IMG/VR virus record: IMGVR_UViG_3300009420_000038
Coordinates: 1 to 35,833 of that record
Strand: one strand, 5' to 3'
Length of the DNA stretch: 35,833 nucleotides
DNA from: a virus
Part shown: positions 1 to 35,833 of the stretch, piece by piece
Layout: each line of letters begins with the position of its first letter
Numbering within the stretch: the stretch's first letter is position 1
Program-made: the position numbers and the translations under genes
Notes under the pieces: model-generated
The model's database searches: none
What the model was told of the DNA's origin: nothing
The model's input: only the letters and a program-made list of their open reading frames with translations

Positions 1-1
1 T

Positions 2-259
2 TATGGTTATGAATTAGTACCAACTTCAGATAGACAACCCGGAGATCTTCTACAATACTATTATAAAAACGGAGCAGTTGATAGAAAATTTCATATGGGT
101 ATATATGTTGGAGATAATAATTATGTGGGAGATGGATCTCCTAATGATCCAATGTCAATTAATAATATTTATGAATATAGTGATGGTACAACTAAAGAAC
201 CATTTAACGTATATAGAAAAACAGAATTACCTAATAAACAAAAAGGTGGAGAAAAATAA
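2..259 (+). CDS. NlpC/P60-like peptidase, C-terminal fragment (partial at left edge)
   Basis: The reading frame is open from the window edge and ends at TAA 257-259, giving 85 visible residues. It contains PGDLLQYYY followed by KFHMGIYVGDNNYVGDG. This is the typical second half of NlpC/P60 (C40) cysteine peptidases: a 'PGDL' strand, then the catalytic His at the start of the 'H-hydrophobic-GIYVG' strand. The catalytic Cys would lie upstream, outside the window. Such enzymes cut peptidoglycan stem peptides, so this is probably a lysin or a tail-associated cell-wall hydrolase. The last residues (NKQKGGEK) are polar and look like a natural C-terminus. A CHAP-type hydrolase is the main alternative. 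The substrate cannot be told from this fragment. A different-frame ORF over 78-263 is a shadow. Confidence 0.6.
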   Translation, partial: YGYELVPTSDRQPGDLLQYYYKNGAVDRKFHMGIYVGDNNYVGDGSPNDPMSINNIYEYSDGTTKEPFNVYRKTELPNKQKGGEK

Positions 260-270
260 ATAATAAAACG

Positions 271-303
271 TTAGGAAGTTATGTAAATTTCTATATAACT
301 TTG
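271..303 (+). promoter_or_regulatory. Bacteroidota-type promoter candidate upstream of the UVR/PhoH genes
   Basis: TTAG at 271-274 and TAACTTTG at 296-303 are separated by 21 bases. The downstream element matches the Bacteroidota sigma -7 consensus TAnnTTTG; the upstream element is a weak form of the -33 TTTG. An inverted repeat, AAGTTAT (276-282) and ATAACTT (295-301), overlaps the -7 box. The first start codon downstream is at 323. Confidence 0.4.
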
Positions 304-322
304 CAACCAAAAAGAATAACCT

Positions 323-637
323 ATGTCAGAATTAGATCCACTAGAGGAACACGAGGAGTATACTGAAACAGAATTACTAGAGGCAGAATACCTTCTTCTA
401 GACAAAGCATTTAGAACATCATTTGCTTTAATTGTAGGAAAAACAACACTTAAAGTAATCCTATCAGAGGATGAAGGTGTTATATTAGCACATGATCCTG
501 ACTCACCATTAGATACAGTAAGAAATATGAATAGTTTACAGAATATGATGGACTATTTTATTGAAGAAGAAGAATATGAGAAGTGTGCTAAAGTGAGAGA
601 CATTATTAACCTATTTAAACCAAATGACACAAACTAA
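323..637 (+). CDS. Small acidic protein with a C-terminal UVR-like motif
   Basis: This 104-residue protein is strongly acidic at the N-terminus. Residues about 73-98 (LQNMMDYFIEEEEYEKCAKV followed by RDII) fit the UVR motif of UvrB, UvrC and ClpC/McsA proteins: two short helices with a '(F/Y)E.A..+RD.I' second helix. The motif usually mediates protein-protein contact, so this may be an adaptor. The middle segment (residues 35-60) is predicted by eye to be beta strands. The gene overlaps the PhoH-like gene by 14 bases, which suggests translational coupling. No catalytic motif is visible. Function is unknown; the UVR reading is by eye. Confidence 0.6.
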   Translation: MSELDPLEEHEEYTETELLEAEYLLLDKAFRTSFALIVGKTTLKVILSEDEGVILAHDPDSPLDTVRNMNSLQNMMDYFIEEEEYEKCAKVRDIINLFKPNDTN

Positions 638-1289
638 TATTAAAAAAACACCACCTAAAGGTTCAATTAAGTTTTCCGTTACCTTATCTGATGAACAAAA
701 AGTAGCTAAAACAAAAATATTAGATAGTCCATTTAACTTTATCATTGGTAAAGCGGGAAGTGGTAAAACTCTTTTAGCGGTTCAGGTTGCATTAGATCAA
801 TTCTTTAAACGTAAGTATAATAAGATCATTATTACTAGACCAACCATATCTACAGAAGATAATGGGTTCCTTCCTGGATCTGAACGTGAGAAAATGGAAC
901 CATGGTTAGTACCTATAAGGTCTAATATGAGAAAGGTTTACAATAAACCAGAGATACTTGATAAAATGGAGAATGATGAGGCAATTGAATTGGTTTCATT
1001 GGCACACTTTAGAGGACGCACCTTTGATAATGCAGTAGTTATAGTAGATGAGTTTCAAAACTTAACTAGAGGTCAATTAGCAATGGCTATTGGAAGATTA
1101 GGTAAGGATTCTAAGATAATCTTCTGCGGTGACTCATATCAGATTGATTTAAAGGATAAGAACTGGTCTGCATACCATGATATGTCTAAGTTAATAAACT
1201 CTAAGTTTGTAAACAAGATAGTATTAGAAGATTCACACAGACATGCAGCAATAGATGAATTATTAGAATTATTAAACGGGTATCACTAA
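624..1289 (+). CDS. phoH: PhoH-like P-loop ATPase
   Basis: This 221-residue protein has a Walker A motif GKAGSGKT (residues 42-49), the PhoH-family block TRPTISTEDNGFLPGS (71-86), Walker B VVIVDEFQN (138-146) and the GDSYQID sensor motif (169-175). The length equals the bare PhoH ATPase core, without the extra RNA-binding or PIN domains of some bacterial homologues. PhoH-like ATPases resemble the N-terminal half of superfamily 1 helicases and may remodel RNA. They are very common in marine phages, where their exact job is unsettled. The start at 624 overlaps the preceding gene by 14 bases. Family assignment is secure; biological role is not. Confidence 0.93.
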   Translation: MTQTNIKKTPPKGSIKFSVTLSDEQKVAKTKILDSPFNFIIGKAGSGKTLLAVQVALDQFFKRKYNKIIITRPTISTEDNGFLPGSEREKMEPWLVPIRSNMRKVYNKPEILDKMENDEAIELVSLAHFRGRTFDNAVVIVDEFQNLTRGQLAMAIGRLGKDSKIIFCGDSYQIDLKDKNWSAYHDMSKLINSKFVNKIVLEDSHRHAAIDELLELLNGYH

Positions 1290-1297
1290 AAAAAACT

Positions 1298-1501
1298 ATG
1301 GCAGAATATAAATGTAAGGATTGTGGGGAAACAAGAACTCTTCACAAAAGATCAATGGTTATGAGAGAAGGTAAACTAGTAACTAAACAAGCAGAATGTG
1401 ATTGTGGTACTTTTATGGATCAGATTATAACCAAAGAATATGAAGGTATACCAGACATCCAAAGAAATGAATTGAATACTGGACATAACAGTGGTGGATA
1501 A
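1298..1501 (+). CDS. Small zinc-ribbon protein
   Basis: This 67-residue protein has two cysteine pairs, C6-x2-C9 and C34-x-C36, separated by a basic stretch (KRSMVMREGK). The arrangement suggests a single zinc ribbon of the kind seen in phage 'FmdB/regulator-like' small proteins. The C-terminal third is polar and probably disordered. The gene begins eight bases after the PhoH-like stop, behind an A-rich stretch with no Shine-Dalgarno, so it probably belongs to the same transcript. It could bind nucleic acid or a protein partner. Function is unknown. Confidence 0.7.
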   Translation: MAEYKCKDCGETRTLHKRSMVMREGKLVTKQAECDCGTFMDQIITKEYEGIPDIQRNELNTGHNSGG

Positions 1502-1519
1502 ATAATTTCTTTTAAACTT

Positions 1520-1552
1520 TTAGTATTTATTTAAACTTTTTTTGTATCTTTG
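1520..1552 (+). promoter_or_regulatory. Bacteroidota-type promoter candidate
   Basis: TTAG at 1520-1523 and TATCTTTG at 1545-1552 are 21 bases apart, the same geometry as the site at 271-303. The -7 element fits TAnnTTTG exactly. A T-run and G (1537-1544) come just before it, as in other sites of this window. The downstream start codon is at 1584. Confidence 0.45.
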
Positions 1553-1583
1553 TATTATAATAACTAATACAAAAAAAAATATC

Positions 1584-1943
1584 ATGGCTAAAAAAAGTAC
1601 GGAGAATGTTTCTCCAACAGACGATGTAAATGGATTAAATGAAAAAGAAATGGAGGCTAAAAAAGCTGAAATTACTGTTTGGTACAAAGATAATATCAAA
1701 CACTTAAAGGTCCAAAAAGAATATGAAGAATTATTAAGAGATATTGAAAAGTTACGTGCAGAAAGATTACAAGCACAACAATTTATTTCTCAAACTATGG
1801 CTACACAACAGCAAGAAAAACAAGCTGAAGATATAGCTGCAGCAAATTCAGCACAAGCTCAAAGACAAGCAAGTGAAGCAGGACAAGAGTGGAATCCTAC
1901 TATGGATACTGCTCCACCTAGGAAATTAAAGACAAATGTCTAA
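1584..1943 (+). CDS. Coiled-coil protein of unknown function
   Basis: The ATG at 1584 (MAKKSTEN) is preferred over an upstream in-frame TTG at 1542, because the TTG lies inside the promoter candidate. The product is 119 residues. Residues about 20-90 are rich in E, K, Q, A and L with heptad-like spacing (for example EKLRAERLQAQQF), predicting a long helix or coiled coil. The C-terminus (QEWNPTMDTAPPRKLKTNV) looks disordered. It overlaps the next gene by 8 bases. No family is recognised. A virion or scaffolding helper, or a chaperone for the neighbouring lysis candidate, are possibilities without direct evidence. Confidence 0.75.
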   Translation: MAKKSTENVSPTDDVNGLNEKEMEAKKAEITVWYKDNIKHLKVQKEYEELLRDIEKLRAERLQAQQFISQTMATQQQEKQAEDIAAANSAQAQRQASEAGQEWNPTMDTAPPRKLKTNV

Positions 1944-2562
1944 ATATACTACTGAACAACTTAAGAGAGCGTTAAGTTCAAGAAATTATAAGTTTTTTGA
2001 ATCTGGTGCGTATAATCTTAATATTATTGGTATTAGAAACTCTGAGACTGAACATAAAGTAACAAATAGATTTGATGATCTTATTACTTTATCATATAAA
2101 AATGATAAAGGTGAATGGCAGTATCATGAGTTTAAATGTACAACTGACCCTGGAACTCATTGGGTAGAGAATGTACTAAATGAAGATGGTGTTGCTATTC
2201 TTGTTCCTGGACAATACTCAAAGTCTCATAAGATTAGAAAGCATCAAGGTAAATATGATGCATTAGGTCAACAAAATCCTGTAAGTGTTTATAGAGATAA
2301 TAACAGAGATGATATTTATCAAATGAATACTGAGAGTATTGATACTGGTTTATTTGGAATCAATATACATAGAGCTACAGCAAAAGTTGGTAAAACTTCT
2401 ACTCAAGTAGATAAATGGTCAGCAGGATGTCAAGTAATTGCGTCTAATGATGATTTTAAACTATTTATGAAGATTTGTAAAAAAGCTAGAGATATATGGA
2501 GTAATAATTTTACTTATACATTATTAAATAGTAAAGAGATACCTATATCATGGCTCTCGTAA
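1936..2562 (+). CDS. YkuD-like (L,D-transpeptidase fold) candidate, possible lysis enzyme
   Basis: This 208-residue protein has a conserved-looking core, FGINIHRA (140-147) followed by KWSAGCQVI (160-168). The spacing is H145-x16-S162-A-G-C165. This closely follows the YkuD active-site pattern H-x(14-17)-(S/T)-H-G-C, with Ala where the second His usually sits. The catalytic Cys and first His are therefore present. In bacteria YkuD enzymes cross-link or remodel peptidoglycan; a phage member could act in lysis or entry. No signal peptide or membrane segment is visible, so release would need a holin or another route. The assignment is motif-level inference; a different peptidase or an inactive structural domain is possible. 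Confidence 0.5.
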   Translation: MSKYTTEQLKRALSSRNYKFFESGAYNLNIIGIRNSETEHKVTNRFDDLITLSYKNDKGEWQYHEFKCTTDPGTHWVENVLNEDGVAILVPGQYSKSHKIRKHQGKYDALGQQNPVSVYRDNNRDDIYQMNTESIDTGLFGINIHRATAKVGKTSTQVDKWSAGCQVIASNDDFKLFMKICKKARDIWSNNFTYTLLNSKEIPISWLS

Positions 2563-2915
2563 ATACAGTAGAGAAAAGAATTAAGATGCAGAAGGATGGT
2601 GTGATTAAATATCAGATCATCACCTTCTGTTTTCTTAATGCTTTACAGTTAAGTAATTCTGATTTAGAATGTCTTCTTGAGTTAGCTAAAGTAGGTCCTA
2701 CTAATATTACTGATTTCTGTAAATATGCATCTGAACTAAAAATATTTAAGAGCCCTCAGTCTGTAAGAAATGCAATTCAAAAAGCAAAGAAGAAGAATCT
2801 AATCATTATGGATAACAAGAATATTATTATAAATCCAAATATGAAAGTCCAAACAGATGGTACAATACTATTAGACTTTAAAATACTTGGAACAGATAAT
2901 GAGATTAGAGGATAA
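2550..2915 (+). CDS. Winged-helix-like protein, function unknown
   Basis: This 121-residue protein starts inside the end of the YkuD-like gene, overlapping by 13 bases. Residues about 34-105 read as helix-helix-helix-strand-strand: SDLECLLELAK, ITDFCKYASEL, SPQSVRNAIQKAKKKNLIIM, then two beta strands. This fits a winged helix, with the recognition helix near SPQSVRNAIQKAKKKN. It could be a DNA-binding regulator or a replication/packaging accessory protein. The neighbouring HU/IHF-like and nuclease genes make a DNA-related role plausible. Fold is inferred by eye only. Confidence 0.55.
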   Translation: MALVNTVEKRIKMQKDGVIKYQIITFCFLNALQLSNSDLECLLELAKVGPTNITDFCKYASELKIFKSPQSVRNAIQKAKKKNLIIMDNKNIIINPNMKVQTDGTILLDFKILGTDNEIRG

Positions 2916-3285
2916 AAATACACATCTTAATCCTAAATCTTATAAGGATTTCTTTAAAGGAGTAGCTGAAGAATGTGAGGTACATGAGGATTTAGTAAGT
3001 GAGTTAATAAGATTTTTTTACAGTGAGGTTAGAACCAGTTTAGAAAATCTTGAATTTACACGTATGCAGTTACCTAATCTAGGAACTTTTATATTAAGAA
3101 AAGGAAGATTAGATAGAGCAATAAAAAGACACAAGGATATGTTGGGTAATATAGAAAAGACAACATATGTAGGATACGGTAATCATCTCCCTCTTAAAGA
3201 TAAATTAGACAAGATGGAGAATGCATTAAAAAGAGTACAAAAAGAAATAACAAATAAAAAAACCTGGAAAGATGAAAATAAATAA
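2899..3285 (+). CDS. HU/IHF-like DNA-bending protein
   Basis: From the ATG at 2899 the product is 128 residues. A TTG at 2887 would add four residues and is less likely. Residues about 12-80 match the HU/IHF layout: N-terminal helices (SYKDFFKGVAEEC, DLVSELIRFFYSEVRTSLEN) followed by the beta hairpin signature TRMQLPNLGTFILRKGRLDR, which parallels 'V.L.GFG.F...' of HU. A basic coiled-coil tail follows (KLDKMENALKRVQKEITNKK). IHF-like genes near the structural block are a known trait of crAss-like phages. It probably compacts or bends phage DNA for packaging, replication or regulation. It overlaps the preceding and following genes. Confidence 0.75.
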   Translation: MRLEDKNTHLNPKSYKDFFKGVAEECEVHEDLVSELIRFFYSEVRTSLENLEFTRMQLPNLGTFILRKGRLDRAIKRHKDMLGNIEKTTYVGYGNHLPLKDKLDKMENALKRVQKEITNKKTWKDENK

Positions 3286-3631
3286 ATTACTAAAAGGATT
3301 AAAAAATATTGATCATATAGTTGATGGTATTAAAAATAATATGTTCAAAAAAGACTGGATTGAAGATATTGCTGATCATAGATGGAAAATATGTAAGGGA
3401 TGTGATCAATTAGATACAATAGGAGGTAAATGTGCTGCCCCTGGAACACAACCATGTTGTGCGGACTGTGGATGTAGTTTAGCATTTAAAATGAGAGCAT
3501 TATCTGCATCATGTCCAAAAAATAAATGGAAAGCACATGTAAATGCAAAACAAGAGGCTGAGATTGTGAGGAAACTCAATAACCCAAAAAATATAGCGGA
3601 TAATGATTCTAACATTAATGTACAAAGATAA
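3272..3631 (+). CDS. Cys-rich putative zinc-binding protein
   Basis: This 119-residue protein has a central cysteine cluster: RWKICKGCDQLD (C-x2-C), GGKCAAPG, then PCCADCGCSLAFKMRALSAS with a following CP. This looks like a compact zinc-binding module with at least four ligand cysteines and extras. Flanking regions are basic and helical. It overlaps the HU/IHF-like gene by 14 bases, and its stop shares a base with the next start (TAATG). The same Cys pattern recurs in hypothetical proteins of Bacteroidota phages, from memory. Function is unknown; a nucleic-acid-binding or redox role is possible. The antisense ORF across 3406-3660 is a shadow. Confidence 0.72.
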   Translation: MKINKLLKGLKNIDHIVDGIKNNMFKKDWIEDIADHRWKICKGCDQLDTIGGKCAAPGTQPCCADCGCSLAFKMRALSASCPKNKWKAHVNAKQEAEIVRKLNNPKNIADNDSNINVQR

Positions 3632-4461
3632 TGGCTGTAATATTTAAAGAGGATGGGCATATATATGAGAGTTTAGATGAAAATCTAGATAAAGATAAAA
3701 TTAAATGGACTAGTGTTACAACTTTCATTAGTAAATTTAAACCTGCGTTTGATGCTGAAGCTATATCAAAAAAATCCTGTAAGAATAAACGTTCAAAGTG
3801 GTATGGTCTTACACCAAAAGAAGTTAGAGATATTTGGAAGAAAGAAGGTGAGAGAGCTATTGGATTAGGTAATTGGTATCATAATGAAAGGGAGCAAGGA
3901 ATACTTGATTTTAAGACTATAGAGCGTGAAGGGATAGAAGTACCAATCATAAGACCAATAGTTGATAAGAATGGTATTAAAATAGCTCCTAACCAAAAGT
4001 TAGGTGATGGAGTATATCCAGAACACTTTGCATATTTAAAATCTGCATGCATATGCGGACAGGCTGATCTTGTTACAATAGTAAATGGTAAAGTAAACAT
4101 TACAGATTATAAAACAAACAAAGAAATAAAGGAAAAAGGTTTTACAAACTGGGAAGGTGTAACTTCAAAAATGTATAAACCTTTATCTCATATGGATGAT
4201 TGTCATTTAAGTCATTATAATATACAATTAAGTTTATATATGTATATTATATTAAAGCATAATCCAAAATTAAAGGCAGGTAAGCTTATTGTGCAGCATG
4301 TAAAGTTTGAAGAAGAGTCAAAAGATAAGTACGGATACCCAGTAACTAAATATATTAATGATGAGCCAGTACTAAAAGAACTTAAGATGTATGATTTACC
4401 TTATCTTAAAGATGAAGTTAGGGCGTTAATAATGTGGCTTAAAGAAAATACAGTATGTTAA
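3631..4461 (+). CDS. PD-(D/E)XK nuclease (RecB/Cas4-like)
   Basis: This 276-residue protein carries a complete RecB-family nuclease core. Helix GLGNWYHNERE gives H84, PEHF gives E131, GQADLV gives D146, ITDYKT gives D159 and K161, and YNIQLSLYMY gives Q199-x3-Y203, the QxxxY motif. These are the metal- and DNA-binding residues of the RecB/AddB/Cas4 and phage lambda-exonuclease-like group. The enzyme probably trims or degrades DNA in recombination, replication or genome maturation. It sits in a coupled operon with the HU/IHF-like and winged-helix-like genes, just upstream of the packaging module. No Fe-S cysteine set of the Cas4 type is obvious. Confidence 0.85.
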   Translation: MAVIFKEDGHIYESLDENLDKDKIKWTSVTTFISKFKPAFDAEAISKKSCKNKRSKWYGLTPKEVRDIWKKEGERAIGLGNWYHNEREQGILDFKTIEREGIEVPIIRPIVDKNGIKIAPNQKLGDGVYPEHFAYLKSACICGQADLVTIVNGKVNITDYKTNKEIKEKGFTNWEGVTSKMYKPLSHMDDCHLSHYNIQLSLYMYIILKHNPKLKAGKLIVQHVKFEEESKDKYGYPVTKYINDEPVLKELKMYDLPYLKDEVRALIMWLKENTVC

Positions 4462-4973
4462 TAAAATTATTTGATATATCAAACGGTAAAGTAATACCAA
4501 CAGAACATTGTTATACATTAAAGTTCTTAAAAGCAATTATGGATGAATATCCTGATACTCATTTATCTGTATTTCAATATTTATTTTATATGAGTTGTCC
4601 TGATCCAGATCTTAATCCGTTCTTTAATGTGCTTGAAGCAGATAAAGAAGAACTTATACTAGATGAAATTGATATGAATGAATCATTAGAATGTCCAAAG
4701 ATAATGTATGCCTTAGATAAATGTGCTCAATTATATGAAACTCCAACATTTAGAGCATATAAAGGTATTAAGTCCATGATTGATAAATTAGCTAAGTATA
4801 TGGAGAATACACAAATAGAACATGGTAGGGATGGTAATATTAATTCTCTTGTTAGTGCTGCAAAGAATTTTGATGCAATAAGACAATCATTTAAAGGAGC
4901 ATATAATGATATGAAAGAAGAACAAAAAAGCTCTGTCCGTGGAGGGCAAGGATTAGCATATGATCAATTATAA
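4455..4973 (+). CDS. Conserved-looking protein of unknown function upstream of the packaging genes
   Basis: This 172-residue protein overlaps the nuclease gene by seven bases. Its N-terminal part (LIKLFDISNGKVIPTEHCYT, LKFLKAIMDEYPD) is mixed alpha/beta. The middle is acidic, and the C-terminal half is helical and polar, ending with SVRGGQGLAYDQL. No catalytic motif or membrane segment is seen. Its place two genes before the large terminase makes a small-terminase or packaging-accessory role conceivable, but nothing in the sequence proves it. Real coding is supported by the tight spacing and by matching codon use. Confidence 0.7.
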   Translation: MLIKLFDISNGKVIPTEHCYTLKFLKAIMDEYPDTHLSVFQYLFYMSCPDPDLNPFFNVLEADKEELILDEIDMNESLECPKIMYALDKCAQLYETPTFRAYKGIKSMIDKLAKYMENTQIEHGRDGNINSLVSAAKNFDAIRQSFKGAYNDMKEEQKSSVRGGQGLAYDQL

Positions 4974-4991
4974 TAAATAAAAACTAAAAAA

Positions 4992-5270
4992 ATGGCAGAA
5001 AAAGTAATTCCAATTGGACACAAGGTTCTAATTAAACAAGTTAAAGCAGCAGAAACATATGGAGATTCAGGAATTTATATTCCACAGACTTCTCAATCAC
5101 AACAACTTAAAGCTTATGTTGTAGCTGTAGGAGATGGTGTTCAAAGTATTGAAGAAGGAGATTATATACAATATAATGAGCATGCTAAACCGGTACTTAT
5201 GACACATGATAATGAAGCTCATTTGTTAATTGATCAACATGACATATTAGCTATAATTGTGAATGTATAA
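4992..5270 (+). CDS. GroES-like co-chaperonin
   Basis: This 92-residue protein matches the GroES (Cpn10) layout. The N-terminal strand PIGHKVLIKQV precedes a flexible mobile-loop segment whose hydrophobic tripeptide IYI (28-30) corresponds to the IVL of GroES that docks on GroEL. AYVVAVGDGV, EEGDYIQYNEHAKPV and a C-terminal DILAIIVNV strand then complete the barrel. T4 gp31 is the classic phage version, needed for capsid-protein folding. Its place directly before the terminase, with an 8-base overlap, suggests that it helps host GroEL fold the large capsid or other structural proteins of this phage. The start is preceded by an A-rich stretch only. Confidence 0.9.
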   Translation: MAEKVIPIGHKVLIKQVKAAETYGDSGIYIPQTSQSQQLKAYVVAVGDGVQSIEEGDYIQYNEHAKPVLMTHDNEAHLLIDQHDILAIIVNV

Positions 5271-7449
5271 AATCATTCCTACATATCAAGATGGTATATG
5301 GACTACAACTGAGTTTCTTACTATAGAGGATTTTAGGGAGTTCATTAGTTCTATATTTTCTGAACCTGGTATGTATAAGTTTGATGAGACCTCATTATTA
5401 TTTAACCAAGAAGCTAAAAGATTTAATGCTCAAGGATTTTATTGTGATAAACCTATGAGATCAAAAGATTTTATGGTATATTGGGAAGATCAAAAAGATA
5501 AATGTAGACAAGGAGTAATATATAAAAATAAAAACGGTACTTGGTACCTAAGTAGAGATTATTATATGTGGTTAAATTTCTTACCTATATTTGATAAGGA
5601 AGAAAAACATTATGGATTTGCAAAAATTAGAGATGCTCAATATCATATGGCTTTATATGAAATCATGGCTGAGATTAACTTTAAGCATGTTGCAATACTT
5701 AAAAAACGTCAAATAGCATCTTCATACTTTCATATGGCTAAACTTTTAAATCAGTACTGGTTTGAAGAAGGATCTATATGTAAGATAGGAGCATCACTTA
5801 AAGATTATATTAATGATAAAGGATCATGGAAGTTTCTTGAAGAATATAAAACATTCCTTAATGAGCATACTGCATGGTATAGACCAAGTAGTCCAGAAAA
5901 AGTATTACTATGGGAACAAAAAATTGAAGTTAGAATAAATAATAGAAAAACATATAAAGGATTACGTTCCAAAATCCAAGGTGGTTCTTTTGAAAAGAAT
6001 CCAACTACTGGGGTAGGTGGACCTTGTACTTTCTTCTTTCATGAAGAAGCTGGTATTGCTCCAAAAATGGATATGACATATGAGTACATTAGACCAGCAA
6101 TGTCATCTGGTATGATGACAACAGGAATGTTTATAGCAGCAGGTTCTGTAGGAGATTTAGATCAATGTAATCCTTTAAAGAAGATGATACTAAATCCAGA
6201 AGCGAGTGGTATACTTGGTATTGAAACAGATTTGATGGATGATAAAGGAACTATTGGTATAGCAGGATTATTTATACCAGAACAATGGTCTATGATACCT
6301 CATATAGATGAGTATGGTAATTCAGATATTGAAAACTCACTTAAAGCTATTCATTCTGAAAGATCTGCATGGAAGAATACCCTTGATGCTGAACAGTATC
6401 AGTTAAGGATTTCTCAAAAACCTGTAGATATTGCTGAAGCATTTGCATATAGAAAAGAGTCAGTATTTCCACAAAGTTTCTTAACAAGACAAATTAGAAG
6501 AGTTGAAGAGAAGGAATATTCATATGAACTAATTAAATTAGAAAGAGATCAAGATGGTATTAAAGCATCAACCTCAACAAAACTACCTATAACAGAATTC
6601 CCTGTAAATAAAAAAAGAGAAGATAAAACAGGGGTATTAGTTGTGTGGGAAAGACCTATAGATGATCCTGAATTTGGAACCTACTATGCATCAGTAGATC
6701 CAGTTTCAGAAGGTAAGACAACTACATCAGATTCATTATGTAGTATTTTTGTGTATAAGAATGCAGTAGAAGTTACTAAAGAAACATCTGAAGGATTAGA
6801 AACTTTTATTGAAGGAGATAAAATTGTAGCATCTTGGTGTGGTAGATATGATGATATAAATAAAACCCATGAACAATTAGAATTAATTATTGAATGGTAT
6901 AATGCCTGGACATTAGTTGAGAATAATATATCTTTGTTTATTCAACATATGATTGCAAAAAGAAAACAAAAGTATCTTGTCCCTAAACAACAGATTGTAT
7001 TCTTAAAAGATCTTGGATCTAATAATAATGTATTTCAAGAGTATGGTTGGAAAAATACAGGTAATCTTTTTAAGAGCCATTTAATATCTTATGCTATAGA
7101 ATTTATCAGAGAAGGTATAGATGAAGAACTTGATAAAGAGGGAGAAGTACTTAGTGTTCAGTATGGTGTTGAAAGAATACCTGATAAAATGTTACTTACT
7201 GAAATGTTACAATATTTTCCTGGATTGAATGTGGATAGGTTAGTAGCATTTGCAGCTTTAGTTGCATTTGCAAAGATCCAACAAGGAAATAGAGGCTATG
7301 CAAAAAGAAAAGAACGGGATAAATCACTAGAACCCTTGGATAACTCAAAGAAATTTAGTAAATTAAGTATAGGAGCTTTTAGGAATATAGGAAGGAAAAA
7401 ATCTACAGGAGGACGCAGGAATAGATCTGCATATAAAAATTTAAAATAA
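5263..7449 (+). CDS. terL: Terminase large subunit
   Basis: This 728-residue protein has the two-domain plan of phage packaging motors. The ATPase half has a Walker-A-like segment ILKKRQIASS (145-154), a degenerate P-loop of the kind seen in crAss-like and T4-like terminases. Walker B with catalytic Glu is FFFHEEAG (257-264), and the coupling motif is AAGSVGD (292-298). The RNase-H-fold nuclease half shows YYASVDPVSEGK with D479, LVENN, and NVDRLVAFAALVAF with D658, a typical acidic triad. A basic, low-complexity tail (GRKKSTGGRRNRSAYKNLK) ends the protein. It would cut concatemers and drive DNA into the prohead through the portal encoded next. The antisense ORF at 7296-7583 is a shadow. Confidence 0.95.
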   Translation: MYKIIPTYQDGIWTTTEFLTIEDFREFISSIFSEPGMYKFDETSLLFNQEAKRFNAQGFYCDKPMRSKDFMVYWEDQKDKCRQGVIYKNKNGTWYLSRDYYMWLNFLPIFDKEEKHYGFAKIRDAQYHMALYEIMAEINFKHVAILKKRQIASSYFHMAKLLNQYWFEEGSICKIGASLKDYINDKGSWKFLEEYKTFLNEHTAWYRPSSPEKVLLWEQKIEVRINNRKTYKGLRSKIQGGSFEKNPTTGVGGPCTFFFHEEAGIAPKMDMTYEYIRPAMSSGMMTTGMFIAAGSVGDLDQCNPLKKMILNPEASGILGIETDLMDDKGTIGIAGLFIPEQWSMIPHIDEYGNSDIENSLKAIHSERSAWKNTLDAEQYQLRISQKPVDIAEAFAYRKESVFPQSFLTRQIRRVEEKEYSYELIKLERDQDGIKASTSTKLPITEFPVNKKREDKTGVLVVWERPIDDPEFGTYYASVDPVSEGKTTTSDSLCSIFVYKNAVEVTKETSEGLETFIEGDKIVASWCGRYDDINKTHEQLELIIEWYNAWTLVENNISLFIQHMIAKRKQKYLVPKQQIVFLKDLGSNNNVFQEYGWKNTGNLFKSHLISYAIEFIREGIDEELDKEGEVLSVQYGVERIPDKMLLTEMLQYFPGLNVDRLVAFAALVAFAKIQQGNRGYAKRKERDKSLEPLDNSKKFSKLSIGAFRNIGRKKSTGGRRNRSAYKNLK

Positions 7450-7556
7450 TGTTTGAATATATCACAACAAGCACATATCCAATTGGACACTTTTACTATG
7501 TATATGTGGAAGACTATAAACAAATAATAGACACAGAATACTATGAGGGTACTTAA
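7449..7556 (+). CDS. Tiny tyrosine-rich ORF between terminase and portal
   Basis: The ATG overlaps the terminase stop as TAATG and the ORF runs 35 codons to TAA 7554-7556. The peptide begins MFEYITTSTYPIGHFYYVYV and is unusually rich in Tyr (8 of 35 residues). It overlaps the start of the portal ORF by 14 bases. Coupled spacing at both ends fits a real small gene or a relay for ribosomes from terminase to portal. There is no homology evidence; chance ORFs of this size are common. Confidence 0.4.
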   Translation: MFEYITTSTYPIGHFYYVYVEDYKQIIDTEYYEGT

Positions 7557-10314
7557 TGCAATGCAGCTTAAAAAGGGAGCCAAAGCTAAAGGCTCTCCTG
7601 TTAATGCTTCTTTAACACAACCTGTTCAATTTATATCAGCCAAAGATAAAGATGATGACTGGAAACAATGGAATATGGATTGGCTTGAAACAAGAGGTCT
7701 TGACTATCTTAATAAAAATGCACGTAAAGTATTAAAAAATTATAAACTTGCAAAAGGAATAATTGATAAAACTGATTATATAGTTGAGGAAAATAATGAG
7801 TATAGAGATTTACTTGAGGTACTTACTGAAGAAGATAGTGGTGCATTAGAATTAAAATTCTATCCAATTATACCTAATGTAGTTAATGTATTATCCGGAG
7901 AGTTTACAAAAAGATTTCATAAGGTCCAATTTAGAGCAGTAGATGATACTTCATACAATGAAATGCTTGAATCTAAAAGAGCATTAATTGAAGAGAACTT
8001 ATTAACTGACGCATATAATAAGTTAATGATGGAGATGGTTCAACAAGGAGCTGATCCAGAGTCAGAGGAAGTTCAAGAACAGTTATCTACAGAAAACTTA
8101 AAATCATTACCTGAGATAGAAGATTTCTTTTCTAAAGATTATAGAAGTTTAGTAGAAGAATGGGCTACTCATCAATTAAATATTGATGAAGAAAGATTTA
8201 AAATGAATGAGCTTGAGGAGAGAGGTTTCCGTGATATGCTTATTTGTGATAGAGAATTTTGGCATTTTAAAATGAACGATGATGATTATGAAGTAGAGTT
8301 ATGGAATCCTGCTTTAACATTTTATCAAAAGTCTCCTGACTCAAGATACATATCAGATTCTAATTTTGTAGGTAAATGTGATATGCTTACTGTTGCTGAT
8401 GTTATTGATAAGTATGGTTATTTAATGACTGAAGATCAGCTATATTCAATGAATCAAATACACCCTGCTGTAAATTCAAGATATATGGTAGGAGGTCAAC
8501 AAAATGATGGATCATATTATGATGCTACAAAATCACATGACTGGAATACACAGGCACCAGGATTAGCATATAGACAATACATGAGTAATCCTGCAGTTAA
8601 TCCAGGAGCTGGTGGTGATATTGTTAATTGGATTCTTGGTGAAGGAGATGATATACATACATGGGGGGATGGAGATATGTTAAGAGTTACTACAACATAT
8701 TGGAAAACACAAAGAAAAGTTGGTCACTTAACTAGACTTACATCTGAAGGAGATATAATACAAGAAATAATTGATGAAGAATATAAGGTTACTGATAAAC
8801 CTATATATAATACAAGATTATTTAAACAAAAAACAAAGGACAATCTTATTGAAGGTGAACATATAGATTGGATATGGATTAATGAAGTATGGGGTGGTGT
8901 AAAGATAGGACCTAATGCACCTACTGCATGGAGAACTGATTCATCAGATGAACTAGCTCCTATATACTTAGGTATTAACCAACCAGAAATAGGAAGAGTA
9001 CAATATCAATTTAAAGGAGATAATTCTTTATATGGATGTAAACTACCTGTAGAAGGAAGAGTATTCTCTGATAGAAATACTAGATCCACATCACTTGTTG
9101 ATCTAATGAAACCATATCAAGTAGGATACAATATGGTTAACAATCAGATAGCAGATATATTAGTTGATGAGCTTGGGACAGTAATTATGTTTGATCAAAA
9201 TGCTTTACCACGTCATTCAATGGGTGAAGACTGGGGTAAAAATAATCTTGCTAAAGCATATGTTGCAATGAAAGACTTTGGAATGCTTCCTTTAGATACA
9301 TCTATTACTAACACAGAAAATGCCACTAACTTTAATCATTACCAAACATTAAACTTGGAACAAACAAATAGATTAATGTCTAGGATACAATTAGCTAATC
9401 ATTTTAAAACACAAGCGTTTGATGCAATTGGTATTAATGCACAAAGAATGGGTGCCCCGGTTGATCAACATGCAACTGCTACAGGAGTAACACAAGCTAT
9501 GCAACAATCATATGCTCAGACAGAACAATACTTTGTACAGCATTCAGATTATTTAATGCCTAGAGTACATCAAATGAGAACTGATCTAGCTCAGTATTAT
9601 AATTCTACTAAACCGTCTTTAAGGTTATCTTATATGTCTTCAGAAGCAGAAAAAGTTAATTTTACAATTAATGGTACTGAATTATTAATGAGAGATTTTA
9701 ATATTTTCTGTACTACTAAGACTAATCATAGAGCAACATTAGAGCAGTTAAAACAAATGGCACTTACAAATAATACTACAGGAGCAAGTATATATGACTT
9801 AGGTAATGTTATTAAAGCAGACTCAATTGCAGAAGTAACTGACATCTTAAAAGATTCTCAATCTAGACAAGAGAAAGAAAAAGAAGCTCAAATGCAACAA
9901 CAACAACAAATGCAAGAACAGCAAATTCAAGCACAAACTGAACAAGCTGAAAAACAAAGAGCATTTGAAGCTGATAAACTTGAACAAGAAATTCAAAAAG
10001 ATATAACTGTTGCTGAGATAAGATCAGCTAGTTATGGAGCTGGTGTGGATATTAATGAAAATAAGCAAAATGATTTCCAAGATGCAATGCAAGATATACG
10101 TAAGAGAGATGAGTATAGAGAGCAAATGAATTTTAAAAGAGAGACGGCAATAACTAAAGATAATAATGATAAGTCAAGAATCCAGATTGAAAGAGAAAGA
10201 TTATCTGCTCAAAAAGAAGTTGCTAACACAAATCTACAAATTGCAAGAGAAAATAAAAACAGATATGATACTAAAAAGACTTCTAAAGATAAAGAAAAGA
10301 AGAAGAAAAAGTAA
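7543..10314 (+). CDS. Portal protein (crAss-like type)
   Basis: This 923-residue protein starts at ATG 7543; ATG 7561 is an alternative. The N-terminal block DWKQWNMDWLETRGLDYL, the segment KNYKLAKGIIDKTDYIVEEN and the strand LKFYPIIPNVVNVLSGEF match what I recall of crAss-like and other Bacteroidota-phage portals. The last ~150 residues (from about 773) are a Gln/Glu/Lys-rich helix or coiled coil, including a Q-run, and end in a Lys-rich tail. It probably forms the dodecameric ring through which the terminase pumps DNA. Position between terminase and scaffold/capsid genes supports the call. The unusual length comes mainly from the C-terminal helical tail, which may form a barrel or stay inside the head. 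Confidence 0.9.
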   Translation: MRVLNAMQLKKGAKAKGSPVNASLTQPVQFISAKDKDDDWKQWNMDWLETRGLDYLNKNARKVLKNYKLAKGIIDKTDYIVEENNEYRDLLEVLTEEDSGALELKFYPIIPNVVNVLSGEFTKRFHKVQFRAVDDTSYNEMLESKRALIEENLLTDAYNKLMMEMVQQGADPESEEVQEQLSTENLKSLPEIEDFFSKDYRSLVEEWATHQLNIDEERFKMNELEERGFRDMLICDREFWHFKMNDDDYEVELWNPALTFYQKSPDSRYISDSNFVGKCDMLTVADVIDKYGYLMTEDQLYSMNQIHPAVNSRYMVGGQQNDGSYYDATKSHDWNTQAPGLAYRQYMSNPAVNPGAGGDIVNWILGEGDDIHTWGDGDMLRVTTTYWKTQRKVGHLTRLTSEGDIIQEIIDEEYKVTDKPIYNTRLFKQKTKDNLIEGEHIDWIWINEVWGGVKIGPNAPTAWRTDSSDELAPIYLGINQPEIGRVQYQFKGDNSLYGCKLPVEGRVFSDRNTRSTSLVDLMKPYQVGYNMVNNQIADILVDELGTVIMFDQNALPRHSMGEDWGKNNLAKAYVAMKDFGMLPLDTSITNTENATNFNHYQTLNLEQTNRLMSRIQLANHFKTQAFDAIGINAQRMGAPVDQHATATGVTQAMQQSYAQTEQYFVQHSDYLMPRVHQMRTDLAQYYNSTKPSLRLSYMSSEAEKVNFTINGTELLMRDFNIFCTTKTNHRATLEQLKQMALTNNTTGASIYDLGNVIKADSIAEVTDILKDSQSRQEKEKEAQMQQQQQMQEQQIQAQTEQAEKQRAFEADKLEQEIQKDITVAEIRSASYGAGVDINENKQNDFQDAMQDIRKRDEYREQMNFKRETAITKDNNDKSRIQIERERLSAQKEVANTNLQIARENKNRYDTKKTSKDKEKKKKK

Positions 10315-10384
10315 TCATAGCTATATACTGCAAAAAATCAACAACTAACTATCAAATTTCTAAGGTTTATTAAAAAAATCTTAG

Positions 10385-10392
10385 TATATTAT
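10385..10392 (+). promoter_or_regulatory. Promoter-like TATATTAT element before the scaffold/capsid genes
   Basis: G followed by TATATTAT lies in the 112-base gap after the portal gene, 35 bases before the next start codon. The same G-TATATTAT core occurs before the genes at 16746 and 24960. No clear -33 element is present. The rest of the gap (10315-10384) shows nothing else recognisable. Confidence 0.35.
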
Positions 10393-10426
10393 ATATGTAA
10401 TAACCAAAACTAAAAACCAATTAATT

Positions 10427-11710
10427 ATGTTAGACGAAAAAAATATGGAAGAAACACAGGTAAAACAAAATGTAGAAGTCAACTTAGATGAGATCTTTAA
10501 TGGAGCTCCAGGTGCTGATTCTATAACTTTACCTGAGAAAGAAGTTAAGAAACCTAATCTCTTTTCTAGACCAGAAAATGTAGATTTATCTTTTATTGAT
10601 GAGGAAAATACTGCAGAAGTTACTACTGAAGAAGAAGTAGATACTACTGAGCCAGTTGTAGCAGAAAAAACTGAAACAAAAGAAGTAGTAACTAAAGATG
10701 AGATTGATGACATCTTAAATGATGGATTAGAATTAGCAGAAGATGAAGATGAAAAATCAACTGCTAAAGGAAGAAAGAGAATTGAAGGAATGTCTGATGT
10801 CTTTAAGAAGATGATTGAGAATGATGAAATTGTTCCTTTTGATGATGGTAAAGAGTTAGATGACTATACTGCTAAGGATTGGAAAGAACTTATCCAAGCT
10901 AATATGGATGAGAGAGGTAATAAGGTTAGAAGAGAGACACCAAAACAGTTTTTTGATAGTTTACCTAAAGAATTACAAACTGCAGCTAAATATGTAGCTG
11001 ATGGTGGACAGGACCTTAAGGGTTTATTTTCTGCATTATCACAAGTAGAAGAAACAAGAGAATTAGATATAAATACTGAAAGTGGTCAGTCACATATCAT
11101 AAGAGAATATTTGTCTGCAACAGGTTATGGATCTGCTGAAGATATTCAAGAAGAAATAGAAATATGGAAAGATTTAGGAAAGTTAGAAAAACAAGCTTCT
11201 AAATTTAAGCCAAAGTTAGATAAGATGTCAGAAGCTGTTGTAGCAAGGAAGTTACAAGAACAAGAAGTAAAACAAGCTCAACAACAAAAAGCATCTGAAA
11301 ATTATATGTCTAACGTATATAATACATTAAAGGAAGGAACATTAGGAGAAATGAAAGTTAATAAAAAAACTCAATCAATGTTATATAATGGATTAGTTAA
11401 TCCTGCATATCCTTCAATTAGTGGACAGAACACAAATTTATTAGGACATCTATTAGAAAAGTATCAATTTGTTGAACCTAACTATACTCTAGTATCAGAA
11501 GCATTATGGTTACTTGCTGATCCAAATGGATACAAGTCACAAATAATGACAAAGGGTGAAGCAAATGCTGTTGAAAAAACAGTAAGAAAACTTAAAACAG
11601 CACAATCTAATAGAAATGCATCTTCAACTGGATTATCTCCAAAAGAATCTGCACCTACTAGTAAGAAGAAAACTTTATCTAGAGGAAATAATATATTTAA
11701 AAGATTTTAA
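10427..11710 (+). CDS. Scaffold-like protein between portal and capsid
   Basis: This 427-residue protein has a highly acidic, low-complexity N-terminus (residues 1-110, many E/D/T). Helical segments follow (DVFKKMIEN, KELIQANMDE, LGKLEKQASKFKPKLDKM) with a Q/K-rich coiled coil near residue 285. It ends in a very basic tail, KKKTLSRGNNIFKRF. Acidic-to-basic helical proteins encoded just before the major capsid protein are the usual internal scaffold, whose basic C-terminus contacts capsid subunits. No protease motif is visible, so scaffold release or cleavage is unclear. The start at 10427 has an alternative ATG six codons in. Assignment rests on position and composition. Confidence 0.65.
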   Translation: MLDEKNMEETQVKQNVEVNLDEIFNGAPGADSITLPEKEVKKPNLFSRPENVDLSFIDEENTAEVTTEEEVDTTEPVVAEKTETKEVVTKDEIDDILNDGLELAEDEDEKSTAKGRKRIEGMSDVFKKMIENDEIVPFDDGKELDDYTAKDWKELIQANMDERGNKVRRETPKQFFDSLPKELQTAAKYVADGGQDLKGLFSALSQVEETRELDINTESGQSHIIREYLSATGYGSAEDIQEEIEIWKDLGKLEKQASKFKPKLDKMSEAVVARKLQEQEVKQAQQQKASENYMSNVYNTLKEGTLGEMKVNKKTQSMLYNGLVNPAYPSISGQNTNLLGHLLEKYQFVEPNYTLVSEALWLLADPNGYKSQIMTKGEANAVEKTVRKLKTAQSNRNASSTGLSPKESAPTSKKKTLSRGNNIFKRF

Positions 11711-11747
11711 CAACAACAACAATTATTAATTAAAACAAGAAAATGAA

Positions 11748-13376
11748 ATGGCAACACCAGTGTTAAACAACGGTCTCTTTTTAAGAGACACTAATTACTC
11801 TGCAAGTTCACATGTTGATTCATACCACTTAACTAATATGCTTGGTAACGCAGAACCAATGGACATGGGTCCAGTGGATTTGTGGGCAATGACGCAAAAG
11901 GTAGAAATGCCTTTATACCAAATGGCATCTTTCGGTGGGAAGAACACAATCATGGTAGACAACGCAAGAGGAGAGTACAAGTGGCAAACACCTGTATCTC
12001 AAGAACTTCCTGTATCTATGGGTATCCAAGATACTTCAGATGTAGGAGGAACAGTAAGAGGGGTTGATGGAGCAACTTTCAAGATCAAATTATCAAGAAG
12101 AGAATTTGGTCATGGAGACATCATAACTTATGACAAGTATAATGGTTTAGAGATGTACATTACAGCTGATGATATTATTCAGTTAGGAGATGCATACCTA
12201 TATACTGTACAACTTGTAAACAATGCTTCTGCAGTAGGTCTTAAAGATATGTATCTTAAAATGGGTACTAAATTCTTTAGAAAAGGATCTGCAAGAGGTG
12301 AATACGGAGAACGTTTCTCTGATATTACAGTTCAGAATGGATTCAGAGAATTCTACAATTTTGTAGGAGGAGCTGAAGCACACGTTCACTATTCAATTTC
12401 ATCTAGAGCAGACTTAATGCTTAAAGGAGGAATGAATGCTGATGGTACTGTACCAGTTACTGAGATCTGGAGAAACTTTGATACTAATGTTGATCCGTCA
12501 ATTTCTTCTATTGAAGACATTGCATCAATCATGGGTAAAGAATATGTTAAACGTGCATTTGATAATGGTACTCTTTCTAGAACGTTCTTAACGTCTATGG
12601 AGGCTGCTCACTTATCTAAAATTGCTAGTGACATTGAAACTTACTTAATGTGGGGTCATGGTGGTAGAGTTAGACAAGACGGTCCAGATGATATTAGATT
12701 ATCAGTTGGTCTTTGGAAACAATTAGACAATTCTTACAAACGTGTATATAACAAAACTGCATTTAGTTTAGATATGTTCAAAAATGAACTGTATAACTTC
12801 TATGTAGGAAAAGTTGACTTTGATGGACCAGATCCAAAACGTCAATTAGTTGTACAAACAGGTATTGGAGGAATGCAATTAGTTAATGCTGCAATTGCTG
12901 CAGAAGCTAATGGTGCTAATGGTATGACTACAAATGCAGATAACATTGGAGCTATTACTGGTTCAGGAATGGATCTAGGATTTGGATTTGCTTATACTAG
13001 TTATGTTATTCCTTTCTTAGCTAATGTTAAGTTTGTTTTAAACCCAGCGTTTGACAACTTACATACTAATGACATTGAGAATCCTTTAGTAGATGGTAGA
13101 CCATTGTCTTCATACAGCTTCATCATCTTTGATGTAACTGACGAAGGTAATGATAACATCCACTTATTGAAATTATCTTGGGATAACCAATTAAAATGGT
13201 TCTACCAAAATGGTACAATGGATTACATGGGAAGAACTCAAGGGTTTGCATCATCAGGTCAATTTAACGGTTACCGTGTAATGATGACACAAACAATGCC
13301 AGCTATTTGGGTTAAGGATCCAACTAAAGTGCTTAAGATTGTAATGAAGAATCCTATCACAGGAGGTTCATTTTAG
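11748..13376 (+). CDS. Major capsid protein (HK97-fold type, inferred)
   Basis: This 542-residue protein follows the scaffold-like gene and is followed by a hairpin. It has no low-complexity regions and alternates strands and helices. The early block NIMGPVDL-like region (MDMGPVDLWAMTQKVEMPLY), the strand-rich segment FGHGDIITYDKY and the late segment PFLANVKFVLNPAFDN fit what I recall of crAss-like capsid proteins. Its length is slightly above theirs. Codon choice differs from neighbours: more TTC, AAC, GAC, TAC and CGT, as expected for the most highly expressed gene. The antisense and +3-frame ORFs inside are shadows. The HK97 fold itself is inferred from phage type. Confidence 0.88.
   Translation: MATPVLNNGLFLRDTNYSASSHVDSYHLTNMLGNAEPMDMGPVDLWAMTQKVEMPLYQMASFGGKNTIMVDNARGEYKWQTPVSQELPVSMGIQDTSDVGGTVRGVDGATFKIKLSRREFGHGDIITYDKYNGLEMYITADDIIQLGDAYLYTVQLVNNASAVGLKDMYLKMGTKFFRKGSARGEYGERFSDITVQNGFREFYNFVGGAEAHVHYSISSRADLMLKGGMNADGTVPVTEIWRNFDTNVDPSISSIEDIASIMGKEYVKRAFDNGTLSRTFLTSMEAAHLSKIASDIETYLMWGHGGRVRQDGPDDIRLSVGLWKQLDNSYKRVYNKTAFSLDMFKNELYNFYVGKVDFDGPDPKRQLVVQTGIGGMQLVNAAIAAEANGANGMTTNADNIGAITGSGMDLGFGFAYTSYVIPFLANVKFVLNPAFDNLHTNDIENPLVDGRPLSSYSFIIFDVTDEGNDNIHLLKLSWDNQLKWFYQNGTMDYMGRTQGFASSGQFNGYRVMMTQTMPAIWVKDPTKVLKIVMKNPITGGSF
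11773..11789 (+). other. Perfect hairpin inside the first codons of the capsid gene
   Basis: GTCTCTT (11773-11779), loop TTT, AAGAGAC (11783-11789) forms an uninterrupted 7-bp stem at codons 9-14 of the capsid gene. It may influence mRNA stability or initiation, or be chance. Confidence 0.4.
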
Positions 13377-13396
13377 TCAATAACAATATGAATGAA

Positions 13397-13416
13397 GGGG
13401 GAGTTAACGCTCCCCC
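13397..13416 (+). terminator. Hairpin terminator after the major capsid gene
   Basis: GGGGGAG and CTCCCCC form a 7-bp G+C-rich stem with a six-base loop, 20 bases after the capsid stop. The following bases (ATTATTCTT) are U-rich but not a clean U-run, so it may be a partial terminator or an mRNA-stabilising 3' hairpin. It stands out in otherwise A+T-rich DNA. Confidence 0.7.
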
Positions 13417-13459
13417 ATTATTCTTAAACCAATAATTACTAACAAAACCATAAATTAAA

Positions 13460-14500
13460 ATGAGTACATCAAACAGTAGGGGATTTAATAAAGATCTAAC
13501 AATAATAGAAAAGTATCAGGACAACAAAAGTAGTGCTGTTGCAATTCGTCCATATTTCAGTGAACAAACTGAGAACATGGGATTAGAAAAATATAACATG
13601 ACATTATTTGATGGAGTATTTCATCATGAAAGTTTAGCATGTTTAGAACAAAATGGTATTAAAAGATACATAACTGGTTTAAATGAATTTGATCCAGCTG
13701 TAAAGAAATTACCACCAGCAGAAAAAGCTGCCAAAATAAAAGAAATTAGAACAGTTGTTGCAACACTAGAAGCTGAGTTAGCAACAAATGTACTTGATAT
13801 AGAAGATAAGGATTTCTGGTCAAAGGTTGAAGTGCTAAGACCTGACAATAGTGAATTCTGGGATAAGATGTCAATTAAAGTTGGTAATGAACCTTTGTTC
13901 CTTGATCCAGCAGTTGATGCTTATGATATGATAAAAATATATGCAATAGAAGCAGGTGGTTTTTCAATAATTGCTAAAGATTTAGATAGTTGTAAAAGAG
14001 AACAACATATAAGATTTTATTTAGATAGAGAAAAAGATAGTGTTGATACACGTACTAAAGATTCTAAATTAAGAAACAGAGCTTTAGGTTCTCTACAGAA
14101 CTTATATGATTCTGATACAACAAAGTTATTATATGTAACTAAAGTTATTGATGGAAATAGCTCACAATTTACAAAAGGAACTCCAATAGATATGGTCTAT
14201 GAAAAAATGGATGCATATATTAATGGAGATGGAGCTGAACGTAATAAGAAAAAAGCTGCTGAATATTTCTTAACTACATCAAGAGAAAATATGCAAGATC
14301 TCAAAATAAGAGCAATGATCAAAGATGCTATTACACATGGTTTTATACAAGCTAAAAGTGATGGATATTTTCATGATGAATTTGCTGGTGTAAGAATGGG
14401 TAAGAGACCATTAGAAGTTCTTGAGTTTATGAAGAACCCTGAGAACGATGAAACATTAACACATTATCTAGATAAGATTGAACCAATTTGGAATGAATAA
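13460..14500 (+). CDS. Unknown, probable structural protein after the capsid gene
   Basis: This 346-residue soluble protein has helical stretches (LPPAEKAAKIKEIRTVVATL) and a mixed alpha/beta middle (DPAVDAYDMIKIYAIEAGGF). The C-terminal half is helical, with a polar tail. No signal, membrane segment or catalytic motif is visible. Placed between the capsid gene and a connector-like gene, it most likely belongs to the virion or its assembly pathway (an internal protein, decoration or head completion). Only six bases separate its stop from the next start, so the two are probably co-translated. No family is firmly recognised; similar proteins at this spot in Bacteroidota phages are recalled only generally. 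Confidence 0.7.
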   Translation: MSTSNSRGFNKDLTIIEKYQDNKSSAVAIRPYFSEQTENMGLEKYNMTLFDGVFHHESLACLEQNGIKRYITGLNEFDPAVKKLPPAEKAAKIKEIRTVVATLEAELATNVLDIEDKDFWSKVEVLRPDNSEFWDKMSIKVGNEPLFLDPAVDAYDMIKIYAIEAGGFSIIAKDLDSCKREQHIRFYLDREKDSVDTRTKDSKLRNRALGSLQNLYDSDTTKLLYVTKVIDGNSSQFTKGTPIDMVYEKMDAYINGDGAERNKKKAAEYFLTTSRENMQDLKIRAMIKDAITHGFIQAKSDGYFHDEFAGVRMGKRPLEVLEFMKNPENDETLTHYLDKIEPIWNE

Positions 14501-14506
14501 TAAGTT

Positions 14507-15208
14507 ATGAATGTAGGCACGATTCAAATAAAGTTTAGACAAAGGTTAAATAAGTTAGCTAGTAATGACTATGATAATATAGAATGCTGGCAGATTGTTG
14601 AGGCTTATAATAAAGCACAACTTGAATGGTGCAGAAGACAATTACACGGAAATAACATGTATAAAGAAGGAGATGAAATGTCTAAGAGACGTATTGATGA
14701 TCTTCAACTCCTACTTTCTACACAAACATTATTAGGTAATACCTTTACAGATTTCTTCCAGTCTACCAATTGGCCAACAAATTATCTTGAGTATAAAAGA
14801 GTTAGTACAGAAGCAACTGATAAATGTTGTGAAGACCCAAGATCAATGACAGTTTACTTAGCAGAAGAAAGTAATATTGATCTATACATGAGGGACCCTC
14901 TTAAGAGACCTGATTTTTCATGGGGTGAAACGTATTGTACTCTTACTCAAGACACTATAAAGATATTTAAAAGAGATTTCAATATTATAAATCCAACACT
15001 TGTGTATTATAGAAAGCCAGTTAATATAGAGATAATTGGATGTGTGGATCCATATACTGAAGCAGTTTCATTAGTTGATGTGAATCCAGAATTTAAAGAT
15101 GATATTGTAGAGGTTATAATTGATGAAGCTGTTGCAATTGTAGCTGGAGATATAGATGCTGTTAATCAAGCCATAAGAGGCTCACAATCAGCAGAAAAAA
15201 ATAATTAA
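14507..15208 (+). CDS. Head-tail connector/adaptor-like protein
   Basis: This 233-residue protein has an N-terminal helical bundle, including ECWQIVEAYNKAQLEWCRRQ and ISKRR-like MSKRRIDDLQLLLSTQ. A strand-rich middle follows, and a last helix, DDIVEVIIDEAVAIVAGDID. An 'EAYNKAQLEW' first helix with a late 'VVEIIIDEAV' helix is typical of phage head-tail adaptor and ring proteins in the P22 gp4/HK97 gp6 class. In crAss-like phages a protein of this type sits beneath the portal. It is encoded directly after an unknown structural gene and before a virion protein. Assignment is by pattern and position. The last residues (SQSAEKNN) are a polar tail. Confidence 0.6.
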   Translation: MNVGTIQIKFRQRLNKLASNDYDNIECWQIVEAYNKAQLEWCRRQLHGNNMYKEGDEMSKRRIDDLQLLLSTQTLLGNTFTDFFQSTNWPTNYLEYKRVSTEATDKCCEDPRSMTVYLAEESNIDLYMRDPLKRPDFSWGETYCTLTQDTIKIFKRDFNIINPTLVYYRKPVNIEIIGCVDPYTEAVSLVDVNPEFKDDIVEVIIDEAVAIVAGDIDAVNQAIRGSQSAEKNN

Positions 15209-15213
15209 GATAT

Positions 15214-15300
15214 TAGGTTTTAACCTAGAAAAGTCTTATATTATAACTGGGTGCATCACGAAGATGCGCATTTTAACAAAAAAAGTCCTGATAAAACAGG
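15214..15300 (+). other. Structured leader with three small hairpins
   Basis: The 103-base gap before the gene at 15312 holds TAGGTT/AACCTA (15214-15227). It also holds GTGCATC/GATGCGC with loop ACGAA (15251-15269, one G-T pair, followed by ATTTT), and CCTG/CAGG (15287-15300). TATATTAT-like sequence (15237-15245) lies between the first two. It may be a leader controlling expression, a weak terminator plus promoter, or an mRNA-stabilising 5' region. Confidence 0.4.
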
Positions 15301-15311
15301 CATAAGAAAAA

Positions 15312-16598
15312 ATGAGTTATTTTAATCACGCCTACAAAAAAACGTTCTTAGCAGCGAGTTGGGCACAAAAAGACGTAAAGACTGTCACATTAGGTGCTGG
15401 TCAATTAGGTATAGTTGACGCATGTACTTATCAGACTGTTGATACTGCAGTAGCTATTCCTGCTGGAACAGACTTCATGATTGTGCAGGGAAACTATAAT
15501 ACTGTAGACACATTGGGAGGTAACCCTCTTCACGGTGGATATTCTGAAAGTATTAAATCTAAAATTATTAAACCACAATACATTACTAAGATGTGGGTAT
15601 CTTGTTGTGTAGAAAAATGTTGTCCTACAATAACAATTACTGTTCCAGATACTTGTTATGACTGTGATCCAAACGATAGTGTAGTTTTAGCATCTAGTGA
15701 TAAAACAGGACATCCACAAATTCGTCTTGATATTAAAGGTACAGAAGTATTGAGAGCTTTAAACAGAAATGCTTATTTTATAGCAGATATGTCTGGATGT
15801 TGTCCAGCTGGTGGTTACTATTTAGGAGCTGACGTAGTTACTGCTTGGGTAGCAGCTATTAACAGAGATGCTTCTGGTATGGGTGACTTTATTACAGCTA
15901 CTCAAGGTGGAACAGCAGCAAATCCAACTAATGTAATGACAATTGAATTATGTCCATCAGAAACAGTATTTAATAACTGTTCATTTGATACTAGAGATGC
16001 TTATTCACATGAGACTCTTGATTTAGGTGTATCTTTATTAACTGCAGAAGGTAACCCTTGTGCTTCAAGTTGTGTAACATATGCAGCATCTACATGCCCT
16101 GTTTCTGCACCAAATGTACCAGCTGGTACCACTTTTGTAAATGGACTTCCTGCTTGGATTACTAGAACTCCAGCTGAAACTTTAGGAGAAGAAGTATTAA
16201 GAGAACTTATCATGGATGGTCGTTACAGACAAGATGGTGGATGGAATCAAGGTAATAAAGATTCTGCAAGATTCAGAGAAATTGAAGGTGGAGATAGTTT
16301 ATCTGATCAATTCCCTGTAACTACTACTGCTGCTGGAGTAGGAGGAGGTAAAGGAAGAAGAGCAACATACAAGTATTACTACCTTCAGCACACTGTACCT
16401 CGTTTCAATAATCCAACAGGAGTATTTGATAATGACCAGTATATTGTTGCTGTAGCAGTACCTTGTGGAGATACAGCTTTAGTTACAGCTACTGATACTG
16501 CATGGGAATTAATTGGTACATATGCTAGTATTGGAAGAGATGGGTTTGAGTACAAATGTACAGCTTCTGGTGTAGGATCATCTGATTGTTTATCATAA
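15312..16598 (+). CDS. Cys-rich, probably abundant virion protein
   Basis: This 428-residue protein starts MSYFNHAYKKTFL, an opening I recall in structural proteins of Bacteroidota phages. It contains 17 cysteines by hand count, clustered as SCCVEKCCP, DTCYDCD, SGCCP and NPCASSCVTY, which is high for a cytoplasmically made protein. The rest is strand-rich, with a conserved-looking C-terminal part (GKGRRATYKYYYLQHTVPRF, QYIVAVAVPCGD). Codon use is enriched in optimal codons like the capsid gene. A structured leader precedes it and a strong terminator follows, so it is probably made in large amounts. It could be a head-decoration, tail or fibre protein. No enzymatic motif is seen. Confidence 0.7.
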   Translation: MSYFNHAYKKTFLAASWAQKDVKTVTLGAGQLGIVDACTYQTVDTAVAIPAGTDFMIVQGNYNTVDTLGGNPLHGGYSESIKSKIIKPQYITKMWVSCCVEKCCPTITITVPDTCYDCDPNDSVVLASSDKTGHPQIRLDIKGTEVLRALNRNAYFIADMSGCCPAGGYYLGADVVTAWVAAINRDASGMGDFITATQGGTAANPTNVMTIELCPSETVFNNCSFDTRDAYSHETLDLGVSLLTAEGNPCASSCVTYAASTCPVSAPNVPAGTTFVNGLPAWITRTPAETLGEEVLRELIMDGRYRQDGGWNQGNKDSARFREIEGGDSLSDQFPVTTTAAGVGGGKGRRATYKYYYLQHTVPRFNNPTGVFDNDQYIVAVAVPCGDTALVTATDTAWELIGTYASIGRDGFEYKCTASGVGSSDCLS

Positions 16599-16646
16599 GT
16601 AAAGAAGAGAACCGCTAGTAGTATATAGCTAACATAGAAAAAGAAG

Positions 16647-16675
16647 GGGGAGACACTAAGTTCTCCCCTTTTTTT
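16647..16675 (+). terminator. Strong rho-independent-type terminator
   Basis: GGGGAGA (16647-16653) pairs with TCTCCCC (16662-16668) around an eight-base loop, followed at once by seven T residues. It closes the transcript containing the Cys-rich virion gene. Confidence 0.88.
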
Positions 16676-16691
16676 GTTTTATATATCTATG

Positions 16692-16712
16692 TTTTTTTGT
16701 ATATTATTAATA
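16692..16712 (+). promoter_or_regulatory. Promoter-like T-run/G/TATATTAT element
   Basis: Seven T residues, G, then TATATTAT (16700-16707) and TAATA lie right after the terminator and 39 bases before the start codon at 16746. TTG at 16674-16676 is 23 bases upstream of the box. The same core occurs at 10385 and 24933. Confidence 0.42.
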
Positions 16713-16745
16713 GATAGTAATATTACACTATAAACAACTAACAAC

Positions 16746-17291
16746 ATGGCAGGTAAACATATATTAAGTCTTGAAGTCTTAGATGTAGCTAATACTGAAA
16801 TACTAGTAATAAAAGACACAAGTGAATATTCAGATAATCTAGGTACTGATTGCGGTGATCTAGCTATAACACCACCTGGATTTAATGCTCCATCCCAAAT
16901 TGAAGTTAAACCTAACTTTGATTTATCTATAACAGCTTGTGCACTTGGCACACAAACAACACAATGTAAAACATCAAGATCAGTACTAGGAGATGGTGTA
17001 TATATCATTAGGTATAGTATGGCTCCAGGTGATAAAGTATACGTAGAGTATAATCATTTGCGGTTAGCTAATCTTATGAAACTATATTATGAGAAACTGT
17101 GTCAGTTAGATATAGATAAATGTAGTCCTTCTTCAGATAGAGAAGGTGTATTAAGACAAATGTATGATATTAGAACTCTTATGGATGCTGCTAAATCACA
17201 AGTTGAGTACTGTGGTAGTCCAGCAAAAGGAATGGAATTATATAATTATGCAAAAAGGAAATTAGAAAAGATTAATTGTAACATCTGTTAA
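16746..17291 (+). CDS. Cys-containing structural protein of unknown function
   Basis: This 181-residue protein has two parts. Residues 1-105 are strand-rich (HILSLEVLDVANTEILVIKD, LAITPPGFNAPSQIEVKPNF, DGVYIIRYSMAPGDKVYVEY). Residues 106-181 are helical with cysteines near the end (KINCNIC). It has eight Cys in all. The beta domain with 'ITPPGF' recalls a conserved protein found next to Cys-rich fibre genes in Bacteroidota phages, from memory. It may be a fibre-anchoring or tail-accessory protein. It is first in the unit that contains the giant adhesin. The antisense ORF over 16679-17008 is a shadow. Confidence 0.65.
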   Translation: MAGKHILSLEVLDVANTEILVIKDTSEYSDNLGTDCGDLAITPPGFNAPSQIEVKPNFDLSITACALGTQTTQCKTSRSVLGDGVYIIRYSMAPGDKVYVEYNHLRLANLMKLYYEKLCQLDIDKCSPSSDREGVLRQMYDIRTLMDAAKSQVEYCGSPAKGMELYNYAKRKLEKINCNIC

Positions 17292-17309
17292 ACCAATAAA
17301 ATAAAAAAA

Positions 17310-17453
17310 ATGTCAGAAACAAAACCTAATACATGCGCACATTGTAGCAAACCTTTTAGTTGCGGGTGCCAGAAAATAAATGCAGTAGATGGTAAGACGG
17401 TGCATAAAACATGTAAGCCTGAATATGATCTTAATGTTATAAATAAAAAGTAA
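17310..17453 (+). CDS. 47-residue zinc-finger-like protein
   Basis: This short ORF starts after an A-rich leader and stops three bases before the giant gene's ATG. The peptide has C9-x2-C12, C18-x-C20 and H32-x2-C35 (CAHCSKPFSCGCQ, then KTVHKTC). This is a compact set able to bind one zinc ion. The tight fit between two coding genes and the ordered Cys/His pattern make it likely real. Partial matches to similar small proteins beside fibre genes of Bacteroidota phages are recalled from memory. It might assist folding or metal loading of Cys-rich neighbours, but this is speculation. Antisense ORFs covering it are shadows. Confidence 0.75.
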   Translation: MSETKPNTCAHCSKPFSCGCQKINAVDGKTVHKTCKPEYDLNVINKK

Positions 17454-17456
17454 ATA

Positions 17457-20400
17457 ATGGCTAGTTTTAATAATGTAAAAAATCCCACAACTAATCTTGC
17501 ATATATAGTTAAAACTAGCACAGGTAGTTGTAATACCGCTGCAAATATAACCTGTAAAGTAGTTACAAAACCTTTTTGGCAAAGTCCAAATGGTATTCTT
17601 TCAAATGTTGCAGGTGATCCTTTATTAGCAGATCCTTTAACAGCTGTGGGTACTAAATTGAAAGTATCTTACAGTGCGACCAACGTGCAATGCTGGTGGA
17701 TACTTGAAGCTGTTGATGAAACAACATGGAATAGTGGCGCAACAAGCGTATGTGGAGTTCCTTACACTAGTGTTACACCAATGTATGCTAATCACTATGG
17801 ACCTGTTGGTGGAATTGGACCTTGTATATGTTGTACTAATGGACAGTTTATGCCAACTAATATTGTTATTGGTTGTATGGATCCATTAGCAACTAACTTT
17901 GACCCAACAGCTACTTGTGATGAAGATTGTCTTTATCCTCCACCATGTGATGATAATTGTAATGATCCTTTAGCAAATAACTATGACCCTACTGCATTAG
18001 GTTGTTGTGACGGAACAGACTGTTGTACATATAACTATTCTTGTAATGGTAGTGTTCAAAGATTTAATAACAGTTGGCCAGAACAAGATTCTATTGTTGA
18101 AAGCACTAAAACAATATCTCAGTGGAATAAAGAATACGGAATTACATTTACTGATTCAAATCCAAGACCATCTTCTGCTAGAAATCATTCAAATGATTCA
18201 GGGTATATTTGGCCAAACTTAGATTATTTAAATACATCTTTAAGATTTTTACTTAGAGGGGGATTAGGTATAAACATAAATAATGATCCTGGAGGTCAAG
18301 GGTGGGCTAGTGGAAAACAGCCTAGTTCTTATTTAACTTCACCTACTCAATGGAATTTTGCTACTGATTTTATGAATTATATCATATCCGGTAGTTCTAG
18401 CCGTGGAGAAGGATCAGGAGAAGGATCAGACAATGATGTAGATCCAAAAATATATTGGGATACAGATCTTAGTAAGTCATACTATAGGGTTAAAACAAAC
18501 ATGATACCTGATAAAAATGGATTTAAAAACCCAGGATCTAAAATTATTACTGAAAGAGTATCAGGCGGTACAACTTCTACTGGATTATATTATCATATTA
18601 TTCCAGCAGGAGAGCTAATGATATCTAAAGGATTTGAACCTTCTCTTACAAACACTTCTGGAAAAAGATTTAAAACATGGAGAACATTTACAGATTCATT
18701 AATTAAAGATGGTATGCCTCGTATGCTTTCAACAGCTTCCTTTGAAGATGTATCAAACTGGGTAATGTCATATGTAGAAACATTAGTAAATGTAGAAAAG
18801 GATAATACTAAAGCTGCACCCCAGTTTGTACCAGAAACCATGCAATGGATGGTTCAAAAATCAACAGGTTGTAACTGTATACAAGATCCACTAGGTCCTT
18901 ATTCAGATCAAAATCAATGTGAAACACTGTTGAGTGTACCAGGAAGTGGTAGTGGTAGTGGTTCATCTAATTGTTGTGCATGTGTATATGGTTGTATGGA
19001 TAGTACTGCATTGAATTATGACGCAACAGCTACATGTGATGATGGAAGTTGTTTAACCTGTGATCCTCTTGTTATTAAAGTCTGTGATACCAGTCCATAC
19101 ATGCATGGATACCTATGTGATACTCAAGTTTCATCGACATGTTGGATGACACCTGCTACCTGTGCAAATAGTATAGCACTTAAGGCTGAATGGGGATTCG
19201 TAAATTATGGTGATGTTGTACATGTAGACTATACTCAGGCAAATGATCCTAATCCATCTGGTACACCTGATTATGAAGCGTGTTATCAATACATAGACCC
19301 TACTGATCCAGATTATCTTGCATGGATTAGTTCTAATACACCTTCTAATTTTCAAGCATCACAACAAATCGCAATACTAGCCAATCATGCTCCAGGTTTA
19401 GTTCTAACTAATATACCATATGATGGTATCTCTAATGTTTCAACATGTCAATTTTGTGGTGAAACTCCTGGATGTACAGATCCTACTGCAGATAACTATA
19501 ATGCTGCAGCAACTGTAGACGATGGTTCCTGTACTTACTGTATTTATGGTTGTATGGACTCAGACTCTGGTAGTGGTGCAGGACAATTTTTCTCAGATTC
19601 AAATGGATATGCTCCAGGAGCAGTTTATGATTGTGCTATTTCAACAACAGTTCCAACTTCTGGTACTTTATGTACATCAGGAACATGTTCACCAGGATAT
19701 ACTTATTCAAATTATAATCCTTGTGCAACATGTGATGACGGTTCATGCATTACGCCAACATTTCATGATTGGTCTCCATGTTCAGATTTAGGTATAATTC
19801 TTAGTATAACTGCACCAGGTTCTCCAAATGATTATGCATCTCAAGAATGGTTTTGGCAAAATGTTGGTACACCTATTAATGGAGAAACAATAAATATTGT
19901 ATCTGGAAATCCTAGCGTGAATACATGTTATACGTATGTAGGGATTTCTCCTACAAATACTGGAACAATGTTATCTCCTTTACCATTAATGGTAGATTGG
20001 GAATTTGGAAAATCACACAATACAGATTGCCAATCTTGTTCATGTGTATATGGTTGTACTGACGTTACGGCTTGTAATTATGATGTTAATGCTACTTGTG
20101 ATGATTTATCATGTTGTAACCTAACAGGATGTTTAGATCCAAGTGCATATAATTACTGCAGTACATGCTGTTGTGCGGGTCCTTGTACACCAACCAACAT
20201 AGGATGTACAGATCAAAATGCTAATAACTATGACCCTACTGCAAATATATCATGTACATACTGTTGTGCATATACCGTAATAGGATGTACTGATCCAACT
20301 GCTGCTAATTATAATCCATCAGCAACTGTAGAAAGTGTACCAAGTACATGTTCATTTTTAAATCAGTGTAAGAGAGAAGCTAGAGTATTTGGTTCTGATC

Positions 20401-23400
20401 TTACTAAAAAACTTGATGTAGAATGTTCATTTGCAAGTGATGTATATAAAGAATATAGAAAAGAAAGATATGGTTTATCAAATTATTGTGGTTCTGATCT
20501 ACCAGATCATTTAAATCAAAAAGTTATATGTGATTGGGAAGATAGTAAAAGACCTGCATATTTAAGTTCTACATTAGTTGTACTTGATAAATATTCATAT
20601 CCAATTGTAGATGGAGAAATTAATTGGTTTGATCCGTTAAGACCTATATGGACTTCTTTTCAGTGTGGTTTAACATCTGATGTTGATATTGATATGTATT
20701 TTAATTATGATACAACATCAATGGGACTAGCTGCAATACAAAATCAAAGACAAGCAATTGAAGCTTGGGTTGCTGGAATGGATGTTCCATTTGGTGGAAA
20801 TATATACCATACTTTAGTTTTTGGAGAAAGATGGGTAGATTGGGGTACAGCAGCACTTACAGGAGTATGGAATAATTCAGGAAGTTGTGGAGGTGTAGGT
20901 ACAGGATGTACTCCTGGAGTTCCTGTGGACCATGGGGATTGTCCGTGTGTAAGTTCTGCATCTGATGCTGTTACTATAACTACTATGAGTCAATCTAGTA
21001 AATTTTGGTCAGCTGTAGCATGGGGTAATAATACTAATAGAGAGTTCTATGCAGCAATGCCTAATACTGTAATAAATGGTTCATTAACTCATTTAGGATT
21101 TCCACCTCAACTAAGCAAAAGTCAATTATTATGTGTAAATTTTGCTGACGAATCTGCTGCTTGTTCTATTGCTGATGGAGGTGTAGGATTACAAGCTCAA
21201 CCATATCATGTTTCTCCTGGTCCAGCAACATATGGAATTACAGAGTGGCATCAAGCAACAGATGGGACAGGTACTTCAACTAATGCTGCAACAAGAGGGG
21301 GATCTGATTCAACAATTACAGAATGTTGGAAAGGTGATTATGATTTTTGGATTGAAGAATATAAGAAACATTTACTTAGAGGTAGTAAATATAAGGCAAC
21401 AGTAGTTATATATCCTTGTAAACCTATTGGTACTTTACCATCATTAAACTCACAAACTTCATTTCCATTACATGTATTAGGAGGAGTAGATAGTGGTAAC
21501 AATTCTCCTAAGGATGGTAAATATTCAGTAGGAACTACACCTCAAAATGATATTGTTGATTTAAAAAGAATTGAAGAAGGAAATCCATATTGGGATACAT
21601 CTAATCCAAATCAACCTGCTTCACATACATTTGGATATGGTGGATTAGATAACTATGGTTGGATTGCCAATGTAAGAGAAAGATCATTTGATGCTAATAT
21701 ATTTAAAGCAGAACTTGAACAATATTGGGACCCAAATAGATTAGTATGTGATAATTCAGAATGTATTGTTGTTAATGTAGTAAATCAAAATAATGTAGCT
21801 ATACCTAATTATGATATTTACTTAGATGGTGGTTTTGAAGGTAGAACTGATGAATATGGTAGATTAACATTTAGTATACCAAATGCAGCAGTTAAAACAA
21901 ATCATATTATTAACTTATGTTTATGTCTTACAACAACAGGTGATTGTTCTCAACAAAGTATAAAAATTATTGTAGAAGAGGAATGTGCACCAAAATGTTG
22001 CGCAGACCCAACTGGGGTTAACTGTAGTGATAATTACACACCAGCTAGTCCACAAATATTTGAAGGATGTACAGATCCAAATGCAAGTAATTATAATCCA
22101 TTAGCAAATGTTAATGATGGTACATGTTTATACTGTAATCCTTTACTTAGTATAACAGAAACTCATGTTAATGTTACTTCACAAGGAGCATCAGATGGAA
22201 GTATAAACATAACTGTTATTAATGGAACTACACCTCTTACATATTTATGGAATAATGGTGCTACAACACAAAACTTAACAGGACTTTCAGGTGGTATATA
22301 TACCTTAACTGTAACAGATGCTAGAAATTGTACTGCTATTATAATTGTAAGAATTAATGAAGATCCAGACATTTATGGATGTATTTCACCTGCACCAGGT
22401 TATTGGCCTAATATAAATGGACTTGATCAGAATAATGTAAATTGTGCATATCCATGTAGTGATGATGGAACAGATACAGGAGTTATGGAAGGTTATCAAT
22501 ACTTCTGTTATAATCCGGATGCAACTAAAGTTGATGATTGCTGTGAAGCAGGCTGTACAGATAGTTCAATGGTTAATTTTTGTAATTCATGTAACTACGA
22601 CTGTAACTTAGAAGATATAAATGCAGCTGGATATACACAAAATCTTGGTTGGGATAGTTGTTGTCAGAGTTGTATATATGGATGTACTAATCCTGCTGCT
22701 GGAAATTATGATGCAGCAGCTAATTGTGATGATGGTTCATGTGAATTTTGGTTTAGTTGTGTTGAAGCTACTTGGAATGTTGATGAAGTAACAAACAATG
22801 GATTTTCATTATCCGCTTTGTCCATATTTGACGATACAACTTGTCAAGCAGGATATTGTGATAGTTCATTCTTCTTTCATGAATTAGCGGTTTACTATTC
22901 TAGCGGAACGAATGGATCATTAGTGCCTTCTTCAGAACTAACAATGGTTAACTCTGTTGGAGGATCATCAAGTATGGGCTTCTTATGTGGTGGATGTGAT
23001 TGTCCAGCTTCTAATTTAGACCCACTATATGGATCAGTAATGCCATTAGGTACAATTGGAGGTTATACTACTGAAAATCCTTATGGACCTACTGCTTCAG
23101 GAAGTTGTTATGCTGCAGAACAAATATTAGATTTTGGTAATAATTATATATTTCCTACATGGGATGCTTATAGAGACTGGCATAATAATGGAATTAATGG
23201 ATCATCTGGTCCTCAAGTAACCTGTTCAGGAACTCAAATTCATATGATTCCAGGTCCAGGTGGAGGTGCTAATATAGATACTGAAAATGCTATACACTCT
23301 AGTATTAACATTGCAAATGGAGGTAATGGTGATATGTTTGCTCCAACTACTGGAGAAAATTGGATTTATTTTACATCTTCTGTTCCACAATGTACAGGTT

Positions 23401-24887
23401 TTACAGACTGTGAATGTGAAAGAGATTATAATATGGTAGGTGATTGGTCATCACAATCACTTTGTGAAGCACAAATTGATACTTGTTGTGGAACCGTAGT
23501 AGTTCCTCAAATTGGAGGGTGTATAGATAATGGATATGTTGGGCAACATCTAGACTTTGGAGCTCAAGGAGCAACTACAGAACAAGAATGGTGGAACGGA
23601 ATGAATGGATCTGGAGTAAACTATGGCCTACAAACTACTGACATGACAAGTTGTGTACTAGGTATAACTCCTGTAAATCAGATAGGGAATGGTGGTACTG
23701 GTACATATGGAACTGGATCACAAGCTAATTACCCAAGTGGTGTTGCAGCATATAATTATGATCCAAATGCAACATTTGATGATGGTTCTTGTTGTTATTG
23801 TTCTGGTTGTGAAGATATAACAACTCAGGCTAATAACTATGAAATAGGAGCATGTTATAATGATGGCTCATGTGTAGCAGCTGTATATGGTTGCACGCAT
23901 CCTAATGCATTTAACTACTACCCAGGGGCAACTAATGATGATGGTTCATGTGAATATACTGGATGTTTGGATTCTACAGCCTCTAATTATTTAACATTTG
24001 AATTTAATGGTTTAACTACATTTACTTGGGCTGGTTTTACATATGATTATACTGCTATAACATACTCATGCACTGCTTCAACTTGTTGTAATTTCCCTGG
24101 TCTTGCATGGGATTGTATACCATCTCAATTAAATAGCCCTAAATTTTCAGATAATGGCGGTAGTGAAATGGTAGCACCGTATGACTTTGCTAGTAGACAA
24201 GATTTATCAACCATGAACCAGATGAATGATGCTGTACGAGGAACAGGTCCTCAAACATGTGGTGTGGATATTTCACAAGGTAATCATCTATCAAGTATAT
24301 TTTATATATGGTCAAATGCTACAACATTAGACTCATATGTTAATTTTACCAGTTGGTATTTCTGGTTTGCAAATAATCAAACTTATGCATGTAATCAAAC
24401 ACAAATACAAATGACTGCATTGTATACTGATACAGGATGGACAGCACCAGATGGTACAGGAGGATTTACAATTGGAAATAATGATCTAAATAATAATGTA
24501 AATCTAACTTATGCTAGACCACATGTATTGGTAAGAATTTCAATAAATAAAGCTAATAGTTCAGGTGGTAGTGCTATATCCTTTCTTAATCCTTATGATG
24601 CTGATACATCTTGGGCTACATTAAGAGATACTGCAATTGTTCTTGATCAATTAGATGGAACAGGTCCAGGTCCTAATATTGTAGGAATGGATTGGGATGA
24701 AGTTATGACTACTTTTGCTTCACATGGAACTGGATCAGATGGTTTCCATTATGAATTACTTGCTCAACAAAGTGCTGCTACATGTTTAACCATAACAACG
24801 CACATGTGTTTAGAGGTACCTGGTGGCATACATGCTACTTGTGCTGAATGCTCTGGTGATACTTCAAATAGCTGTGGACCATGTTAG
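17457..24887 (+). CDS. Giant Cys-rich mosaic adhesin/fibre protein (2476 residues)
   Basis: This is the largest complete gene. The product has about 145 cysteines by hand count (near 6%). Roughly 15 repeats of the type GC(T/M)DPxAxNYxPxATxDDGSC occur from residue 139 to about 2190, in four clusters. They resemble thrombospondin type-3-like calcium-binding repeats of marine Bacteroidota. Between them lie unique modules: residues about 185-490, a central module (966-1436), a carboxypeptidase-regulatory-like beta domain (1438-1480) and a SprB-type repeat (1564-1635). Ser/Gly linkers (GSGSGSGSS, RGEGSGEGSD) join parts. No signal peptide or enzymatic motif is seen. It probably forms a surface appendage that binds the host. 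It ends in TAG, and short ORFs in other frames inside it are shadows. Confidence 0.88.
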   Translation: MASFNNVKNPTTNLAYIVKTSTGSCNTAANITCKVVTKPFWQSPNGILSNVAGDPLLADPLTAVGTKLKVSYSATNVQCWWILEAVDETTWNSGATSVCGVPYTSVTPMYANHYGPVGGIGPCICCTNGQFMPTNIVIGCMDPLATNFDPTATCDEDCLYPPPCDDNCNDPLANNYDPTALGCCDGTDCCTYNYSCNGSVQRFNNSWPEQDSIVESTKTISQWNKEYGITFTDSNPRPSSARNHSNDSGYIWPNLDYLNTSLRFLLRGGLGININNDPGGQGWASGKQPSSYLTSPTQWNFATDFMNYIISGSSSRGEGSGEGSDNDVDPKIYWDTDLSKSYYRVKTNMIPDKNGFKNPGSKIITERVSGGTTSTGLYYHIIPAGELMISKGFEPSLTNTSGKRFKTWRTFTDSLIKDGMPRMLSTASFEDVSNWVMSYVETLVNVEKDNTKAAPQFVPETMQWMVQKSTGCNCIQDPLGPYSDQNQCETLLSVPGSGSGSGSSNCCACVYGCMDSTALNYDATATCDDGSCLTCDPLVIKVCDTSPYMHGYLCDTQVSSTCWMTPATCANSIALKAEWGFVNYGDVVHVDYTQANDPNPSGTPDYEACYQYIDPTDPDYLAWISSNTPSNFQASQQIAILANHAPGLVLTNIPYDGISNVSTCQFCGETPGCTDPTADNYNAAATVDDGSCTYCIYGCMDSDSGSGAGQFFSDSNGYAPGAVYDCAISTTVPTSGTLCTSGTCSPGYTYSNYNPCATCDDGSCITPTFHDWSPCSDLGIILSITAPGSPNDYASQEWFWQNVGTPINGETINIVSGNPSVNTCYTYVGISPTNTGTMLSPLPLMVDWEFGKSHNTDCQSCSCVYGCTDVTACNYDVNATCDDLSCCNLTGCLDPSAYNYCSTCCCAGPCTPTNIGCTDQNANNYDPTANISCTYCCAYTVIGCTDPTAANYNPSATVESVPSTCSFLNQCKREARVFGSDLTKKLDVECSFASDVYKEYRKERYGLSNYCGSDLPDHLNQKVICDWEDSKRPAYLSSTLVVLDKYSYPIVDGEINWFDPLRPIWTSFQCGLTSDVDIDMYFNYDTTSMGLAAIQNQRQAIEAWVAGMDVPFGGNIYHTLVFGERWVDWGTAALTGVWNNSGSCGGVGTGCTPGVPVDHGDCPCVSSASDAVTITTMSQSSKFWSAVAWGNNTNREFYAAMPNTVINGSLTHLGFPPQLSKSQLLCVNFADESAACSIADGGVGLQAQPYHVSPGPATYGITEWHQATDGTGTSTNAATRGGSDSTITECWKGDYDFWIEEYKKHLLRGSKYKATVVIYPCKPIGTLPSLNSQTSFPLHVLGGVDSGNNSPKDGKYSVGTTPQNDIVDLKRIEEGNPYWDTSNPNQPASHTFGYGGLDNYGWIANVRERSFDANIFKAELEQYWDPNRLVCDNSECIVVNVVNQNNVAIPNYDIYLDGGFEGRTDEYGRLTFSIPNAAVKTNHIINLCLCLTTTGDCSQQSIKIIVEEECAPKCCADPTGVNCSDNYTPASPQIFEGCTDPNASNYNPLANVNDGTCLYCNPLLSITETHVNVTSQGASDGSINITVINGTTPLTYLWNNGATTQNLTGLSGGIYTLTVTDARNCTAIIIVRINEDPDIYGCISPAPGYWPNINGLDQNNVNCAYPCSDDGTDTGVMEGYQYFCYNPDATKVDDCCEAGCTDSSMVNFCNSCNYDCNLEDINAAGYTQNLGWDSCCQSCIYGCTNPAAGNYDAAANCDDGSCEFWFSCVEATWNVDEVTNNGFSLSALSIFDDTTCQAGYCDSSFFFHELAVYYSSGTNGSLVPSSELTMVNSVGGSSSMGFLCGGCDCPASNLDPLYGSVMPLGTIGGYTTENPYGPTASGSCYAAEQILDFGNNYIFPTWDAYRDWHNNGINGSSGPQVTCSGTQIHMIPGPGGGANIDTENAIHSSINIANGGNGDMFAPTTGENWIYFTSSVPQCTGFTDCECERDYNMVGDWSSQSLCEAQIDTCCGTVVVPQIGGCIDNGYVGQHLDFGAQGATTEQEWWNGMNGSGVNYGLQTTDMTSCVLGITPVNQIGNGGTGTYGTGSQANYPSGVAAYNYDPNATFDDGSCCYCSGCEDITTQANNYEIGACYNDGSCVAAVYGCTHPNAFNYYPGATNDDGSCEYTGCLDSTASNYLTFEFNGLTTFTWAGFTYDYTAITYSCTASTCCNFPGLAWDCIPSQLNSPKFSDNGGSEMVAPYDFASRQDLSTMNQMNDAVRGTGPQTCGVDISQGNHLSSIFYIWSNATTLDSYVNFTSWYFWFANNQTYACNQTQIQMTALYTDTGWTAPDGTGGFTIGNNDLNNNVNLTYARPHVLVRISINKANSSGGSAISFLNPYDADTSWATLRDTAIVLDQLDGTGPGPNIVGMDWDEVMTTFASHGTGSDGFHYELLAQQSAATCLTITTHMCLEVPGGIHATCAECSGDTSNSCGPC
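17871..18030 (+). repeat. TSP3-like repeat cluster 1 (two units)
   Basis: Encodes GCMDPLATNFDPTATCDEDC and a second unit with NDPLANNYDPTALGCCDG. Asp-rich, Cys-flanked units like these usually bind calcium. Confidence 0.75.
18990..20356 (+). repeat. TSP3-like repeat cluster 2 (about seven units)
   Basis: Units start near 18990 (GCMDSTALNYDATATCDDGS), 19470 (GCTDPTADNYNAAATVDDGS), 19548, 20052, 20130, 20202 and 20283. They are separated by unique inserts of varied length, so the array is interrupted rather than tandem. Confidence 0.75.
20357..21763 (+). other. Central unique module of the giant protein
   Basis: About 470 residues with low Cys content and ordinary mixed composition begin at CKREARVFGSDLTKKLDVEC and include INWFDPLRPIWTSFQCGLTS and IYHTLVFGERWVDWGTAAL. 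It looks like a compact folded core onto which repeats are attached. No family is recognised. Confidence 0.5.
21764..21900 (+). other. Carboxypeptidase-regulatory-like beta domain
   Basis: Encodes VVNVVNQNNVAIPNYDIYLD then GGFEGRTDEYGRLTFSIPNA. The 'V.V....G.p..n..V...G....T+..G...' pattern is that of CarboxypepD_reg-like domains, common as stalk modules. Confidence 0.6.
22065..22136 (+). repeat. Single TSP3-like repeat between beta domains
   Basis: Encodes GCTDPNASNYNPLANVNDGT followed by Cys, the cleanest unit of the set. Confidence 0.8.
22145..22365 (+). other. SprB-type repeat domain
   Basis: Encodes VTSQGASDGSINITVINGTT, then PLTYLWNNGATTQNLTGLSG and GIYTLTVTDARNCTAI. This is the signature of SprB repeats, the beta-sandwich units of flavobacterial surface adhesins involved in gliding: 'G.I...V.GG..PYtY.WsnG.tt.....L..G.Y.vtVTD..gC'. 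It points strongly to a Bacteroidota context. Confidence 0.85.
22680..24000 (+). repeat. TSP3-like repeat cluster 3 (about five units)
   Basis: Units appear near 22680 (GCTNPAAGNYDAAANCDDGS), 23750, 23808, 23889 (GCTHPNAFNYYPGATNDDGS) and 23962. A long Cys-poorer insert lies at about 22750-23740. Confidence 0.72.
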
Positions 24888-24909
24888 ATAATAATAATAA
24901 ACTAAAAAA

Positions 24910-24940
24910 TTGTATAAAACATAAATGTTTTGTATATTAT
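24910..24940 (+). promoter_or_regulatory. Promoter candidate, TTG-N20-TATATTAT
   Basis: TTG at 24910-24912 and TATATTAT at 24933-24940 are 20 bases apart, the spacing expected for Bacteroidota -33/-7 elements. TTTTG comes just before the box as in the sister sites. The start codon at 24960 is close, leaving a short leader. Confidence 0.48.
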
Positions 24941-24959
24941 AATATAAAGAAATAAGTAT

Positions 24960-26144
24960 ATGCTTCCTATAAATAAAAAGAATGGCCCTTGTGATCCTAT
25001 TTCATCCAACTGTGTTGTATGGCAAGGACCTGATTTAGATTGTGTAGACATATGTAATGGAGACAGTATTAGTTCTGTTATAGCTGGTTTATGTGAAACA
25101 CTAATATTATTACAAAGTTCTTCTGGTTCAGGTGGAGGATCTCATTCAATAAATTTATCAACAATTAATCAAACTACTTTATCAGGAGGACCAGCAACTA
25201 CTACTAATGAGTTAATTCAATTAATAATTGATAACATTAATAGTGGAGGTAATAGTGGAAGTGGTGGTAAAATATGGGATTGTACAGATACTTTAGACTG
25301 CACACTAGCAATTCCTTCATGTTATGACTCTTCATCTGGTGTTAGTTTAGTTAATCCAGGTACACTTAGTGTTATCATAACAGATTTAATGAATCATCAT
25401 TGTTCTTCAAATCATCAACAAGCAGCAATGGTTTCAAGTATACAATCAATAAATGATCAAGTAATACAATTAAAAAAAATTCCAACAGGAGATCCTAATC
25501 CTACACTACAATCTGTATGTGTAGATACAGTTAATACAAATCCTCAACCACTTGCTAATTTAGTAAATAAAATTGAAGTTGATTATTGTAAGACTAAAAG
25601 TAATCTTGGTACTACTGAACAAGTTGTAGCTGCATTATCAAAACAACCCATCAATCCTATGCCGTTAGATAGTGCAGTATTTGGAGGAGGTACTTTTGTA
25701 CCAAGTATTCCTAATAATCCAACTAGTATTGCAGAAAGTTTTAATGCTTGTTGGAGGTTAATTAATGATCTAAGAGCAGCAGTAACAACTTTACAAACTA
25801 GTAGCGGAAATAATGGTATATTAAAAAGAATGGTTGATATAAACACATTCTATGCTGTTGGTGCAAGTTGTGGTCAAGCAATATCTAATGCCGTAACTGG
25901 TGGAGATTACTGTGTAGATTTATGGAATAGTTCAGGAATAAATTTAGATACTAATGTTAGAGCATATAATCAACCATCAGGTGAAGCAACATATGAACTT
26001 GCTACTGGTACTTGGCATGCTGTTTGTCCAGGGACAACTGATGTAGCACAATACCTAGGAGGATATTCTGGTACTAAAAGTCCTCCATTCTGGAGTGCAC
26101 GTACAGTTGGTTGTACTGGTTCTGGAGGTGGAAGTGAAGGATAA
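24960..26144 (+). CDS. Cys-rich tail-fibre-like protein
   Basis: This 394-residue protein opens with a motif I recall from fibre proteins of Bacteroidota phages: SNCVVWQGPDLDCVDICNGD followed by SISSVIAGLCETLILL. It is probably a virion-attachment region. Ser/Gly linkers follow (SSGSGGGSHS, SGGNSGSGGK). A long helical middle is present (HQQAAMVSSIQSINDQVIQL) and the C-terminus is strand-like, with an aromatic patch ending in TGSGGGSEG. It contains 16 Cys by hand count. It is downstream of its own promoter candidate and upstream of an FN3 protein, so a receptor-binding or fibre role is plausible. The antisense ORFs at 25583-25846 and 25970-26209 are shadows. Confidence 0.7.
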   Translation: MLPINKKNGPCDPISSNCVVWQGPDLDCVDICNGDSISSVIAGLCETLILLQSSSGSGGGSHSINLSTINQTTLSGGPATTTNELIQLIIDNINSGGNSGSGGKIWDCTDTLDCTLAIPSCYDSSSGVSLVNPGTLSVIITDLMNHHCSSNHQQAAMVSSIQSINDQVIQLKKIPTGDPNPTLQSVCVDTVNTNPQPLANLVNKIEVDYCKTKSNLGTTEQVVAALSKQPINPMPLDSAVFGGGTFVPSIPNNPTSIAESFNACWRLINDLRAAVTTLQTSSGNNGILKRMVDINTFYAVGASCGQAISNAVTGGDYCVDLWNSSGINLDTNVRAYNQPSGEATYELATGTWHAVCPGTTDVAQYLGGYSGTKSPPFWSARTVGCTGSGGGSEG

Positions 26145-26169
26145 AAGCTGATAATAAAAAAATAAAAAA

Positions 26170-26757
26170 ATGGCAAGTAATACAAGTAATAATGGATGTT
26201 GTTCATCATGTGGACAAACTAGCTGTAACAAGTTATCTTGTGGATGTGGAGATCATTCATTAAGTACACCATGTAATTACACTGGACAAAATTGCACAGA
26301 AGGAACACATGAAAAATGTGAAGAAGTATATTGTGAATACTGTGTAGCAAATTGTGATAATAAACTTGAGTTTGAAATATCAGCAACATCAAGTTTTATT
26401 ATAGAAAAAGGTGAAAGACTATCTGCTACATTACAAAAATTAGTTCAATATCTTATTGCTCCTGCTTGTGTTACAGGAAATAATTCAATATTAAATATTC
26501 AAGCAGGTACTACTACAAGCACGAGTGTACAAATAACATGGGATGCATTGCATGTTGGTAATTCAGCTACAGCTCTTCAAGTTAGAGTTAAAACAATTAC
26601 AGCAGCTGGATGGACAAATATTACACCTAGTTTATTAACAACTGCAACGTCATATGTTATAACAAGTCTCACACCAAATACTGCATATATGTTTAGTATA
26701 AAAGGAATGGGTACAACATGTACTTCCGCATATATATATCATGATACAACTCCTTAA
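26170..26757 (+). CDS. Cys-rich protein with a fibronectin type III domain
   Basis: This 195-residue protein has an N-terminal Cys-rich segment (residues 10-65, 12 Cys), including CNKLSCGCGDHSLSTPC and EEVYCEYCVANCDN. A short helix, ERLSATLQKLVQYLIAPACV, follows. A beta-sandwich of the FN3 type covers about 104-190 (STSVQITWDA, ALQVRVKTITAAGWTNI, SYVITSLTPNTAYMFSIKGM). FN3 domains are frequent in phage virion proteins and help surface binding. The 'SCGCGD..LSTP' opening recurs in Bacteroidota-phage structural proteins, from memory. It is last in the Cys-rich cassette and is followed by a terminator. Confidence 0.78.
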   Translation: MASNTSNNGCCSSCGQTSCNKLSCGCGDHSLSTPCNYTGQNCTEGTHEKCEEVYCEYCVANCDNKLEFEISATSSFIIEKGERLSATLQKLVQYLIAPACVTGNNSILNIQAGTTTSTSVQITWDALHVGNSATALQVRVKTITAAGWTNITPSLLTTATSYVITSLTPNTAYMFSIKGMGTTCTSAYIYHDTTP

Positions 26758-26807
26758 TAATAAAACAAGAAAGTGATGGTTTATTGGTTTTCCAAAACTT
26801 AATTGTC

Positions 26808-26842
26808 AGAGACTCAGGGTTAACACTGGGTCTCTTTTTTTT
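26808..26842 (+). terminator. Strong rho-independent-type terminator
   Basis: AGAGACTCAG (26808-26817) pairs with CTGGGTCTCT (26826-26835), ten pairs with one G-T, around loop GGTTAACA, followed by a T-run to 26842. It closes the adhesin cassette. Confidence 0.9.
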
Positions 26843-26848
26843 ATTAAC

Positions 26849-26866
26849 TTTTTTTTTATATATTTG
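26849..26866 (+). promoter_or_regulatory. Promoter candidate with TATATTTG box
   Basis: A nine-T run is followed by TATATTTG (26859-26866), an exact TAnnTTTG -7 match, 26 bases before the start at 26893. No clear -33 TTTG is visible. It directly follows a terminator, so the next gene is probably transcribed separately. Confidence 0.45.
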
Positions 26867-26892
26867 CCGTAATAATTAACTAAAAATAATAT

Positions 26893-28074
26893 ATGGATTC
26901 ATTACTAGACAAAATTAAAGCTTCATTTAAATGGAAAAAAAATTCTGAATACTGTGCAGAAAAATTAAATATTACAGTAGATGACTATGACTCATTAAAA
27001 GATCACGTTAAATCTAAAGAAATATTAGAAGATTGTGCTACATCATATGAATATGATTTAGAAAAAGGTCAAGCAAAAATGGAGACAATGAGTTCTTCAC
27101 AACCTAAGTCTCCTGAAGAAATAATTGATATATTAAATATTGATACAACTCAATGGAAGTTGTCTAGTTTTTGGAATAAACAAATGGGAGATCATTGGCG
27201 TGTATCAGCAATGGTTACAAGACTTAAAGATATTGATGTAGATAATGTTGCTGAGTTATTAAAAGGTTTTAAACCAAAGACATATAAAGAGGTAAAAAGA
27301 GTAAAAACTCCAGGTAAAATTAAAACAGCTGGAGTTTTGTCATTACAGGACATACACTTTGGTAAAGAAGGAAATGATACAATAGATGAATGTTTTGAAA
27401 AAACTGTTAAAGATCTTATGGAGAGAGCTTCTAGTTCACATCATTTAGAAAAAATGTATTATGTCATAGGAGGTGATGTAATTAACATGGATACATGGAA
27501 TGGCTCTACTACTGCTGGAACTCCTCTAGATAACTGTAAGACAGCTACAGAGGCATACGTGCAAGCTTTTGATGCACTACAATGGAGTATTAACTACATC
27601 AAACAATTTTGTGATGAATTACAAGTTATATATATTCCTGGTAATCATGATAGATTATCTTCATTCCATTTAGCTCATGCATTATCTAAGTGTTTTGATA
27701 ATCCAGAAATAGTATGGGATACTGTTTACTTAGAAAGAAAAGTATTTGTTTATGAAGATAACTTCTTTGCATTTGAACATGGTGATGTAAATACTAAGAA
27801 TTCATTATTAGTTTACTCTATGGAGTATCCAAGACAATGGGGAAAAACTTTATATAGAACATTGTATACTGGACATTATCACCATAAGAAAAAAATAGAA
27901 TATATAACTGAACATGAAAATACAGGATTTATGTTAAAAATATTACCAAGTCTTTCTAAGACAGATTATTACCATTATCATAATAAATTTATAGGTTCAA
28001 GAAGATCTGGTGTACTTTCTATACATAGTCCTACTAAAGGTGAAATATGTGAATTAACATATTCTCCTGAATAA
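26893..28074 (+). CDS. Calcineurin-like metallophosphoesterase
   Basis: This 393-residue protein has all five motifs of the superfamily: D153-x-H155 in LQDIHFG, GGD (193-195), GNHD (250-253), EHGD (His 297) and GHYHH (327-331). They coordinate the two catalytic metals. An N-terminal helical domain of about 140 residues (including DTTQWKLSSFWNKQMGDHWR) precedes it and may bind DNA or a partner. Family members hydrolyse phosphodiesters or phosphomonoesters; nuclease (SbcD/Mre11-like) and protein phosphatase activities both occur, and the sequence does not decide between them. It sits alone between a terminator and the ring-protein genes with its own promoter candidate, which is odd for a structural block. 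Confidence 0.9.
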   Translation: MDSLLDKIKASFKWKKNSEYCAEKLNITVDDYDSLKDHVKSKEILEDCATSYEYDLEKGQAKMETMSSSQPKSPEEIIDILNIDTTQWKLSSFWNKQMGDHWRVSAMVTRLKDIDVDNVAELLKGFKPKTYKEVKRVKTPGKIKTAGVLSLQDIHFGKEGNDTIDECFEKTVKDLMERASSSHHLEKMYYVIGGDVINMDTWNGSTTAGTPLDNCKTATEAYVQAFDALQWSINYIKQFCDELQVIYIPGNHDRLSSFHLAHALSKCFDNPEIVWDTVYLERKVFVYEDNFFAFEHGDVNTKNSLLVYSMEYPRQWGKTLYRTLYTGHYHHKKKIEYITEHENTGFMLKILPSLSKTDYYHYHNKFIGSRRSGVLSIHSPTKGEICELTYSPE

Positions 28075-28076
28075 AC

Positions 28077-28107
28077 TTGAATAACTCCTCTTTTTTTTGT
28101 AAATTAT
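28077..28107 (+). promoter_or_regulatory. Promoter candidate, TTG-N20-TAAATTAT
   Basis: TTG at 28077-28079 and TAAATTAT at 28100-28107 are 20 bases apart, with an eight-T run and G just before the box. The start codon at 28120 is very close. Confidence 0.42.
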
Positions 28108-28119
28108 AGAGTAAGGAAT

Positions 28120-28638
28120 ATGATTAATAATTATAAGTCACCAGATTTAAATAAACCTAGATACAGAGAAAAGGTTTTAAGTTTACTTAATAGTAAAACA
28201 TTAAGTAAGTTTAAAGAAAAGAACCCAATGTATTCTAGCGTTGATGATACTAAACTAAAAAATGTTATTAAAACATTTAATGGTAAGATTTGGGAAAGTA
28301 TACTAGATAGTAGAGATGGGGTAGAATTACCAGCCTCACTAGGATATTTGTTTATAGGTACATGTCCTGCAGCAAAAAAGGTTAATATGGATTATGCCTT
28401 ATCTAAGAAGTATGGAAAGGTTATACAAAATAAAAACTGGGATACAGATGGGAATGTTGGAAAGATATTTTATACTAATTATTCCCCTAAGTATAAGTTT
28501 AAGACAAGAGAGCTTTGGCAATTTAGTGCTATAAGACAATTTAAGCGTGCTGTAGCTAAGATATATCCTACCCAATGGAAGAAGTACATAAGGATGAAAT
28601 CTAAGATTAGAGTGGCTGATATGTATAAAAGAAAATAG
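28120..28638 (+). CDS. Basic protein of unknown function
   Basis: This 172-residue, Lys-rich protein is mostly alpha/beta: GKIWESILDSRDGVELPASL, GYLFIGTC, KIFYTNYSPKYKFKTRELWQ, then a basic helix RQFKRAVAKIYPTQWKKYIR. The pattern 'IWESILDSRDGVELP..LGYLFIGTCP' recalls a conserved hypothetical family in Bacteroidota phages (memory only). The net positive charge suggests binding to nucleic acid or to an acidic virion surface. It ends in TAG two bases before the next start, in a tightly packed run with two ring-like genes. No catalytic motif is apparent. Confidence 0.7.
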   Translation: MINNYKSPDLNKPRYREKVLSLLNSKTLSKFKEKNPMYSSVDDTKLKNVIKTFNGKIWESILDSRDGVELPASLGYLFIGTCPAAKKVNMDYALSKKYGKVIQNKNWDTDGNVGKIFYTNYSPKYKFKTRELWQFSAIRQFKRAVAKIYPTQWKKYIRMKSKIRVADMYKRK

Positions 28639-28640
28639 AA

Positions 28641-29312
28641 ATGACTAGTATAGGAGAAGCAATATCACGGATAAGAGGTCAGATAAAAGCTGAGTCACAA
28701 GATGCTTTTATGACTGATAGGTTTATTTATAGTTTAATCTTAAAGTATGCACAACTACTTATGAGAAGACAAGATAGTACAAATAAGCTAATGAAGTTTA
28801 ATGGAGTATGGCAATCTTTAAACTTTCTTGAACTTGAGGAGATAGATAAAGTTGAAGCAACATGTGTAGGTATTGAGAGTGGTTCTACAATTAAAAAAAC
28901 TAAACATAAACTTCCAACATTTATGGAAGGATATTGGGGGCCGTTAATTAGAAGTGTAACATCAATAGATGGTAGTATAAAACTACAACCTACAGATCCT
29001 GCTACATATGCTGCAATATCAAGATCTCCATCATTTAGATTTAATACCACAAGATATTTTTGGTTTCTTAATGAACACTTATATCTTCCTAACGTTAATT
29101 GGGATGCTATTAAGCTAGAAGGTGTATTTGAAGGTGATATATCTACATGGACATGTGAAACTGAAGATGATTGTCAACCAATGTATTTAAAAACATTCTA
29201 TATTCCTGAGTTTTTGTTCTCTGAAATAGAATCTCAGATCTTAAATGTTGCCCTTAATACATTAAAAATTCCTGGAGAAGATTCAGATAATAAACAAAAC
29301 CCTAATAGATAA
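28641..29312 (+). CDS. Tail ring/connector-like protein
   Basis: This 223-residue protein begins with helices (GEAISRIRGQIKAESQDAFM, DRFIYSLILKYAQLLMRR). A strand-rich region follows, with FRFNTTRYFWFLNEHLYLPN, and a final helix, FSEIESQILNVALNTL. This layout matches tail-ring or adaptor proteins of crAss-like phages, where two such proteins lie directly before the muzzle gene. Its stop overlaps the next start as TAATG. The antisense ORF at 28727-29050 is a shadow. A podoviral tail-tube role is inferred from position. Confidence 0.62.
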   Translation: MTSIGEAISRIRGQIKAESQDAFMTDRFIYSLILKYAQLLMRRQDSTNKLMKFNGVWQSLNFLELEEIDKVEATCVGIESGSTIKKTKHKLPTFMEGYWGPLIRSVTSIDGSIKLQPTDPATYAAISRSPSFRFNTTRYFWFLNEHLYLPNVNWDAIKLEGVFEGDISTWTCETEDDCQPMYLKTFYIPEFLFSEIESQILNVALNTLKIPGEDSDNKQNPNR

Positions 29313-30220
29313 TGAGTGTATCACATAAATATAAAACATTTGATCAATTAATGGATGAAGTTAAAATTGACTTTAGAAGTTATAATCTTGAAGGTCATAT
29401 TGAGAATCAGCAATTAATTAAAGTTGCACAAAGAGTTAACTATGATCTTGGACTTAAGATCCAACGTACACATGATCTTGTAATTGATGTAGAAAACGGT
29501 AAAGCTAAACTTCCATCAAATTTTCATGTACTTAATTTTGGTGCTATTTGTGGAAAGTATGCTGTAAATAATACACCACCATCAGGTACTCATACAGAAT
29601 CTACTACACCATTATGGACACCTGATCCAAGTCAACCAGACATGTGTGCAGATCCTGCAAATTGTAAAGATGTTTGTGTTGTTACACCATGTCCTACTAC
29701 AGATCGTTCAAGTACAACTAATTCAAGTTCATACATGGTTGTACAATATGTTGGTGCACAACAATGGAGAGAATATTCTGTGTTCTTACCATTAAGAATT
29801 GGTGCAACTAATAGTGTACAGTGTGATTGTCCTAACTTAAGTATAAAAGCTGCTGATACAGCTGAAATAAGAGATGGTTATTTATTGACTAATTTTAATT
29901 CAGGAAAAGTATATATAAACTATCAAGGTGAGTTAGAAGATGCATCTGGAAAATTATTAGTATTAGATCATCCATATTGTAATGAGTATTATGAGTATGC
30001 AATAAAACAAAGAATACTTGAAAACATGGTGTTTGATGGAGAGAATGTTGTTAATCAACTTGGATTGATTGAACAGAAATATAAAGCTGCAAGAAATACT
30101 GCTTTAGGATTTGTAAATACTCCTGACTTTGCTGAATATAGGAAAATATGGGAAGTAAATAGAAGGGCACAATATCACAACTATTATGATATGTTTAGAA
30201 GTAATCCTCCATTAAGATAA
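29312..30220 (+). CDS. Second tail ring-like protein
   Basis: This 302-residue protein has N-terminal helices (FDQLMDEVKIDFRSYNLEGH, QQLIKVAQRVNYDLG). A beta-rich middle holds a Cys-rich, Pro/Thr-rich insert (residues about 90-140, DPANCKDVCVVTPCPTTD). The conserved-looking C-terminal block includes LLTNFNSGKVYINYQG, EYYEYAIKQRILENMVFDGE and QLGLIEQKYKAARNTALGF. This last block is typical of phage ring or 'stabilisation' proteins that follow the adaptor. The insert is probably surface-exposed. It is coupled to the preceding gene by TAATG, and one base separates it from the muzzle-like gene. Confidence 0.65.
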   Translation: MSVSHKYKTFDQLMDEVKIDFRSYNLEGHIENQQLIKVAQRVNYDLGLKIQRTHDLVIDVENGKAKLPSNFHVLNFGAICGKYAVNNTPPSGTHTESTTPLWTPDPSQPDMCADPANCKDVCVVTPCPTTDRSSTTNSSSYMVVQYVGAQQWREYSVFLPLRIGATNSVQCDCPNLSIKAADTAEIRDGYLLTNFNSGKVYINYQGELEDASGKLLVLDHPYCNEYYEYAIKQRILENMVFDGENVVNQLGLIEQKYKAARNTALGFVNTPDFAEYRKIWEVNRRAQYHNYYDMFRSNPPLR

Positions 30221-30221
30221 C

Positions 30222-33200
30222 ATGGCAAAAAAACAAAATAAAAATCAATCTACTTCTTTAACAGAAACTAATCTAACTCCAAAAGGGATGATTAAGGATG
30301 TTGATGCAAGTTACATGTCTAAACAAAACTGGAGACATGCTCGTAATGCAATAAATAATTCTGTTGAAGGTGACACAGGAGTTATTGGTAATGAACCTGC
30401 AAATTTACAATGTATTACTACATCAGGTACTATAATAGGTGGTATACATTTATATGGTGATGTCTGGACAATATTTTCTACAGATAACAGTGTTTCTGAA
30501 ATAGGTAGGTTTGATGATAGCAGATGTGAGTATGAAGTAATTATTAAAGATCAATGTCTTAATTTTAATACTAGTCATCTTATTGTTGGAGCATCAAAAG
30601 AGAATTATGAGTGTCAATGGCAGATCTATTGGGATGATGGATTCAATCCTTCAAGAACATTAAATATAGATGATATACCTTATGAAAAAACTGCAGTTTT
30701 TGATCCTTGTGATCCTACATATACAACAGCATTAGATTGTGATGCAATAAGATTAGCACCATTTTTAGATACACCATGTATTGAAATTGCTAAATCTGAT
30801 GAAGGAGGATCACTTGTTAATGGTACTTACCAATGCTTTATAGCATATACATTAGATAACCAAGTAATAGGTGATTATATTGGAGTATCAAATCTACAGT
30901 CTTTATGGGATCATTCAGGGCCTTCAGGATCATTGGATATTCAGATCAGTAATTTAGATAAAGATTTTGAAAACTTTCAATTAGTAATAAGATACAAAAC
31001 ACATAATGCAATTAGATCTAAAATTATTGGTTATTATAGTACACAACAAACAGTTATAAGTATAGATTATATTGATGATAGATTAGAAACTGTTCCTGAT
31101 GTAACATTGGTAATAAGAAATCCAGTTTTTGAAAAGTCTGATGGAATGTGGGTTGTTAATGATTACTTAATAAGATCAGGACCAACTGAGAAATTTGATT
31201 TTAATTATCAACCTTTAGCAAATCAGATTGAAACTAAATGGGTTTCATATAGATATCCACAAACATATTATGCAAATGGTGGTAATAAACCATCATTCAT
31301 GAGAGATGAACAATATTCTTTCTTTATAAGATGGGTATATAATACAGGAGATAAGTCATCAGCATATCATATACCTGGTAGACCTGCTAGTACATTTGAT
31401 CCGGGAGGAGGAGCTGTATCTGAAGACTCAGCTTTAACTCAAGATGCACTTAAAGTAGGGAGTGGAACTGAAAAGTTATTTGAAGCATACAACACTGCTA
31501 CTGAAACTGCTATGAGTCCACCATTTAATACAGTTGTTGATGAAAGATATAGTGGTAAAATGGCCGGTGAAGGAACAATGGGATACTGGGAATCTACCGA
31601 GTTATATCCAAGTGACCCTGAAAGATGGAATTCTAATACTGGGAATACTGATTATGATTTATGTGGAAAACCAATCAGACATCATAAGTTTCCTGATGAA
31701 ACAACAACAATAAATACAACAGGAGCAACAGGGTTATCAATTGATAAAGGACAATTTATTAATGTTCTAGGTGTTAAGTTTGAAAATATACTTCCACCTG
31801 TAAATGATCCACAAGTTATAGTTGGTAGCCAGACATTAATTCCGGGTATAGTAGGATATGAAATACTAACTGGTAATAGAAGTGGAAATAAATCTATTGT
31901 TGCAAAAGGTATTATTAGAAACATGTTTACATATCAGCGTGATTCTGCTGGTGATGGTACAACATATAGCGATACAACAGGTCCAAGACAAGGTGGTAAA
32001 AGCTTTGGTGTATTTCCAAATTACCCTTATAATGATCTTCATTATGATCCATATTTAATGAACAGAAATCGTGGACAATTAGTATCTCAAAGACCTTGGA
32101 TGTCAGGAATAGAAGATAATTTTATAGTTAATGGAAATAGTGGAAGTAAACACTATTCAGCTGATAGTAGAGCACTAGGAGAAATTACAAGAGATTATTT
32201 TACATTTCATTCACCAGATGCAATGTTCTCAAGAATGTTCTTAAATCCAAACGAAATTAAAATATATAAAACATTAAGGGGTACATCAATAGGAAATTTT
32301 AAACAATCAGAAGATCACCCAAGATTTAAGTTAATTAAAAAAAGAGCTGTTTTAATTGCTGCTGTAATTGGGGTAGGTTATGCACTAAATCAAATGAGGG
32401 GTCCTGAGAATGTTTCTATGACAGAAGCTGAAATTGATAACACAGGACAAGGTGGTATATATGGACTTGGAACTGGATCAGAATTTGGATCTAATCCACT
32501 TAGTATATGGGCATCAGTTTTAAATTCAATAATTCATATTGGTGGATTAGCTGCAATGGCAGTTGGAAAGATAGTTATGGATACCGTAGTAGATGCAGCT
32601 ACTATTGTTGGTTTAGGTAGAGAAACAATAGCTATAGCTAGACCTGTATATCAAGGAGCATCATCTTTAGCTGGTGGTTTTATACCTGGTGGTGGTGGTG
32701 CACAAAAAACTACAGAGTTTATAGGTACTGACTTTACTGGAGTCCCAACTATTATGGCTGTATTTACAGGAATATATGCGTTTCTTAATTATATTGCTAC
32801 AGGAGGTGATAAGGTGCTAGACCTAATAAGAAATTTAATATCATATCAAGACCACGTATATAAATACATCTCTCATGGTTTTTATGATGATGAACAAGCA
32901 CATCATGCATTAACTTGGGACGGTAGTAGTTTACAATCCGATTCAAACATCATGAATGCTAGTGCAGAAGATTCATCTTGGAGGAGAGAAGTTGAAGATG
33001 CAAGATATGTTAGACAAGCATTGTCCGGTTTTCCACGTGGTGTAGAAGTAAATAATTTAAAAAGACAATCTACAATTGTATTACATACAATTGCTAATAT
33101 AGATAATGGAGGTACAGATGGTCCAGGTGGTATGTCAAATGGTACTTATGGTGGATTAATGGATCCTAATGGGAATGATTTTTCTAAGTTTGTTATTGGA

Positions 33201-35833
33201 GATGCGGGATGTGGAGAATTATGTATGGAAGATGGGGGTAACATTCCTGTTTCTTGGTATTCTCCAGGTGCAACAACATGTAAGAATATTGCAACAAACT
33301 ATGTTGGTTTAAAAGTAAATATAGATAATCAATATGGACAGATTGATAATATATTAATGCAGCCTTCTGGTGTATGTGAAATGGTTCCTAATAACATGTT
33401 TCCTGGGACTGCATTACCAGTATCACAGAATGTACACTTTGGTGGTGATGTATACATAAATAGATATACTGAAAAAACTTCTATGCCTTTCTTTTGGGAT
33501 TTTCTACAAGAAGGAGAAGATGCCATGGCATGGGATTACAAACAATATCCTAATGTACCATTCCCTAGGTACTGGTTAGATTCTAATAAGTTTAGAATGG
33601 ATGAATATGTTAAACCAATACAGAATTTATCATTTGATTGGAGAGGACACACACCTTCAGATTTATATCACTTAGATGGAGCTACCTCAGTTACATGTGA
33701 TCCTGGTGTAGATACATATTCATATAACCCAAGTAGTGATTCAGATTCATCACCAATAGCAGCTGTAAGTGGAAATTATGATACTACAGATGAAGATCTA
33801 GTTGATACATTTACTTCTGGAGGTGGAGGTGGAACTTCAACAGTAAAAACAGTAACAGGATGGTTAACAGGTGCTTGGGAAGTTCCTGAAGACCCAACAG
33901 GGGTAGCATGTACTTGTGATCCATGTTCAGGTTGTGCTGGTGGAGCAGACCCTTGTACAACTTTGTGTAATCAAGCAACAAACACATTTACTACTGAAGC
34001 TACTGCTTATTCTCAAATTAATACTTTCCCTGCACCATATAATTCATCATTTGTAACATTTCAAGGAACAACAGATAATGATCCTCTACAGATTGATTCT
34101 GCATGGTTTCAGACTCCTGGTACAGCTGGACTTGGAGGAGATACAGGAGCAAATGGAAATTCATTACCACTTGCTAATGGTTCTTTTGTGTGGCATCAAA
34201 ACTACTCGGTAATTCCGGTTGAAGGTACTCTAGACTTAACTATAGATATAGGTCAAATTGCAAATGATTCTATACAGTTTAGTGGTCAAACAAATGTAGT
34301 TACAATTACACATCCAAATGATCCTACAGACATTAGACAAGTCTCTGGATCTATAGCAGGTAGTTACAAAAGAGCAAATGTGTATGATAATCTTGCTGCA
34401 ACAAGTCAAATCACTTCTGGTATGTTAAAAGATAATGGGATAATTACTATTAAAAATACAGGTTCCGGAGGTACTCCTACATATAGTTCCTATAAAAACT
34501 GCACAATAACATCTTATAATGCTGAACTTTTTAAACAGGTTTATGACTCAAGTGATACTCCAGGAGCTGGTACTTCTGATTCGCCAGGAACACAAAATAT
34601 GCTGCAGTTAATGGGAACAATGGAAAAAGCTGCCTTATTGTATAATTGGAATACTGGAGTATTTGAAAGATTTGTTAACCGTGATATGAGTTATGTACAA
34701 GCATATTCTGTTAATATGACTCCTGTAACAATTCCTCTTAATGAAATGCTACCAGAAGAAGATACACAACTATTTAGAGTTCATCATTCTGGTTTTACTA
34801 GAAACTACCCAATCTTCTCAAGTTCTCCTCATGCATGTCCTTTTGGAGTATTTGGTACTCTGTATCATAATTGGACAGGTAATAGTTCAGGTACTGATAA
34901 TAAAAGTATATTTGCTTATTCTCCTTCTGGTTATGTGGGACAGTCTGCATCAGATTTATCTATGAATATTTCTGGTGGTACTCCTCCTATGACAGCTGAT
35001 GAATTTGGAAATACTCCAGATCCTATTGTTGAATATGATGCTGGAAACAGTCCTGAGAATGCTGGTGGTCCACTTGTTGTTACAGCTCACTATATGTATA
35101 CTCATAATAATGGTGTTCAAGACTTTTTTGTTGAATCAGAAATTAATACAGCATATAGAGATTATTCAGATGGTATTACGACACGTCATTATGACTATAC
35201 TGATTACACAGATCTTATAAGAATGTTTGATGCTAAAGTTCAAGATGCAGATAACTATTATAAATATGATAAATCATTAAGTCAAAAAAGATTCTGGAAT
35301 ACTTCTTTTGGTGAAATACAAGCTAGATGGTATGATCCAACTATTGCAGATACATGTCTAACACATTTTCCTAAAAGATTAATTTATTCTTTACCTACAG
35401 GTGGTGCTTCACAAAAAGCATTAAAACAACAGAAGAAAGAAGCAAATAAAGATTTTTGGAGAATATTCTTAAGTAAAAATTATAGAGATTTTAAATCTAC
35501 TGTTAATACAATTAAACCTATTAATAAAACTGGGGCATTAGTGTTATTTCCTACTATATCTCCACAGATGTTTCAAGGTGTTGATACACTTAAACCAAAT
35601 AAGAATGGAACAAAACTTATAATTGGTGACGGAGGATTATTTAGTCAAGCTTTTCAGAATGTTGCTAAGTCAGATGTATCTCATGAATACGGATCTTGTG
35701 AAAGTGCACGTAGTGTAGTTAATACTCCAATGGGATTATTTTATATATCTCAAGCACAAGGTAAAGTATTTCAATATGGATCAAAAGGTGTAAGTGCAAT
35801 ATCTGATCTTGGAATGAAATGGTGGTTTGCAAA
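30222..35833 (+). CDS. Giant muzzle-like tail protein (partial, runs off the right edge)
   Basis: ATG at 30222 opens a frame with no stop to the window end, 1870 codons visible. The opening GMIKDVDASYMSKQNWRHAR then NAINNSVEGDTGVIGNEPAN fits the start of crAss-like muzzle or tail-stabilising proteins ('NxRDALNA..NS..GxxGxIxNE'). The late part (LIIGDGGLFSQAF, EYGSCESARSVVNTPMGLFY, ISQAQGKVFQYGSKGVSAIS) also fits, with beta-propeller-like repeats. Three hydrophobic segments occur at residues about 710-722, 769-783 and 841-860. The muzzle closes the tail tip and probably takes part in DNA ejection. Its beta-rich remainder includes a Cys-rich insert near 33900-33970. Short ORFs in other frames here are shadows. 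Confidence 0.78.
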   Translation, partial: MAKKQNKNQSTSLTETNLTPKGMIKDVDASYMSKQNWRHARNAINNSVEGDTGVIGNEPANLQCITTSGTIIGGIHLYGDVWTIFSTDNSVSEIGRFDDSRCEYEVIIKDQCLNFNTSHLIVGASKENYECQWQIYWDDGFNPSRTLNIDDIPYEKTAVFDPCDPTYTTALDCDAIRLAPFLDTPCIEIAKSDEGGSLVNGTYQCFIAYTLDNQVIGDYIGVSNLQSLWDHSGPSGSLDIQISNLDKDFENFQLVIRYKTHNAIRSKIIGYYSTQQTVISIDYIDDRLETVPDVTLVIRNPVFEKSDGMWVVNDYLIRSGPTEKFDFNYQPLANQIETKWVSYRYPQTYYANGGNKPSFMRDEQYSFFIRWVYNTGDKSSAYHIPGRPASTFDPGGGAVSEDSALTQDALKVGSGTEKLFEAYNTATETAMSPPFNTVVDERYSGKMAGEGTMGYWESTELYPSDPERWNSNTGNTDYDLCGKPIRHHKFPDETTTINTTGATGLSIDKGQFINVLGVKFENILPPVNDPQVIVGSQTLIPGIVGYEILTGNRSGNKSIVAKGIIRNMFTYQRDSAGDGTTYSDTTGPRQGGKSFGVFPNYPYNDLHYDPYLMNRNRGQLVSQRPWMSGIEDNFIVNGNSGSKHYSADSRALGEITRDYFTFHSPDAMFSRMFLNPNEIKIYKTLRGTSIGNFKQSEDHPRFKLIKKRAVLIAAVIGVGYALNQMRGPENVSMTEAEIDNTGQGGIYGLGTGSEFGSNPLSIWASVLNSIIHIGGLAAMAVGKIVMDTVVDAATIVGLGRETIAIARPVYQGASSLAGGFIPGGGGAQKTTEFIGTDFTGVPTIMAVFTGIYAFLNYIATGGDKVLDLIRNLISYQDHVYKYISHGFYDDEQAHHALTWDGSSLQSDSNIMNASAEDSSWRREVEDARYVRQALSGFPRGVEVNNLKRQSTIVLHTIANIDNGGTDGPGGMSNGTYGGLMDPNGNDFSKFVIGDAGCGELCMEDGGNIPVSWYSPGATTCKNIATNYVGLKVNIDNQYGQIDNILMQPSGVCEMVPNNMFPGTALPVSQNVHFGGDVYINRYTEKTSMPFFWDFLQEGEDAMAWDYKQYPNVPFPRYWLDSNKFRMDEYVKPIQNLSFDWRGHTPSDLYHLDGATSVTCDPGVDTYSYNPSSDSDSSPIAAVSGNYDTTDEDLVDTFTSGGGGGTSTVKTVTGWLTGAWEVPEDPTGVACTCDPCSGCAGGADPCTTLCNQATNTFTTEATAYSQINTFPAPYNSSFVTFQGTTDNDPLQIDSAWFQTPGTAGLGGDTGANGNSLPLANGSFVWHQNYSVIPVEGTLDLTIDIGQIANDSIQFSGQTNVVTITHPNDPTDIRQVSGSIAGSYKRANVYDNLAATSQITSGMLKDNGIITIKNTGSGGTPTYSSYKNCTITSYNAELFKQVYDSSDTPGAGTSDSPGTQNMLQLMGTMEKAALLYNWNTGVFERFVNRDMSYVQAYSVNMTPVTIPLNEMLPEEDTQLFRVHHSGFTRNYPIFSSSPHACPFGVFGTLYHNWTGNSSGTDNKSIFAYSPSGYVGQSASDLSMNISGGTPPMTADEFGNTPDPIVEYDAGNSPENAGGPLVVTAHYMYTHNNGVQDFFVESEINTAYRDYSDGITTRHYDYTDYTDLIRMFDAKVQDADNYYKYDKSLSQKRFWNTSFGEIQARWYDPTIADTCLTHFPKRLIYSLPTGGASQKALKQQKKEANKDFWRIFLSKNYRDFKSTVNTIKPINKTGALVLFPTISPQMFQGVDTLKPNKNGTKLIIGDGGLFSQAFQNVAKSDVSHEYGSCESARSVVNTPMGLFYISQAQGKVFQYGSKGVSAISDLGMKWWFA

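Follow-up and report, generated by a model that had tools for sequence, protein, structure and literature searches.

We analysed the complete 35,833-nt stretch of viral DNA held as IMG/VR record IMGVR_UViG_3300009420_000038 (positions 1 to 35,833; hereafter the window), in which six consecutive open reading frames, g1 to g6, encode cysteine-rich proteins (Table 1). Their lengths are exactly those given in a preliminary description of the window (428, 181, 47, 2476, 394 and 195 residues), and our counts, 17 Cys in g1 (4.0%), 8 in g2 (4.4%), 5 in g3 (10.6%), 145 in g4 (5.9%), 16 in g5 (4.1%) and 14 in g6 (7.2%), bear out its estimates of about 4–11% Cys for these products and about 1% for the terminase (TerL, 1.0%). 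Most genes of the window lie at 0–2.6%, with the portal at 0.4% and the major capsid protein (MCP) at 0%. Counting every gene, we found that 8 of 29 had at least 4% Cys and that six of these eight were adjacent, a run with P = 0.0012 when gene order was shuffled; the remaining two encode small CxxC-type proteins (1298–1501, 6.0%, and 3272–3631, 6.7%). The same description had the cassette bounded by terminators, which held for its downstream end, where a T-tailed hairpin follows g6, but not for its upstream end: no terminator was found before g1, and a second hairpin lies between g1 and g2. The terminator-bounded transcription unit is thus g2–g6 rather than g1–g6.

Table 1. Features of the Cys-rich block and its surroundings (window positions).
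Feature	Position	Strand	Remarks
g1, AUX-slot protein	15312..16598	+	between ring-protein slot and THA, like crAss001 gp36
Intrinsic terminator between g1 and g2	16640..16675	+	14-pair stem, T tail
g2, THA-like tail hub protein A	16746..17291	+	fold, gene order, invariant Cys
g3, zinc-finger-like protein, THB slot	17310..17453	+	CxxC-x5-CxC-x(~11)-[H/C]xxC
g4, candidate giant mosaic fibre/adhesin	17457..24887	+	~14 Cys repeats, hub-adaptor segment, SprB repeat
g4 repeat units, residues 139 and 167	17871..18017	+	
g4 repeat unit, residue 512	18990..19052	+	
g4 repeat unit, residue 672	19470..19532	+	
g4 four tandem repeat units, residues 859-968	20031..20360	+	matched by 71 genome loci, mostly Flavobacteriales
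g4 hub-adaptor segment, residues 981-1045	20397..20591	+	CC/CG..D..LCDWQ; conserved, separate protein in relatives
g4 conserved Cys-containing domain closing core, residues 1429-1506	21741..21974	+	
g4 repeat unit, residue 1537	22065..22127	+	
g4 SprB repeat, residues 1567-1603	22155..22265	+	Pfam PF13573, 31.3 bits, cut-off 28 (fragment scan)
g4 repeat unit, residue 1742	22680..22742	+	
g4 repeat units, residues ~2088-2188	23718..24020	+	
g5, putative fibre protein	24960..26144	+	N-terminus C-x-x-ISSNCV-WQGPD--C---C-GD
g6, Cys-rich N-terminus and fibronectin type III domain	26170..26757	+	
Intrinsic terminator after g6	26808..26835	+	10-pair stem, T tail

The window belongs with the Crassvirales-like phages by both gene content and gene order. 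Its TerL, portal and MCP matched crAss-like PHROG families (2.4e-64, 5.8e-88 and 1.2e-29, respectively), as did several further virion proteins, and TerL showed 25–27% identity to Bacteroides crAss-like and Flavobacterium phages. Using the names given to crAss001 virion genes (AUX, THA, THB, rings, muzzle; PMC10172136), the crAss001 order is MCP-gp33-R4-R3-AUX-THA-THB-R2-IHF-R1-MUZ, while the window reads MCP (11748), a gene at 13460, a ring protein (14507), g1, g2, g3, g4–g6, an SbcD-like gene, and genes at 28120, 28641 (R2 slot), 29312 (R1 slot) and 30222 (muzzle-like). The order ring-AUX-THA-THB-R2-R1-muzzle is kept, with an insertion of fibre genes separating the THB slot from the R2 slot, and because of this match we assigned g1, g2 and g3 to the AUX, THA and THB slots. 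The block probably encodes the capsid decoration, the tail hub and the tail fibres of a marine podophage of the crAss-like group. Fibre genes of crAss001 follow the portal gene and their products are Cys-poor (0–1.3%), whereas those of the window follow the hub genes and encode Cys-rich products.

An AlphaFold model of g2 built from 19 sequences (pLDDT 88) showed a beta-sandwich followed by three helices, the fold common to homologues of THA (gp38). Its best viral match in Foldseek was the phi17:2 structural protein R9ZWW9 (171 aa; TM 0.80/0.84, E 1.1e-9) and its third was A0A7M1S1J4 of cr128_1 (167 aa; E 2.2e-4); from the phage and the same length, we assigned the former as phi17:2 gp58 and the latter as the cr128_1 THA homologue found there by sequence search. 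Comparison with gp38 homologues by hhalign gave a probability below 1%, no PDB match identified g2 as THA, a direct PDB sequence search returned nothing, the g2 profile gave only chance matches in the PDB, and tblastn against annotated phages found no match. Having the THA fold and slot but no profile similarity, g2 is filed as THA-like by fold and position, not as a proven member of the family. C36, C65, C74, C178 and C181 were invariant over 19 homologues, and C119 nearly so. The crAss001 tail hub (THA gp38, THB gp39, rings R1 and R2) shares its gene order with the window, its THA is likewise Cys-rich (11 Cys in 215 aa), and the beta-sandwich, three helices and C-terminal Cys pair of g2 are as the crAss001 THA sequence suggests, although no sequence similarity is detectable between the two hubs. 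Disulfides among crAss001 THA, THB, R1 and R2 have been seen by cryo-EM (PMC10172136); the THA-like gp58 of phi17:2 has only 3 Cys, which counts against the explanation favoured below.

For g1 we found 41 relatives, and hhalign profiles showed no similarity between it and crAss001 AUX (gp36) homologues. A direct PDB sequence search and tblastn against annotated phages likewise gave no match, and its profile gave only chance matches in the PDB; g1 is filed as AUX by slot only. Two of its cysteines, C99 and C385, were jointly present in 13 and jointly absent in 12 of 25 homologues, with neither ever found singly, and changed jointly twice on an independent tree built from neighbouring genes. In one relative (L010), C115, C118, C164 and C223 were lost together, and these four could represent two disulfides or, equally, one zinc site. 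A conserved set of Cys/His ligands was present in all 18 homologues of g3; at the ligand position three residues ahead of the final Cys, 11 of them have His and 7 have Cys. Because this ligand swaps between His and Cys, we read g3, in the THB slot, as a probable small zinc-binding protein of the zinc-finger type; no Pfam zinc-finger model matched it.

The cysteines of g5 and g6 are conserved at their N-termini: C11, C18, C28 and C32 were invariant in 12 homologues of g5, and C19, C24, C26, C50 and C58 in 13 homologues of g6. By this conservation the two N-termini look like fibre-docking segments. The g6 product also carries a fibronectin type III domain (fn3, PF00041; 30.4 bits, cut-off 25) and matches phrog_4971, major tail protein. 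Fibre proteins of phi17:2 and of Leptolyngbya phage Lbo-JY46, judged by eye, have a similar Cys-rich start.

In the g4 product a repeat to which no Pfam family corresponds, GC-TD--A-NY---A--DDGSC, recurs about 14 times; g4 as a whole had no Pfam or PHROG match, and none by tblastn against annotated phages. Its four tandem units (residues 859–968) were modelled by AlphaFold with pLDDT 84–95 over the first ~50 residues. The SprB repeat exceeded its cut-off when the fragment was scanned and was not listed in the scan of the entire 2476-aa protein. No Por_Secre_tail match, the sign of T9SS (type IX) cargo, was found in the whole protein or its C-terminal 192 aa, a weak overlap with the SprB fragment (17.1 bits) lying below the cut-off, and no signal peptide is visible at the N-terminus. 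The adaptor segment occurs as a standalone protein of 75–190 aa just after g3 in ten relatives (L010, L020, L022, L024, L025, L027, L029, L032, L034 and L038), most of which have Cys-free fibres, and residues 1429–1506 of g4 share 46% identity with the final part of the 190-aa split protein in L010. This arrangement suggests that g4 is a mosaic of host-surface modules, the Cys repeat and the SprB repeat, borrowed from the host surface and set on a phage adaptor. It resembles the BACON tandem-repeat tail proteins of crAssphage, for which a host-binding role has been proposed (PMC6949934), in that a tail protein of a crAss-like phage contains a host-type extracellular domain in several copies; BACON domains are Ig-like, whereas the g4 repeat is a ~27-residue Cys/Asp unit lacking a Pfam model and accompanied by an SprB repeat.

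Of the 71 bacterial genome loci carrying the repeat, almost all belong to the Flavobacteriales or to other Bacteroidota and three to Neomarinimicrobiota; together they yielded 651 distinct units. The bacterial proteins start with signal peptides (judged by eye), and a C-terminal T9SS sorting domain (Por_Secre_tail) was present in four of the six scanned. In a selection made without requiring Cys, C2 and C21 were both retained in 625 of 627 distinct units. Further cysteines are optional: C(-2) and C(16) were both present in 13 cases, one alone in 5 and neither in 31, and for C(-6) and C(27) the numbers were 8, 1 and 40; as the phage repeat units are related, these counts are not independent. 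The T9SS-exported proteins of Flavobacteriales thus share with g4 the unit and its invariant Cys; unlike them, g4 has a phage adaptor and neither signal peptide nor T9SS tail. The host of the crAss-like phage carrying the block is probably a member of the Flavobacteriales, and the Cys repeat and T9SS tail point to a host group for otherwise hostless marine crAss-like phages.

Related phages carry the repeat outside g4 as well. Three relatives with the same virion block (G002, G004 and G005) also encode proteins with 5–24 repeats and a T9SS tail scoring over the curated cut-off, and relatives of these cargo proteins were found on 29 viral contigs. An N-terminal signal peptide was present in most of the intact ones, and TIGR04183 was matched by 12 of the 14 that were scanned. 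In the literature we searched, we found one earlier case of phage-encoded cargo with a T9SS sorting domain, that of Cryophage (PMC7468147). The Cryophage cargo consists of enzymes and a PA14 protein, whereas that of the window's relatives consists of Cys-repeat arrays.

The preliminary description took the six genes for one co-adapted extracellular fibre system, a picture that does not fit g1, in the capsid-auxiliary slot, or g2, a hub protein. Nor did Cys content behave as a unit: relatives put proteins of 0% Cys in the place of g4 yet keep Cys-rich g2, g3 and g6. Such Cys-free fibres occupy the g4 position in L020, L022, L024, L027, L029 and L034 (g6 being Cys-rich where covered), L016–L018 have a g5 of ~1% Cys beside a Cys-rich g4, and L010 has a g1 of 1.0% Cys beside a g4-type ORF of 11.1%. 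We therefore rejected Cys co-adaptation of the whole cassette; given these mixed Cys-rich and Cys-poor neighbours, Cys tracks each protein's own history. The Cys of the hub and docking parts would accordingly be old and conserved, and that of g4 imported. In four larger relatives, where the median ORF Cys was 0.9–1.2%, the equivalent block was the main Cys-rich virion stretch in three, and the fourth (G006) retained only its hub, adaptor and g6 parts; the scan of their ORFs also showed a further Cys-rich cluster elsewhere in G001 and G005, and a fragment of one in G002. As for redox genes, which had been proposed as a check, no glutaredoxin was found in ten relatives. Thioredoxin-fold genes did occur in three, none of them evidence for a disulfide-forming enzyme: the WCGPC thioredoxin of G001 likely serves ribonucleotide reductase, because the adjoining gene is read as that enzyme, and the others lack CxxC. 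A search with Evr1_Alr (Erv oxidase) gave no match in the relatives, its control being equally silent.

We consider it likely that the block is a capsid-decoration, hub and fibre stretch, mostly disulfide-bonded outside g3, in which g4 is built on a repeat common to host T9SS-exported proteins. Here g2 would form the collar (THA) where fibres dock; g4, g5 and g6 would be fibre or adhesin proteins, with g4 docking via its conserved adaptor segment; and most Cys outside g3 would form disulfides after the particle has been assembled and released from the cell, as in the THA, THB and ring proteins of crAss001. Within each g4 repeat unit, C2 would pair with C21, and optional Cys pairs would be gained or lost together; the odd total of Cys in g4 counts against this picture. 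The disulfide-locked exterior proposed earlier thus finds support in g2, by its THA fold and the crAss001 cryo-EM disulfides (PMC10172136), and in g4, by its exported-type repeat and paired Cys. It is supported in part by the co-varying C99/C385 of g1 and the invariant N-terminal Cys of g5 and g6, and it does not extend to g3, better read as a zinc finger from its His/Cys swap.

That the cysteines are instead mainly zinc ligands loaded in the cytoplasm, making the block a set of zinc-stabilised structural proteins, strikes us as unlikely. The ligand pattern of g3, with its His/Cys swap, is clear, the four Cys that L010 lost at once from g1 include a CxxC, and g4 holds 17 CxxC pairs; however, His makes up just 1.3% of g4, its repeats are common to exported proteins with signal peptides and T9SS tails, their optional Cys come and go in twos, and cryo-EM places disulfides in the crAss001 hub (PMC10172136). 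We give still less credence to g4 being, like the T9SS cargo of its relatives, secreted to modify the host, and not a virion fibre: phage proteins that combine a signal peptide with a T9SS tail do contain the same repeats, but g4 has neither of these signals and includes the hub-adaptor segment, and in every relative bearing the repeats it has hub genes on one side and fibre genes on the other. Lineage drift or hitch-hiking host-derived segments of no structural role, as the several-fold variation of g1 and g5 Cys content among relatives and the Cys-free replacements of g4 in L020–L034 might suggest, is very improbable, being weakened by conservation, with Cys among the few invariant columns of g2, g3, g5 and g6 and C2/C21 kept almost throughout the repeat.

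Under the disulfide-bonded virion reading, we propose that g4 binds the host; the role of the exported cargo protein is likewise a proposal. Tentatively, one host-type Cys repeat may be deployed twice, in the virion fibre g4 and in an exported phage T9SS protein at the surface of infected Flavobacteriales, where the two might share a binding partner or compete for it. If true, the pairing of fibre and cargo could amount to receptor mimicry, superinfection exclusion or homotypic adhesion. The locus joins topics usually studied apart, namely disulfide-stabilised crAss-like hubs, an unnamed Cys repeat and phage use of type IX export.

This unnamed repeat, common in exported proteins of marine Flavobacteriales, is shared with perforin-2. 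No relevant literature was found for the motif DDGSC, and a repeat profile search found one unit (21 letters) in mammalian perforin-2 (E 0.0015). Perforin-2 chains were also the sole, weak matches of the repeat in Foldseek (E 3–9; rmsd 0.6–1.5 Å over all chain matches, 0.6–0.7 Å over 24 residues in the top ones). In perforin-2, a truncated EGF-like domain links the MACPF and P2 domains (PMC6989145), and by our reading of the residue numbers the unit falls in this extracellular EGF-like linker region (6u23, 6u2j). Perforin-2/MPEG1 is a metazoan pore-forming protein with a single unit, and we saw no other relation to g4. Synechococcus phage S-CAM3, too, has the repeat, in a protein annotated as virion structural.

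Cargo-type phage proteins were found to combine a signal peptide, 5–24 Cys repeats of the GC-TD--A-NY---A--DDGSC type and a Por_Secre_tail domain, the C-terminal sorting domain of the type IX export route (T9SS), and 12 of the 14 that were scanned matched TIGR04183. Both these cargo genes and the Cys-rich virion block are held by the same genomes. One unit of the bacterial and phage repeat also occurs in mammalian perforin-2 (6u23_A 329-353), where residue numbers place it in the EGF-like linker region.

The T9SS cargo gene is adjoined by signal-peptide proteins of 345–354 aa, possibly outer-membrane barrels, which had no Pfam or NCBIfam matches. On L147, it lies close to the gene for a Cys-rich phage protein of 1312 aa with SprB repeats (Pfam, 4.8e-20). 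Genes for thioredoxin-fold proteins with signal-like N-termini, lacking a CxxC active site, adjoin those of Cys-rich exported proteins.

Locations of the features described
Feature	Location	Genome
T9SS cargo with Cys repeats	L156-L183	
T9SS cargo with Cys repeats	L147:15985-19338	G005
T9SS cargo with Cys repeats	L136:1-1965	G002
T9SS cargo with Cys repeats	locus L155	G004
Signal-peptide protein	L136:3123-4187	
Signal-peptide protein	L130:1679-2716	
SprB-repeat protein	L147:9491-13429	
Thioredoxin-fold protein	L130:12055-12381	
Thioredoxin-fold protein	L147:15265-15636	
Thioredoxin-fold protein	L114:1426-1767	
CxxC-type protein	window 3272-3631	

The closest annotated portal was that of Leptolyngbya phage Lbo-JY46 (L128; 34% identity over 81%), a phage on record from a cyanobacterium, whose fibres resemble those of the window phage in their Cys-rich N-termini. 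Early in the window lies a CxxC-type protein (119 aa, 8 Cys), and similar proteins of 106–117 aa with 8 Cys were seen in the four relatives scanned.
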